From positions 425,001 to 489,000 of the forward strand of contig NC_013851.1 in the NCBI RefSeq assembly GCF_000025485.1: a stretch of DNA of 64,000 bases. The letters are read 5' to 3'. Within the stretch, counting starts at the first letter, position 1. Each line of letters starts with the position of its first letter. Below are positions 1-64,000 of the stretch, in pieces. This DNA comes from Allochromatium vinosum DSM 180 (lineage in GTDB: Bacteria; Pseudomonadota; Gammaproteobacteria; Chromatiales; Chromatiaceae). Under the pieces are notes generated by a model. The model did no database searches and had not been told where the DNA came from. It was given only the letters and a program-made list of their open reading frames with translations. The translations under genes were made by a program, and so were the position numbers.

Positions 1-110
1 GCCTCGCCGTCGTTCAGGCCCTCGACCAGACGGCGGATGGCTTCGGGCTGGTCGCCGGCCGGGGCGAAGGGGCTGACGAGTTCGAAGGCGGGACTGGACG
101 GGTTGGACAT
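1..110 (-). CDS. uvrB: UvrABC excinuclease subunit B, N-terminal fragment
   Basis: Only the first 36 codons or so lie in the window; the gene runs off the left edge. The start is the ATG read from 110 downwards. The visible residues contain the PAGDQPEAI signature that precedes the Walker A loop in UvrB, the damage-verifying helicase-like subunit of nucleotide excision repair. It is divergent from the aminotransferase gene, with about 140 bp between the two starts. The call rests on the short but distinctive N-terminal motif. Confidence 0.85.
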
Positions 111-253
111 GCCGGGAAACCTCGGGGATGCGCACAGCGGGCGCAGGTGGGGGAGGGGCGTTCGATTCGAGTGTCGGACAGCGGACGATTCGCTATTATT
201 GTGGGCCTCCAACCACGAATCCAGCCATCAGGGCCATCCAGGTACTTTCGTCC

Positions 254-1444
254 ATGACCACCAAGCTCGCTGCCCGCGTCCAGGCCGTCAAGCCGTCCGC
301 GACCCTTGCCATCACCGCCCGCGCCGCCGCGCTCCGTGCCGAGGGTAAGGATGTGATCGGACTCGGCGTCGGGGAGCCGGATTTCGATACCCCCGAGCAC
401 ATCAAGGCCGCCGCCATCCGCGCCATCGAGTCCGGCTTCACCAAATACACCGCCGTCGACGGCACGCCGGATCTCAAGCGCGCCATCATCGCCAAGTTCC
501 AGCGCGAGAACGGGCTGGACTATGCGCCGAATCAGATCCTGGTCTCGTGCGGCGGCAAGCAGAGTTTCTTCAATCTGGCGCAGGCGCTGCTCGATCCGGG
601 TGACGAGGTGGTGATTCCGGCACCCTATTGGGTGTCCTATCCGGACATGGTGCTGCTGGCCGGCGGCCTGCCTGTGTTCGTGCAGGCGGGCGCAGCGCAG
701 TCGTTCAAGATCACCCCGGCCCAGCTCAAGGGGGCGATGAACGAGAAGACGCGGCTGGTGGTCATCAACAGTCCGTCCAATCCGACCGGGATGGCGTACA
801 GCCGTGAGGAGCTGGAGGCGCTCGGTGAGGTGTTGCGTGATTTCCCGAAGGTGATCATTGCGACCGACGATATGTATGAGCATATCCGTTGGAGTTCGGC
901 GCCTTTCGTGAACATTTTGAATGCCTGTCCGGATCTGGCGCCGCGCACGCTGGTGCTGAACGGGGTGTCGAAGGCGTATTCGATGACGGGCTGGCGGATC
1001 GGCTATGCGGCTGGGCCGGCGCACATCATCAAGGCGATGAACACCATCCAGTCGCAGAGTACGTCCAATCCGACGTCGATCTCGCAGGTGGCGGCGCAGG
1101 TGGCGCTGGACGGGCCGCAGGAGTGCATCGGGGTGATGCTCAAGGCGTTCATGGAGCGGCACGATTTCGTGGTCGAGCGGCTCAACCAGATTCCGGGCAT
1201 CGAGTGTCTGCCGACCGATGGGACGTTCTATGTATTTCCGAAGGTGCAGAAGCTGATCGAACGTCTGGAAGGGGTGAACAACGATCTGGAGCTGGGCGAA
1301 TATCTGATCGAGAAGGCGGGCGTGGCGGTGGTGCCTGGGTCGGCGTTCGGGTTGGGCGGGTATATGCGGTTGTCGATCGCCACCAGCCGCGAGACGCTGG
1401 AACGGGCGTTGGATCGGATCGAGCAGGCAGTAAAAAACGCTTGA
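254..1444 (+). CDS. aspC: Aspartate aminotransferase family, PLP-dependent (fold type I)
   Basis: This is a 396-residue class I/II aminotransferase, the usual family length, expected to move an amino group between aspartate and 2-oxoglutarate in the cytoplasm. Visible family motifs are GVGEPDFDTP near the N-terminus, NSPSNPTG in the substrate/PLP region, and the Schiff-base lysine K240 in NGVSKAYSMTGWRIGY. The open frame extends upstream to 128, but ATG 254 starts the conserved family sequence (TTKLAARVQAVKPS). The stop codon overlaps the -35 hexamer of the next tRNA promoter. Exact substrate range cannot be told from sequence; this subgroup includes aspartate/prephenate aminotransferases. 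Confidence 0.9.
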   Translation: MTTKLAARVQAVKPSATLAITARAAALRAEGKDVIGLGVGEPDFDTPEHIKAAAIRAIESGFTKYTAVDGTPDLKRAIIAKFQRENGLDYAPNQILVSCGGKQSFFNLAQALLDPGDEVVIPAPYWVSYPDMVLLAGGLPVFVQAGAAQSFKITPAQLKGAMNEKTRLVVINSPSNPTGMAYSREELEALGEVLRDFPKVIIATDDMYEHIRWSSAPFVNILNACPDLAPRTLVLNGVSKAYSMTGWRIGYAAGPAHIIKAMNTIQSQSTSNPTSISQVAAQVALDGPQECIGVMLKAFMERHDFVVERLNQIPGIECLPTDGTFYVFPKVQKLIERLEGVNNDLELGEYLIEKAGVAVVPGSAFGLGGYMRLSIATSRETLERALDRIEQAVKNA

Positions 1445-1469
1445 CGCGGGTCGGGTCGGGCACTACCAT
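1441..1469 (+). promoter_or_regulatory. Sigma70-type promoter of the tRNA-Asn gene
   Basis: TTGACG at 1441-1446 and TACCAT at 1464-1469 are separated by exactly 17 bp, placing the start of transcription about 10 nt before the mature tRNA. The -35 element overlaps the TGA stop of the aminotransferase gene. Confidence 0.6.
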
Positions 1470-1485
1470 GCGCGGCTCATGACTT

Positions 1486-1561
1486 TCCCTGGTAGCTCAG
1501 TCGGTAGAGCGGGTGACTGTTAATCACTAGGTCGGCGGTTCGAGCCCGTCCCAGGGAGCCA
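1486..1561 (+). tRNA. tRNA-Asn (anticodon GTT)
   Basis: A 76-nt cloverleaf including an encoded CCA end. The acceptor stem pairs 1486-1492 (TCCCTGG) with 1551-1557 (CCAGGGA). The D arm has GCTC/GAGC, the anticodon GTT is at 1519-1521, and the T loop reads GTTCGAGCC. Discriminator base is G1558. A strong terminator follows 13 nt later, so this is a single-tRNA transcript. Confidence 0.97.
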
Positions 1562-1573
1562 TATAAGTAGAAG

Positions 1574-1610
1574 AAATCCCTGCCTTCTTGCGGAGGCAGG
1601 GATTTTTTTG
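1574..1610 (+). terminator. Rho-independent terminator of tRNA-Asn
   Basis: A 12-bp stem (1574-1585 pairing with 1594-1605, core ATCCCTGCCT/AGGCAGGGAT) closes an 8-nt loop and runs into a seven-T tract at 1603-1609. It ends the tRNA transcript and may also insulate the convergent chemoreceptor gene. Confidence 0.92.
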
Positions 1611-1726
1611 CCTGCCTGATCGCTGGACTCCGGCGCATGTCCGGGACGTTGCCGGATCTTCCACAGTTTGAGATGTAGAGCCGCTTGAAGAGATTGCGGT
1701 GTACGACAAGCATCGCTGACGCAGCT

Positions 1727-3568
1727 CTAGCATCGGAAGCGACTGATGCTATGTGCGAGTTCCGTGGCGCTCTGGGCGATCTGGGTCGAGGTGCTGGCAT
1801 TGGCGTCAGCAGCCGAGGCGGTGTGGTCGGCGATATCGCGGATGGCGACGATATTGCGGTTGATCTCCGTCGCCACATGCGTCTGCTCCTGAACGGCGGC
1901 GGCAATCTGCGTGCTCATCTCCTGGACGCCGGCCATGTCTTCGGTGATGCGCTGGAGAAAAGCGCCCGCCTCGTTGGCTTGGGCCGAACCGGCGAGTCCT
2001 TCTTCGCGACACTCCTGGATCAGGGAGACGATGGTTCCGGTCTTCTGCTGGAGCGCGCTGATGATGCCGCCGATCTCCTCGGTCGCCGTCCGGGTGCGCA
2101 TGGCGAGGGTTCGTACCTCACCGGCGACGACGGCAAAGCCGCGTCCCTGTTCACCCGCGCGGGCGGCTTCGATCGCGGCATTCAGGGCCAGCAGATTGGT
2201 CTGTTCGGCAATGCCGCGAATGACGTCCAGCACTGAGCCGATGGTGGTCGAACTCTGCACCAGTTCGTCCGCCGCCTGGGTGGAGCCGGCCAGACGGGTG
2301 GCCAGGGTGTCGATGCGCTGAATGGTCGTATCGACTTGGACCCGCCCCTGCTGGGCATGGAGGCTCGCCCGGTGTGTCCGGTCGGCGGCTGTCTCGGTGT
2401 TGCGGGCGATCTCCTCGACGGTCGCCACCATCTGGGTGATGGCCGTGGCGAGCTGATCGGCCTCGCTGAGCTGATGGCGGCCGCCGACCGAGGTTTGCTC
2501 TGCATTGGCCGAGAGCTGTGCCAGCGTCTGGCTCAGGTCATCGATGGTGCGCTGACACTGGAGGATCACTCGGGCCACGCTGTCCAGCATGCTGTTGAGA
2601 TGCTCGCCCATCCGGGCCAGCTCGTCCTTGCCGCTGACGTCGAGACGCAGGGTGAGATCGTGATCGTCTGCGATGTTCTGGATGACGCTGACGGCCCGAC
2701 TGATACCGCGGTTGAGACGGCGGGCGATCAGCCACGTCAGCAGCCCCACGAGCACCATCACGGCCAGGCCGAAGGCGGCGAGCCTCCATGCCGCACGGAG
2801 CTCGGCCGACTGAAGATGGGTTTCGAGGTTCGTCCTGATGGTATCGATTTGGGACTGAAGGCCTTGCATCTGAGCGTTCAGATCGGCCCTGAGTCCCTGG
2901 TCGGCGCTGAGTCCGACACGGATCTGGGATTCGACCAGATTCAGGAAATCCTGATGATAGCGCGCCAGGGCACGGGTGACCGTCTCATCGATCTCGGGCC
3001 GGGCGATCAGAGCGGCGTAGTTGGCTTTGAAATTGTCCACATACTTGGTGCTGGATCTCAGCATGAAGTCCTTTTCATCGCGACGCAGTTGCAGGATTCC
3101 GGCCAGCAGGTCGTCGCGCCCTGTCTCCTTGACGCTGGCCTCGGCGTGGTGCACCGCCTCGCGCAGGCTGCCGTAGAGTCCGGACTCGTGATCAAGCCCG
3201 ATCGTCTTGGACTCATTGAAAAACTGTTCGAAGCGCTCCTGGTACTGAGCGATCTCCTGGCGGAGCGCATCGAACTGGGTGGCTGGTATCGCATCCTGGC
3301 CCAGCAGGCCGGCGAGTCGCGCGATATCCTGGTCGAGCGCGCGCAGATGCTCGCGCAGTTCCACGGCATCCCGCTCCGCATGCTGAAAGAAGAAGTCTTG
3401 CCCGTGGCGCTCCACCTTGAGGATCCGGCTGGTAAGCTGTGCGGTCAGTTGCCCGGCCGACGCCAGTCTTTCGAGCTGGAGCCAGGTCCACCAGGACGCC
3501 AGCAAAACGATCAGCAGACTGATGACGGACAGCGCCGAAAGACCAACGAGCTTGTGTTTGATCAGCAT
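1727..3568 (-). CDS. Methyl-accepting chemotaxis protein with HBM-type sensor
   Basis: A 613-residue inner-membrane chemoreceptor. It has an N-terminal transmembrane helix (about 11-31) and a long helical periplasmic region with the FFFQ/DEKDFMLR repeats seen in helical-bimodular (HBM) sensors. A second membrane helix (about 265-285) is followed by HAMP and a cytoplasmic signalling domain. The conserved hairpin tip ([19 protein letters not shown]) that contacts CheA/CheW is intact. No C-terminal CheR-binding pentapeptide is present. An AGGAG ribosome site sits shortly upstream of ATG 3568. No che genes are adjacent. HBM sensors in other bacteria bind carboxylic acids; the ligand here is unknown. 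Confidence 0.92.
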   Translation of the reverse strand: MLIKHKLVGLSALSVISLLIVLLASWWTWLQLERLASAGQLTAQLTSRILKVERHGQDFFFQHAERDAVELREHLRALDQDIARLAGLLGQDAIPATQFDALRQEIAQYQERFEQFFNESKTIGLDHESGLYGSLREAVHHAEASVKETGRDDLLAGILQLRRDEKDFMLRSSTKYVDNFKANYAALIARPEIDETVTRALARYHQDFLNLVESQIRVGLSADQGLRADLNAQMQGLQSQIDTIRTNLETHLQSAELRAAWRLAAFGLAVMVLVGLLTWLIARRLNRGISRAVSVIQNIADDHDLTLRLDVSGKDELARMGEHLNSMLDSVARVILQCQRTIDDLSQTLAQLSANAEQTSVGGRHQLSEADQLATAITQMVATVEEIARNTETAADRTHRASLHAQQGRVQVDTTIQRIDTLATRLAGSTQAADELVQSSTTIGSVLDVIRGIAEQTNLLALNAAIEAARAGEQGRGFAVVAGEVRTLAMRTRTATEEIGGIISALQQKTGTIVSLIQECREEGLAGSAQANEAGAFLQRITEDMAGVQEMSTQIAAAVQEQTHVATEINRNIVAIRDIADHTASAADANASTSTQIAQSATELAHSISRFRC

Positions 3569-3901
3569 GAGGACGCTTCTCCTGATTTATGCGTCATTTG
3601 GTTGGCAGGCGGCTGCCGGAACGATCCTAAATATTTGTATTCCATAGCCTTGTTTGTATATCGAGCGCCCTTGGCCAAAGGCCGGGAGATGGCCGACGCC
3701 CGAGTGCTTTGCGGTTCCACGGCGTGTCTGATGCCGACAGCCAGCAACCTCCGAACGCGCCTGTAGCGCGAGAGCGGCAATCCGGCAACCACATTGCCAT
3801 CCCCTTGGCAATTGTAGCGGAGCGCATCGCGGCCTATGCTGACACTGAATCCGGGGCGGCGCCTTGATTCGAGGTGATTCAGTTGGGATAGCCTGTCCGA
3901 G
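3569..3901. promoter_or_regulatory. Divergent intergenic region, 333 bp, with a 7-bp inverted repeat
   Basis: No convincing gene lies between the divergent chemoreceptor and PocR kinase. An inverted repeat ATTGCCA(6 nt)TGGCAAT sits at 3793-3812 and is the clearest operator-like element. A weak candidate promoter for the kinase is TTGATT (3864-3869), 17 bp, GATAGC (3887-3892), very close to its start codon. No sigma28 chemotaxis promoter was recognised for the receptor. Confidence 0.35.
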
Positions 3902-5284
3902 ATGTATTCGTACACTTTTGGGGCGTGCATGAGACTGATGAAACTCAAGGACCTGGTCGATCTCGACGAATTGCGAGAACTCTGCGAGAGCTTCACCGCC
4001 CTGACCGGTGCCGTGACAGCCGTCCTCGATTTGGACGGGAACATCCTCGTCGCTACGGGGTGGCAGCGGATCTGCACCCAGTTCCACCGGGCACATCCTC
4101 GGACCGCCCTGCGGTGCCGCCAGAGCGATACCATCCTCGCCGGCTGCCTGGGGCGCGGGGAATCCTACAATGTCTATCGCTGCCAGAACGGCTTGGTCGA
4201 CGTCGCCGTCCCGATCCATGTCGGGGGCGAACACGTTGCCAACTTCTTCACCGGGCAGTTCTTCTTCGAGCCACCGGACATCGACTATTTCCGACGTCAG
4301 GCCGAGGAGTTCGGCTTCGACGAAGCCGCCTATCTGGCGGCACTGGCTGAAGCCCCCATCTTCACCGAACGTCAGGTGCGCTCGATGATGGACTTCCTGA
4401 CCCGGCTGGCCCGGGTCATGGGCGAGATGGGGCTGGCTCGGGTGCGGCAACAGGAGGCCAATCGCACACTCCAGCAACACCGCGACCATCTCGAGGAACT
4501 GGTGCAGGCCCGCACGGCGGAACTGTCTTTGGCCAAGGAGCAGGCCGAGGCCGCCAACCGGGCCAAGAGTGCCTTTCTGGCCAACATGAGCCATGAACTG
4601 CGCACGCCGCTCAACGCCATCACTGGGATGGCCTATCTGGTGCGCGCCAGCGGCGTCAGTGTGAAGCAGGCCGGTTGGCTCGACACCCTGGATGGGGCCA
4701 GCCGGCACCTGCTGGAGATCATCAGCGCGATTCTCGAACTCTCCAAGATCGAGGCGGGCGGCATGGAGCTGGACACCGTCCCCATCCGCCTCGACACCCT
4801 GGTGGCGAGTGTCGTTGACACGATCCTCCCCCAGGCCCGGGCGAAACACTTGCACATCGGTCTGGAGCTGGACCCCGTGTCGACCCCACTCATGGGCGAT
4901 CCGGCCCGCTTACGGCAGGCTCTGCTCAACTACGCCGCCAATGCGGTGAAGTTCACCGCAACCGGTTCGGTGACGCTGCGCACCAAGGTCATCGAACAGA
5001 CTCCGGAGTTCGTCATGATGCGCTTCGAAGTCGAGGACACCGGGGTCGGCCTCCCAGCCGATGTCATCGACCGCCTGTTCGAGAATTTCGAGCAGGCCGA
5101 CAATTCCGCCACGCGCCGGTTCGGAGGTACTGGACTCGGTCTGGCCATGACACGTCGCCTGGCCCATCTCATGGGGGGAACGGTGGGTGTCTCCAGCACT
5201 CCGGGTGAAGGCAGCACCTTCTGGTTCACCGCGCGCCTGGGTGCGCGGCCCGCCGCGTTTCAGATTCAGTGCGCCGAACGGTAG
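3902..5284 (+). CDS. PocR-domain sensor histidine kinase
   Basis: A 460-residue cytoplasmic histidine kinase with no predicted membrane helix. Residues about 15-180 form a PocR-type ligand-binding domain (TALTGAVTAVLD, CRQSD, CQNGLVDVAVPI, FFTGQFFF), a fold found in regulators that sense small hydrocarbon derivatives. A coiled linker (190-220) leads to HisKA with phospho-accepting H231 in NMSHELRTPLN. The ATPase domain carries N box NYAANAVKFT, G1 DTGVGLP and G2 GGTGLGLAM. There is no attached receiver and no adjacent response regulator gene, so its partner is elsewhere. Start 3902 is used; ATG 3929 is an alternative that keeps all domains. Confidence 0.85.
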   Translation: MYSYTFGACMRLMKLKDLVDLDELRELCESFTALTGAVTAVLDLDGNILVATGWQRICTQFHRAHPRTALRCRQSDTILAGCLGRGESYNVYRCQNGLVDVAVPIHVGGEHVANFFTGQFFFEPPDIDYFRRQAEEFGFDEAAYLAALAEAPIFTERQVRSMMDFLTRLARVMGEMGLARVRQQEANRTLQQHRDHLEELVQARTAELSLAKEQAEAANRAKSAFLANMSHELRTPLNAITGMAYLVRASGVSVKQAGWLDTLDGASRHLLEIISAILELSKIEAGGMELDTVPIRLDTLVASVVDTILPQARAKHLHIGLELDPVSTPLMGDPARLRQALLNYAANAVKFTATGSVTLRTKVIEQTPEFVMMRFEVEDTGVGLPADVIDRLFENFEQADNSATRRFGGTGLGLAMTRRLAHLMGGTVGVSSTPGEGSTFWFTARLGARPAAFQIQCAER

Positions 5285-5338
5285 ACTGTTGGACGATCAC
5301 GTCGCTCTCTGCATAGACTCCCACAGGCCAAGCGTCAC

Positions 5339-6691
5339 TTGAACTCGAATCACCCAAAGCCTCCAGAGCTCCTGTCCCCGGCCGGCACGTTGCGCAATCT
5401 GCGTTACGCGCTCGCCTATGGTGCGGATGCCATCTACGCCGGTCTGCCGCGCTACAGTCTGCGCGTGCGCAACAACGACTTCGACCTGTCCAATCTGGCC
5501 GTCGGGATCGCCGAGACGCATCGACAGGGCAAGCGGCTCTATCTGGCGGCCAACCTCATGCCGCACGGAGCCAAGCTCAAGACCTTCATCGACGACATGC
5601 GGCCCATCGTCGAGCTGGGGCCGGACGGGCTGATCATGGCTGATCCGGGCCTGATCCTGATGGCGCGTGAGCAGTGGCCGGAGTTGCCGATCCATCTCTC
5701 GGTGCAGGCCAATACGGTCAACGCGGCGGCCGTGCGCTTCTGGCAGCGGCAGGGACTCAAGCGCGTCATCCTCTCGCGCGAACTGTCGCTCTCGGCCATC
5801 GCCGAGATCCGTGACGCCTGTCCCGACATGGAACTCGAAGTCTTCGTCCATGGCGCGCTCTGCATCGCCTATTCGGGGCGCTGTCTGCTCTCGGGTTACT
5901 TCAATCATCGCGATGCCAACCAGGGCGCCTGCACCAACGCCTGTCGTTGGGAATACCGGCTGGGTGTAACGGCCGGCGAGGCCGAAGCCGGGCCGGGGGG
6001 CGAACCCGATCACTGGCACGAGCACGCCGAAACCGAACCGGCTCCAGCGCGCCGCCACACGGCGGCTGAGTCGGTCTATCTACTGGAAGAAGCCCAGCGC
6101 CCCGGCGACTATATGCCGATCTTCGAGGACGAGCACGGCACCTATATCCTCAATTCGCGCGATCTGTGTGCTATCGAGCATGTCGAGCGTCTGGTGGCCA
6201 TGGGGATCGACTGTCTCAAGATCGAGGGGCGCACCAAGTCGCACTACTATGTTGCGCGTGCCACTCAGGCCTATCGCGCCGCCATCGACGATGCCGTGGC
6301 CGGACGGCCCTTCCGGCCCGAACTCAAGCATGATCTGGAAGGGCTGGCCAATCGCGGCTATACCGAAGGCTTCTATCGTCGTCACGCCCCGAGCGAGACC
6401 CAGAACTATGCCTATGGCGCCTCGCGCAACCAGCGCCGGATCTTCGTCGGCGACCTGGGTGATGCCGGGCCGGGTTGGGCCGAAGTCGAGGTCAGGAACC
6501 GCTTCGCGCTCGGTGATACACTGGAGTTGATGACGCCGAACGGCAACCGCACCTTTCGACTGGAGCGCCTGGAGACGCTGGCCGGCGAGCCGCTGGAGGT
6601 GGCGCCCGGCTCAGGCTGGCGAGTCCGTATCCCCGTGCCCGAACCCGTCGGCGACAGCGCCTTGCTGACGCGCGCGCTGGAGCCGGGTTGA
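5339..6691 (+). CDS. trhP: U32 family protein, tRNA 5-hydroxyuridine modification TrhP-like (YegQ)
   Basis: A 450-residue U32 'peptidase' family protein. It begins with the family signature ELLSPAGTLRNLRYALAYGADAIY (read in two parts: ELLSPAGT and AYGADAIYAG). It has the cysteine-rich block around GRCLLSGYFNHRD...GACTNACRW and then KIEGRTKSHYYVA. In E. coli the homologue TrhP takes part in prephenate-dependent hydroxylation of U34 in some tRNAs, and the cysteines may hold an iron-sulfur cluster. The start is a TTG at 5339; no better ATG precedes the conserved ELLSPAG. It is followed closely by the convergent YcgN-like gene. Confidence 0.85.
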   Translation: MNSNHPKPPELLSPAGTLRNLRYALAYGADAIYAGLPRYSLRVRNNDFDLSNLAVGIAETHRQGKRLYLAANLMPHGAKLKTFIDDMRPIVELGPDGLIMADPGLILMAREQWPELPIHLSVQANTVNAAAVRFWQRQGLKRVILSRELSLSAIAEIRDACPDMELEVFVHGALCIAYSGRCLLSGYFNHRDANQGACTNACRWEYRLGVTAGEAEAGPGGEPDHWHEHAETEPAPARRHTAAESVYLLEEAQRPGDYMPIFEDEHGTYILNSRDLCAIEHVERLVAMGIDCLKIEGRTKSHYYVARATQAYRAAIDDAVAGRPFRPELKHDLEGLANRGYTEGFYRRHAPSETQNYAYGASRNQRRIFVGDLGDAGPGWAEVEVRNRFALGDTLELMTPNGNRTFRLERLETLAGEPLEVAPGSGWRVRIPVPEPVGDSALLTRALEPG

Positions 6692-6707
6692 CGCGCGTGG
6701 GTGAACG

Positions 6708-7142
6708 TTAGCGAATCCAGTCGATGAGGTTCATGAGCGGGTCTTCGCCCGTCTCGGGTCCGATGACGCGCCCGCGCACGCTGTGTCCGGCGTCCACGAC
6801 CGAAGCCGGATCGCCGCTGATGAGCGGATGCCAGACCGGCAGCGGCCGACCTTCGGCCAAACGCCGGTAGGCACAGGTCTCCGGCAGCCAGTTGGGCCAG
6901 GCCAGCACCTGGGGGACGATGGTCACGCAATCGGGCATGTGCTGGGCGCGCTCGGCGTACCGACGGCAGCGGCAGGTCTCCAGATCGAGCAGGGCACAGG
7001 CCACGCGCGAATAGACGATGTTTCCGGTCTCTTCATCCTCGAACTTTTCCAGGCAGCACTTGCCGCAGCCGTCGCAGAGCGACTCCCACTGCGCGGCGGT
7101 CAGTTCGGTCAGGGGCGTGGTTTCCCAAAAGCGTTCGTTCAT
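6708..7142 (-). CDS. YcgN/UPF0260 family Fe/Zn-cluster protein
   Basis: A 144-residue cytoplasmic protein of the UPF0260 (YcgN) family, related to the YkgJ zinc/iron-chelating fold. The cysteine motif CDGCGKCC is near residue 25, with further cysteines in CRCRRY and the conserved LPETCAYR segment and C-terminal DPLMNLIDWIR. No enzymatic role is established for the family. Start ATG 7142 (MNERFW) is preferred because it matches family length; an in-frame upstream start at 7175 would add 11 residues. It is divergent from ogt. Confidence 0.82.
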   Translation of the reverse strand: MNERFWETTPLTELTAAQWESLCDGCGKCCLEKFEDEETGNIVYSRVACALLDLETCRCRRYAERAQHMPDCVTIVPQVLAWPNWLPETCAYRRLAEGRPLPVWHPLISGDPASVVDAGHSVRGRVIGPETGEDPLMNLIDWIR

Positions 7143-7282
7143 CGGGCGAGGACTCGTGTTTGGCTTGGCGACCATGGTTCATGGTCGGTGAGGCTGGATC
7201 GGAATGACGATTCTGAGGCCAGGATGTCCGGCCGTCGACCGCATTCGATCTCGATCGACATCGACGTGGAGGAGAACGAGAT

Positions 7283-7804
7283 ATGTGTCATGACGCTCAG
7301 TGCCTGATCGAGACGCCGATCGGCCGGCTGGGCCTGCACTGGCGGGGCGATGTCCTGACCGGCATCGAGCTGGACCCGCTGCCAGCCGATGGCCAGTCAC
7401 CGTCAGAGTGCGAGCCGCCACAGGCGATCACGCGCCAGCTCGACGCCTATTTCCAGGCGCCCGAAACGCGCTTCGAGCTACCGCTGGAGCTGGCCGGCAC
7501 GGCGTTTCAGCAACGGGTGTGGGCGCTGTTGCGCGCCATCCCGGCCGGTCAGACGCGCACCTATGGCGAGATCGCCCGCGAACTCGGCAGTGCGGCGCGC
7601 GCGGTCGGACAGGCCTGCCGTGCCAATCCATGCCCCATCGTGGTGCCCTGTCATCGGGTCGTCGGCCAGCGCGGACTTGGCGGTTTCGCTGGAGACCTGT
7701 CGGGCCGGCGGCTCGCCATCAAGCGCCGGCTGTTGGAGCACGAGGGTATTTTGCGGTATTCGACGCTGGTCGACAGCACGCTCGGACCGACGACGGTCCT
7801 CTGA
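7283..7804 (+). CDS. ogt: Methylated-DNA-[protein]-cysteine S-methyltransferase
   Basis: A 173-residue suicide DNA repair protein that transfers methyl groups from O6-methylguanine to its own cysteine. The active site PCHRVVG is complete with C123, preceded by RTYGEIA and the DNA-binding helix with GSAARAVGQACRANPCP. A strong ribosome site GGAGGAG at 7268-7274 is 8 nt before ATG 7283. The stop lies 7 nt before xerD, so the two are probably cotranscribed. No AdaA-type domain is fused, which supports Ogt rather than Ada. Confidence 0.9.
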   Translation: MCHDAQCLIETPIGRLGLHWRGDVLTGIELDPLPADGQSPSECEPPQAITRQLDAYFQAPETRFELPLELAGTAFQQRVWALLRAIPAGQTRTYGEIARELGSAARAVGQACRANPCPIVVPCHRVVGQRGLGGFAGDLSGRRLAIKRRLLEHEGILRYSTLVDSTLGPTTVL

Positions 7805-7811
7805 AGACAGG

Positions 7812-8705
7812 ATGGACGACCGCGCACTGATCGAAGGCTTCGCCGACGCACTCTGGATGGAACGCGGCCTGAGCCGGAACACGCTCACCGCCTATCAGTC
7901 CGATCTGCGTGCTTTCGCGCACTGGCTGAGCCAGGAGCGCGGGCGCACGCTGATCGCCGCCGAACGGGCCGATCTGCTCGACTATCTGGCCCGGCTCGCC
8001 AAGCAAGGCCGCAACCCGCGCTCCAGTGCACGCCTGCTGTCCTGTCTGCGCCAGTTCTATCAGCATCTGCGCCGGCGCGGTCTGATCGAGGCCGATCCCA
8101 GCGCCCGCGTCGAGGCGCCCAAGCTTGGGCGCCCGCTACCCAAGAGTCTGAGCGAAGCCGATGTCGAAGCCCTGCTCAACGCACCGGATACCGAAGACGC
8201 GCGCGGCCATCGCGACCGCACTATGCTGGAGGTGCTCTATGCCAGCGGTCTGCGCGTGAGCGAACTGGTGAACCTCACCCCCAGTCAGGTCAGCCTGACC
8301 CAGGGCGTGGTGCGCATCCTCGGCAAGGGCGGCAAGGAGCGTCTGGTGCCGCTCGGCGAGGACGCCTGCAACTGGCTGCGCGACTATGTGCGTGGTCCCC
8401 GGTTCGACATCCTCGGCGGCCGGGCCAGCGACTTCCTGTTCCCGACCCGCCGCAGTGACTGCATGACGCGCCAGGCGTTCTGGCAGCTCATCAAGCGCTA
8501 TGCCATTCTGGCCGGGGTCGCCAAACCGCTCTCGCCTCACACCCTGCGCCACGCCTTCGCCACCCATCTGCTCAATCATGGCGCCGATCTGCGCGTGGTG
8601 CAGATGCTGCTCGGCCACAGCGATCTCTCGACCACCCAGATCTACACGCATGTGGCGCGCGAGCGGCTCAAGCAGCTCCATGCCCGTCATCATCCGCGCG
8701 GCTGA
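7812..8705 (+). CDS. xerD: Site-specific tyrosine recombinase XerD
   Basis: A 297-residue tyrosine recombinase, the usual XerD length, which resolves chromosome dimers at dif together with XerC under FtsK control. The N-terminal SAM-like core-binding domain ([20 protein letters not shown]) is followed by the catalytic domain. Catalytic motifs ASGLRVSEL (first Arg), [12 protein letters not shown] (His-x-x-Arg), [14 protein letters not shown] and nucleophile Y278 are all present. Start ATG 7812 is chosen because it opens the conserved domain; the open frame continues upstream through ogt. Confidence 0.93.
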
Positions 8706-8792
8706 CGTGATCGCGTGCGCCAGAGTCGTGTCGAATGGGTTAAGATTCGGGGCATTCTTCACGCAACAGCATTGTCGAGAGTCTGTACATCC

Positions 8793-9275
8793 ATGCCTTC
8801 CTTCGACGTCGTCTCCGAGATCGATCTGCAAGAGGTGCGCAACGCGGTCGATCAGTCCAACCGCGAGATCGGCACCCGCTTCGATTTCAAGGGCGTCAAC
8901 GCCAGTTTCGAGCTGAGCGACGACAAGATCCTGCTCACCGGCGAGCAGGAGTTCCACCTCCAGCAGATGATGGATATCCTGCGCCAGAAACTGGTCAAAC
9001 GCGGGATCGACCTGGCGAGCCTCGACCCCGGCGAACCCGTGACCAACCTGAGCAGTGCGCGTCAGGAGGTCAAGCTCAAGCAGGGCGTCGACTCCGACAC
9101 CGCCAAGACCCTGGTCAAGGCCATCAAGGCGAGCAAGGCCAAGGTGCAGGCCCAGATCCAGGGCGATCAGCTCCGCGTCACCGGCAAGAAGCGCGACGAT
9201 CTCCAGGAGGTCATTGCACTGCTGCGTGGCGGTGACTGGGGGCTGCCCTTACAGTTCAACAACTTCCGCGACTAG
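8793..9275 (+). CDS. yajQ: YajQ family nucleotide-binding protein
   Basis: A 160-residue YajQ protein (DUF520). It starts with the family signature MPSFDVVSE and ends with the conserved PLQFNNFRD. The family binds nucleotides; homologues in Xanthomonas and Pseudomonas bind cyclic di-GMP and affect transcription. Two RRM-like halves are expected. The start at 8793 matches the family; the frame is open upstream. dsbC begins 12 bp after the stop. Confidence 0.93.
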
Positions 9276-9287
9276 GGTTTCGACGCC

Positions 9288-10022
9288 ATGAACAGACTGA
9301 CTCAACGCCTCCTGATCGCCGCCGCCCTGGTCCTGTCCAGCGGCCTGGCGCTCGCCGCGCCCGAGCAGAAGATCCGTGAGGCACTCAAGGAGATCGCTCC
9401 CGATCTCGAGATCAGCAACATCCAGCCCTCGCCGATCAAGGGACTCTACGAGGTCATGGCCGGCACCGATCTGATGTATATCACCGCCGATGGCCGTCAC
9501 TTCATCAGCGGTCACATCGTCGATCTCAAGACGCGCGAGGATCTCACCGAGCCGCGTCTGTCCGAGGCGCGCAAGCGGCTGATCGACCGTATCGGCGAGA
9601 ACGACATGGTCGTCTTCGGCGACAAGGATGCCAAGCACACCATCACCGTCTTCACCGACATCGAGTGCGGCTACTGCCGCAAGCTGCACAGCCAGATCGC
9701 CGACTACGAGAAGGAAGGCATCCGGGTGCGTTACCTGTTCTTCCCGCGTGCCGGCAAGGGCAGTCCGGCCTTCGACGAGGCCGTCTCGGTCTGGTGCGCC
9801 GGTGACGCTGAGGCCCGTCGCACGGCCATGACCAAGGCGAAGGCCGGTGAGCCGGTCGCCTCCAAGACCTGTGACAATCCGGTCGAGGAGCACATGGCAC
9901 TCGGTGCCGATCTCGGATTGCGTGGTACGCCGGCCATCCTCACCGACACCGGCGAACTCATCCCCGGCTATGTCGAGCCCAAGCGTCTGGCTGCTCAGCT
10001 CAACAGCCAGTCCGGTGGCTGA
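9288..10022 (+). CDS. dsbC: Thiol:disulfide interchange protein DsbC
   Basis: A 244-residue periplasmic disulfide isomerase. It has a cleavable signal peptide (LLIAAALVLSSGLALA, cleavage about residue 24), an N-terminal dimerisation domain, and a thioredoxin-fold domain with redox motif CGYC at C127-C130 in FTDIECGYCRKLH. The cis-proline loop is LRGTPAIL. A second cysteine pair (WCAGD and SKTCDNP) matches the structural disulfide of DsbC. DsbD or its equivalent, needed to keep it reduced, is not in the window. Confidence 0.93.
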   Translation: MNRLTQRLLIAAALVLSSGLALAAPEQKIREALKEIAPDLEISNIQPSPIKGLYEVMAGTDLMYITADGRHFISGHIVDLKTREDLTEPRLSEARKRLIDRIGENDMVVFGDKDAKHTITVFTDIECGYCRKLHSQIADYEKEGIRVRYLFFPRAGKGSPAFDEAVSVWCAGDAEARRTAMTKAKAGEPVASKTCDNPVEEHMALGADLGLRGTPAILTDTGELIPGYVEPKRLAAQLNSQSGG

Positions 10023-10049
10023 GCGCCCCGCCAGCCCGAGCGCGCCGTG

Positions 10050-10832
10050 ATGGATGCCAATCCCATCAGTGCCTTCGAACTGGACTTCGCTTGGTGCACC
10101 GATCAGGGACGGGTGCGCCAGCGCAACGAGGACGCCGTGGTCGTGTGTCCCGAGTTCGGTCTGATCGTGGTCGCCGATGGTGTCGGCGGGGCCTCGGCCG
10201 GTCATGTCGCCAGCCGTCTGGCGACCGGGACCATCGCCGAGCGCTTCGGCCGGCGCGTCGGCGCCAGCGCCAATGCCGAGAAGGCGCGGCTCTATCTCCA
10301 GGCCGCCGTCGAGGAGGCCAACATCACCATCCTGCGCCATGCCAAGGAGCATCCCGAGTGCGCGGGAATGGGCACGACCGTGGTCGTCGGTGCGGTCGGG
10401 CAGGACTGGCTGGCCTTCGCCCATGTCGGTGATTCACGTCTCTACCGGCTGCGCGGCGAGGAGCTGGTCCAGCTCTCGCGCGACCATTCGTTCATCCAGG
10501 AGGTCGTGGATCAGGGCTTCTTCAACACGCGCGAGGATGCGCGGCGCTATGGCATCGGAGAGAACATCCTGACCCGCGCCCTGGGGTCGACGCCCAGCGT
10601 GGCGGTGTCGTCCGATGTGATCGCGATCGACAGCGGCGATCTCTTCCTGTTCTGCACCGATGGACTGAGTGGTCTGGTGCCGGACGACTGGCTGAAGCAG
10701 ATCCTGAGTTCGATCGGGGACGACGCACTCGAATCGGCGGCCGATGCCCTGGTGCGGCTGGCCAACGAGCGCGGCGGAAACGACAACATCACGCTCGCTC
10801 TGCTGCGTGTCGGAGAGCGGGTGGCGGTCTGA
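10050..10832 (+). CDS. PP2C-family serine/threonine protein phosphatase
   Basis: A 260-residue metal-dependent Ser/Thr phosphatase. It shows the PP2C motifs in order: DQGRVRQRNEDA near residue 20, VVADGVGG near 44, GMGTTVV, HVGDSRLYR, LFCTDGLSG, and NERGGNDNITLAL near the C-terminus. The aspartates that bind the two Mg/Mn ions are present. This is the Stp1-type single-domain form, and no partner kinase gene is adjacent. ATG 10050 is preferred over the in-frame GTG at 10047. The transporter gene starts 8 nt after the stop. Confidence 0.92.
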   Translation: MDANPISAFELDFAWCTDQGRVRQRNEDAVVVCPEFGLIVVADGVGGASAGHVASRLATGTIAERFGRRVGASANAEKARLYLQAAVEEANITILRHAKEHPECAGMGTTVVVGAVGQDWLAFAHVGDSRLYRLRGEELVQLSRDHSFIQEVVDQGFFNTREDARRYGIGENILTRALGSTPSVAVSSDVIAIDSGDLFLFCTDGLSGLVPDDWLKQILSSIGDDALESAADALVRLANERGGNDNITLALLRVGERVAV

Positions 10833-10839
10833 GGCCGGA

Positions 10840-11613
10840 ATGTTCGACCGACCGACCCGGCTGTTCATCGTTCTCGGCGGTTTCTTCGTCTGTAATGCTC
10901 TGATCGCCGAGTTCCTGGGGGTGAAGATCTTCGCCCTCGAAGCGACCCTGGGACTGGCGCCACTCGACTGGAATCTGTTCGGTCAATCCGGCTCTTTGAG
11001 CTTCACCGCCGGCGTGCTGCTGTGGCCGGTGGTGTTCATCATGACCGACATCATCAACGAGTACTACGGCCGGCGCGGCGTGCGGCTGCTCTCCTATCTG
11101 ACGGTCGGGCTCATCCTCTATGCCTTCGCTTTCGCCTATCTGTCGATCGGGCTTTCGCCGGCCGACTGGTGGGTCGGTATCCAGTCCGGGCAGGGCGTGC
11201 CGGACATGCAGGCGGCCTTCAGCGCCATCTTCGGTCAGGGCATGTGGATCATCGTCGGCTCGGTGGTCGCCTTCCTCATCGGCCAGATCGTCGATGTCAC
11301 TGTCTTCCATCGCATCCGGCGGCTGACCGGCGGGCGCCATGTCTGGGCGCGCGCGACCGGCTCGACCCTGATCTCGCAGTTCATCGACAGCTTTGTGGTG
11401 CTCTATGTCGCCTTCGTGCTCGGGCCGCAGCAATGGCCGATGGAGCTGTTCCTCGCGGTGGGCACGGTGAACTATGTCTACAAGTTCGTCGTCGCCATCG
11501 TGCTCACGCCCCTGATCTATCTCGGGCGTGCGCTGATCGATCGCTATCTGGGTGATGAACTCTCCGGAACGCTTCGCGAACGCGCGGCGGCGGCTGAAGG
11601 GTTGGCCTGGTAG
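10840..11613 (+). CDS. Queuosine precursor transporter, VUT/YhhQ family
   Basis: A 257-residue inner-membrane protein with about six hydrophobic helices. The YhhQ family signatures FNAL-type N-terminus (FFVCNALIAEFLGVK), FIMTDIINEYYGRRG and TGSTLISQFIDSFVV are clear. E. coli YhhQ imports queuine precursors preQ0/preQ1 for tRNA queuosine. Start ATG 10840 opens the first helix; the frame is open upstream inside the phosphatase gene. The 3' end abuts the decayed island. Confidence 0.88.
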   Translation: MFDRPTRLFIVLGGFFVCNALIAEFLGVKIFALEATLGLAPLDWNLFGQSGSLSFTAGVLLWPVVFIMTDIINEYYGRRGVRLLSYLTVGLILYAFAFAYLSIGLSPADWWVGIQSGQGVPDMQAAFSAIFGQGMWIIVGSVVAFLIGQIVDVTVFHRIRRLTGGRHVWARATGSTLISQFIDSFVVLYVAFVLGPQQWPMELFLAVGTVNYVYKFVVAIVLTPLIYLGRALIDRYLGDELSGTLRERAAAAEGLAW

Positions 11614-11744
11614 TGGGCCTCCAGTTCGGGGTGCAGGCCGTGGGCGAGTGGAAAAAGGCGAGTCGCGGTGTCCTGCCGAAGCACTTGGGGCAGCGGCCCA
11701 GGGTAGCGAACGTGATAACCGCTGGTCGGCAGCGTGGCTTCGAT
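11614..11744 (-). other. Orphan reading-frame remnant, unidentified
   Basis: Immediately after an in-frame TAA, the minus strand encodes about 43 residues that look protein-like (TSGYHVRYPGP, PQVLRQDTATRLFPLAHG, HPELEAHYQ) with no start codon or ribosome site. It lies downstream of the 70-aa ORF and ends against the transporter gene. It may be the tail of a lost gene of the same operon. I do not recognise the family. Confidence 0.3.
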
Positions 11745-11771
11745 GGCGGTTTAGAAAGCGGCTTCACGGGG

Positions 11772-11984
11772 TCAGCTCCCGAGTAACCCGATTTCTGTTT
11801 CGTGGTTGCTTGCAGCCGACTGCGGTGCGTCTTCACCTAGCACGACCGGTTTGCCACCTTGCCAGATCACAGCGTACTGACCTAGCCGCCGCTTTCTTTC
11901 CAGTGCCTTGTCCACGGCTTGGCTGAGTGCACCCAGTAGCCGGCGACCTTCCTCCGATGGCATGGTTTTACGATGAATGTTCAT
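11772..11984 (-). CDS. Small 70-residue protein, partner of the zeta-like kinase
   Basis: A 70-residue hydrophilic protein with a central helical stretch ([23 protein letters not shown]). Its ATG (11984) overlaps the stop of the zeta-like kinase in a 4-bp ATGA, so translation is probably coupled. I recall similar short proteins next to zeta-like P-loop kinases, but I cannot search here. An antitoxin or accessory role is an inference from position. The frame is intact although its upstream neighbours are broken. Confidence 0.55.
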
Positions 11985-12559
11985 GATTGTGACTCCTTGA
12001 GCAGACGCTGAAAATGATCCTCGTGCAGGATGTCTCGGTTTTCCGCTTGCTGTTCGAAGACCAGCATCGGGTGTTCTCCAGCGTTCATGAAACAGGTGCA
12101 GCGGTCCACGCGGTGACTGAAGTCGTTGAGTAGGTGGCGCAGGCCGCGTGGAAAGCGCCGTTTGATATCGACCTCTGGAATATCATGTCCGCCGTGGGCC
12201 ACACGTTCGGCGACTCGCAGCTTCGACATTTCCACGCTGGGTAGGGCCAGGTAGATGATTTCCACCCACCAACCCTCCCGCCGTAAGCGTTCGACCGTGC
12301 GTAGATGGGTTCGTCCCGCCAGGGTTGTTTCGAAGGCGAAATCTTTGCGGTCCGTTATGCAGACTTCGATTTCGCGCAGAAAAATCCGGCTGGCGGCCAG
12401 CAACTCGCGTTCGGGTGCGAGCGGTTAAAGTCCGGCGGCGATTAGATCGGCGTTGATGAAGCGGGAGCAGCCGGCAACCTGGGGCAGGTAGTCCAGAGCG
12501 AAGGTGGTCTTACCCGCGCCATTAGGGCCGGCGACGATCCAGCACTTGGGCGTCGTCAT
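11981..12559 (-). pseudogene. Zeta-toxin-like P-loop kinase, broken by an in-frame TAA
   Basis: Read through the stop, this is a 192-residue zeta-type kinase. It has Walker A GPNGAGKT (residues 11-18), then [11 protein letters not shown] and, after the stop, the continuous same-frame [29 protein letters not shown] and the YLALPS beta strand. Codon 45 (12425-12427) is TAA exactly where relatives usually read Ser in AAGLSP; a single C to A change (TCA to TAA) would explain it. The frame is otherwise intact. Zeta kinases phosphorylate UDP-sugars or similar nucleotides. The start overlaps the preceding ORF by ATGA. A sequencing error or rare readthrough cannot be excluded. Confidence 0.75.
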
Positions 12560-12723
12560 GTCCGCATCGCCTCCAGCGGAATATGGCCGTTGACGGAGGC
12601 GGTCATGAGGGTGACGCGGTGTTCTTTGACAAAGGATATGGAATCGCAAACCGCTTTCAACCTAACGCCATCCCGCTCGTCAGGTAGCGAAGCGAGAAGG
12701 TCGATGGCGTTCACTCCATTCAT
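12556..12723 (-). CDS. Small 55-residue protein of the decayed island, unknown
   Basis: A 55-residue ORF starting at ATG 12723 ([16 protein letters not shown]). Its start overlaps the end of the methylase remnant and its stop overlaps the start of the zeta-like kinase, both as 4-bp ATGA overlaps. The sequence has no motif I can name; [21 protein letters not shown] is predicted helical. The overlaps argue that it is translated and worked with the kinase. An antitoxin role would be a guess. A longer form starting at 12747 is possible. Confidence 0.5.
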
Positions 12724-12996
12724 ATGCCCCCCATTCGCCGATCCCATTCACCGCACAGCTTGCGGAACGAGCGACTGCGCTCGAACGCCTGCTGCAAATC
12801 CATGCGCGCAGTGAAAGCCGGCTGGTCGGTAGGTGTCACCTCCCGCAACAGCGCGTCGTGGCGCTTGAGCACGGCGCAGCATGTTCAATGGTAACATCAC
12901 GAGCTCATGCTCATACTGCAGTGGACGATAGGGACCGCATGGCAGGTCGGCCACCGACCAGATGAAGTAGGCGAGTTGATGGAAGCTGGCGCTCAT
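12720..12996 (-). pseudogene. Type I restriction methylase HsdM, N-terminal remnant with frameshift
   Basis: The first frame (from ATG 12996) encodes LAYFIWSVADL...PYRPLQYE...VMLPLNMLRR, the characteristic start of type I DNA methyltransferase subunits. Near 12871-12885 the homology jumps frame: VLKRHDALLREVT, FTARMDLQQAFERS and FRKLCGEWDRRMGG continue in another frame to a TGA at 12720. A loss of about ten bases there fits the missing LDC of the usual LRRLDCVL. Only about 90 codons remain. The catalytic domain, hsdS and hsdR are absent, so no modification activity is possible. Confidence 0.75.
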
Positions 12997-13199
12997 GGAG
13001 GCATCCGGGCAGAATTTCACATGTCTTGTCGATCAGGCGCAGTCTAGCAGGCCGCGATCGGTGCAGTCAGTGTGCCGGCGGCGTGTCTTGCGCACGCTGT
13101 CCGTGAGACAGGCCGCGAATCGGTGCGCGATCCCAGCGCCTTCGACCCGTCTGGACTAAGCTTCCATCAAGGCAATGATTTTTTGACGGAGGAACCGAG

Positions 13200-13442
13200 A
13201 TGATCACCGGAATCGTCGGCCAAGCCGGTTGGATGGGGATGCAGCGGGGTATGGATGGGTTGAGTCAGAACGCCAGCGAGATCGCGGGCGCCGGCGTCAA
13301 GCCGCTGGAAGGCACCACGGTGCGCGACATCAGTGAGCCGCTGATCGATCAGACCGAGAACCTGCGTCAGGTCGAAGCCTCGGCCAAGGTGCTCCAATCC
13401 TCGACCGACGCCTTCGATCATCTGATCGATATCCTCGCCTGA
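13200..13442 (+). CDS. Small 80-residue conserved-looking protein
   Basis: An 80-residue protein with a strong GGAGG ribosome site just before ATG 13200. Its C-terminal third (QTENLRQVEASAKVLQSSTD) resembles the amphipathic tail helix of flagellar rod/hook proteins (pattern ASAKVIQTAD), though it lacks the rest of such a protein. No signal peptide or membrane helix is visible. The last 25 bp overlap the convergent glycosyltransferase gene. Function is unknown. Confidence 0.65.
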   Translation: MITGIVGQAGWMGMQRGMDGLSQNASEIAGAGVKPLEGTTVRDISEPLIDQTENLRQVEASAKVLQSSTDAFDHLIDILA

Positions 13443-14602
13443 TCGATCACCCGCTCGTAGAACTTCAGCAGGCGGTCGGCCAGCACCGGGGCTGACCAGT
13501 CGTGTGCGTGTTCGACCGCCTCGCGCGCCAAGCGCTTGCGCAGCGTCGGATCCTTCAGCAGCCGCACCGCCTTGCCGGCAAAGTCCACCTCGTCTTCCTC
13601 GGCGATGAGCGCGCCCTGCCCCTCGCCCAGCACTTCCTTGGTGCCCATGACCGCCGTCGAGACCACGGGCACGCCGAGCGCCATGGCCTCCAGCAACACC
13701 AGTCCCTGGGTCTCGGTGCGTGAGGCGAAGAGAAAGGCCGTACCGGCCCGATAACAGTCCTCCAGACTGCCGTCGCGATTCAGATAGCCCAGAAAGCGCG
13801 TGTTGTCGGCCAGCCCCAGTTGTTCGGCCAGACGCTCCAGATCGCGCTGCGCCGGTCCCTCACCGGCGATCACCAGCAGCACGTCCGGCACCTCGGCCTT
13901 GATCCGGACCAGTGCGCGCAGGATGAATTCGATGTTCTTCTCGAAGGCGAGCCGGCTCACCAGCACCAGCACCGGACGCTCGGGCGGGATGTCATGACGC
14001 GCCCGGAAGCGCTGACCGTCGCCCTGGCTGAACTGATCCAGATCGATCCCGGTGGGGATGACCTCCGCCGCAGTCTGGATCCCATAGTCCCGGAGCACGT
14101 CGAGCATCGCCTGGGAGGGCACCACGAGCGCATCGACACCGTTGCATTGGCTGGTCGAGAAATGGCGCGCGGCACCATGCATCCAGCGCGCCGGTACCCA
14201 GGGGACATAGTGATGCAGATACTGCTCGAAGAAGGTGTGATAGCTCTCGACCACGGGCAGTTCGAGCCGCTTGGCCAGCCCCAGGCCGGAATAGTGGGCG
14301 ATGAAGGGCGTCTGGATGTGGAGCAGATCGAATCCGCGCCCTTTGAGTGTATCCGTCAGGCGGCGGATCTTGAATGGCTGGAGGATGCGATCCTCGGGGT
14401 CGATCGGCAGATAGCGCGAGGGGATGCGGATGATCTCGAACGACTCGTTCGCGCTTGCATCATAGTCACTCGAACCATAATCGGGCGCGATCAACGTGAC
14501 TTCGTGCCCCTTGGCGCCGAATTCACGCGCGAAGGTCTGGATCGACGTCGAGACGCCGGTCACGCGGGGAAAATAGACATCCGAGATCATCAAGACGCGC
14601 AT
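13418..14602 (-). CDS. Glycosyltransferase family 4 (GT-B fold)
   Basis: A 394-residue cytoplasmic or membrane-associated retaining glycosyltransferase. The N-terminal acceptor domain (MRVLMISDVYFPRVTGVSTS) and C-terminal GT1 Rossmann domain (VLVLVSRLAFEKNIEFILRAL) are complete. The EX7E nucleotide-sugar motif is ETQGLVLLEAMALG. Related enzymes move mannose, glucose or galactose from nucleotide sugars onto lipids or polysaccharides; the substrate here cannot be assigned. It is a single gene on its strand, overlapping its convergent neighbour at the 3' end. Confidence 0.88.
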   Translation of the reverse strand: MRVLMISDVYFPRVTGVSTSIQTFAREFGAKGHEVTLIAPDYGSSDYDASANESFEIIRIPSRYLPIDPEDRILQPFKIRRLTDTLKGRGFDLLHIQTPFIAHYSGLGLAKRLELPVVESYHTFFEQYLHHYVPWVPARWMHGAARHFSTSQCNGVDALVVPSQAMLDVLRDYGIQTAAEVIPTGIDLDQFSQGDGQRFRARHDIPPERPVLVLVSRLAFEKNIEFILRALVRIKAEVPDVLLVIAGEGPAQRDLERLAEQLGLADNTRFLGYLNRDGSLEDCYRAGTAFLFASRTETQGLVLLEAMALGVPVVSTAVMGTKEVLGEGQGALIAEEDEVDFAGKAVRLLKDPTLRKRLAREAVEHAHDWSAPVLADRLLKFYERVIDQARISIR

Positions 14603-14684
14603 GGATCATTGCCCGAAACCGAAAAATCCGGCGATCATACCTGATAAATCGTCTTCATCGCTTCCAACCTTTCAGGAGCCAGTC

Positions 14685-15098
14685 ATGGTAGATCGGTCAC
14701 ATCTCGTTCGGTTCATACGCACGGCAGGTCTGGTTTGGATCCTCGGGTGGCCGGCCCTCGCCGGCGCGCAGGGGCAGCAGACCGTCGTGCCCGCGCTCTG
14801 GGGGCAGGGAGTCAAGAGCTGCGCGGACTATCTCGCCAGTCGACCGGGACCGGGCGCGCCGGCCGGGATCGCCGGTGAGGAGTATCGACTCTACCGCCAG
14901 TGGCTGGCGGGCCTGGTCACGGGTCTGAACCTGGCCGTGGGTCGCGACGTGCTTGCGGGCAGTGAACTGGAGGCGGCCATGCTGCGCATCGGCTCGCTCT
15001 GCGAGAAGCAGCCTCAGGAGGATTTTTTCAATACCAGTCTGCGCCTGATCCGCTCGCTCGGACAGTTGCAGAGCGCTCCAGGCCAGGCAAAGCCGTAG
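14685..15098 (+). CDS. Small secreted protein, unknown function
   Basis: A 137-residue protein with a signal peptide (FIRTAGLVWILGWPALAGA) and a mature part that is mostly helical with two cysteines (KSCADYL and GSLCEKQ) that could form a disulfide. The start is ATG 14685 with CAGGAG upstream; the frame is open further upstream but not meaningful. The pattern of a conserved 'CxDY/W...G' start, a helical bundle and a C-terminal cysteine resembles small periplasmic Rap1a-like proteins, a weak comparison. It lies before the Pho box but reads in the same direction. Confidence 0.6.
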   Translation: MVDRSHLVRFIRTAGLVWILGWPALAGAQGQQTVVPALWGQGVKSCADYLASRPGPGAPAGIAGEEYRLYRQWLAGLVTGLNLAVGRDVLAGSELEAAMLRIGSLCEKQPQEDFFNTSLRLIRSLGQLQSAPGQAKP

Positions 15099-15135
15099 AG
15101 ATCCGGGTTGACAGCGCGGTCTCGCCGGATGCGCG

Positions 15136-15169
15136 CTGTCACGTAATCGTCATCTTGTCTTCATACAAT
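15136..15169 (+). promoter_or_regulatory. Pho box and -10 element of the pst operon
   Basis: Three phased 7-bp half sites occur: CTGTCAC (15136-15142), TCGTCAT (15147-15153) and TCTTCAT (15158-15164), spaced by 4 bp as in PhoB sites. The hexamer TACAAT follows at 15164-15169, where the Pho box takes the place of a -35 element. This predicts PhoB-dependent induction of pstS under phosphate limitation. PhoB itself is not in the window. Confidence 0.75.
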
Positions 15170-15235
15170 GGGAACCAGCCGTGACGACAATAGCGCCCCG
15201 TGCGATTTCGTCCACTTTCAGGAGATTCCCAGCGC

Positions 15236-16279
15236 ATGAACAAGACTCTGATCGCCGCGGCCGTGACTCTGGCCGCAACCACGCTCTCGACCCAGGCCAT
15301 GGCCCGCGACACCATCAACATCGTCGGTTCCTCGACCGTGTTCCCGTTCTCGACCGCCGTGGCCGAGACCTTCGGTCGCACCACGAGTTTCAATACCCCC
15401 AAGGTCGAGTCCACCGGCACCGGCGGCGGCATGAAGCTGTTCTGCGGCGGCGTCGGCGTCGATCATCCCGACATCACCAACGCCTCGCGTGCCATGAAGA
15501 CCAGCGAGTTCGAAGCCTGCCAGGAAGCCGGCGTCAAGGAGATCACCGAGGTCAAGATCGGCTATGACGGCATCGCCATCGCCAACTCCAAGACGTCCGG
15601 TGCCTGGGATCTGAGCCTCAAGGACGTCTATCTGGCGCTGGCCAAGGATGTTCCGGACGGCAAGGGCGGCTTCATGGCCAACCCCTACAAGACCTGGAAG
15701 GACGTCAACGCCGATCTGCCCGAAGTCAAGATCGAAGTCCTGGGGCCGCCGCCCACCTCAGGCACCCGTGACGCCTTCGTCGAGCTGGCCATGGAGGGGG
15801 GCTGCGACAGCATCCCCGAGATCAAGGAACTCAAGAAGACCGACAAGGACAAGCACAAGGCCGTCTGCCACGGCATCCGTGAAGACGGCGCCTATATCGA
15901 GGCCGGCGAGAACGACAACCTGATCGTGCAGAAGCTGGTGGCCAATCCGAGCGCGCTCGGCATCTTCGGCTACAGCTTCCTGGATCAGAACGCCGACAAG
16001 GTCCAGGGTGCCAAGATCGATGGCGTCGATCCGACCTATGACAGCATCTCCGACGGCTCCTATCCGGTCTCGCGCTCGATCTACTTCTATGTCAAGAAGG
16101 CCCATGTCGGCACCATTCCCGGCATCGAGGAGTTCGTCAAGGAGTTCACCAGCGACAAGGCCTGGGGCCCCGAGGGCTATCTGGCCGACAAGGGTCTGAT
16201 CGCTCTGCCGGATGACGAGCGCGCCGCCGTCGCCGAAGCCGCGCAGTCGCTCAAGCCGATGGACAAGCCGGCCAAGTAA
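15236..16279 (+). CDS. pstS: Phosphate ABC transporter, periplasmic binding protein
   Basis: A 347-residue periplasmic phosphate-binding protein. The signal peptide (LIAAAVTLAATTLSTQAMA, cleavage about residue 22) is followed by GSSTVFPFSTAVAE and ESTGTGGGMKLF, the loops that bind phosphate. The gene leads the pst operon behind a Pho box. Start ATG 15236 gives the proper signal peptide. A hairpin after the stop may keep its mRNA level above that of the permease genes. Confidence 0.93.
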   Translation: MNKTLIAAAVTLAATTLSTQAMARDTINIVGSSTVFPFSTAVAETFGRTTSFNTPKVESTGTGGGMKLFCGGVGVDHPDITNASRAMKTSEFEACQEAGVKEITEVKIGYDGIAIANSKTSGAWDLSLKDVYLALAKDVPDGKGGFMANPYKTWKDVNADLPEVKIEVLGPPPTSGTRDAFVELAMEGGCDSIPEIKELKKTDKDKHKAVCHGIREDGAYIEAGENDNLIVQKLVANPSALGIFGYSFLDQNADKVQGAKIDGVDPTYDSISDGSYPVSRSIYFYVKKAHVGTIPGIEEFVKEFTSDKAWGPEGYLADKGLIALPDDERAAVAEAAQSLKPMDKPAK

Positions 16280-16306
16280 GGCCGCGCCGGAGACTTCCCG
16301 CTCGTT

Positions 16307-16338
16307 GCCGATGCCCGGTTCTCTCGGGCATCGGCCTT
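16307..16338 (+). terminator. Intergenic hairpin between pstS and pstC, probable attenuator or mRNA-stabilising stem
   Basis: An 11-bp perfect stem (GCCGATGCCCG at 16307-16317 with its complement at 16325-16335) has a 7-nt loop and is followed by CTTTG, too few T residues for strong termination. It probably stabilises the pstS message or partly terminates it. Confidence 0.5.
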
Positions 16339-16364
16339 TGCATTCAAACCCAGACGAGATACCG

Positions 16365-17756
16365 ATGTACTCCTGGATCCTCATGCTCGTCGTGCTCGCG
16401 GCCATGGCCGGGGCCTATCAGATCGGGCGTCAACGCGCCATCGCCAGCGCCGGCGGTCCGACCCGGATCAAGCAACTGCATTCACTGCCGACCTACTACG
16501 GACTCTATGCCGCGCTCTGGGCCGGGTTACCCGCCTTGATGCTGATGGGGCTGTGGATCGGACTCCAGGACCAGATCGTCATTGGTCTCGTGACCTCGCA
16601 TCTCCCCACCGAAGTGGTCTCGGGGCTGTCCGAAGGACGCCTGGGACTGCTGATCAACGATATCCGCAACCTGGCCACCGGCAACATCGTCTCGGCCGAG
16701 GTCACGCCCGAGATCCAGGCGGCAGCGGATCAGTACAATCGCTTGAACCTCATTTCGCAGTGGGCCATGTGGGCGGTGGTGCTGGCGGTGGTGCTGGCCG
16801 GGCTGGCCTATGCCTGGATGCGTACTCAGCCGCGTCTGCGGGCACGCAACCGGGTCGAATCGGCCTTCACCGTCATGCTGATCATCTTTTCCTCGATCGC
16901 GATCCTGACCACGCTCGGGATCGTGCTCTCGGTGCTGTTCGAATCGCTGCTGTTCTTCCAGAAGGTCTCGCCGCTCGAGTTCTTCTTCGGTACCAACTGG
17001 AGTCCGCAGATCGCGCTGCGTGCCGATCAGGTCGGGGCCTCGGGCGCGTTTGGCGCCATTCCGCTGTTCACCGGCACCCTGATGGTGTCGCTGATCTCGA
17101 TGCTGGTGGCCGTGCCCATCGGGCTGCTGTCGGCGATCTATCTGTCCGAATACGCCCACCGCCGGGTGCGTGCCATCGCCAAGCCGACTCTGGAGATCCT
17201 GGCCGGTATCCCGACCGTGGTCTACGGCTTCTTCGCCGCCCTGACCGTCGCGCCCTTCATCCGCGAACTGGGGATGAGTTTCGGGCTGGACGTGGCCTCG
17301 GAGAGCGCGCTCGCCGCCGGTCTGGTCATGGGCATCATGATCATCCCCTTCGTCTCCTCGCTGTCGGACGATGTCATCAACGCCGTGCCCCAGTCGCTGC
17401 GCGACGGCTCCTATGCCTTGGGCGCGACCCAGTCCGAGACCATCCGCCGCGTCGTCATCCCGGCGGCGCTGCCCGGCATCGTCGGCGGCATCCTGCTCGC
17501 CGTCTCGCGCGCCATTGGCGAGACCATGATCGTGGTCATGGCCGCCGGACTGGCCGCCAACCTGACCGCCAATCCGCTCGACAGCGTCACCACGGTGACG
17601 GTGCAGATCGTGACCCTGCTCACCGGCGACCAGGAGTTCGACAGCGCCAAGACGCTCGCCGCCTTCGCTCTGGGACTGACGCTGTTCCTGGTGACACTCA
17701 CGCTCAACGTGATCGCCCTGTCGATCGTGCGCAAGTATCGAGAGCAATATGAATAA
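16365..17756 (+). CDS. pstC: Phosphate ABC transporter permease PstC (extended form)
   Basis: A 463-residue inner-membrane permease, well above the usual 300-340. The extra part is N-terminal: one helix (ILMLVVLAAMAGAYQIG), another near 45-65, then a soluble stretch of about 70 residues before the classical permease core. The core has the coupling loop that contacts PstB (DVINAVPQSLRDGSYALGATQ) and the conserved RAIGETMIV. Start ATG 16365 follows the hairpin; the stop overlaps the pstA start by 8 bp, indicating coupled translation. Extended PstC forms are known in some proteobacteria. Confidence 0.9.
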   Translation: MYSWILMLVVLAAMAGAYQIGRQRAIASAGGPTRIKQLHSLPTYYGLYAALWAGLPALMLMGLWIGLQDQIVIGLVTSHLPTEVVSGLSEGRLGLLINDIRNLATGNIVSAEVTPEIQAAADQYNRLNLISQWAMWAVVLAVVLAGLAYAWMRTQPRLRARNRVESAFTVMLIIFSSIAILTTLGIVLSVLFESLLFFQKVSPLEFFFGTNWSPQIALRADQVGASGAFGAIPLFTGTLMVSLISMLVAVPIGLLSAIYLSEYAHRRVRAIAKPTLEILAGIPTVVYGFFAALTVAPFIRELGMSFGLDVASESALAAGLVMGIMIIPFVSSLSDDVINAVPQSLRDGSYALGATQSETIRRVVIPAALPGIVGGILLAVSRAIGETMIVVMAAGLAANLTANPLDSVTTVTVQIVTLLTGDQEFDSAKTLAAFALGLTLFLVTLTLNVIALSIVRKYREQYE

Positions 17757-19053
17757 TCCAGCCGACACGACGCCGCCGCGTCGCGCCATCGACATCGTCA
17801 ACGCCTCGCTCAAACGCCGCTATGCCCGCGAGCGCCGCTTCCGGTGGCTCGGGGCCACGGCGGTCACGCTGGGCATGGTGTTCGTGGTGCTGCTGTTCGC
17901 CGACATCATCCTCAAGGGTTATACGGCCTTCCAGCAGACCTATATCCAGCTGCCGATCGAGCTGGCCGCCGCGACCATCGATCCGGACGGCGCGCGCGAT
18001 CCGGCGACGCTGGCGCGCGCCGATTACATGAAGCTGATCCGCGAGGCGCTGCGCGAGCGCTTCCCGGAAGTCACCGACCGTCGCGACCGGCGGCTGCTCA
18101 ACTCCATGATCAGCGTCGGCGCCCCCGATCTGCTGCGCGAGCGGGTGATGGCCGATCCGGCGCTGATCGGCACCACGCAGGAGCTGTGGATCCTGGCCGA
18201 CGACGACATCGACATGCTGGTCAAGGGCTACATCGACCGCAACGCCCCGGCGTCCGACCGTCGCGTCGGCGATCAGATGATCGCCTGGGTCGACCGGCTG
18301 GAGGCCGAGGGCCGGGTCGCCAAGCGCTTCAACACCATCTTCTTCACCCACGGCACGTCGCGTGAGCCGGAACTGGCGGGTATCGCCGGGGCGCTCATGG
18401 GGTCGTTCTACACTCTGGTGCTGACCTTCCTGCTGTCGTTCCCGATCGGTGTCGGCGCGGCGCTCTATCTGGAAGAGTTCGCGCCCAAGAATCGCTGGAC
18501 GGATCTGATCGAGGTCAATGTCAACAATCTTGCCGCCGTGCCCTCGATCGTCTTCGGTCTGCTGGGCCTGGCGGTGTTCATCGGCTTCTTCGGCGTGCCG
18601 CGCTCCACCCCCCTGGTCGCGGCGCTGGTGATGACGCTCATGACGCTGCCGACCATCATCATCGCCAGTCGGGTGGCGCTCAAATCGGTGCCGCCCTCGA
18701 TCCGCGAGGCCGCGCTCGGCGTCGGCGCCTCGCCCTTGCAGACCCAGTTCCATCATGTACTACCGCTGGCCTTGCCCGGCATCCTGACCGGCTCGATCAT
18801 CGGCATGGCGCGCGCGCTCGGTGAAACCGCGCCCTTGCTGATGATCGGCATGATCGCCTTCATCGTCGACATCCCCAAGGGATTCAACGATGCCGCGACC
18901 GTGCTGCCGGTGCAGATCTTCCTGTGGGCCGACAGTCCCGAGCGCGGCTTCGTCGAGCGCACCTCGGCAGCCATCCTCGTGCTGCTGGCCTTCCTGTTCG
19001 TCATGAACCTGGCCGCCGTGTTGCTGCGCCGCCGGTTCGAGCGGCGCTGGTAG
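17749..19053 (+). CDS. pstA: Phosphate ABC transporter permease PstA (extended form)
   Basis: A 434-residue permease, about 140 longer than classical PstA. After the first helix (about 40-57) there is a soluble, probably periplasmic insertion of roughly 140 residues (PDGARDPATLA ... DDDIDMLVKGYIDRN ... FNTIFFTHG) before the standard five-helix core. The core carries the PstB-contacting loop (SIREAALGVGASPLQT, read as PSIREAALGVGAS) and ARALGETAPLL. It overlaps pstC by 8 bp and precedes pstB. Confidence 0.9.
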   Translation: MNNPADTTPPRRAIDIVNASLKRRYARERRFRWLGATAVTLGMVFVVLLFADIILKGYTAFQQTYIQLPIELAAATIDPDGARDPATLARADYMKLIREALRERFPEVTDRRDRRLLNSMISVGAPDLLRERVMADPALIGTTQELWILADDDIDMLVKGYIDRNAPASDRRVGDQMIAWVDRLEAEGRVAKRFNTIFFTHGTSREPELAGIAGALMGSFYTLVLTFLLSFPIGVGAALYLEEFAPKNRWTDLIEVNVNNLAAVPSIVFGLLGLAVFIGFFGVPRSTPLVAALVMTLMTLPTIIIASRVALKSVPPSIREAALGVGASPLQTQFHHVLPLALPGILTGSIIGMARALGETAPLLMIGMIAFIVDIPKGFNDAATVLPVQIFLWADSPERGFVERTSAAILVLLAFLFVMNLAAVLLRRRFERRW

Positions 19054-19126
19054 GGCCTGAACCCCATCGTCTCGCCTCGCGTTCAGGTGTTCGGCACGCT
19101 GGCGCGGTTCGAGCTAGAGGCTTTTT

Positions 19127-19990
<864 letters not shown>

Positions 19991-20009
19991 GTCCGGCGCG
20001 GAGTCCAGG

Positions 20010-20768
20010 ATGAGCGACCCAGCCATCGACAAACCGGCCGGCGATCTCATGGCCGGTCATACCGTGCGCCGTTACGACCAGGAACTGGCCAAGCTGCGCG
20101 CCATCATCCTGCAGATGGGCGAGCGCGTCATCGATCAGACGCAGGCGGCCGTCGCAGCCCTGATCGAGGGCGACGAATCCCAGACCTATCGCGTGCTCGA
20201 TCGCGAACCGCTGATCGACTATCTCTCGCTCGATGCCGACGAAGAGGTGTTTCGGGTCATCGCCCGCCGTCAGCCGACGGCCGTGGATCTGCGCATCGTG
20301 CTGGCGCTGTCCAAGATCGCCGGCGAGGTCGAGCGCGCCGGCGACAAGGCCGTGCGCATTGCGCGCGAGGCGCTGGAGCTGCGCCAGCAGGAGCAGGACG
20401 GCGAATTGCTCGTCGAACCACTGCGGGCCGCCTTCCAGGCACTCGACGACAGGGCCTGCTGCATGTTCGAGCGCAGTGTGCATGCCGTCACCGGCTTCGA
20501 TGTCAACCAGGCGCTGACGATCTTCGAAAACGAGCCGGCGCTCTACGCCGCCGCGCACGATCTGCGCCAGTTGTTGGGCGAGTCCGACAGCGATGGCCTG
20601 GTGCCGCGTCAGGCCATCGCGCTGTTTCACTGTGCCCAAGCGCTCAAGCGCATCGGCAATCATGCCTCCAATATCGCCGAGCAGGTCATCTATGTCGCGC
20701 TCGGTCAGGATGTCCGGTATCGCAACCGCGAGATCCTGATCGAGACACTGCGTCATCGCGGCTACTGA
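20010..20768 (+). CDS. phoU: Phosphate signalling protein PhoU
   Basis: A 252-residue cytoplasmic protein of two related three-helix bundles. Family motifs include RRYDQEL, the metal-site E/DxxxD type segments around DREPLIDYLSLDADEEV, KIAGEVERAGDKAVRIAR, and the second-repeat counterpart ALKRIGNHASNIAEQ. PhoU links Pst activity to the PhoR/PhoB system and represses the Pho regulon when phosphate is plentiful. It is the last gene of the operon. Confidence 0.94.
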   Translation: MSDPAIDKPAGDLMAGHTVRRYDQELAKLRAIILQMGERVIDQTQAAVAALIEGDESQTYRVLDREPLIDYLSLDADEEVFRVIARRQPTAVDLRIVLALSKIAGEVERAGDKAVRIAREALELRQQEQDGELLVEPLRAAFQALDDRACCMFERSVHAVTGFDVNQALTIFENEPALYAAAHDLRQLLGESDSDGLVPRQAIALFHCAQALKRIGNHASNIAEQVIYVALGQDVRYRNREILIETLRHRGY

Positions 20769-20886
20769 CGCCCTGATTTCGTCCGTGATGCGGACCGCGC
20801 TGGTTTTCAGCTCGATCGACGCGGCTGTCGAGGCGGTTTAAGCTGTCTCGACTCGGCCCGAGCGGCCAGCCATCGATGAGCGCGTC

Positions 20887-22008
20887 ATGAATGAAACTCT
20901 GAAGACGATCCTGGCCGAGGCCATGCACCTGGGGCGAGAGGGCCGCTTCACCGAGGCCACGGCCCTCATCCAGCGCGGGCTGCACCTGACACAACCGCTG
21001 CCCGAACAGCGCGAGTCGCACCCGAGTGCGGGCGATCCGGATCGCCGCCCGGTCGTCGAGGCCGATTTCGAGGTCATCGAGGACATCGGCCGAACCGGCG
21101 GGCGCTCGATCCATGGCCACTTCACCCACGGAATCGAGACCCGCGACTATCGTGTCTATGTTCCGGCCGGCGCGGATGACAGGCCGCGTCCGCTGATCCT
21201 GATGCTGCACGGTTGTCAGCAGGACGCCGAGGACTTTGCGCGTCTGACCCGCTTCGACCCGCTCGCCGACGAGCTGGGGTTCATCGTGCTCTATCCAACC
21301 CAGCCGCGCACGGCCAATGCCACCGGCTGCTGGAACTGGTTCCTGCCCGAGCATCGGCGCGCCGATCAGGGGGAGGCCGCCTGGCTCATCGCCCTGACAC
21401 AGGCGATCGCCACGCGCTACCAAGCCGACCCACATCACATCCATGTCGCCGGACTCTCGGCCGGGGGCGCCATGGCCCTGACGCTGGCGGCGACTCAGCC
21501 CGCACTCTTCAGGTCCGTTGGTGTGCATTCGGGGCTGCCGCATGGTCTGGCGCAGGATCAGCTCTCGGCGCTGACGCTCATGCATCAGGGGCCGACGGCC
21601 GTCAGCGGCGGGAGAACGGCTATGGATGGCATCGGTGTCCCGGTCATCGTCTTTCAGGGTGATGCCGATCTCAGGGTCAATCCGGCCAATGCCTCAGGGA
21701 TCATCGAGCAGGCGCTGTCGGGAGCGCCGGAGGCTCGATCAGGGCTGGACGCGTCGGGCGTCGAACGTGAAACGGGACGGGCGCCGGGTGGACTGGGCTA
21801 TACACGCACCCGTTATCTGGCGGCCGACGGATCGAGTCGGGCCGAACTCTGGATGGTCCAGGGCGGTGGTCATGCCTGGTTCGGCGGCGATCCGGCTGCT
21901 TCCTTCGCCGAGCCGCGCGGACCGGATGCCTCTCGCGAGATGGTGCGCTTCTTTCTGGAGCGCAGCGTACCTGACGCCAGGGCGACGGGGACCGATCGCT
22001 CAGGATGA
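20887..22008 (+). CDS. PHB depolymerase-family esterase (alpha/beta hydrolase)
   Basis: A 373-residue alpha/beta hydrolase of the polyhydroxybutyrate depolymerase/LpqC esterase family. It has the oxyanion region LILMLHGCQQDAEDF, the nucleophile elbow GLSAGG, and a late His in VQGGGHAWFGG; aspartate near QGDADLRVNP completes the likely triad. A helical N-terminal segment (ETLKTILAEAMHLGREGRFTEA, shortened here as LAEAMHLGREGRF) is typical of the cytoplasmic subgroup; no signal peptide is seen. Substrate could be PHB oligomers or other esters. It overlaps the convergent mltD-like gene by 9 bp. Confidence 0.83.
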   Translation: MNETLKTILAEAMHLGREGRFTEATALIQRGLHLTQPLPEQRESHPSAGDPDRRPVVEADFEVIEDIGRTGGRSIHGHFTHGIETRDYRVYVPAGADDRPRPLILMLHGCQQDAEDFARLTRFDPLADELGFIVLYPTQPRTANATGCWNWFLPEHRRADQGEAAWLIALTQAIATRYQADPHHIHVAGLSAGGAMALTLAATQPALFRSVGVHSGLPHGLAQDQLSALTLMHQGPTAVSGGRTAMDGIGVPVIVFQGDADLRVNPANASGIIEQALSGAPEARSGLDASGVERETGRAPGGLGYTRTRYLAADGSSRAELWMVQGGGHAWFGGDPAASFAEPRGPDASREMVRFFLERSVPDARATGTDRSG

Positions 22009-22941
22009 GCGATCCCGTTCGCGGATACGCACCTGTTCGTTGTTCTCGACCACGCGGCCGCGTGCGCCGCTGAGCGTGTCGGTGTTTTGGCGCCGAGCCG
22101 TCCGCAGCTTACCGAGACGATCCGGGATCGCGGGCAGATGCTGGCCATAGCGTCCTGATCCGGCCACCAGCTTGGAGGCGGCCAGGATCTGCGGGACATA
22201 TTGCTTGGTCTCGTTCGGCAGGTCGAGCGACCAGAAGTCGGTTGGCCGACCGGCGCGGCGGTTGGCTTCGATGGCCGAGGACACGCAGCCCGGACCACAG
22301 TTGTAGGCCGCCATGGTCAGCTCCCAGTCGCCCTCGAAGCGCTTGTTGAGCCGTTCCAGATAATCCAGTGCGGCGCGGGTCGAGGCGACCACGTCGCGCC
22401 GCTCGTCGGTGTAATCGTCCAGACGCAGTCCCATCTCGCGCGCGGTCGAGGGGATGAACTGCCACATACCGGCGGCGGCCTTGGGCGAGGTGGCGGCCGG
22501 GTCGTAGCGGCTCTCGACGTGCGGCAGCAGGGCCAGCTCCATCGGCAGGCCGCGGCGCTCGATCTCGGCCACGATCAGCGGCAGATAGGGTGCGCCGCGC
22601 CGTGAGAGGCGCTCCAGATAGCGCGGGTCGCGGCGGAAGCGTTCGAGCGTGGCGTCGATGCGCGCATTGGCCTGGAGATTGAGCTGCATCCCCGAACGCA
22701 CGCGCTGCCAGAGATCGCCGCCCGAGGCGCCGCGTTCCACCACCCGCGAGCGTCCCCGAACCCTGACGTCGAGCGCCGGCCTGACATAGCCATACTCGCG
22801 CGCCGAGACCACGCCTTCATAGAGGTCGTATGAGCCATTCATCGCGGTCGAATCGTTGCTGGCACAACCTATGAGCAAAACGGGCAGGACGAGCGCGGAC
22901 AGCAGGCCGACCGCTGGCCCCAGACGCTTGACTTCTGGCAT
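22000..22941 (-). CDS. mltD: Membrane-bound lytic transglycosylase, MltD-like lipoprotein
   Basis: A 313-residue outer-membrane lipoprotein (lipobox LLIGC, C26) with an SLT goose-type lysozyme domain at about 110-270. The catalytic Glu is E143 in LLPHVESRYDP, followed by AAGMWQFIPSTAREMGL and AYNCGPG. It cleaves peptidoglycan to 1,6-anhydromuramyl products. MltD proteins normally end in LysM repeats; here none is present and the protein stops shortly after the catalytic domain. Gene order with yafS-rnhA-dnaQ nearby matches the E. coli mltD region. Confidence 0.87.
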   Translation of the reverse strand: MPEVKRLGPAVGLLSALVLPVLLIGCASNDSTAMNGSYDLYEGVVSAREYGYVRPALDVRVRGRSRVVERGASGGDLWQRVRSGMQLNLQANARIDATLERFRRDPRYLERLSRRGAPYLPLIVAEIERRGLPMELALLPHVESRYDPAATSPKAAAGMWQFIPSTAREMGLRLDDYTDERRDVVASTRAALDYLERLNKRFEGDWELTMAAYNCGPGCVSSAIEANRRAGRPTDFWSLDLPNETKQYVPQILAASKLVAGSGRYGQHLPAIPDRLGKLRTARRQNTDTLSGARGRVVENNEQVRIRERDRSS

Positions 22942-23120
22942 GTGAACCCCGACTAAATAAATATAAGTCTTTGAATGATTTAATTATTATTAAAACAACC
23001 CGGCTATCATACGCAAAGGCTGCAGTGAATTCCAGGTTTAGGCATTCGGCTCGAACGATCCGGTGCCGGGACAACGGGCGTCGATCGCGGTTAACATGTG
23101 CGCCCCGATGAGGCGCAGGC

Positions 23121-23888
23121 ATGACCACAGATCCGCTCCAGCCCGACCAGTCCGATCCATTGCAGGCGTGGTATCGCTCGGCGCTCGGCGCCGAGGTGGC
23201 AAACCATGAGGGCGACTGTGTCCGGCGTCTGCTGGCCAACACCTTCGGCTACTATCTGGTCCAGGTCGGCGCAAGCGAGCGCTTCGGCGAGGCCCTGACG
23301 GCGAGCCGGATCCGGCATCGCGTGCTGCTGCCCGGTACGCCGCCGACCGGGGCGGTCCAGGGGCTGAGCATCGTCGGCGAGCCGGACGCCCTGCCGTTGG
23401 CCTCCGACAGCATCGATGCCGTCCTCCTGCCCCACGTCCTGGAGTATTCGGATCGCCCGCGCGCGATCCTCGCCGAGGTCGAGCGCGTGCTCATCCCCGA
23501 GGGGCGACTGATCCTGCTGGGGTTCGACCCGCTGAGTCTGTGGGCGCTGGGACGTCTCTGGTGGCCGGCCTGTCGGCGTGCGCCCTGGAACGGACGCTGG
23601 CGGCTCGCCGTCCAGGTCGAACACTGGCTGAACGAGCTGGGCTTCGAAATCGAGGTGTGCGAGCGGGCGCTCTTCTGTCCGCCCATCGTCTCGCCTGCGG
23701 GGGCGCGCTGTGCGACCATCGAATCGCTCGGTCGCCGGTTCTGGCCGCTGTTCGGCGGCCTCTATGTCATTCGCGCCGTCAAGCGCGTGGCGACCCTGAC
23801 CCCGCTCAAACCCTATCGCACCAGCCGCCACGCTCTGCTGCCGGGCGGCGCCGTGCGTCCCACCACCCGAGGAACCGGGCATGTCTGA
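23121..23888 (+). CDS. YafS-like SAM-dependent methyltransferase-fold protein
   Basis: A 255-residue class I methyltransferase-like protein. Visible parts are a SAM-domain core with [21 protein letters not shown] (as [19 protein letters not shown]) and [17 protein letters not shown]. The usual glycine-rich motif I is replaced by YYLVQVGA, so SAM binding is uncertain. It precedes rnhA and dnaQ exactly as yafS does in E. coli, with an 8-bp overlap into rnhA. Substrate is unknown. Confidence 0.82.
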
Positions 23889-24324
23889 CTGTGTCGAAGC
23901 CTTCACCGACGGCGCCTGCAAGGGCAACCCCGGCCCAGGCGGCTGGGGCGTGCTGCTGCGCTGGGGCGAGGTCGAGAAGGAACTGCACGGCGGTGAGCGC
24001 GAGACCACCAACAACCGCATGGAGCTGATGGCCGTGATCATGGCGCTCGAAGCGCTCAAGCGCCCGACCCCGATCCGGATCACCACCGACTCGCAATACG
24101 TCAAGCGCGGAGTGGGCGAATGGATGCCGCGCTGGAAGCGCAACGGCTGGCGCACCGCCGATCGTCAGCCGGTCAAGAACCGCGATCTCTGGGAGCGTCT
24201 GGACCGGGCGCTCGGCCAGCACGAGGTGAGCTGGCGCTGGGTCAAGGGCCACGCCGGGCACGCCGAGAACGAGCGCGCCGACTGGCTCGCCAATCTGGGC
24301 GTTCCAACCACAGGAGGACGCTGA
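23881..24324 (+). CDS. rnhA: Ribonuclease HI
   Basis: A 147-residue RNase HI, the normal length. It degrades RNA in RNA-DNA hybrids. Catalytic carboxylates are in [15 protein letters not shown] (Asp), NRMELMAVI (Glu) and ITTDSQYV (Asp), with the fourth in [10 protein letters not shown]. The basic handle KRNGWRT is present. The start overlaps yafS by 8 bp and dnaQ begins 2 nt after its stop. Confidence 0.97.
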
Positions 24325-24326
24325 CG

Positions 24327-25049
24327 ATGCGTCAGATCGTCCTGGATACCGAAACCACGGGTCTTGAGCCGCGCGAGGGCCACCGGATCATCGAGATCGG
24401 CTGCGTCGAGCTGGTCGACCGCCGCCCGACCGGACGCAACTTCCACGAATATCTCAACCCCGAGCGCCAGATCGACGCCGAGGCCGAGGCCGTGCACGGC
24501 ATCAGCAACGCCTTCCTCGCCGACAAGCCGCGCTTCGCCGAGCGTGCCGAGCGGCTGGTCGAATATCTGCGCGGCGCTGAACTCATCATCCACAACGCCG
24601 CCTTCGACGTCGGCTTCCTCGATCACGAGTTCGGCCTGTGGCGCGGCGCCGAGGCTCCGCGCATCGCCGATCTCTGCACCGTGACCGACAGCCTGCTGAT
24701 GGCGCGCAAGCTCCATCCGGGCCAGCGCAACGGACTCGACGCGCTCTGCAAGCGCTATGCGATCGACAACTCGCACCGCACGCTGCACGGAGCGCTGCTC
24801 GACGCCGAGATCCTGGCCGATGTCTATCTGGCGATGACCGGCGGGCAGGTCTCGCTGTATCTCGGTGGCGAGGGAATGAACGGCTCGGGCGTGGGCGAGG
24901 GTCCGGTGCATCGCGGTCGCCTCGACCCCGAACGCCCGCGCCTGCGGGTGGTGCGGGCGACCCAGACTGAGCTGGAGGCGCATCGCGTGCGGCTGGACGC
25001 GATCTGGAAGGCGAGCGGCGGTTGTGTCTGGCTCGGCGGGACGGATTGA
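24327..25049 (+). CDS. dnaQ: DNA polymerase III epsilon subunit (3'-5' exonuclease)
   Basis: A 240-residue proofreading subunit of the replicative polymerase. DEDDh exonuclease motifs are complete: ExoI VLDTETTGL, ExoII IHNAAFDVGFLDHEF, and ExoIIIe HGALLDAEILADVY. The C-terminal tail, which binds the alpha subunit, is present. Start ATG 24327 with AGGAGG just upstream; the longer open frame runs inside rnhA. The stop directly abuts the stop of convergent fnr with no gap. Confidence 0.95.
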   Translation: MRQIVLDTETTGLEPREGHRIIEIGCVELVDRRPTGRNFHEYLNPERQIDAEAEAVHGISNAFLADKPRFAERAERLVEYLRGAELIIHNAAFDVGFLDHEFGLWRGAEAPRIADLCTVTDSLLMARKLHPGQRNGLDALCKRYAIDNSHRTLHGALLDAEILADVYLAMTGGQVSLYLGGEGMNGSGVGEGPVHRGRLDPERPRLRVVRATQTELEAHRVRLDAIWKASGGCVWLGGTD

Positions 25050-25832
25050 TCAGGTGTGATGTTGACGTTGGGGCTGGCGTCGTCCTGGGCCGACACCGCC
25101 GAGGATCTCTTCGAGTCCCTGGAGATCGAGCAGTTCGATGTGCTTGCGCTCGACGCGCACCAGGCCGTCGTCCTGGAAACGGGTGAAGAGACGGCTGACG
25201 GTCTCGACGGCCAGCCCCAGATAGTTGCCGATTTCGTGCCTGGACATGCTCAGGTGAAAGTCAGTCGCCGAGAGTCCGCGTTTGTGCAGGCGCTGCGAGA
25301 AGCTGAGCAGAAAGGCGGCGAGCCGCTCCTCGGCGTTCTTCTTGCCGAGCAGGAGCAGCATGTCGGTGTCCTGGCCGATCTCCTTGCTGAGCAGCCGGTA
25401 CATCTGGTGCTGGAGGCTGGGGATGATCGCGGTCAGCTCCTCCAGCCGCCCGAAGGGGATCTCGCAGATGGCCGAGGTCTCCAGGGCGCTGGCCGAGCAG
25501 GCGTGCTCGCCCTTGTCGATGGCGTCCAAGCCGAGGATCTCACCGGGCAGATGGAAGCTGAGCACCTGTTCTCCACCCTCGCTGCTCGGGGCGAAGGTCT
25601 TGAGCGAGCCGGTCTTGACGACGAACAGCGAGCGGAAACGGTCGCCCTCGCGAAACAGGATGTCACCGCGATGCAGTGGCCGTGCGCGCTTGACGATGTC
25701 GTCGAGACGTTCGACGTCCTCGGGCGTCAGTCCCATGGGCAGGCAGAGCGAGGAGAGGGTGCAGTGGCGGCACGCCACGCGGATGGATTCGATCGAGATC
25801 ACTGTACTCTGATTCAAGACTTCCGCCCTCAT
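25050..25832 (-). CDS. fnr: FNR-type oxygen-responsive transcription regulator
   Basis: A 260-residue Crp/Fnr regulator. The four cysteines that hold the oxygen-sensitive [4Fe-4S] cluster are present at C21, C24, C30 (CRHCTLSSLC) and C112, matching E. coli FNR spacing at the N-terminus. The cyclic-nucleotide-like beta roll is followed by a helix-turn-helix (MSRHEIGNYLGLAVETVSRLF) whose ETVSR recognition helix has the E-x-x-S-R pattern that reads TTGAT. It should control anaerobic metabolism. A perfect FNR box lies 42 bp upstream of the start. Confidence 0.94.
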   Translation of the reverse strand: MRAEVLNQSTVISIESIRVACRHCTLSSLCLPMGLTPEDVERLDDIVKRARPLHRGDILFREGDRFRSLFVVKTGSLKTFAPSSEGGEQVLSFHLPGEILGLDAIDKGEHACSASALETSAICEIPFGRLEELTAIIPSLQHQMYRLLSKEIGQDTDMLLLLGKKNAEERLAAFLLSFSQRLHKRGLSATDFHLSMSRHEIGNYLGLAVETVSRLFTRFQDDGLVRVERKHIELLDLQGLEEILGGVGPGRRQPQRQHHT

Positions 25833-25873
25833 TCCTCATCATGGCCCGATGTTGGGGCTATATGATTTTGTTT

Positions 25874-25887
25874 TTGATCTAGATCAA
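25874..25887. promoter_or_regulatory. Perfect FNR box upstream of fnr
   Basis: The sequence TTGATCTAGATCAA is an exact match to the FNR consensus TTGAT-N4-ATCAA and is fully palindromic. It lies 42 bp from the fnr start codon, a position suited to autoregulation, and about 230 bp before pyrG. Confidence 0.85.
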
Positions 25888-26055
25888 GTGCCGGCGTTTT
25901 TTAACCCGTTCCCCTCTGAAACTCAAGTGCTTATGTTTTCTTACACTTTTGGTTTCAGGTCGTTCCGGATGCGCGACTCCGCCAAAGCGTCCGAGGCGCC
26001 TGCAACAAACCACGCCATGCAGGATCGGATTGAGCCGGTGCGGCGATTTTGGTAG

Positions 26056-28592
<2,537 letters not shown>

Positions 28593-28697
28593 GCGTTTGC
28601 TGTCCATAGGGTGGTGTGCTGACCGAATTCACCAGACCATCCTCTGCACAAACCGCATCAACATATCGAATAATACCGAGCTATCCGTAGCTCTTGA

Positions 28698-29996
<1,299 letters not shown>

Positions 29997-30045
29997 GGCC
30001 ATCCGTCGGGGTCTCGGAGCCTGGCGTTCCCTGACCCTGAGTCGC

Positions 30046-30360
30046 ATGGTTTTGCGTATGCACTGGCTGATCCTGGTGTTGATCCTGCTCCTGGGCGCGC
30101 TCCAGTACCGCCTCTGGGTTGGTGAGGGGAGTATCGCCGAGCTGCACAGTCTCAAGCGTGAGATCGCCTTCGAGGAGTCGGAGCTGGAGCGTCTGCGCAC
30201 GCGAAATCGTGAACTCCAGGCCGAGGTCGACGATCTGCGCGAGGGTTCCGAAGCGATCGAGGAGCGCGCGCGCAGCGAACTGGGCATGATCAAACCCGGT
30301 GAGATCTTCATCCAGGTCATCGAGCGGCCTGCGCCAGTCAACCCTGAGGGCAAACCATGA
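30046..30360 (+). CDS. ftsB: Cell division protein FtsB
   Basis: A 104-residue bitopic divisome protein with one membrane helix (HWLILVLILLLGALQYRLW) followed by a periplasmic coiled coil (LKREIAFEESELERLRTRN and on). It links FtsL and FtsQ. Position between eno and ispD is the standard one. ATG 30046 is used; ATG 30058 directly before the helix is an equally plausible start. The stop overlaps the ispD start in ATGA. Confidence 0.9.
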   Translation: MVLRMHWLILVLILLLGALQYRLWVGEGSIAELHSLKREIAFEESELERLRTRNRELQAEVDDLREGSEAIEERARSELGMIKPGEIFIQVIERPAPVNPEGKP

Positions 30361-31058
30361 CGACACGACTCTGGGCCATTCTGCCGGCGGCCGGTGTCGG
30401 GCGGCGCATGGGCAGCGCCGTGCCCAAGCAATATCTGGAACTGGCCAGCCGCACCGTGATCGAGCACACGCTCGAACTCTTCGTCGACCACGCGCGCATC
30501 GCGGGCGTGGTGGTGGCGCTGGGCGTCGAGGACGGCTACTGGGAGGCGACCGCCTACGCCACTCATCCCAAGGTGCGGCGTGCGCCGGGCGGTGCCGAGC
30601 GCTGTCATTCGGTGCTCAATGCGCTCGCGGCTCTGGATGGGCAGGCCGACGCCGACGACTGGGTGCTGGTGCACGATGCCGCGCGTCCCTGTCTGCGTCT
30701 GGACGATCTCGAACGGCTGATCGACGGTCTGCTCGACGACGACGTCGGCGGTCTGCTCGGTATCCCGGTGCGCGACACCATGAAGCGCGCCGGGTCCGGT
30801 GAGCGCATCGACACCACGGTGGACCGTTCCAGTCTGTGGCATGCTTACACGCCGCAGATGTTCCGGCTCGGTCTGCTGCGGCGCGCACTGCACGAGGCGC
30901 TGGAGGCCGGCGATCTGGTCACGGACGACGCCTCGGCCATCGAACGTCTGGGACTGGCCCCGCGTCTGATCGAGGGCCATGCCGACAACATCAAGATCAC
31001 GCGGGCCGAGGATCTGCCGCTCGCGCACTTCCATCTACAACGCCAGGGACGGATCTGA
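30357..31058 (+). CDS. ispD: 2-C-methyl-D-erythritol 4-phosphate cytidylyltransferase
   Basis: A 233-residue enzyme that couples CTP to methylerythritol phosphate in the MEP isoprenoid pathway. The CTP-binding loop is AILPAAGVGRRMGSAVPKQYL, here AAGVGRRMGS; DDWVLVHDAARPCL and the late TDDASAIERLG and NIKITRAEDLPLA are typical. It overlaps ftsB and is followed by ispF after 12 bp. Confidence 0.96.
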   Translation: MTTRLWAILPAAGVGRRMGSAVPKQYLELASRTVIEHTLELFVDHARIAGVVVALGVEDGYWEATAYATHPKVRRAPGGAERCHSVLNALAALDGQADADDWVLVHDAARPCLRLDDLERLIDGLLDDDVGGLLGIPVRDTMKRAGSGERIDTTVDRSSLWHAYTPQMFRLGLLRRALHEALEAGDLVTDDASAIERLGLAPRLIEGHADNIKITRAEDLPLAHFHLQRQGRI

Positions 31059-31070
31059 CGAGGCTCCAGA

Positions 31071-31550
31071 ATGTTGATTGGTCAGGGTTTCGATGCCCAT
31101 CGTTTCGCGCCGGATCGCCGGTTGGTGCTCGGCGGGGTCGAGATCCCGCACGATCGGGGGATGCTCGCCCATTCCGATGGCGACGTGCTCATCCACGCCT
31201 TGTGCGACGCCCTGCTGGGCGCGGCCGGGCTGGGCGACATCGGACGCCACTTCCCGGACACGGACGCCGCCTATGCCGACATCGACAGCCGCATCCTGCT
31301 GCGGCGCGTGATCAACAGCCTGCGTGAGCGCGGTCTGCGCGTCCACAATGCCGACATGACGCTCATCGCGCAACAGCCCAAGCTGGCCCCTTACATCCCG
31401 GCCATGCGTGAGACCCTGGCCGCCGATCTGGAGTGCGATCCGTTGCGCGTCAATGTCAAGGCGACGACCATGGAGCACATGGGCTTCACCGGGCGCGGCG
31501 AAGGCATCGCAGCCTCGGCGGTGGTGCTGCTGGTCGAGGCGGACGGCTGA
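31071..31550 (+). CDS. ispF: 2-C-methyl-D-erythritol 2,4-cyclodiphosphate synthase
   Basis: A 159-residue trimeric MEP-pathway enzyme, exactly the family length. The zinc-site DAHRF near the N-terminus, [25 protein letters not shown] and the C-terminal [19 protein letters not shown] are complete. It lies between ispD and truD, the common gammaproteobacterial order. Confidence 0.97.
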
Positions 31551-31558
31551 AGCACGCG

Positions 31559-32644
31559 ATGTCCGATTCGACGCTTCCCCGCTGGACGACCTTCAACGAT
31601 CTGCCGCGCGCCCATGGCGAGCCGCTCGGCTCGGGTCAGCTGCGTGTCGAACCCGAAGACTTCCAGGTCACGGAGGTGCTGGGCTTCGAGCCGGACGGGG
31701 AGGGCGATCACTGCCTGCTCTGGGTGCGCAAGACCGGCGCCAACACCGAATGGGTGGCGCGGCGGCTGGCGGCCACGGCGGGCGTGCCGCTCTCCACAGT
31801 CGGCTACGCCGGACTCAAGGACCGCTGGGCCGTCACCGAGCAGTGGTTCTCACTGCCGCGTCCCCGTGCCGGTGAACCCGAACCGGACTGGGGACCGCTG
31901 GCCGAGCAAGGCATCGAGGTGCTCGAAGTCCATCCCCATCGACGCAAGCTGAAGCGCGGTTCCCTGTCCGGCAACCGCTTTCGGATTCGGCTCCGTGACT
32001 GCCGGCTCGACCCGGCGGCACTCGACGCGCGTCTGGAATCCATCCGTGCGCGCGGCGTACCCAATTATTTCGGCGAGCAGCGCTTCGGCCATGACGATGG
32101 CAACCTCCATCGCGCTCATGCGTTGCTGACGGGCGCGGCCCGACGGGTGCCGCGTCATCAGCGCGGTCTCTGGCTCTCGGCGGCGCGCTCTCAGATCTTC
32201 AACGAACTGCTGGCCGAGCGCGTGCGCCGTGGCGACTGGGATCGGCTCCAGCCCGGCGACTGTCCGCAACTGGCCGGCCGTCATTCGTTCTTCCTCGCCG
32301 AGACCCTCGACGAGACTCTGCACGAACGCGTGGCGCGCTTCGATCTGCATCCAACGGGTCCGCTCTGGGGCCGGGGTGAGCTGCCGAGTCGTCTGGACGT
32401 GCAGGGATTGGAACACACCGTCGCCGCTGGGCTCGACCCCTGGCCTGAACGACTGGCCGGGCAGGGTCTGGAACAGGAGCGCCGTTCACTGCGTCTGATG
32501 GTGGCGGATCTGACGGCGGATCTGGCCGATGGCTGCCTGAGACTCGAGTTCGGTCTATCATCAGGCGCCTATGCAACCAGTGTGTTGCGCGAGATCGTCG
32601 ACACTTTCGAGCAGCTTCAACGACGGGACGGTTCTGATGGCTAA
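31559..32644 (+). CDS. truD: tRNA pseudouridine(13) synthase TruD
   Basis: A 361-residue enzyme that makes pseudouridine at position 13 of tRNA-Glu. The catalytic Asp is D88 in GYAGLKDRWAVTEQW. Other family blocks are VPNYFGEQRFG and NRFRIRLRD. Start ATG 31559 follows ispF by 8 bp. Its stop overlaps by 8 bp the start of the receiver/ATPase gene, so translation is probably coupled into the unusual downstream operon. Confidence 0.94.
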   Translation: MSDSTLPRWTTFNDLPRAHGEPLGSGQLRVEPEDFQVTEVLGFEPDGEGDHCLLWVRKTGANTEWVARRLAATAGVPLSTVGYAGLKDRWAVTEQWFSLPRPRAGEPEPDWGPLAEQGIEVLEVHPHRRKLKRGSLSGNRFRIRLRDCRLDPAALDARLESIRARGVPNYFGEQRFGHDDGNLHRAHALLTGAARRVPRHQRGLWLSAARSQIFNELLAERVRRGDWDRLQPGDCPQLAGRHSFFLAETLDETLHERVARFDLHPTGPLWGRGELPSRLDVQGLEHTVAAGLDPWPERLAGQGLEQERRSLRLMVADLTADLADGCLRLEFGLSSGAYATSVLREIVDTFEQLQRRDGSDG

Positions 32645-33560
32645 ATTACTGGTAGTGGACGATGAACCGATCAACCTCGAGATCATCGGTCATTGCCTGG
32701 AAGACGAGCATCAATTGGCCTTCGCCGAAGATGGTCTGGAGGCCTGGGCCATGCTGGAGGCCTCGCCACAGGCTTACGATGGCGTGATCCTCGATCGCAT
32801 GATGCCGCGCATGGATGGCATGGAGGTGCTCAGGCGACTCAAGGCCGACAAGCGCTTTCGGGACGTGCCGGTCATCATGCAGAGCGCGGCCGACAGCTCC
32901 GAACAGGTCGCCGAGGGGCTGGCCGCCGGTGCTTGGTACTATCTGGCCAAGCCCTATGCACCCAAGGCGCTGCGCAGCATCGTCAGCGCCGCCCTGGACG
33001 ATCGGCGCAATCGCAAGGATCTGGCCCAGATCGGCGGCCGGCTCCAGACGATCCTCGATCTGGCTGATCGGGCCAGTTTCCGCTTCCGCACGCTCGAAGA
33101 GGTCTCGGTCCTCTCCTCGACCCTGGCGCAGATGTGTCCCAATCCGGAGACAGTCGCCATGGGGCTGTCCGAACTCATGCTCAATGCCGTGGAGCATGGC
33201 AATCTGGGGATCGACTACGCCCAGAAGGGCCGCCTGATCGAGGATGGGCTCTGGCAGGATGAGGTCGAGCGTCGACTGGCCGAACCGGCTCAGAGCACGC
33301 GCCATGCCAGTGTCGAGCTGGAACGCGATCCCGAATGCCTGATTTTTACTATCCGTGATCAGGGGCTGGGTTTCGACTGGCAGCGCTATCTCGATCTGGA
33401 CCCGGCGCGCGCCTTCGACAGCCATGGACGCGGCATCGCCATGGCGCGTCATCTGGCCTTCGCGCACATGGAGTATCGCGGCGCGGGCAACGAAGTCCGG
33501 GTCAGTGTGGCGCTGACCGATCCCACTGATAGCACGGCATGTGACGATGACTCGATCTGA
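32637..33560 (+). CDS. Response regulator with fused RsbW-like histidine-kinase-type ATPase domain
   Basis: A 307-residue protein with an N-terminal receiver domain (LLVVDDEPIN, phospho-acceptor D53 in VILDRMMPRMDG, K105 in LAKPYAPK) and a C-terminal HATPase_c domain. The ATPase part has the N box ELMLNAVEHGN, G1 IRDQGLGFDW and G2 HGRGIAMARHL, as in RsbW/SpoIIAB anti-sigma kinases. There is no HisKA phosphoacceptor helix. A phosphorylation-controlled anti-sigma or partner-switching role is plausible, but no anti-sigma antagonist gene is adjacent. It overlaps truD and the TldD-like gene. Confidence 0.85.
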   Translation: MAKLLVVDDEPINLEIIGHCLEDEHQLAFAEDGLEAWAMLEASPQAYDGVILDRMMPRMDGMEVLRRLKADKRFRDVPVIMQSAADSSEQVAEGLAAGAWYYLAKPYAPKALRSIVSAALDDRRNRKDLAQIGGRLQTILDLADRASFRFRTLEEVSVLSSTLAQMCPNPETVAMGLSELMLNAVEHGNLGIDYAQKGRLIEDGLWQDEVERRLAEPAQSTRHASVELERDPECLIFTIRDQGLGFDWQRYLDLDPARAFDSHGRGIAMARHLAFAHMEYRGAGNEVRVSVALTDPTDSTACDDDSI

Positions 33561-35055
33561 CGCGCGTCGTGCGCCCTGGATCGCCACACGCGATGACCAT
33601 GGTGCTCCGAATCTGGCGCGGCTCGCCGACATCGCCCAGACGTTCGTCGCGCACGCGCCAGTCTGTGACGCCTGGACCCTGCGCCTGGTCGCCGAGACCA
33701 CGGATCATCTGGAAGTCCGTCAGGGCGTGGTCGAGCCGAGCCTGATCGGCTGCTCGCTCGGCGCCATGGTCACGGTCGTCGAGGGCGCGGGCAGCGGCTA
33801 TGCGGCCACTAGCGACCTGAGTCGGGCCGGACTCTGCGCCGCCGCCGAGCGTGCACGCGACTGGGCGCGCGTCCAGGCCCGGCTCGGACTCTTCGACGCC
33901 CGGCTCCAGCCGCCCGGCGCCACGGTCGCCGACTATCGCACCCCGGTCGAGGAATCCTGGGAGTCGCGTCCGCTGGCCGACAAGCTGGCGCTGCTCCAGG
34001 CGGCCAATCAGGCGCTGGACATCGACGAGCGCATCCAGGACTGGTCAGCCTGGCTGACCCACCGGCGCGTCGAGCAACTCTTGATCGGCAGTGCCGGCGC
34101 CCGCGTGACCCAGGTGCTCGACTATGTCCATCCGGGCGTTCAGGTGGTGGCCAATGCCGGCAGCCAGACCCAGCGTCGCCATGGCGGCGGGGCCGATGGC
34201 GGGCTTCAGGGCGGACTGGAGAATCTGGTCCGGCTCGGTTTCCTGGAAGACGCCACACGTCTGGCCGAGGAAGCCATCGCCCTGCTCGATGCGCCCGAGT
34301 GCCCGAGCGACGTGCGCGATCTCATCCTCATGCCCAATCAGATGGCGCTCCAGATCCACGAGAGCATCGGCCATCCGCTCGAACTCGACCGCATCCTCGG
34401 CGATGAGCGCAACTATGCCGGTACCAGCTTCGTCACGCCTGAGATGTTCGGTCACTATCGCTATGGCTCCGAGCTGTTGAACGTCACCCATGATCCGACC
34501 CTGCCGGGCGAGCTGATCTCGGTCGCGGCGGATGACGAGGGCACGCCCGCCGCCCGTGAGGTGCTGATCCGTGCCGGAATCCTGGAGCGTCCGCTCGGCG
34601 GTGCGCTGTCGCAGGCACGCTCGGGGCTGCCGGGGACGGCGACCAGTCGCGCCAGCGGCTGGGATCGTCCGCCGATCGACCGCATGGGCAATCTCAATCT
34701 GGAGCCGGGGCAGGGGAGTCTGGCCGATCTGGTCGGGCAGGTGGAGCGCGGCATCCTGATGGACACCAACCGCTCCTGGTCGATCGACGACAGTCGCAAC
34801 AAGTTCCAGTTCGGCTGTGAGCTCGGACGCCTGATCGAGGATGGTCAGCTCAAGGGGCTGGTGCGCAATCCCGGTTATCGCGGGCTTTCGGCCGAGTTCT
34901 GGCGCAGTCTCGCCGGTGTCGGTGGACCCGAGACGCTGGGTGTCGGTGGTGTGCTCAACTGCGGTAAGGGTGAGCCGAATCAGGCCGTCTATGTCGGCCA
35001 TGCCGCGCCGCCCTGTCTGTTCCGGCGGGTCGCGGTGTTCGGGGGTGGCGAATGA
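33547..35055 (+). CDS. TldD-like metalloprotease-family protein
   Basis: A 502-residue TldD/PmbA family protein. The HExxxH metal motif is HESIGHPLELDRI, followed by GTSFVTPEMFG, DDEGTPAAREVLI and DTNRSWSIDDSRNKFQFG, matching TldD rather than PmbA/TldE. TldD acts with TldE to degrade or mature peptides such as microcin B17 and CcdA. It is longer and more divergent than housekeeping TldD (about 480). It overlaps the receiver/ATPase gene by 14 bp and the next gene by 4 bp. An in-frame GTG at 33541 is an alternative start. Confidence 0.85.
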   Translation: MTRSDARRAPWIATRDDHGAPNLARLADIAQTFVAHAPVCDAWTLRLVAETTDHLEVRQGVVEPSLIGCSLGAMVTVVEGAGSGYAATSDLSRAGLCAAAERARDWARVQARLGLFDARLQPPGATVADYRTPVEESWESRPLADKLALLQAANQALDIDERIQDWSAWLTHRRVEQLLIGSAGARVTQVLDYVHPGVQVVANAGSQTQRRHGGGADGGLQGGLENLVRLGFLEDATRLAEEAIALLDAPECPSDVRDLILMPNQMALQIHESIGHPLELDRILGDERNYAGTSFVTPEMFGHYRYGSELLNVTHDPTLPGELISVAADDEGTPAAREVLIRAGILERPLGGALSQARSGLPGTATSRASGWDRPPIDRMGNLNLEPGQGSLADLVGQVERGILMDTNRSWSIDDSRNKFQFGCELGRLIEDGQLKGLVRNPGYRGLSAEFWRSLAGVGGPETLGVGGVLNCGKGEPNQAVYVGHAAPPCLFRRVAVFGGGE

Positions 35056-36374
35056 CGCCGGAGGCCTTCTTCACGCTGGCCGAGCGGCTGTCGGCGGGGC
35101 TGACCGGCGACGAGGTGCTGTTCTGCAACCTGGGCGGTGAGGTCTCGGATTTCGTGCGGCTCAATCACAACCGGATGCGTCAGGCCGGTAATGTCCGTGC
35201 CGCCGGGTTGACGCTGACCCTGATCGACGGCGCGCGTCAGGCCGAGGCGGCGTTCGATCTGAGCGGCGATCCCGAGACGGATCTGGCGCTTGGCCGCACG
35301 CTGATCGGACGGCTGCGCGAACGGCTCGCCGTGCTGCCCGATGATCCTTATCTCCAGTATGCGACCGAGCCGAGTACCGGGATGGCGCACCAGGAGCCTC
35401 GGGCGCTGCCGCCGGCTGAGGAGGCCGTCGCGACCCTGATCGAGGCGGCCGAGGGGCTGGATCTGGTCGGGATCTGGGCCAGCGGACTCATCCGGACGGG
35501 GCTGGCCAGCTCGCTCGGTCATCGTCACTGGCATGAGCGTGCGAGCTTCAATCTCGACTGGAGCCTCTATCTCAGCGGCGACAAGGCGCTCAAGTCGAGC
35601 TACAGCGGTTTCGACTGGAACCCGGATGTCGTGCATGAGCGTCTGCGCACGATGCGCGCCGGTCTGGAGATTCTGCGCCGTCCGGCGCGCCGTCTCGATC
35701 CGGGGCGCTATCGGGCCTATCTCGCGCCCCCGGCGGTCGAGGAACTCATGGGGATGCTGGCCTGGGGCGGCTTCGATCTGCGTGACCACCGCACCCAGCA
35801 GACCCCGTTGCTCAAACTGGTCCGGGGCGAGTGCGCTTTCGACCCGCGCATCACGCTGCGCGAGGACCATGCACGGGGTCTGATGCCGGGATTCACGCCC
35901 GAGGGCTTCATCCTGCCGCCGTCCGTGACCCTGATCGACGCTGGGGCTTTCGGTGACTGTCTGGTGGATGCACGCAGTGGGCGGGAGTACGGCGAGCCGG
36001 TCAATGCCGCGTCCGGTTCGCCCGAGTCGCTGAGCCTGGAGCCGGGCGACCTGCCCGAATCCGAGGTGCTCGCCCGGCTCGACACCGGACTCTGGATCGG
36101 TCATCTCTGGTATTGCAACTGGTCGGACCCGAACGAGGCGCGCGTCACCGGCATGACGCGCTTCGGCACCTTCTGGGTCGAGGACGGCGAGATCCAGTGC
36201 CCGATCGATGTGATGCGCTTCGACGACAGTCTCTATGCACTGCTCGGCACGCGACTGGAAGCGCTCACGCGCGAGCGCGAGCTGCGGCTCTCGCCCGAGA
36301 CCTACGAGGGGCGTTCGAGCGCCAGCGTTCTGCTGCCGGGCGTCCTCGTCTCCGGGATCGCGTTGACGCTCTGA
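35052..36374 (+). CDS. TldE/PmbA-like partner of the TldD-like protein
   Basis: A 440-residue PmbA/TldE family member. It lacks an HExxxH motif, as TldE does, and carries the family's C-terminal GMTRFGTFWVEDGEI and DSLYALLGTR blocks. The start overlaps the TldD-like stop (ATGA), so the two are made as a pair and probably form a TldD/TldE heterodimer. Its N-terminal half (LFCNLGGEVSDFVRLNHNR) is family-like but divergent. No RiPP precursor was found beside it. Confidence 0.82.
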   Translation: MTPEAFFTLAERLSAGLTGDEVLFCNLGGEVSDFVRLNHNRMRQAGNVRAAGLTLTLIDGARQAEAAFDLSGDPETDLALGRTLIGRLRERLAVLPDDPYLQYATEPSTGMAHQEPRALPPAEEAVATLIEAAEGLDLVGIWASGLIRTGLASSLGHRHWHERASFNLDWSLYLSGDKALKSSYSGFDWNPDVVHERLRTMRAGLEILRRPARRLDPGRYRAYLAPPAVEELMGMLAWGGFDLRDHRTQQTPLLKLVRGECAFDPRITLREDHARGLMPGFTPEGFILPPSVTLIDAGAFGDCLVDARSGREYGEPVNAASGSPESLSLEPGDLPESEVLARLDTGLWIGHLWYCNWSDPNEARVTGMTRFGTFWVEDGEIQCPIDVMRFDDSLYALLGTRLEALTRERELRLSPETYEGRSSASVLLPGVLVSGIALTL

Positions 36375-36422
36375 GCGGATGCCATCCCGATTCCCCTCAA
36401 CCAGCCGTATCCCCACAACGCC

Positions 36423-37910
36423 TTGAACCCACTCAAACGTCTCGCCTCGCAGACCGCCGTGTATGGTGTCAGCAGCGTCCTCGGGCGCTTTCTGAACTAT
36501 CTGCTGGTTCCCTTCCTGACCTATACCTTCGCCCCGGCCGAGTATGGCGTGGTGGCCGAGTTCTATGCCTACATGGGCTTTCTGGCCGTGCTCCTGGCCT
36601 TCGGGCTGGAGACGGGCTATTTCCGCTTCCGTGCCGGCGGCGAGTGGCGGCCCGAGACGGTCTATGGAACGGTGTTCTCGTTCCTGGTACTGGTCAACGC
36701 GCTCTGCTTTCTGGCCTTCCTGCTCTGGAGCCAGCCGCTCGCCGCACTGCTGCGCCATGCCGAGCATCCCGAATACATCGGCTGGTGCGCGGCCATCCTG
36801 GCGCTCGACTCGATCGGAGCACTGGCCTTCGCCCGGCTGCGCGCCGAGGAGCGCGCCGGTTATTTCGCGACCATCAAGCTGATCGAGATCGGCGCCAATG
36901 TCGGTCTGACGATCTTTTTCATCTATGTCGCCCGTCAGGCGCATGAGGCCGATCCCGGGTCGCTGCTTGGCCGGCTCTGGGATCCGGACATCGGCATCGG
37001 CTATGTCTTCATCGCCAATCTGGCGGCGAGTGCGCTCAAGCTGCTGCTGCTCACGCCTCAGTTCGTCAGCGGACTCGGCGCCTTCGACACTGGACTCTTC
37101 AAGCGGCTCATCCGCTATTCGCTGCCGATGGTGGTCATCGGCATGGCCGGCATCGTCAACGAGATGCTCGACCGGGCGGCGCTCAAGTATCTGCTGCCCC
37201 ACGACGACGCGACCAACATGGCGCAGCTCGGCATCTACAGCGCCTGTTACAAGCTCTCGATCCTGATGTCGCTGTTCATCCAGGCGTTCCGCTATGCCGG
37301 CGAGCCCTTCTTCTTCAGCTATGCCAAGCGGCACGACGCCGGGCGGACCTATGCCGTCGTGCTCAACTGGTTCGTGCTCTGCTGCGTCTTCCTGTTCCTG
37401 CTGGTGACGCTCTACATCGACGTCTTCCAGTACTTTGTCGGCGCTGATTATCGCTCCGGGCTGGACGTGGTGCCGGTGCTGCTGCTGGCTAATCTGCTGC
37501 TCGGCGTCTATGTCAATCTCTCGATCTGGTACAAGCTCACCGACCGCACCCTCATGGGGGCGGGCGTCTCACTGATCGGCTCGGCGATCACCATCGGACT
37601 GCTGTTCTGGTGGGTGCCGGTCCACGGTTACATGGGCGCGGCCTGGGCGCATCTGGTCTGCTATGGGACGATGGTGGTCCTGTCCTACGCACTCGGGCGA
37701 CGCTACTACCCGGTGCCCTACGATGTCTGGCGCGTGCTGGGTCATATCGCCTTTGGCATCGGACTCTATCTGGCCAGCCGCTGGCTGGTGACGGAACAGG
37801 GCTGGCACTGGCTCGTGGCGGGTACGGTCTGTATGGCGGCCTTCTTGGTCGTGGTCGGCTGGGAGGCGTGGCGGTTGCGGCGAGGGGCGTCGGCCATCCC
37901 TGGCGTCTGA
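36423..37910 (+). CDS. Polysaccharide flippase, MATE/Wzx-type
   Basis: A 495-residue inner-membrane protein with about 12-14 helices. The start (NPLKRLASQTAVYGVSSVLG) and VPFLTYTFAPAEYGVVAEFYAYMGF match the polysaccharide biosynthesis/O-antigen flippase family. It would flip lipid-linked glycans across the membrane. The start is a TTG at 36423, the only start that precedes the conserved N-terminus. No glycosyltransferase cluster is adjacent, so the substrate is unknown. Confidence 0.85.
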   Translation: MNPLKRLASQTAVYGVSSVLGRFLNYLLVPFLTYTFAPAEYGVVAEFYAYMGFLAVLLAFGLETGYFRFRAGGEWRPETVYGTVFSFLVLVNALCFLAFLLWSQPLAALLRHAEHPEYIGWCAAILALDSIGALAFARLRAEERAGYFATIKLIEIGANVGLTIFFIYVARQAHEADPGSLLGRLWDPDIGIGYVFIANLAASALKLLLLTPQFVSGLGAFDTGLFKRLIRYSLPMVVIGMAGIVNEMLDRAALKYLLPHDDATNMAQLGIYSACYKLSILMSLFIQAFRYAGEPFFFSYAKRHDAGRTYAVVLNWFVLCCVFLFLLVTLYIDVFQYFVGADYRSGLDVVPVLLLANLLLGVYVNLSIWYKLTDRTLMGAGVSLIGSAITIGLLFWWVPVHGYMGAAWAHLVCYGTMVVLSYALGRRYYPVPYDVWRVLGHIAFGIGLYLASRWLVTEQGWHWLVAGTVCMAAFLVVVGWEAWRLRRGASAIPGV

Positions 37911-37919
37911 CGCCGGTGC

Positions 37920-39491
37920 TCAGATCTTGTATTGATGCACCAGTCCCATCAGTCTTCCGGCGAGATCCTCCAGATGACTGGTGGCGCCCACCACGTCGTC
38001 GGTGCTCTGGAGCGTCTGGACCGAGAGATGACGGATGCTCTCGACGTTGCGGTTCATCTCCTCGACCACGGCGCTCTGTTCCTCGGCGGCGGTGGCGATC
38101 TGGTCGCTCATGTCGTTGATGTGCTCGACCGACTGGGTGATGGCCTCCAGTGAGTGATCGGTTTCATTGGCCTCCAGCACGCTCTGCTCGGCCTGTTCCT
38201 GGCCGCGCTGCATCATGGACACCGCACTGCGCGCGCCCTGCTGCAAGCGCGCGATCATGTCCTGGATCTCCTGAGTCGATTCCTGGGTGCGTTGCGCCAG
38301 GGCGCGCACTTCGTCGGCGACCACGGCGAAACCGCGTCCCTGTTCACCGGCGCGCGCGGCCTCGATGGCCGCATTCAGAGCCAGCAGGTTGGTCTGACCG
38401 GCGATGCCGCGAATGACATCGAGGATCTTGCCGATGTTCGCCGACTCGATCTCGAGCTGGTGAATGGTCTGGGCCGCCTCGCCCACGCCTTCGGCCAGTT
38501 CGCGGATACCGTCGACGCTGTGACGCACCACCATGCGGCCTTCCCGTGCCTTGTGACTGGCTTGGTGCGCGGCATCGGCGGCGGCCGTGGTGTTGTTGGC
38601 AACCTCGGCGACCGTGGCCGACATCTCGTTCATGGCCGTGGCGACCATGTCGGTCTCCTGGTGCTGCTGTTCCATCAGGTTGTGGGTCGAATTCGACGCC
38701 TGAGCCAGTTGCGCGGCCGCCGAGGCGACACCGGTCGCCGACTCCTGGATGTTGCCCATCACAGTAGCGAGGCGCGCCTGGAGCATCTTGATCGCCTGCA
38801 GGATCTCGGCGGTCTCATTGTTGTCCTGGACCAGGATCGGTGAGCTGAGATCGCCGGCGGCGATCTTTTTGGCCACGTGCACCGCCTCGTGGATATGCTT
38901 GAGGATGGCGTGGGCGCTGATCCGGGCCAGGATCAACGCCAGAATCAGCGTACCGATGCCGACCCAGAGATTGCCCAGCCAGGCGGCCAGGATCGCCCCC
39001 AGTCCAACCACGCCAAAGGCGGCGCTCAACCAGGCTGTATGACTGAACTCCGGGATGAGCCGGTTTGGCAGATCCTCCAGATTGCGCGCACGCACGCGGG
39101 CATAGAGCCGTTCGGCGGTCTCGATCTGGGCGCGCGTCGGCTTGGTGCGTACCGACTGATAACCGACCAGGGTCTCACCCTCGTAGACCGGGGTGACATA
39201 GGCGTCCACCCAGTAGTGATCGCCGTTCTTGCAGCGATTCTTGACGATGCCGCGCCAGGGTTTGCCCTTCTTGACCGTATCCCAGAGATTCTTGAAGGCC
39301 GCCGGCGGCATGTCGGGATGCCGGATGACGTTGTGATTGACGCCGATCAACTCATGCTCGCTGAAGCCGCTGATCTCGATGAAGGGTTTGTTGCAATAGG
39401 TGATGACACCCTTGATATCGGTTGTGGAGACGATGATCCAAGACGCTGGGTAGTCGTATTCTTTTTGCGTGACCGGCAGATTGATCTTCAT
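37920..39491 (-). CDS. Aer-like PAS-domain chemoreceptor (redox/aerotaxis candidate)
   Basis: A 523-residue chemoreceptor without a periplasmic domain. Residues 10-115 form a PAS domain with the Aer FAD-binding pattern IRHPDMPP...W (RHPD, then [10 protein letters not shown]). Two close membrane helices (about 155-191) anchor it, followed by HAMP and a signalling domain with tip [20 protein letters not shown]-type block. The FAD residues seen in Aer (R-H-P-D and W) are conserved, supporting energy or oxygen taxis. ATG 39491 is preferred; the frame is open upstream to 39575. Confidence 0.9.
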
Positions 39492-39796
39492 GTGGGGTGC
39501 AGGCGCGGCTGAGCGTTGGTTGATGGATGTTGAGCGCCATCCCTGAGTGAGCGTTGTCCGTCGCGACCAAATCACGCATCCCGTTCCCCGAACAATGGGG
39601 GGCGGGATGGGGCGGACCGTGAGTTTGGCGTGGGCCGAATGGAACGCATGTTAGCGCAACCAGGCTTAGGCCGTTAGTCGGACGTAGGACTTTGGATCTC
39701 TGGCGTGGCGCTCGCGTCGCCGACGGGTTTTCCGGATGCGTTCATCCCGGAGCGGTTTACAATGGAGGGGCCATCAAATACCGGAACCCTCGCTTC
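39492..39796. promoter_or_regulatory. Divergent intergenic region, 305 bp, with a 12-bp hairpin
   Basis: No gene is supported here. A near-perfect 12-bp inverted repeat (39578-39589 with 39597-39608, loop GAACAAT) lies about 90 bp before the chemoreceptor start; no T tract follows on either strand. A TACAAT hexamer at 39758-39763 may be the -10 of the DUF6394 gene, but no good -35 was found. Confidence 0.35.
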
Positions 39797-40180
39797 ATGA
39801 ACCCAGAAAAGGTCGTCTTCGGCTTCTTCATCGTACTCGCCCTGACGCTCAACTTCGGCTTCTTCGTCGGCGAGATCGACAACCCCGATCACCATCACGC
39901 CTGGGAGCTGTTCTTCGTGGTGGTCGTCAACATGATCGCCACCGTGCTCAAGTTCGGCGACCGCACCCAGATGGGGGCCGTGCTGCTGGCGACCAGTCTG
40001 GTGGCCATGCTGCAACTGCTGGCCGCGTCGCTGATCTGGACCATCGCGGCCCATGCCACCGAGACCGGCCTGACGCCTTCGATCATGGCCAGCATCGTCT
40101 CGCTCTCGGGCGGCGCCATGATCGCCAACGTAGTCTCGGTGGTGCTGCTGGTCATCGAGACCGTGCTGCTGCGGCGCTGA
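39797..40180 (+). CDS. DUF6394 family membrane protein
   Basis: A 127-residue protein with about three or four membrane helices (VVFGFFIVLALTLNFGFFVG, LFFVVVVNMIATVLKF and others). It resembles DUF6394 family proteins, which occur next to RCK potassium channel genes in Chromatiales. No enzymatic motif is visible. The channel gene follows after 26 bp, so it may be an accessory subunit. Start ATG 39797 is the only good start. Confidence 0.72.
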   Translation: MNPEKVVFGFFIVLALTLNFGFFVGEIDNPDHHHAWELFFVVVVNMIATVLKFGDRTQMGAVLLATSLVAMLQLLAASLIWTIAAHATETGLTPSIMASIVSLSGGAMIANVVSVVLLVIETVLLRR

Positions 40181-40206
40181 GCGATCGAATGTCGAGCGGC
40201 TGAACC

Positions 40207-41925
40207 TTGGACACCATCTTCTTTCTCGTGCTGCGGCGTATGCGTACGCCGCTGCTGACGCTGATCGTGGTCTATGCGATCGCCATGGCCGGGCTGGCGC
40301 TCATCCCGGCCCAGGATGCCGATGGGCAGCCGACGGCGATGAGTCTCTTCCATGCCTTCTATTTCGTCAGCTACATGTCGACGACCATCGGGTTCGGTGA
40401 GCTGCCCAACGCGTTCACCGATGCCCAGCGGATCTGGGTCTCGCTGTCGGTGTTCTTCACCGTGGCGGTGTGGATCTATGCCATCGGCAACCTGATCACG
40501 CTTCTGCAGGACAGCACGCTCCAGCGCGCCATCGCCGAGCGGCGCTTTCGCACCCTGGTGCGACGGCTCGGTGTGCCCTTCTATCTGGTCTGCGGCTATG
40601 GCCAGACCGGCAGTGCCCTGGTGCGCGGTCTCATGGAGCGCCACATCCAGTCGGTCGTGATCGATGTCGATCCGGAGCGCATCAGCCTGCTGCAACTCGA
40701 CAACCAGCGCGAATACGTACCCGCGCTCTGTGCCGATGCCCGCAGTCCGCAGGCGCTGGAGGCGGCCGGACTCAAGCATCCGCTGTGCCGGGGCGTGGTG
40801 GCGCTCACCAACGTCAACGAGGCCAATCTCAAGATCGCCATCGCTGCCAAGCTGCTGCATCCTGAAGTCAAGGTCATCTGTCGCGCCGACTCCCACGAGG
40901 TCGAGGCCAACATGGCCTCTTTTGGCACCGATCACATCTATGATCCCTTCGATGCCTTCGCGTCCTATATCGCGTTTTCGATCCAGTCGCCGTGTCAGAC
41001 TCTGTTGATCGACTGGCTCTCGGGGCGTGGCGGTGAGGAACTCGATGAACCCAGGTATCCGCCGCGCCAGGGGCGCTGGGTCATCTGCGGCTACGGGCGC
41101 TTCGGCAAGGCCATGTACAAGCACCTCAAGGCTCGGGGATTCGAGCTGTCGGTCATCGAGGCCGAGCCGCACAAGACCGGCATCCCCACCGAGGGCGTGG
41201 TGCACGGACGTGGCACCGAGGCCGTCACCCTCGAACAGGCCCGGATCCGTCAGGCCGTCGGGCTGGTGGCGGGAACCGATCAGGACGCCGACAATCTATC
41301 CATCATCATGACCGCGCTGGCACTCAATCCCGATCTGTTCGTGATCGCGCGCGAGAACCACATCCAGAATCAGGAGCTCTTCGATCGGGTCGGCGCCCAG
41401 GCGATCATGAATCCGAGCACCATCATCGCGCACCGCATCCGCATGCGTCTGATCACGCCGCTGCTGTCGGATCTGTCCCGGCTGGCGCGTCTCCAGCGCG
41501 ACGAAGCCTGGGCCAGTCAGCTCATCAGCCGCATCATCGCCCTGGTCGATGGGCGCAAACCCTATGTCTGGGAGGTGAGCCTCGACACGATGCAGGCTCC
41601 GGCGATCCAGGACGCCACGCGCCGGGGACAGACCATCACGCTCGGAACCCTCCTGCGCGACCCGCTCGAACGTGAACGAACCCTGCCGGCGATTCCGCTG
41701 CTGTTGATCCAGGGCGAAGAACGCCGACCGCTGCCCGCGCTCAAGGCGCCGATCGGTCCGGGCGACCGCCTGCTCTTCTGCGGGCGTGAAGAAGCACGCT
41801 GGCGCATGGATTGGGTGCTGTGCAACATCCATGCACTGCGTTATGTCATCGACGGCGAGAGCCGGCGCGAAGGACCGGCCTGGCGCTGGCTCGCCGCCTG
41901 GCAGTCGCGGTTGAGGGGCGTATAG
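40207..41925 (+). CDS. Potassium channel with two RCK/TrkA domains
   Basis: A 572-residue channel protein. It has two membrane helices flanking a pore with selectivity filter TTIGFGE (59-65). Two tandem RCK (TrkA_N/TrkA_C) modules follow, with nucleotide loops GYGQTGSALV and GYGRFGKAMY. Such channels gate K+ in response to NAD(H) or other ligands bound by the RCK ring. The start is TTG 40207. The DUF6394 gene lies immediately upstream. Confidence 0.88.
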   Translation: MDTIFFLVLRRMRTPLLTLIVVYAIAMAGLALIPAQDADGQPTAMSLFHAFYFVSYMSTTIGFGELPNAFTDAQRIWVSLSVFFTVAVWIYAIGNLITLLQDSTLQRAIAERRFRTLVRRLGVPFYLVCGYGQTGSALVRGLMERHIQSVVIDVDPERISLLQLDNQREYVPALCADARSPQALEAAGLKHPLCRGVVALTNVNEANLKIAIAAKLLHPEVKVICRADSHEVEANMASFGTDHIYDPFDAFASYIAFSIQSPCQTLLIDWLSGRGGEELDEPRYPPRQGRWVICGYGRFGKAMYKHLKARGFELSVIEAEPHKTGIPTEGVVHGRGTEAVTLEQARIRQAVGLVAGTDQDADNLSIIMTALALNPDLFVIARENHIQNQELFDRVGAQAIMNPSTIIAHRIRMRLITPLLSDLSRLARLQRDEAWASQLISRIIALVDGRKPYVWEVSLDTMQAPAIQDATRRGQTITLGTLLRDPLERERTLPAIPLLLIQGEERRPLPALKAPIGPGDRLLFCGREEARWRMDWVLCNIHALRYVIDGESRREGPAWRWLAAWQSRLRGV

Positions 41926-41951
41926 ACCACTAAAACGAAGAGGATGGAGTA

Positions 41952-42503
41952 ATGCACGCAATCATGACACGACTCGGCCAGGACCATGCGCGACTGAGCC
42001 GGGTACTCGACCTGCTCGAAGAATTGCTCGACCGTTTTCACGACGGTCAGGAACCCGATTACGAGCTCATGGACGAACTGCTCGAATACATGGACAGCTA
42101 TGCCGACATCGTCCATCACCCGATCGAGGATCTGATCTTCCAGCGTCTGCTCGACAAGGGCGTCGAGCCGTCTGAGGTCTTCAGCATCCCCATGCGCCAG
42201 CATGCGGGACTGAGCCAGTTGGCCAAGGATTTCCGCCAGTCGCTGCTGGGAATCCTGAGTGAGGAGGTGTTGCTGCGCGAAGATGTCGAGGCCGCCGGTC
42301 GCGCGCTGGTCGGCAACCAGCGCGGCCATCTGATCCAGGAGGAGCGCGAAGCCTTTCCGCTGGCGATCGAACACCTGACCGAAGCCGACTGGGCCGAGAT
42401 CGAGGCTGCGGCGCCGGCGGTCGAGGACCCGTTGTTCGGGGCGCCCGATCCGCAGCGTTTCAAGGCGCTCTATCGTCAACTCGTCGAGCAGGTTCAACCC
42501 TGA
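41952..42503 (+). CDS. Hemerythrin-like cation-binding protein
   Basis: A 183-residue HHE four-helix protein. Candidate iron ligands are H11 (QDHARL), the HHPIED block (HxxxE-type), H in MRQHAGLS, and HLIQEE. The family holds a di-iron site that binds O2 or NO or stores iron. It lies 26 bp after the channel gene and 40 bp before the amidoligase gene, so a common operon is plausible. No transmembrane segment is seen. Confidence 0.83.
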   Translation: MHAIMTRLGQDHARLSRVLDLLEELLDRFHDGQEPDYELMDELLEYMDSYADIVHHPIEDLIFQRLLDKGVEPSEVFSIPMRQHAGLSQLAKDFRQSLLGILSEEVLLREDVEAAGRALVGNQRGHLIQEEREAFPLAIEHLTEADWAEIEAAAPAVEDPLFGAPDPQRFKALYRQLVEQVQP

Positions 42504-42543
42504 TCGCCTCGGCGGCGATCGCCGACGGCGACAGGAGCACGAC

Positions 42544-43542
42544 ATGCACGCGACCACGACCGCACTGAAGTCACCGCCCTGGCTGGAGAACGCCGAAGGC
42601 CGGCCGAGGCGCATCGGCGTCGAGATCGAGATGAGTGGTCTCAAGCTCGATGCGCTGGCCGCCGAGGTGGCCGATTTCTTCGGACTCGACATCCGCGAGC
42701 GCGGCCGCTACGAGCGCGTGCTGCACGGCGACCCGGCGGGCGACTGGGTGGTCGAACTCGACTACGACCTGCTCAAGCGGCTCGGCCGTCAGGAGCGCAC
42801 CGACGCGACCCTGGCCGACGAAATCGGTCGCTCGGCCGAGGAGATGCTGGCCTGGGCCGCCGAGGCCATGGTTCCGGTCGAGCTGGTCGGCCCGCCGCTG
42901 CCGCTCCAGCGGCTGGGTGAGGTCGAGGCGCTGATCGCGCGGTTGCGCGCGGCCGGGGCCAAGGGCACCTCCGACGCCCTGGTCAACGCCTTCGGACTCC
43001 AGTTCAACCCCGAGGTGCCGGACACCGGGGCGCCCGTTATCACAGCCTGTCTGAAGGCGTTCCTGTGTCTGTCCGACTGGCTGGTCGCACGGGCCGACAT
43101 CGATCTCACGCGCCGCGTCACCAGCTATGTCGATCCCTTTCCGCTCGATTATGTGCGTCGCGTGATCGCGCCCGACTACTGGCCCGATCTGGCCACGCTG
43201 ATCGACGACTATCTGGCCGACAACCCAACCCGCAACCGGATGCTCGATCTGCTGCCGCTGTTCCTGTTCCTCGATGAAGAACGGGTGCGGCGGGTCACGC
43301 AGGATAGTCTGATCAAGGCGCGTCCGACCTTCCACTATCGCTTGCCCGATTGCGAGATCCATCGGCCGGACTGGGGGCTGTATCTGGCCTGGAACGACTG
43401 GGTGGAGGTCGAGCGTCTGGCGGCGGACGCGGCGCGCCTGAACGCCTGTTGCGCGGCCTATCAGGCGCATCTCGACCGTCCGCTCGACCGTTGGCTCGGC
43501 GACTGGGCGGCGATCCTGGAGGCCGAATGGATCGGCCCGTGA
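42544..43542 (+). CDS. Putative amidoligase (GCS-like, COE family)
   Basis: A 332-residue protein of the amidoligase superfamily related to glutamate-cysteine ligase folds. Key visible parts are the GxExE start (IGVEIEMSG, E27 and E29), the paired acidic/Asn region VVELDYDL, and ELVGPPLPL, equivalent to the (E)SPPL motif of this family. Such enzymes are predicted to form peptide or amide bonds using ATP. It overlaps the glutamine amidotransferase gene by 16 bp, the pairing described for novel peptide/amide metabolism. Substrate is unknown. Confidence 0.8.
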   Translation: MHATTTALKSPPWLENAEGRPRRIGVEIEMSGLKLDALAAEVADFFGLDIRERGRYERVLHGDPAGDWVVELDYDLLKRLGRQERTDATLADEIGRSAEEMLAWAAEAMVPVELVGPPLPLQRLGEVEALIARLRAAGAKGTSDALVNAFGLQFNPEVPDTGAPVITACLKAFLCLSDWLVARADIDLTRRVTSYVDPFPLDYVRRVIAPDYWPDLATLIDDYLADNPTRNRMLDLLPLFLFLDEERVRRVTQDSLIKARPTFHYRLPDCEIHRPDWGLYLAWNDWVEVERLAADAARLNACCAAYQAHLDRPLDRWLGDWAAILEAEWIGP

Positions 43543-44225
43543 TCGCCATCACCGGACCGGCGCGCGGGGCTTTCGGTCCGCGCGCCCTGGTGGCGCTGGC
43601 GGTTCGTTTATATGGTGGTCAGCCGCTCCAGGTGCGTCCTGGCGACGACCTGGAGCGGCTGACCTATCACGGCGTGGTCGTGACCGGCGGGCACGATGTC
43701 GAGCCGGTGCTCTATGCCGCCGAACCTGAGGTCGAGCCGAACTATGACCCGGCGCGCGATGCGCTGGAGATGGCGATGATCCGGGCGGCACTGGCCGAGG
43801 GATTGCCGCTGCTCGGGATCTGTCGCGGGGCGCAGTTGCTCAATGTCTGCCGGGGCGGCACCCTGTTCCAGGAATTGCGCTCGCGCCGCAGCAAGACCTC
43901 GCACCGCTGGACGGTGCTGCCGCTGAAGACGCTGTGCGTGACGGAGGATTCGAGGGTGCTGGGCCGAATCCTGGCGCCGTGTTGCCGGCGGCACATCAAC
44001 AGCCTGCACAATCAGGCCATCGATCGCGTCGGCGAGGGCTTGCAGGTGAGCGGGCGCGATCTCGACGGCATCGTCCAGGCGATCGAGGACCCGGAGGCCG
44101 GCTTTCTGCTCGGCGTGCAGTGGCATCCGGAGTTTCTGCTTTATCTGTCGCGCCAGCGCGCCCTGTTCGGCGCGCTTGTGGCACAGGCCCGCTGCGTACT
44201 CGTCGCCGGAACCTCAGCGAACTGA
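43527..44225 (+). CDS. Class I glutamine amidotransferase / gamma-glutamyl hydrolase (PuuD-like)
   Basis: A 232-residue peptidase C26-type protein. The nucleophile is C99 in GICRGAQLLN and the H200-E202 pair is in GVQWHPEF. The family splits gamma-glutamyl bonds or supplies ammonia from glutamine. It starts inside the amidoligase gene, so the two are translated together; the likely roles are bond making and bond breaking, or amide supply, on the same substrate. Start ATG 43527 opens the conserved core. Confidence 0.85.
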   Translation: MDRPVIAITGPARGAFGPRALVALAVRLYGGQPLQVRPGDDLERLTYHGVVVTGGHDVEPVLYAAEPEVEPNYDPARDALEMAMIRAALAEGLPLLGICRGAQLLNVCRGGTLFQELRSRRSKTSHRWTVLPLKTLCVTEDSRVLGRILAPCCRRHINSLHNQAIDRVGEGLQVSGRDLDGIVQAIEDPEAGFLLGVQWHPEFLLYLSRQRALFGALVAQARCVLVAGTSAN

Positions 44226-44251
44226 ACCGATCTGTGCAGCCGCCGAATGGA

Positions 44252-44296
44252 TTCGACTGGAACAGTCAGCGGCTATACTGTCTGATCAGGTACAGT
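44252..44296 (+). promoter_or_regulatory. Promoter and inverted repeat before the Ser/Thr-rich protein
   Basis: TTCGAC (44252-44257), 16 bp and TATACT (44274-44279) form a promoter. Overlapping its start region is an inverted repeat ACTGT...ACAGT (44277-44296) with CTGATCAG at its centre, a possible operator. It resembles a LexA site but has 10 bp between half sites instead of 8. Confidence 0.5.
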
Positions 44297-44333
44297 GATC
44301 GACACACCGCATTCGCGGAGCCTGGGGGTTTTT

Positions 44334-44732
44334 ATGAACGAAATCGGTTTATCCGGCAGCATGCCGTCTACAGGCGCGACCAGGGCCTATACGCCACCGC
44401 GTGTCGACTCCGGGTCTGAAAGCACGCCGGCCACTCCCGGTGTGACCACGTCGACGCCGGATCGCGGCTCCAGTTCCATTCCATCGACGCAAACGGTCGG
44501 TTCCGCCAGCGAAACCATCTCGATTTCCTCGGACGCCTATCGTCTGCAGCAAGCCGGCGCATCCACGACCGAAGCTGTCGATTCGGCATCCGACACCGGT
44601 CTGAACTCCGAGCAGGCGATGGCACTGGCTCAGTCTGCCCGGGATGCGATGACGCAGAATCCACCACTCGCTTTTCAGGCGCAGAGCGGCCAGATCAGTG
44701 CGCAGCAGGTGGCGAGCGTCCTCAGGGCTTGA
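44334..44732 (+). CDS. Small Ser/Thr/Pro-rich protein, unknown
   Basis: A 132-residue, low-complexity protein: residues 10-60 are rich in S, T, P and G, then a helical C-terminal half with GLNSEQAMALAQSARDAM. No signal peptide or membrane helix. It has its own promoter. The helical part weakly resembles flagellar or export-related small proteins (FlgM-like tail is considered but not supported). Function unknown. Confidence 0.5.
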   Translation: MNEIGLSGSMPSTGATRAYTPPRVDSGSESTPATPGVTTSTPDRGSSSIPSTQTVGSASETISISSDAYRLQQAGASTTEAVDSASDTGLNSEQAMALAQSARDAMTQNPPLAFQAQSGQISAQQVASVLRA

Positions 44733-44896
44733 GGTTCGCAGACCCATGCCGTGGAGCGGCGACCGTCTCTGCCATACGGCAGGGCCGCGCCGCCACGTCC
44801 TTCTTCGCGCACTGGGCGCCATTCCTGCCCCTGCCTTGAGTGCGATACGCTCAGCCGACTACACTTCAGTCATCCGAGCTGCCGGAAGTCTTTCTT

Positions 44897-45925
44897 ATGT
44901 CCCCCACATCACCGCCTCCAGACGCAGAGCGCCGCACCCAGGCGCGTTTGCCTGTCCAGGTGCCTGTGCAAATGCGCTACGGACATACGTCCTCGCCCAG
45001 TCAGGCGACCTTGCTGGATCTCTCCTGGGGGGGGGCACTCTGCCAAACGCCAAGGGCGCTCCCTATCAGTGATCGACCGCTGTGGCTGATCCTGCCTTGG
45101 GCGCTAGGGGAAACCATCGAGATCGAAACGACGCTGTTACGTCAGAAAGATCTGGCGAATGGGCGTCATTTGCTGGCCTTGCGCTTTCAGCGTTTATCGC
45201 TGCTCCATCAAGCCCGACTGGAAAAATTGCTCGGCCGTCTGCAAGCGGACGATGTCCAGAGCAACGCACCGATGGCGCCGGTGCTGGTGGCGACCCTGGA
45301 GGTTTCGATCCAGACGGTCGACGAGTGGCGCTGGGCGCTCGGTGAGATCGCCAAAGGACGTCTGCGGATCAGGGCCCCGGCCGACTTTACACCCGGCCAG
45401 AGTGTCGGCCTGCAATTCAACGGTGTCCCGACACGCGCGCGCCTGCGGTTGCGGGCACGGGTCTTGGCCACTGAGTCCAAAGCCATGCTTGGAATCCGTG
45501 TCATGCGTTCAACGATACTGACCCTGGAGTTCGAGCACCCCCTGGAAGTCTTGCGCCAGTGGGTCGAGTGGCTTCTGAGACAGATACCACCCGATGTCAA
45601 ACCATCCTCGCCTCTAGCCGACCTCCAGCAACAGACCTCACAATCAGCGGTCATCCCGGCACGGCTCGTGCTGTCTGAAGGTGAACGCTGTGCCTTGGAA
45701 ATCGGCTTCCCGGAAGCTCTTGACTATCTGATGACGGCCTGGGGGGATGTCAGCACCTTTGAGATGGTGTTTCGTCAGCTCCTCTTTGGCGACACGGGTG
45801 CATCCGGAACCTGGACGCCGGAGGCCTGGGAGGAATTGCAGCTGCTACAGGATGTGCATGATCAAGTCTTTGGCCTTTCCGAAGCGCGTCGTATTCGGCT
45901 AAAAGTCGGCCGCGACGTGCGCTGA
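44897..45925 (+). CDS. PilZ-domain protein with a nine-G run in the ligand motif
   Basis: A 342-residue protein with an N-terminal PilZ c-di-GMP domain: the RxxxR motif (RTQAR) and the DxSxxG motif DLSWGG. The remaining 230 residues have no named domain. Codons for WGG are written as T plus nine Gs (45027-45035), a slippery run that could shift the frame. ATG 44897 is preferred over 44840. A second PilZ gene follows after 116 bp; both share the DLSWGGA block, so they look like divergent duplicates. Confidence 0.78.
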   Translation: MSPTSPPPDAERRTQARLPVQVPVQMRYGHTSSPSQATLLDLSWGGALCQTPRALPISDRPLWLILPWALGETIEIETTLLRQKDLANGRHLLALRFQRLSLLHQARLEKLLGRLQADDVQSNAPMAPVLVATLEVSIQTVDEWRWALGEIAKGRLRIRAPADFTPGQSVGLQFNGVPTRARLRLRARVLATESKAMLGIRVMRSTILTLEFEHPLEVLRQWVEWLLRQIPPDVKPSSPLADLQQQTSQSAVIPARLVLSEGERCALEIGFPEALDYLMTAWGDVSTFEMVFRQLLFGDTGASGTWTPEAWEELQLLQDVHDQVFGLSEARRIRLKVGRDVR

Positions 45926-46041
45926 AGCGCCGGACGACCCGGCTGATGGGCGCGATTTCACAGAACACTGTGGAAATCCAAACCCGCGAACAGCATCTGC
46001 TCATCCAGTGTGTGTGATTCTCCGTATAGAGCCACATAGTC

Positions 46042-46758
46042 ATGCAAGAAAAGCGCTTACAGCGGCGGGTTGGCATCGAGGTTCCCATTCGGGTCTGCCG
46101 GCCTGACTCGGACGTTACCATCATGGCACGCTATCAGGATCTCTCCTGGGGCGGGGCCAGCTTCGTCACCAATGATCTTACGATTCAATGTGACCATCGA
46201 TTGATCATGCGTCTGCCCTGGACTAACGGGCAATTTTTTGCGATCGAGGCTGATGTCGTGCGGTGCGAACCGCTGGAGTCCGGGCACCAGCGCGTGGCGG
46301 TGCGATTTTCTAGGGTCGGGCACCAGGACGACCGACGGCTCGCCAAGCTGATCGAATTGCTGTCCAGCACTCTGCACGAGACGGCGCAGGCGACCGCGCC
46401 GGCCATGCCCTTGCTGGAGTTGGTACTCGACGACCAGGATGAGGTGCGCGAAAAGCTGTCCCAGGTCGCTGAGGGATATCTGTTCATAACCGCCTGCGGA
46501 ACCTATCGGATCGGTCAGAGCCTATTGCTGCTGATCGAATATACCGATGATTTCCCGGGCCTGCGCCTGCGCGCCCGTGTCAAATCCCAATCCATCGATG
46601 ATCAGGGTGATGGCGAGCGTCCGTGTCTGGTCACACTGGAATTGGGGTTCGAGCATCCCCTGGATGAACTGCATAAACTAGCGCATCTCTCGATGCGCTA
46701 TCAGCGCAAGCGGGCGCGTTTCATGGGGCCGTATCCCGGTCCATCCTCATATCAGTGA
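46042..46758 (+). CDS. PilZ-domain protein, second of a tandem pair
   Basis: A 238-residue protein with an N-terminal PilZ domain: RLQRR near the start (RxxxR) and DLSWGGASF. It is shorter than its neighbour and breaks the G run with a C (TGGGGCGGGG), so it is not slippery. The C-terminal region (TLELGFEHPLDELHKL) resembles the same region of the neighbour (TLEFEHPLEVLRQW), supporting duplication. Likely a c-di-GMP receptor, output unknown. Confidence 0.8.
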   Translation: MQEKRLQRRVGIEVPIRVCRPDSDVTIMARYQDLSWGGASFVTNDLTIQCDHRLIMRLPWTNGQFFAIEADVVRCEPLESGHQRVAVRFSRVGHQDDRRLAKLIELLSSTLHETAQATAPAMPLLELVLDDQDEVREKLSQVAEGYLFITACGTYRIGQSLLLLIEYTDDFPGLRLRARVKSQSIDDQGDGERPCLVTLELGFEHPLDELHKLAHLSMRYQRKRARFMGPYPGPSSYQ

Positions 46759-46825
46759 GGATCAAGCCGGGACGGCCTCTGGAGCGATCAGCAGCCTCTT
46801 CGTTGCAACAGAAAGTCCCGGCCGC

Positions 46826-47929
46826 TCAACGACAGCTGCGCTCACAGGATCGGGCGCGCGCGACACGCTTGGCCAGTTCATCGGCCTCGGCGGCGGGGCG
46901 CTCGATCTCGGGCCAGCCGCTGCAATGACACACCACCAGATCGGCGATCAGTTCCATGTGATCGGCGTTGTCGTTGAGACAGGGGATGTACTCGTAGGAC
47001 TGGCCGCCCGCTTCGAGGAACAGCTCGCGATTCTCGACCGCGATCTCTTCGAGCGTCTCCAGACAGTCGGCCGAGAATCCGGGCGAGAGCACCTGGACCG
47101 ATTTCACCCCGGACCGCCCCCAGTCTTCGAGCGTCGCGTCGGTATAGGGCTTGAGCCATTCCTGTTTGCCCAGGCGCGACTGGAACGACAGCCCCCAGCG
47201 CTCGGCGGGCAGTTCCAGCGCCTCGGCGAGCAGGCGCGCGGTTTTGTGGCAGTGGCAGAAATAAGGATCGCCCTGGTCGAAATAGTCCTTGGGGATGCCG
47301 TGGAAGGACAGCAGCAACCGCTCGGCCTGACCGTGCTCGGCCCAGTGGGCGCGAATGCTCGCGGCCAGCGCGGCGATATAGCCCGGCTCGTCGTGGTACT
47401 GGTTGACGAAACGCAGCTCGGGCAGCCAGCGCCAGCGCATCAGCTCGCGCGCCACGGCGTCGAAGACGGTGCCGACGGTGGTGGCCGAATACTGCGGATA
47501 GAGCGGCAGGATCAGCACCCGCCGCGCATTGGCCGCGCGTAGCTCGGCCAGCCCCGAGGCGATCGACGGCTGACCATAGCGCATCCCGAGCGCGACCGTG
47601 ACCGGCCCGCCCAGACGCGCGTCGAGCCGGCTCTGGAGCGCGGCGGCCTGACGGCGCGAGATCTCCAGCAGCGGTGAGCCTTCCGGCGTCCAGATCGACT
47701 GATAGGCATGCGCCGAGCGTGCCGGGCGGGTGCGCAGGATGATTCCATGCAGCAGCAGCATCCAGGGCAGACGCGCCATCTCCACCACACGCCGGTCGGA
47801 GAGGAACTCGGCCAGATAACGGCGCACGTCCGGCACGCTCGGGCTGTCCGGCGTGCCGAGATTGACGAGCAGCACCCCGAGCCGTTCCGGGGTGTCGTGA
47901 CGATAGTCGGGCGTGTTCATGAAAGTCAT
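46826..47929 (-). CDS. hemH: Ferrochelatase
   Basis: A 367-residue ferrochelatase that inserts Fe2+ into protoporphyrin IX. Conserved parts are GVLLVNLGTPDSP, LPLYPQYSATTVG, LLLSFHGIPKDYFDQGDPY and the iron-ligand block with GFSADCLETLEEI. C-terminal cysteines (CxC) are present at the tail. ATG 47929 is used; 47953 and 47920 are other in-frame starts with no clear ribosome site. Divergent from dapC. Confidence 0.93.
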   Translation of the reverse strand: MTFMNTPDYRHDTPERLGVLLVNLGTPDSPSVPDVRRYLAEFLSDRRVVEMARLPWMLLLHGIILRTRPARSAHAYQSIWTPEGSPLLEISRRQAAALQSRLDARLGGPVTVALGMRYGQPSIASGLAELRAANARRVLILPLYPQYSATTVGTVFDAVARELMRWRWLPELRFVNQYHDEPGYIAALAASIRAHWAEHGQAERLLLSFHGIPKDYFDQGDPYFCHCHKTARLLAEALELPAERWGLSFQSRLGKQEWLKPYTDATLEDWGRSGVKSVQVLSPGFSADCLETLEEIAVENRELFLEAGGQSYEYIPCLNDNADHMELIADLVVCHCSGWPEIERPAAEADELAKRVARARSCERSCR

Positions 47930-48144
47930 CGGACGAGGCATCACTACTGGCAAGGGTGGCAGGAGGCGGCGCTCGGGCCGTCGGTGGGTATGAGCCGGAA
48001 TGGTACCGGAGATCCGCCGCGGATGCGCCTCTCTGGTCGTGCCATGGAGCCGAGGGGGCGGCTTGGCCTATACTAGCGCGCTTCGTTCAGCGTTCAGGTC
48101 CGATCCAGCGGCCGACGCCTCCACTCAGGTTTTGATGGCTATCG

Positions 48145-49353
48145 ATGAATCCGGATCTCGGCCGACTCCAGTCCTATCCCTTCGAGAAGCTCGCCGCGCT
48201 CAAGCAGGGCATCGATCCGCCGCGCGAACGCGACCCGATCGGTCTACAGATCGGCGAGCCAAAGCATCCGACGCCGAGTCTGATCGCCGAGGCGCTGATC
48301 GCGCATCTGCACCGGCTGTCGGTCTATCCGACCACGCGCGGTCTGCCCGAGCTGCGCGGGGCCATCGCCGATTGGCTGGGCGCGCGCTTCCGGCCGGAAA
48401 GCGGCGCGCCGCTGGCGGTCGATCCCGAGCGCCACGTCCTGCCGGTCAACGGCACCCGCGAGGCGCTGTTCGCCATCGCCCAAGCGGTCGTCGATCGCAC
48501 GCACCCCGCGCCGCTGGTGCTGATGCCCAATCCCTGCTATCAGATCTATGAGGGCGCGGCGCTGCTGGCGGGCGCTGAGCCGCAGTATCTGGCCTGCCGG
48601 CCCGAGAACGGCTTCATCCCGGATTTCGACGCTGTGGACGCCGCGATATGGGATCGCTGCCAGTTGCTCTATCTCTGCTCGCCCGGCAATCCGACCGGAG
48701 CGGTGCTCGACCGGCCGACCCTGACCCGACTGATCGAACTGGCCGAACGACACGATTTCGTCATCGCCTCCGACGAGTGCTATGGCGACATCTACCAGGA
48801 CGAGGACGCCCCGCCGCCCGGTCTGCTCCAGGCCGCCGCGGCGCTGGGCAACGACGGCTTCGAGCGCTGTCTGGTGTTCCATAGCCTGTCGAAGCGCTCC
48901 AATGCGCCCGGACTGCGCTCGGGCTTCGTCGCCGGTGACGCCCGACTCATCCGCGACTTCCTCGCCTATCGCACCTATCACGGCTGCGCCATGCCGCTGC
49001 CGACCCAGTACGCGAGCCTTGCCGCCTGGCGCGACGAGGCCCATGTCCGCGAGAATCGGCGTCTCTATCGCGAGAAGTTCGCCGCCGTGACCGAGATCCT
49101 CGGCCCGGTGATGCCGGTTACAACGCCCGCCGGCGGATTCTTCCTCTGGCTGGAGACGCCGATCCCGGACACCGACTTCGCACGCGATCTCTACGCACAG
49201 GAGAACGTCACCGTGCTGCCGGGACGCTTCCTCTCGCGCGAGATCGACGGCTACGATCCAGGCGCCGGCCGGGTGCGCATCGCCCTGGTCTCCCCGCTCG
49301 ACGAGTGCGTCGATGCCGCCAAGCGCATCCGCGCCTTCGTCGAACGTCTCTGA
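48145..49353 (+). CDS. dapC: Succinyldiaminopimelate aminotransferase
   Basis: A 402-residue PLP aminotransferase. The start [15 protein letters not shown] and [11 protein letters not shown] match the DapC subgroup. The PLP lysine lies in [16 protein letters not shown]. It makes N-succinyl-LL-diaminopimelate in lysine and peptidoglycan synthesis. dapD and dapE follow directly, which supports the specific assignment. Confidence 0.92.
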
Positions 49354-49394
49354 ATCCAACCGCACCCCACAGACCCAACAGGTATCAGCCCATC

Positions 49395-51372
<1,978 letters not shown>

Positions 51373-51388
51373 GCGGCGTCCATGATCC

Positions 51389-51422
51389 AGTCGGCCTCAG
51401 GCACTCGATGCCGAGGCCGACT
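51389..51422. terminator. Convergent hairpin at the dapE/minE ends
   Basis: AGTCGGCCTC (51389-51398) pairs with GAGGCCGACT (51413-51422), with an inner GGC/GCC stem. It sits in the last codons of minE, after dapE. No T tract follows, so it may block readthrough from both sides only weakly. Confidence 0.4.
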
Positions 51423-51675
51423 CGGGCAGGATGATGTTGAGTTCCAGCACCTCGTGCGACTCTTCCTGCTCGTACGTCACCGAGACGGCGTCCATGTCGA
51501 CCTCGACATACTTGCGGATCACCGCCAGGATCTCCTGCTGGAGCTGTGGCAGATAAGAGGGCTTGTCCCGCGCGACGCGATCATGGGCGACGAGGATCTG
51601 CAAGCGCTCCTTGGCCACACTGGCATTGCCCGTCGTCTTGGCGCGCGAGGATACGAAATAGTCGAGCAGACCCAT
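51397..51675 (-). CDS. minE: Cell division topological specificity factor MinE
   Basis: A 92-residue MinE. The N-terminal amphipathic membrane-binding helix is LLDYFVSSR, followed by AKERLQILVAHDR, the MinD-stimulating region, and a C-terminal dimerisation domain. It drives MinD oscillation. It lies 3 bp after minD. The C-terminal tail is inside a hairpin. Confidence 0.95.
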   Translation of the reverse strand: MGLLDYFVSSRAKTTGNASVAKERLQILVAHDRVARDKPSYLPQLQQEILAVIRKYVEVDMDAVSVTYEQEESHEVLELNIILPESASASSA

Positions 51676-51678
51676 GGT

Positions 51679-52494
51679 TCACCCCTTGAAGATGCGGCTC
51701 AGCAGGCCTTTTTTCTCCGGATGCAGGAAACGGTGTGGAACATCGTCACCCAGATAGCGCGACACCATGTCGCCATAGGCTTGGCCGGCGTCGCTCTCGC
51801 GGTCGAGGATGACCGGGATACCGGCGTTGGAGGCATTGAGCACCGCCCTGGACTCAGGCACCACGCCGAGCAGCTTGAGTGAGAGGATCTCCTGGACGTC
51901 GTCGACGCTCAGCATCTCGCCATTGGCCACGCGCATCGGGTCGTAGCGGGTCAGCAGCAGATACTCGCGGATCGGATCCAGATTCTCCTCGGCACGCTTC
52001 GAGCGGCTGGAGAGGATGCCGAGCATCCGGTCGGAGTCGCGCACCGAGGAGACCTCGGGGTTGGTGACGACGATGGCGTCGTCGGCGAAGTACATGGCCA
52101 TGTAGGCGCCATGCTCGATGCCGGCCGGCGAATCGCAGACGATGAAGTCGTAGTTGTCCCCCAGATCGGTGAGCACGCGCTCCACACCCTCCCGGGTCAG
52201 GGCGTCCTTGTCGCGCGTCTGCGAGGCCGGCAGCACGTAGAGGCTGTCGCAGCGCTTGTCGCGGATCAGAGCCTGATTGAGGTTGGCCTCGCCGTTGATG
52301 ACGTTGATGAAGTCATAGACGACGCGCCGCTCGCACCCCATGATCAGGTCCAGGTTGCGCAGACCGACATCGAAGTCGATGACGACGGTGCGCTTGCCGC
52401 GCTGAGCCAACCCCATGGACAGCGCGGCGGCCGTGGTCGTCTTGCCGACCCCGCCCTTGCCCGAGGTGATCACGATGATTCTTGCCAAGGTCAC
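51679..52494 (-). CDS. minD: Septum site-determining ATPase MinD
   Basis: A 271-residue ParA/Mrp-type ATPase. The deviant Walker A SGKGGVGKTTTAA, switch VIDFDVGLRNLDLIMG and VCDSPAGIE are complete. The C-terminal amphipathic membrane helix (KGLLSRIFKG) is present. It recruits MinC to the membrane. The order minC-minD-minE is canonical. Confidence 0.97.
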   Translation of the reverse strand: MTLARIIVITSGKGGVGKTTTAAALSMGLAQRGKRTVVIDFDVGLRNLDLIMGCERRVVYDFINVINGEANLNQALIRDKRCDSLYVLPASQTRDKDALTREGVERVLTDLGDNYDFIVCDSPAGIEHGAYMAMYFADDAIVVTNPEVSSVRDSDRMLGILSSRSKRAEENLDPIREYLLLTRYDPMRVANGEMLSVDDVQEILSLKLLGVVPESRAVLNASNAGIPVILDRESDAGQAYGDMVSRYLGDDVPHRFLHPEKKGLLSRIFKG

Positions 52495-52539
52495 ACCCTC
52501 CTTCGGGGGTTCCGCTCCGTTCGACGGCGTGGCGGATAT

Positions 52540-53355
52540 TCAAAGTTTCTCGATACGCAGAATCTTCTGGTCCAGGAAGATCTGGACCGGGACGCCGCGC
52601 AATTCGTGTGGGATACCTTCGCTGACACGATAGTGCCCAGCGATCGAAATCAGTTCGGCCTGGAGATCGTGGCAGAAGATACGCGCCTCCATGTTGCCGC
52701 TCATCCCGGCGAGCGCGCGTCCGCGTAGCGGTCCGTAGACGTGGATGTTGCCGTCGGCCATCAACTCGGCGCCCGAGCTGACCGGCGCGATGATCGACAG
52801 ATCCCCGCCGGCGGCATAGATACGCTGGCCGGAGCGCACCGGCCTGGTGACCAGCATGAAGCCGGACTGTCCCGTGATGTGCGGCTGGGCCGTCTCGGTC
52901 GGTGCCTGGGGCTTTCCGGGTGCCTGAGATGCCCTGGAGACCGTCGCGGGAACGGGTTCGGGTTCCGTCTCGGTTGCCAGCTCGCCGACCGATTTGGTGC
53001 GTCGCACATAGGACTCGCGCAGGATCGCCAGTTCGAGTGCTTCGGCGGCGGCCGTCTGTTCGGCATTCGCGCCACGCACACCGAAGGGGATCATGCCATA
53101 GCCACGCAGCAGGCCGACGAGCTGCGGGAGCGCGATCGGCTTCTGGTCCCTGGCCAGATCGCTCAGGTCGATCACCACCGGGGTGTTGCGAAAGAAGTCC
53201 GGCGCCTTCTCCACCTTGGCCCCCAGCCGCGACGCCACGGTCTCGATGTCGTTGTCGAGCAGGCGAATGATGGGCAGGGTGAAGCTGGCCGCCTTGAGTT
53301 CGAAGGTGCCGGCGCCATCGGAAGCGTTCGTTGAAGAAGTCGGTTTCTCGGCCAT
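52540..53355 (-). CDS. minC: Septum formation inhibitor MinC
   Basis: A 271-residue FtsZ inhibitor. The N-terminal domain (FELKAASFTLPIIRL) binds FtsZ; a low-complexity linker (about 120-160, T/P/E rich) leads to the C-terminal beta-helix domain (VRSGQRIYAAGGDL, ADGNIHVYGPLRGRALAG). ATG 53355 is preferred over the upstream 53424. The 192 bp before it probably hold the min promoter. Confidence 0.94.
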   Translation of the reverse strand: MAEKPTSSTNASDGAGTFELKAASFTLPIIRLLDNDIETVASRLGAKVEKAPDFFRNTPVVIDLSDLARDQKPIALPQLVGLLRGYGMIPFGVRGANAEQTAAAEALELAILRESYVRRTKSVGELATETEPEPVPATVSRASQAPGKPQAPTETAQPHITGQSGFMLVTRPVRSGQRIYAAGGDLSIIAPVSSGAELMADGNIHVYGPLRGRALAGMSGNMEARIFCHDLQAELISIAGHYRVSEGIPHELRGVPVQIFLDQKILRIEKL

Positions 53356-53547
53356 GTCGTTGGGATCGAGCGACGAGCGCTGTTGGTCTCCGGCTGTGTT
53401 CGACGCACATCCGGCCGTCAGCACGGGGGCTGAGCCGGATCTGGACGGAAGCGTCTCGGGACGTCCGCCACGTCCTCCATCCTGAGGACGCTTAAGATAA
53501 GCAAATCCTACCTAAAGCGAAATACGGACGATGCCGTCGGCACGCGA

Positions 53548-53892
53548 TCAACCCGGCGGCCACTGCATGGGACGCCCGCCGAGGACGTGCAGATGCAGGT
53601 GGAAGACGGTCTGTCCGGCCTCCGCGTTGCAGTTGATGACAGTGCGGTAGCCGCGCTCGGCAATCCCGGCCTCGCGCGCGACCTGGGCCGCGACCAGCAG
53701 CAGCTTGCCGAGCAGCGCGGCATCCTCCGGGCCGGCGGCATCGAGCGTCGGGATCGGCTTGCGCGGGATCACCAGCAGATGCGTCGGAGCCTGCGGGCTG
53801 ATGTCACGGAAGGCGACGACATCCTCGTCCTTGTAGACGAGATCGGCCGCGATCTCACCGGAAGCGATCTTGCCAAAAATCGTATCGGACAT
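53548..53892 (-). CDS. HIT-family hydrolase (HinT-like)
   Basis: A 114-residue histidine-triad protein of the HinT subgroup. The HxHxH active site is VFHLHLHVLGG, and IFGKIASGEIAADLVYKDEDVVAF is the family start. It hydrolyses purine phosphoramidates. It follows recR by 24 bp on the same strand and may be cotranscribed with dnaX-ybaB-recR. Confidence 0.92.
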   Translation of the reverse strand: MSDTIFGKIASGEIAADLVYKDEDVVAFRDISPQAPTHLLVIPRKPIPTLDAAGPEDAALLGKLLLVAAQVAREAGIAERGYRTVINCNAEAGQTVFHLHLHVLGGRPMQWPPG

Positions 53893-53916
53893 GGGTTCGT
53901 TCCAGTTGGAGGTGGT

Positions 53917-54513
53917 TCAGAGTGCGTGCCGCCCGGAGAAGGCCAGCGCCAGGGTTCCGCCGTCGACGTATTCCAGCTCGCCGCCCAGTGGCACGCCGTG
54001 GGCGATACGGGTCACGCGCACGCCGTGACGCGCGGCGCGATCGGCGATGAACTGCGCCGTGGCCCCGCCCTCGACCGTCGGACTGATGGCGAGGATGACC
54101 TCGGCGATGGACTCGTCGCGCAGACGCGCCTCCAGTACATCGAGTCCGAGTTCGTCCGGGCCGATGCCGTCGAGCGGCGAGAGCCGCCCGCCGAGCACGA
54201 AATAGCGCCCACGATAATCGGTCGCCTGCTCGATGGCCACCACTTCCGATGGCTGCTCGACGATGCACAGCAGCGAGCCGTCGCGGTTGGGGTTGGCGCA
54301 GAGCGCACAGACCTCGTGCTCGGTCAGGGTCCGGCAGCGCGAACAGCGCCGGATCGCGACCATGGCCTCGGCCATCACCCGCGCCAGACGCGCGCCGCCC
54401 TCACGATCGCGCTCCAGCAGATGGAAGGCGATGCGCCGCGCCGACTTGGGACCGACGCCCGGCAGACAGCGCAGGGCCTCGATCAACTGGTTCAGCAGCG
54501 AACGCTCGCCCAC
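53917..54513 (-). CDS. recR: Recombination protein RecR
   Basis: A 198-residue recombination mediator acting with RecF and RecO. The helix-hairpin-helix ([17 protein letters not shown]), the four-cysteine zinc finger (CSRC...CALC) and Toprim part ([11 protein letters not shown]) are complete. The start is GTG 54513, chosen by family length and because ybaB ends 5 bp upstream; the open frame continues far beyond. Confidence 0.92.
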
Positions 54514-54518
54514 CCGGC

Positions 54519-54842
54519 TCAGGACCAGGGCAGCTTCATGCCCGGAGGCAGCGGCATCCCGGCAGTCAGCTCGGACATGGTCTCCTTGGTCTTCTCGGCG
54601 ATGCGCTGGCTGGCGGCATTGATGGCGGCCGTGATCAGGTCTTCGAGCATCTCCTTGTCGTCGCCCATGAGCGAGGGGTCGATCTCGACGCGCTTGGCCT
54701 GATGCTGGCCGTTCAGCGTCACCTTGACCAGACCGCCGCCGGCCTCGCCGGTGGTCTCTTCCTGCGCCAGACGCGCCTGCGCCTGCTGCATGTCTTCCTG
54801 CATTTTCTGCGCCTGCTTGAGCAGGCCACCCAGTGCCTTCAT
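54519..54842 (-). CDS. ybaB: YbaB/EbfC nucleoid-associated protein
   Basis: A 107-residue dimeric DNA-binding protein. The helical start ([20 protein letters not shown]) and the central [20 protein letters not shown] are typical. It lies between dnaX and recR, the classic order, with 5 bp to recR. Confidence 0.95.
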
Positions 54843-54974
54843 CGTGGATATACCTCAAGGGTTGTGACAAGGCGCCCGACGGCTCCGGGCGCTCGTATTC
54901 GACCGATCGATCCCGTCGGGGCCAATCATGCCTGAAATTCTGATCGCTGCCATGTCTGAGGTGCAACGCGCGCC

Positions 54975-56624
54975 TCAGTCGGCTGGACGAATGCTCCCCG
55001 GCGCCCAATCCGCGTCGAAGGTCTCGCGCACCGACCGGGCGACCGGGTCGGCATGCATCTGCTCGACGGCCATCTGCTGACGCTCTCCGGCCTCGCGCGT
55101 GCGCCGCTGCGCCAGGGTCTCCTGCTCGGGGTGCGCAACCTTGATTTCCAGTTCGATCGAACGGCCGAGTGCCTGTTCGAGCGCGCTCTTCAGGCGCGTC
55201 ACCGTGCTCGGGGCGCGCAGACGCTCGGCGGCCGGATCGAGCTGGAGGCTGAGCCGTCCGTTGCTGTATTCACGAAAGGCGCAATTGTGGGCGAGCTGAT
55301 TGGCGATACCGCCGATCGACAGACGCGCGGCGAGCCGCTGCCAGTCGGCGGCCGTCTCGAGTGTCGGCGTGCCGGACTGGATGGGCGCTGACTCCGAAGC
55401 GCCGGGTTCAGTCTGTGGCGGTGCGCCGGCCGGCTGAAGCGGCACCGGCGATGCCTGAACGTTCGGGTGCACGCTGGCCGTTGGCGCGTGCTCCGTGGTT
55501 GCGGCGGTCCTGGGGCTGTCGCTCATGCGCGTCGCACGGGGCGCAGGCCGGAAGGCGAGTGCGCGCAACAGGACCATCTCCAGCCCGCCGCGCGGATCGG
55601 GCGCCAGCGGCAGATCGGCCTGTCCGGTCAGGGCCACCTGATAGAAGAGTTGCACGTCCTCCGGGGCCAGCCGCCCGGCGAGCGCCAGCAGACGTGTGCG
55701 ATCCGGGTCGTCCGCCGTCAGGGTCGCCGGAACCTGCTGGATCAGCGCCAGCCGGTGCAGGAGTCCGATCAGCTCGCGCAGCAGTTCGGCGAAGTCGGGC
55801 GTCATGGCCGCCACGCGCTCGACCGACCCCAGTACGGCAGCGCCATCGCCGTCGGCCAGCGCGTCGAGGATGTCGAGTGCCAGATCGCCGCTGACGGTGC
55901 CGAGCATGGCGCGCGTCTCGGACTCGATGACCCGCCCGCCGCCGAAGGCGATCGCCTGATCGAGCAGACTGAGCGCGTCACGCAGACTGCCGTCGGCGGC
56001 GCGTGCGAGCAGGGGCAGGGCGGCCGGCTCGAACGCCAGCCCCTCGTGTTCCAGGACGTAGGTCAGCCGATCGGCGATCTCGCCCGGCAGCAGCCGGCGC
56101 AGATTGAGCTGGAGACAGCGCGAGAGCACCGTGACCGGGATCTTCTGCGGGTCGGTGGTCGCAAGCAGGAACTTCACATGCGGCGGCGGCTCCTCCAGAG
56201 TCTTGAGCAGCGCATTGAAGCTGTGCGAGGAGAACATGTGCACCTCGTCGATGAGGTACACCTTGAAGCGCGCCCGCGCCGGAGCATAGGGGACGTTTTC
56301 GAGCAACTCGCGGGTCTGGTCGACCTTGGTGCGCGAGGCGGCGTCGACTTCGAGCAGATCGACGAAGCGACCGCTATCGATCTCGCGACAGGCCGAGCAG
56401 ACCCCGCAGGGATGGGAGCCGACGCCCTGCTCGCAGTTGAGTGCCTTGGACAGGATGCGGGCGAGTGTGGTCTTGCCGACGCCGCGGGTGCCGGTGAACA
56501 GATAGGCGTGGTGGAGCTGATCGCGGTCGAGCGCATTGGAGAGCGCGCGCACGACATGCTGTTGCCCGACCATATCGTCGAACGACCGGGGACGCCATTT
56601 GCGGGCAAGCACTTGATAGGACAT
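54975..56624 (-). CDS. dnaX: DNA polymerase III subunits tau/gamma
   Basis: A 549-residue clamp-loader ATPase. Walker [12 protein letters not shown], zinc-binding cysteines (CEQG...CGVCSAC), Walker [10 protein letters not shown] and the SRC sensor (VLSRCLQL) are in place. The region after about 370 is a Pro/Ala-rich linker, then the tau C-terminal domain. ATG 56624 is used; GTG 56627 precedes it. I did not see an obvious slippery A6 site for making gamma. Confidence 0.94.
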
Positions 56625-56697
56625 CACGCGATTATATCAGTCCGGGCTTGGGCCGGGTGGAGGAATCGCGGGCAGGGGGCGAAGTACGGCCTATGGG

Positions 56698-56813
56698 GGC
56701 GGCGACCCGCGCCAGCCACACCCCGGCACACGATTCCACCGCTGCGGCTGCTCCCTTCCGGGCCTGACCGGGTTCACGGTTTCACGTTGCGAGGGGACCG
56801 GCACGGGCCACCA
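56698..56813 (-). ncRNA. ffs: Signal recognition particle RNA (4.5S, small bacterial type)
   Basis: About 115 nt on the minus strand. The ends pair (56701-56713 with 56800-56812 across 13 bp). The apical domain carries the conserved GGUCAGGCCCGGAAGGGAGC block (20 nt) that binds Ffh. It scaffolds membrane-protein targeting. It lies directly upstream of dnaX, as in pseudomonads. A 9-bp inverted repeat just upstream (56817-56851) may be regulatory. Confidence 0.93.
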
Positions 56814-57006
56814 TAACGCTCGCTCGACAGCCGGGGCCGCCGGAGCGAGCGCGGAGATTAGCAGAGACATCCCCGGAACACAAACGATCCAGGTCGCGCG
56901 GCGGCCGGCTCCAGATAGGCGCCGAGGAGTCCGGAGGGTACGCGAGCACCGGTGTTCCATGCGAAGATAGAACGCATCTATCTACCTCGCGACGAGAGGC
57001 TTGGTC

Positions 57007-58281
57007 ATGTCCCACGACTCGACTCGATTACTCGGTGCACTGGCGCTCGGTCTGCTACTCCTGACCTCTGGTGCCGGCGCGCAGACGGCGGATTCCACTG
57101 AGGCCGGAGCGAACGCCGATCTCTGGTCACAGACGCGCGAGCGCGCGGCTGGTTGGTGGGAGCAGTCACGCGATCTGGCCGGGCAGACGATGCGCGATGC
57201 GCGGGGCCTGTTCGACGGCCAGGAACCGGACTTCAATCAGATCTGGCAGCGCGCCCTGCCGACGCTCGACCAGGCATTGCTCCTGGAGCAGCGTCATCAG
57301 ACGTTGCCGGAGAGCGCCTGGTTCGGTCACGACCAGAAGGCCAACCAGGCCGAGATCGATGCTCTGCTCGACGAAGCGGTCTCGATCCTCTCGGTCTCGC
57401 CGGCGCTCAAATACCGTGATCGCATTCAGGCCCAGCAGGAGCAGATCGTCCGCTGGCGCGCCGAGATCGCCGATCATCGCCAGAAACGGGTGACGGCCCC
57501 GTCCGAATCGACCTTCAAGAAGACCATCGCCGACTATGACGCCCTGATCGCCGCGCGCGAGGCCGATATCCGGCGTGCTGCCCAGGAGGTCGAGGCACTC
57601 AAGCGCGAGTTCGCCCAGTCGCTGCGCGCCATCGGACTGAAGCTGGAGGATGAGCAGCTCGACCTGCTGCTCTCGACCGTGGTCGGCGACAATCTGGTCG
57701 ACCTCGGCATCCTGTTCGACAACGTCAAATCCATCACTCTGCAACTGGAGGAGCTGCTGGAGCAGAGCGGCGAGGACTTGCAGAGCGCGCGTCGCTACTA
57801 CGGACTCTATGTCGTGCTGCTCAAGTCGCTCGACCGCATGCACGTCCAGATCGATGAGGCGATCGACGAGCGCTATCTGCCCCAGATCGACGACATCGTC
57901 GGCCAGACTCAGACGCTCGCCGCCGACACCGAGCGCCTGCTGCGCGAGACCCCCGACCGGCGCACCCTGCTGGAGGGCAATCTCCAGGCCCAGCAGCTCA
58001 CGCTCCAGGCGGCCGGATTCTATCGGCAGTATCTGGTCGATCAGGCCGCACAGGTGCGCCAGGCACGCGAGGAACTGGAGAAGGACATCGCCGCCGCCTG
58101 GAACACCTATGAGACAGTGCGCGTCTCGGGCGAGCTGGTCGGGCTGGTGCGCTCCAGTCAACTGCTGCTCGAAGGTCTGATGAACCGTCAGGCCCCGGCG
58201 TTACGCCCCTTCGAGAGTCTGGAGATGCAGCGCGAGATCCAGAAGCTCACCCGGCAGTTGCGGGGCGAGGTCTCGGGCTAG
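57007..58281 (+). CDS. Secreted coiled-coil protein, unknown
   Basis: A 424-residue protein with a signal peptide (LLGALALGLLLLTSGAGA, cleavage about residue 26) and an almost entirely helical mature part. Charged heptads run over about 140-210 and 260-340. No catalytic motif is recognised. Weakly similar in character to the periplasmic domain of KefA/MscK channels, but no membrane channel part follows. ATG 57007 is used; TTG 57001 is an alternative. It converges on the next gene with a 4-bp overlap. Confidence 0.65.
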   Translation: MSHDSTRLLGALALGLLLLTSGAGAQTADSTEAGANADLWSQTRERAAGWWEQSRDLAGQTMRDARGLFDGQEPDFNQIWQRALPTLDQALLLEQRHQTLPESAWFGHDQKANQAEIDALLDEAVSILSVSPALKYRDRIQAQQEQIVRWRAEIADHRQKRVTAPSESTFKKTIADYDALIAAREADIRRAAQEVEALKREFAQSLRAIGLKLEDEQLDLLLSTVVGDNLVDLGILFDNVKSITLQLEELLEQSGEDLQSARRYYGLYVVLLKSLDRMHVQIDEAIDERYLPQIDDIVGQTQTLAADTERLLRETPDRRTLLEGNLQAQQLTLQAAGFYRQYLVDQAAQVRQAREELEKDIAAAWNTYETVRVSGELVGLVRSSQLLLEGLMNRQAPALRPFESLEMQREIQKLTRQLRGEVSG

Positions 58282-58844
58282 TCCGCCGGCGGGGTCCAGT
58301 GCACATAGGGATAGGGTTCGGCCTGTCCCAGCGCCGTATAGCCGTAGACGATCTCGGCCTGGGTGCCGTCCTCCAGTTCGAGACGCCCGATGCCGTTGCG
58401 CCCGTCGAGGGCCGAGGTCAGATCGGCCCAGCCGCGGCGTCCATCGGAACACTGGACGTCGAGGATGGCGTCGGTCGAGCCGGCGAAGGCATCGTAGCCG
58501 CCCTGGCAGGACTGGTTGCCGTGAGTGACGCGAAAACGCGTCACCAGGGGCGAGCCGTCGTAGCGACCCAGATAGACCCGTCGATCCAGGACCAGGGCGA
58601 TCGGCCCGGCGTTCGAGTTGCGACCGTAGGGCAGGTCGTCGGGCCTGGGTTCCTCGAAGTAGCCGAGCACCTCGCTCAGACAGGCCGCATAGTCTTCCAG
58701 CTCCAGATGGCGGCACAGACGCCGACCGTACTCGTCAGGAGTGACCGGCGTGGCGAACGAGCCGAAATGACCCGGCGGTGGCGGTAGACAGCCGCTGATC
58801 AGGACGGATGCGGCGGCCGTGGCGACGGCGAGGATTCGAAACAT
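58278..58844 (-). CDS. Small envelope lipoprotein, unknown
   Basis: A 188-residue lipoprotein with lipobox LISGC. Mature part has cysteines in RRLCRHLE, AACLSEV, QSCQGG and VQCSDG and ends in aromatic residues (YPYVHW). No known domain. ATG 58844 is preferred since it leads to the lipobox. It follows the DUF2272 gene by 88 bp and may belong to the same envelope cluster. Confidence 0.65.
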   Translation of the reverse strand: MFRILAVATAAASVLISGCLPPPPGHFGSFATPVTPDEYGRRLCRHLELEDYAACLSEVLGYFEEPRPDDLPYGRNSNAGPIALVLDRRVYLGRYDGSPLVTRFRVTHGNQSCQGGYDAFAGSTDAILDVQCSDGRRGWADLTSALDGRNGIGRLELEDGTQAEIVYGYTALGQAEPYPYVHWTPPAD

Positions 58845-58932
58845 AGCTGGCTCTCCCGATAGACCACGTCCAGGGTATCCAGACACTCCCGGCCCATGGT
58901 GGAACACGATTGACGGTTGCGGCTGCCTGGAG

Positions 58933-59757
58933 TCACAGCCGATTTTGCAGGATCAGGAACCAGGGGCGGCGAGGAATCGGCTGCAGGCGCCCCCGGCCGT
59001 CGAGTTCGAGCCGGACCTTGGAGACGGAGTTGCGCACGTTGCCGCCGATGACCTCCAGTGTGCGGCCGTGCTTGGCCGTCACCAGATCGCAATGCGCCCT
59101 GAGTCCGGTGAGTGTGCCGGCGCGTACAGCGCCGTCGGTCATGATGACGCGCGATGGCTGACGGTAGGCGCAGATCAGGTCGCCGGGCTCAGGGCTGTAG
59201 TCCTGGAGACGACGCGGCACGAAATAGCGTCCCGGCAGGCTGGCGGACTCGATCAGGTCCGCGAGGTAGACCCAGTGGGCGATCGCGGGCCGGAACTGAT
59301 GTGTCGGAACCCCCGCGTTACGCATGATCCAGCTGATGAAGGCCGCCGACCAGGGCTTCTGGCAGTCCATCCCGGTCAGTCTGGACTCGCCGACCGAGCG
59401 CCAATAGACATTGACGCGGTTGCTCTGGCGCGCCCCATCGTCCTCCCAGTCGCCGACGAGTGGAATACTCTCCACCGCCCCCTTGAAGACGATCTCCTGC
59501 CGGCCGAAGTAGGCCCATTCCTGCTCGGCGCGGGCGATGATGGCGCGCTTGAGCGCCGGATTCGGAGCCGGCGGCGTACCGATGGGATACCCGGACCAGG
59601 TGCCGGTGCGCCCCTCGGGTCCGACCGATTCCGGCGGCGCCGCACAGGAGAGGAGGGCCAGACTGGCGACCAGGATCAGCCACCGACCCAGTCGGTCGAC
59701 AGCGGCGATGCGTCCGGATCGGCATCGGGTCTGGGTATGGAAGCGGCGCATGGGCAT
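58933..59757 (-). CDS. DUF2272 domain protein (putative peptidase/amidase-like)
   Basis: A 274-residue protein with a membrane or lipoprotein signal (LGRWLILVASLALLSCAA). The DUF2272 core (EWAYFGRQEIVF, CQKPWSAAFISWIMRNAGV, AIAHWVYLADL) is clear; a Cys-His arrangement (CQKPWSAAF and HCDLVTAKHG) suggests an NlpC/CHAP-like cysteine hydrolase fold, an inference. It starts 4 bp after the transglutaminase-like gene and is probably coupled to it. ATG 59757 is used. Confidence 0.72.
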   Translation of the reverse strand: MPMRRFHTQTRCRSGRIAAVDRLGRWLILVASLALLSCAAPPESVGPEGRTGTWSGYPIGTPPAPNPALKRAIIARAEQEWAYFGRQEIVFKGAVESIPLVGDWEDDGARQSNRVNVYWRSVGESRLTGMDCQKPWSAAFISWIMRNAGVPTHQFRPAIAHWVYLADLIESASLPGRYFVPRRLQDYSPEPGDLICAYRQPSRVIMTDGAVRAGTLTGLRAHCDLVTAKHGRTLEVIGGNVRNSVSKVRLELDGRGRLQPIPRRPWFLILQNRL

Positions 59758-59761
59758 CCTC

Positions 59762-61549
59762 TCAGCGCGGTGGGCGGGTGGTGTCGCGGAACCAGGCGCG
59801 GTACGACTCCATCCGCGTCTGTTGATCCGATGGTGCCCGGCGGCCACAGGTCGCGGCCTCGGCGCTGCCCGGTGTCGCGCCCCAGCGGATCTCGACGCAA
59901 TCGTTGGGATTGTAGCCGACCTCCAGGTTGGCGCGCCGGGCATAGAGTTCGCGCAGACTCAGACGCCAGGGGCTGCCATCGCTGCGCGTATAGGTGATGG
60001 TGCGAGCATCGAGTCGCTGCTCGTGCAGGCGTGCGACCCGGTCGGCCGCACTAGCCGTGTCTTCGCCCGCGAGCGCATAGAGTTCGGGATGGCGGCGAAT
60101 GCGCTCGGGCAGTCCCTCGACCACCTTCAGGGCGATCAGCAGCCGCATGTCGCGCGAGGGGGTCGCATAGTCCTCCCAGGGGCCGACGGTCTCGAAGATC
60201 GCCGGACCGCTCGGCATGGGCACGACGGCGCCCGGATGTTCGCGCATGTAACGCTCGCCCGTGTCGACCGAGGTCACGCGGGTCTCCAGTTGCTCCATCA
60301 GCGCCTCCAGAACCGAGTCATAGGCACGAACGGGGTCGAGTCCGCGCGGATCGATGATCCGCGCGACGCGCGCGTGGAAGCTGTCTGAATCGAGGTCGGC
60401 CTGCTCCAGCGAAAAGGCCGGGCGACCGGAGCGTCCATCGAGTTCGGCGTTGGAGGCCAGTCGCCAGCCCGCGCCTTTGGGCTCCAGCGGGCGGAAGACC
60501 TTGAATCCGGGGCCGGCGCTCGCCGTCTGAGCGAAGAGGAAATTGCCCTCCCAATAGCGCTTGCGTGCCACCGAATTGTCCGGCTGGGCATCGACTGCGA
60601 GCAATCGACCGGCGGTCCGGCCATCGCCCGGCAGCCACTTGACCAGGATCAGGACATGACCATAGGGATCGGCATAGAGGGTTCCGGGCCAGAGTGTCTC
60701 GCGTGAGAGCGCAACCGGATAGACATCCGTGGCCTCGTCGCGCAGCCCGGTGCGCGCGCTGCCCGAGTGCACGGTGTCGACCAGTCGGCGGGTGGCCTCG
60801 CGGAAGGTGCCGATCGGAGCGCGCGTGCCGACGAAGCGGGTGTCGACGATGGGCGACTCACAGCGCGGTGGACGGCTGCGGCTGCCGCGGTTGCAGGCAC
60901 GATAGCTGATGGGCAGACCAAGCTTCCAGGCGAAGTAGGCGCGCAGATAGTAGGGCAGGTCGGCACAATCCGGCTCGGAACGCAGCGAGTTGTCCTCGTT
61001 GGCACCCAGATAGCCGAACAGGAAGTTCTGTGCCGGGTCGCTCAGCACCGGCGTGAGCGACTCGAACGTCAGCGCTTGCTCGGGCGGGGCGTTGAACAGA
61101 TGTTCGATCCAGGCCGCATAGAGCGCCTCGGTGGCCAGATCCCACCGACCACTGCCGCGATCACTCATGCCGTTGCCGATCGTGATCTCGGTGCGCGCGA
61201 CGACCTGGCCATGGCGCATCGCTTCGAGACGGTAGGTGCCGCGCTCGGGACGAAAGACGGTGCCATAGAGACTCCAGGGTGGGCCGCCTTGGGCGAGGGT
61301 GCGCAACGGGCGTGTCTGGCCGGCCGGATCGGTCAGGTTCAGACGCTCCAGCGCGCCATCGGTCGACACCGCGAAGACCTCCAGCGGCTGCCCTGGCCGG
61401 GGTTCGAGCGGTGCGGTCCAGATGCATGTCCCGGACTCGGTCGCCAGTCCAGGCTCCCAGGAGCGCTCGGGAGCGGCGGGTGCCGGAGCGCATACCAGGA
61501 GTCCGAGCAGGATCAAACCGATGAATGCCTCGCTGCCGTGTCGTCGCAT
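59762..61549 (-). CDS. Secreted transglutaminase-like protein
   Basis: A 595-residue exported protein (signal about 10-28). A possible transglutaminase-like triad is C195 in SEPDCADLPYYL, H298 in PYGHVLILVKW and D320 in LLAVDAQPDN, in the spacing and order of the fold. A beta-rich N-terminal region precedes it. GAGGTGA 6 nt before ATG 61549 favours this start over GTG 61558. DUF2272 follows 4 bp later. Substrate may be cell-wall peptide or protein; no family name is certain. Confidence 0.6.
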   Translation of the reverse strand: MRRHGSEAFIGLILLGLLVCAPAPAAPERSWEPGLATESGTCIWTAPLEPRPGQPLEVFAVSTDGALERLNLTDPAGQTRPLRTLAQGGPPWSLYGTVFRPERGTYRLEAMRHGQVVARTEITIGNGMSDRGSGRWDLATEALYAAWIEHLFNAPPEQALTFESLTPVLSDPAQNFLFGYLGANEDNSLRSEPDCADLPYYLRAYFAWKLGLPISYRACNRGSRSRPPRCESPIVDTRFVGTRAPIGTFREATRRLVDTVHSGSARTGLRDEATDVYPVALSRETLWPGTLYADPYGHVLILVKWLPGDGRTAGRLLAVDAQPDNSVARKRYWEGNFLFAQTASAGPGFKVFRPLEPKGAGWRLASNAELDGRSGRPAFSLEQADLDSDSFHARVARIIDPRGLDPVRAYDSVLEALMEQLETRVTSVDTGERYMREHPGAVVPMPSGPAIFETVGPWEDYATPSRDMRLLIALKVVEGLPERIRRHPELYALAGEDTASAADRVARLHEQRLDARTITYTRSDGSPWRLSLRELYARRANLEVGYNPNDCVEIRWGATPGSAEAATCGRRAPSDQQTRMESYRAWFRDTTRPPR

Positions 61550-61581
61550 CCCGATCACCTCGTCTGAGCCGTGTCTGGACT

Positions 61582-61595
61582 AATTCTATAGAATT
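61582..61595. promoter_or_regulatory. Perfect 14-bp palindrome in a divergent promoter region
   Basis: AATTCTATAGAATT at 61582-61595 is a perfect palindrome in the 120 bp between the divergent transglutaminase-like and hybrid kinase genes. It contains TATAGA on both strands, so it may serve as a shared -10 or as an operator; no good -35 was found. Confidence 0.4.
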
Positions 61596-61669
61596 CGCCT
61601 CGAACAGGGCGTTTGGTTTTCTGATGAGGTCGACGCGATGCAACAGTGGGCGACGGATGGGGCTGAACC

Positions 61670-64000
<2,331 letters not shown>

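What the first reader, a model, noticed from the sequence alone, without database searches (positions are those of the whole stretch)
11614..13020. Decayed type I restriction operon carrying an embedded zeta-like kinase cassette
Four minus-strand ORFs are linked by three 4-bp ATGA overlaps: an HsdM N-terminal remnant, a 55-aa ORF, a zeta-type P-loop kinase and a 70-aa ORF. The overlaps show they were one translational unit, so the kinase and small proteins seem to have been built into a restriction operon rather than inserted later. The rest of hsdM and all of hsdS and hsdR are gone. An intact version in a relative could be a defence module that combines DNA modification with a nucleotide-sugar kinase.
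Basis: partly seen in the sequence, partly recalled or inferred. Interest (0 to 1): 0.72.

Follow-up and report, generated by a model that had tools for sequence, protein, structure and literature searches.

The report
Wreck of a nested defence operon
This stretch is the broken remains of a bacterial DNA-defence operon that once carried other defence genes inside it, including a kinase and a small partner protein that in many other bacteria sit together and often lie in such operons.

Summary
The small ORFs and three ATGA overlaps are real, but three labels need changing. (1) The kinase is broken by an in-frame TAA at codon 45. (2) The ORF overlapping the 55-aa ORF is mostly the tail of a HEC-01B/DUF4276 protein, joined to hsdM scraps by a deletion. 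(3) The 55-aa ORF ends like HsdS, and pieces of hsdR survive downstream. Allochromatium humboldtianum has the same wreck at the same site, less decayed: hsdM remnant, HEC-01A, HEC-01B, 55-aa ORF, open kinase, 70-aa partner. Of 8 genus genomes, 3 show an empty site and one has a fuller type I operon there with other cargo between hsdS and hsdR. Elsewhere kinase and partner form a near-obligate pair (105 of 109 loci), right behind hsdS or a type III-like methylase gene in 24 of 109, often without such neighbours. Best reading: a dead type I operon that hosted nested modules; the pair is probably a toxin–antitoxin-like abortive module in the slot that prrC-type and darTG cargo also uses.

The parts
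12872..12996 (-). hsdM N-terminal remnant (about 40 aa)
   Evidence: PADLOC MTase_I E 2e-06 on window 12751-12993; same start as HsdM of G111 and G010; similarity to the G010 locus ends at 12872
12834..12871 (-). hsdM scraps: a short internal piece joined to the last codons of HsdM
   Evidence: compared by eye with the ends of G010 HsdM
12832..12834 (.). deletion junction: 1,753 bp (HEC-01A and most of HEC-01B) present in A. humboldtianum are absent here
12720..12832 (-). HEC-01B (DUF4276) C-terminal remnant
   Evidence: PADLOC HEC-01B E 1.5e-12, profile 160-192 of 197; full length in G046
12556..12723 (-). 55-aa ORF: hsdS remnant carrying an HsdS C-terminus; origin of its first half not shown
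   Evidence: partial matches in G151 and G010 HsdS and in an unlabelled 403-aa frame of G061
11981..12559 (-). zeta-like P-loop kinase, broken by TAA at 12427-12425
   Evidence: open 192-aa copy in A. humboldtianum, Pfam Zeta_toxin 32.3 bits on that copy
11772..11984 (-). 70-aa partner of the kinase, frame open
   Evidence: predicted long helix plus beta hairpin, mean pLDDT 74
11736..11765 (-). hsdR 5' remnant
   Evidence: 90% over 30 bases to G010 hsdR; a stop lies in frame
11600..11687 (-). hsdR remnant, about codons 89-118
   Evidence: 76% to G010 hsdR, compared
11592..13094 (.). extent of the islet absent from the empty site of G048
   Evidence: G+C of the six stretches inside 55-66%, four of them under 60%, against 62-67% for the neighbouring genes listed

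Best explanation
The islet is a dead type I restriction-modification operon that once hosted nested defence modules, read from the remnants as hsdM - HEC-01A/HEC-01B - hsdS - zeta-like kinase - small partner - hsdR. Shown: hsd genes survive only as fragments; the wreck is shared with A. humboldtianum; relative to that copy the window lacks 1.75 kb (HEC-01A and most of HEC-01B) and has a nonsense codon in the kinase. Shown elsewhere: kinase and partner are a near-obligate, usually overlapping gene pair, often right behind hsdS or a type III-like methylase gene. Inferred: the pair was a toxin-antitoxin-like module in which the partner holds back the kinase; when the balance is upset (for example by phage attack on the host R-M system) the kinase phosphorylates a small metabolite or precursor and stops growth, and the ATGA overlaps keep its dose tied to the gene before it. 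In the window it no longer works, because the only P-loop lies ahead of the stop.
For: Anatomy. Same site in other states within the genus. Long open version in G111. Pairing: partner in 93 of 109 loci by the first test and in 12 of the other 16 with a start farther upstream or behind a split kinase frame; among 14,342 other ORFs of 30-240 aa in the same loci only 14 hits at E<1, these 12 plus one each in L044 and L087; 26 of 29 loci of a second sample. Position: hsdS (18) or type III-like methylase (6) ends within 150 bases of the kinase start in 24 of 109, two of them with gaps of 100-134 bases. Fold: zeta/PezT/AvrRxo1-like, model pLDDT 94. Slot used by others: passages of PMC12255303 (darTG2 between hsdS and hsdR) and PMC3874165 (prrC embedded in the EcoprrI operon; that it lies between hsdS and hsdR is recalled); Synechocystis pSYSG: hsdS, nucleotidyltransferase, zeta family protein, 59 aa, DUF4433, macro domain, with an HsdR-type HMM hit behind.
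Against: No toxicity, neutralisation or phage data. The order with HEC-01 ahead of hsdS is read from remnants; no intact copy of exactly that order was found. Most loci outside the window's order showed no R-M neighbours (R-M genes near in 14 of 79 of the genome contigs set; in 5 of 29 of the second sample within 1.5 kb). The first half of the 55-aa ORF matched only the two Allochromatium copies in full. The partner has no fold match at E <= 0.001 and by sequence only short helix matches, mostly to designed helical proteins (best E 0.00027), so nothing points to a known antitoxin.
Confidence: 0.8

Rival explanations
1. The kinase-partner pair is a guard of the R-M system like PrrC: it stays silent while the R-M complex is whole and fires when a phage protein blocks it.
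For: Recurrent place behind hsdS or the methylase gene and, where seen, ahead of the restriction gene; prrC and darTG2 are embedded in type I operons.
Against: Many pairs stand without R-M genes, so they must be controlled without one; the small partner is an obvious candidate silencer.
Confidence: 0.2
2. The kinase-partner pair is a passenger: a solitary addiction module that settles in transcribed operons where it does no harm, with no functional tie to restriction.
For: 21 changes of R-M context on the kinase tree; copies between unrelated genes (named by eye).
Against: Same relative position and overlaps behind type I and type III-like genes; context is clustered on the tree (0 of 500 shuffles as low, though near-copies add to that).
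Confidence: 0.3
3. The remnant is a working minimal operon: the 55-aa and 70-aa ORFs are kept for a new role.
For: Both frames are open and nearly identical in two species; 16 differences between 11600 and 13100 against about 6-7% in the next few hundred bases on either side.
Against: Kinase, hsdM, hsdR and HEC-01B are all broken in the window; the same high identity covers the broken parts, so it points to recent exchange, not to selection on the ORFs.
Confidence: 0.05

Closest known systems
Type I R-M operons with embedded cargo (EcoprrI with prrC; the RRDM island with darTG2)
   Same: Extra effector genes inside the operon, in relatives of this locus between hsdS and hsdR (passages of PMC3874165 and PMC12255303).
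   Different: Effector is a zeta-like kinase with a small partner; in the window all core genes are dead.
HEC-01 (PADLOC models HEC-01A and HEC-01B)
   Same: Both genes full length in A. humboldtianum (E 4.9e-183 and 2.1e-89).
   Different: In the window only the tail of HEC-01B is left.
Epsilon-zeta / PezAT toxin-antitoxin systems and AvrRxo1-ORF1/ORF2
   Same: Kinase fold and a small neighbour gene.
   Different: Partner is encoded after the kinase and shows no fold match and only short helix matches by sequence; in epsilon-zeta the antitoxin comes first (recalled); substrate unknown.
Synechocystis pSYSG defence island
   Same: hsdS, then further small genes, a zeta family protein and a 59-aa protein; the island is described in PMC4963859 (passages).
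   Different: Also carries DUF4433, macro-domain and nucleotidyltransferase genes; the passages report a test of another pair there, Ssr8013-Slr8014.

Membership tests
Type I R-M system | hsdM, hsdS and hsdR homology at the locus | tested here: met
   fragments of all three
Type I R-M system | all three genes intact | tested here: not met
   only fragments remain
HEC-01 | HEC-01A and HEC-01B both present | tested here: not met
   window has only the HEC-01B tail; both full length in A. humboldtianum
Zeta_toxin (PF06414) kinases | profile score above Pfam's cut-off | tested here: inconclusive
   window C-terminal piece 20.7 against 22.3; the open relative 32.3, above it
Zeta_toxin (PF06414) kinases | Walker A and the rest of the kinase in one open frame | tested here: not met
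   TAA at codon 45, behind the P-loop
Zeta_toxin (PF06414) kinases | phosphorylates UDP-N-acetylglucosamine (recalled) | not testable with these tools
   fold alone does not tell
Type II toxin-antitoxin pair | two small adjacent genes that occur together | tested here: met
   105 of 109 loci, 26 of 29 in a second sample
Type II toxin-antitoxin pair | one product stops growth and the other neutralises it | not testable with these tools
   needs expression
PrrC-type R-M guard | gene between hsdS and hsdR (position of prrC recalled) | tested here: met
   in relatives such as G111, G151 and L063, not in the window itself where the genes are remnants
PrrC-type R-M guard | anticodon nuclease of the PrrC kind | tested here: not met
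   zeta-like kinase fold instead

The most novel reading that the evidence does not exclude
Kinase plus small helix-hairpin partner is an undescribed toxin-antitoxin family that restriction operons of several types (type I, type III-like, DrmD-helicase/type III-methylase) have captured repeatedly at one position, right behind the specificity or methylase gene and ahead of the restriction gene, as a second line that fires when restriction fails.
Probability: 0.25. Interest if true: 0.65.

Novelty: new member of a known kind. Interest (0 to 1): 0.4.

Why it matters
Nesting of effector modules in type I operons is already reported for prrC and darTG2. Here the same site in one genus is seen empty, with a fuller type I operon carrying other cargo, and as a shared wreck, which makes gain, exchange of cargo and loss visible. 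If the kinase-partner pair proves to be a toxin-antitoxin system tied to restriction, it would add a metabolite-kinase effector to the known R-M-linked abortive systems.

Tried and rejected
Rejected: an open kinase (TAA); the 55-aa ORF as part of the cassette (its C-terminus is HsdS-like); a cassette confined to type I operons; a first impression that G038 and G099 hold Hma operons (PADLOC scores both helicases best as DrmD, and G038's methylase best as type III; G099's methylase was not scanned). HMM labels for R-M genes were built here from a few seeds, so distant R-M genes may be missed and the R-M counts are lower bounds. My note implies an intact R-M operon in G010; its hsdS region holds a repeated hsdM end and its frame was not checked in full, so I call it fuller, not intact.

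Rows left out: L047 (same place as G046) from the counts; seven loci with split or cut kinases from the tree, and L032 and the window piece from its labels; adjacent upstream proteins came from 41 of 102 loci with a recognised P-loop (55 without an adjacent ORF, 6 too short to tell); downstream proteins were 63 of the 66 that passed the distance rule (L032, L091 and L095 not sent); the kinase alignment for the fold held 38 of the 48 rows first sent, one dropped for its stop codon and nine without a recorded reason.

Papers: I saw passages of five papers and otherwise only search listings. No title or abstract start listed in searches speaks of this pair (two returned nothing), but two papers listed hold 'zeta toxin', 'type I restriction' and 'hsdS' in their text and were not read, nor were the other listed papers. 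The library is open-licence PMC only. A preprint on antiviral defences embedded in prokaryotic immune systems (Payne and others) is cited in PMC12255303; no preprints are held and it was not read.

Full report
What is there. The window lies in contig 1 of a 3.67-Mb genome. On the minus strand between 13020 and 11614 the ORFs and three ATGA overlaps of the finding exist. The kinase frame is broken by TAA at 12427-12425; its only P-loop lies ahead of that stop, so the 147-aa remainder should not work as a kinase on its own.

Relabelling. Scanned piece by piece, the ORF that overlaps the 55-aa ORF ends as the C-terminus of a HEC-01B protein (PADLOC E 1.5e-12), window 12751-12993 has an HsdM-like start (E 2e-06), and the 147-aa piece matches Zeta_toxin just under Pfam's cut-off. 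The 55-aa ORF ends like HsdS of relatives. Among 195 genomes of the order its full-length matches are the window and G046; three other genomes match in part (residues 22-54, 25-54 and 15-53), two of them at the end of the HsdS of their locus (G151, G010) and one in an unlabelled 403-aa frame (G061). Its first half looks a little like an HsdS start by eye; that is not shown.

The relative. It has the same islet between the same neighbours: hsdM remnant, HEC-01A (401 aa, E 4.9e-183), HEC-01B (195 aa, E 2.1e-89; Pfam DUF4276), 55-aa ORF, open 192-aa kinase, 70-aa ORF. The window lacks 1,753 bp of it. From 11600 to 13200 the two are 97-100% identical in each 200-base stretch; outside it the 200-base stretches range from 77 to 100%, most between 88 and 98%. 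There are 16 differences between 11600 and 13100, and about 6-7% in the few hundred bases on either side. A decaying locus should not be more alike than its flanks by descent alone, so I infer lateral exchange after the hsd genes had already broken.

The site. All 8 genus genomes searched, the window's own included, hold the neighbour gene at 10841-11613. Beside the window and G046, G048 and G056 have both neighbours without the islet, G007 likewise with a weaker alignment, G010 has a type I operon there, and for G118 and G011 the other flank was not found. In G010 the order is hsdM, a SLFN-like gene, an hsdS region, an HTH-like and a PIN-like gene (these names by eye), hsdR. Window fragments 11600-11687 and 11736-11765 match that hsdR.

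Elsewhere. Of 195 genomes of the order, 54 (own included) have a kinase match at E <= 1e-5. I examined 109 loci: the 29 returned for the best matches of that search beside the own one, one plasmid, and 79 of the 80 from genome contigs. The small partner follows in 105 of 109; L045 ends in the kinase, and L113, L116 and L118 showed none. A second sample, 29 loci from 398 genomes of the phylum, gave 26 of 29. R-M genes on the same strand lie within 10 kb upstream or 4.5 kb downstream, as far as the stretch reaches, in 40 of 109: 25 of 29, 1 of 1 and 14 of 79. An hsdS or methylase gene ends within 150 bases of the kinase start in 24: 18 of 29, 0 of 1 and 6 of 79. In the second sample R-M genes showed within 1.5 kb in 5 of 29. 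The order set was chosen by similarity to the window, so its high share should not be generalised, and several stretches are short or cut. Pfam on adjacent upstream proteins: Methylase_S 10 and N6_N4_Mtase 6 of 41; on downstream proteins: ResIII 14 and HSDR_N 9 of 63. For background, Methylase_S was found in 131 of 195 genomes of the order, with 3 matches in the window's own 3.67 Mb, so immediate neighbourhood this often looks far above chance in that order; I computed no formal probability. On a quick tree of 103 kinases the R-M label needs 21 changes against a shuffled mean of about 30, with 0 of 500 shuffles as low; well-supported branches force at least 5, and only 16 of 100 inner branches are well supported. 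So the pair is partly loyal to R-M surroundings and has probably still moved in or out many times.

Protein form. The A. humboldtianum kinase is predicted with mean pLDDT 94; the best PDB fold matches are AvrRxo1-ORF1, PezT and zeta, then polynucleotide kinases. By sequence the kinase profile finds only P-loop stretches and a weak Pnkp1 match in the PDB. The partner is predicted as a helix and a hairpin, mean pLDDT 74, without fold match at E <= 0.001; by sequence it finds short helix stretches, mostly of designed proteins, best E 0.00027, which I take for chance.

What is known. Passages of PMC12255303 describe darTG2 between hsdS and hsdR, another gene pair in that place in four genomes, and call the site a potential recombination hotspot. 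Passages of PMC3874165 and PMC12707154 describe prrC embedded in a type IC locus, and guard systems. Passages of PMC4963859 describe the pSYSG defence island. Searches named under Tried and rejected listed nothing on this kinase-partner pair, with the limits stated there. The kind is therefore known; this pair looks like a further member of it, and the window's copy is dead.

Noticed in passing
window 11600-13200 against L032: The islet differs by about 1% from A. humboldtianum while the bases next to it differ by about 6-7%, with the change close to the islet's edges; suggests lateral exchange of an already decayed locus.
   Followed up: partly
L145 (G010) 4222-9783: Same chromosomal site with a type I operon whose hsdS-hsdR slot holds an HTH-like and a PIN-like gene (named by eye); a second copy of the hsdM end lies at 7955-8329.
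   Followed up: partly
L034 (G111) 10494-12437: PtuA/PtuB (Septu) genes nested between hsdS and the kinase in an otherwise open type I operon.
   Followed up: partly
L046 (pSYSG) 1177-5303: hsdS followed by a nucleotidyltransferase, the kinase pair, and DUF4433 and macro-domain genes: several cargo modules in one row.
   Followed up: partly
L044, about 0.8 kb behind the kinase; L087, about 1.7 kb behind: A further ORF that matches the partner profile, away from the kinase stop.
   Followed up: no
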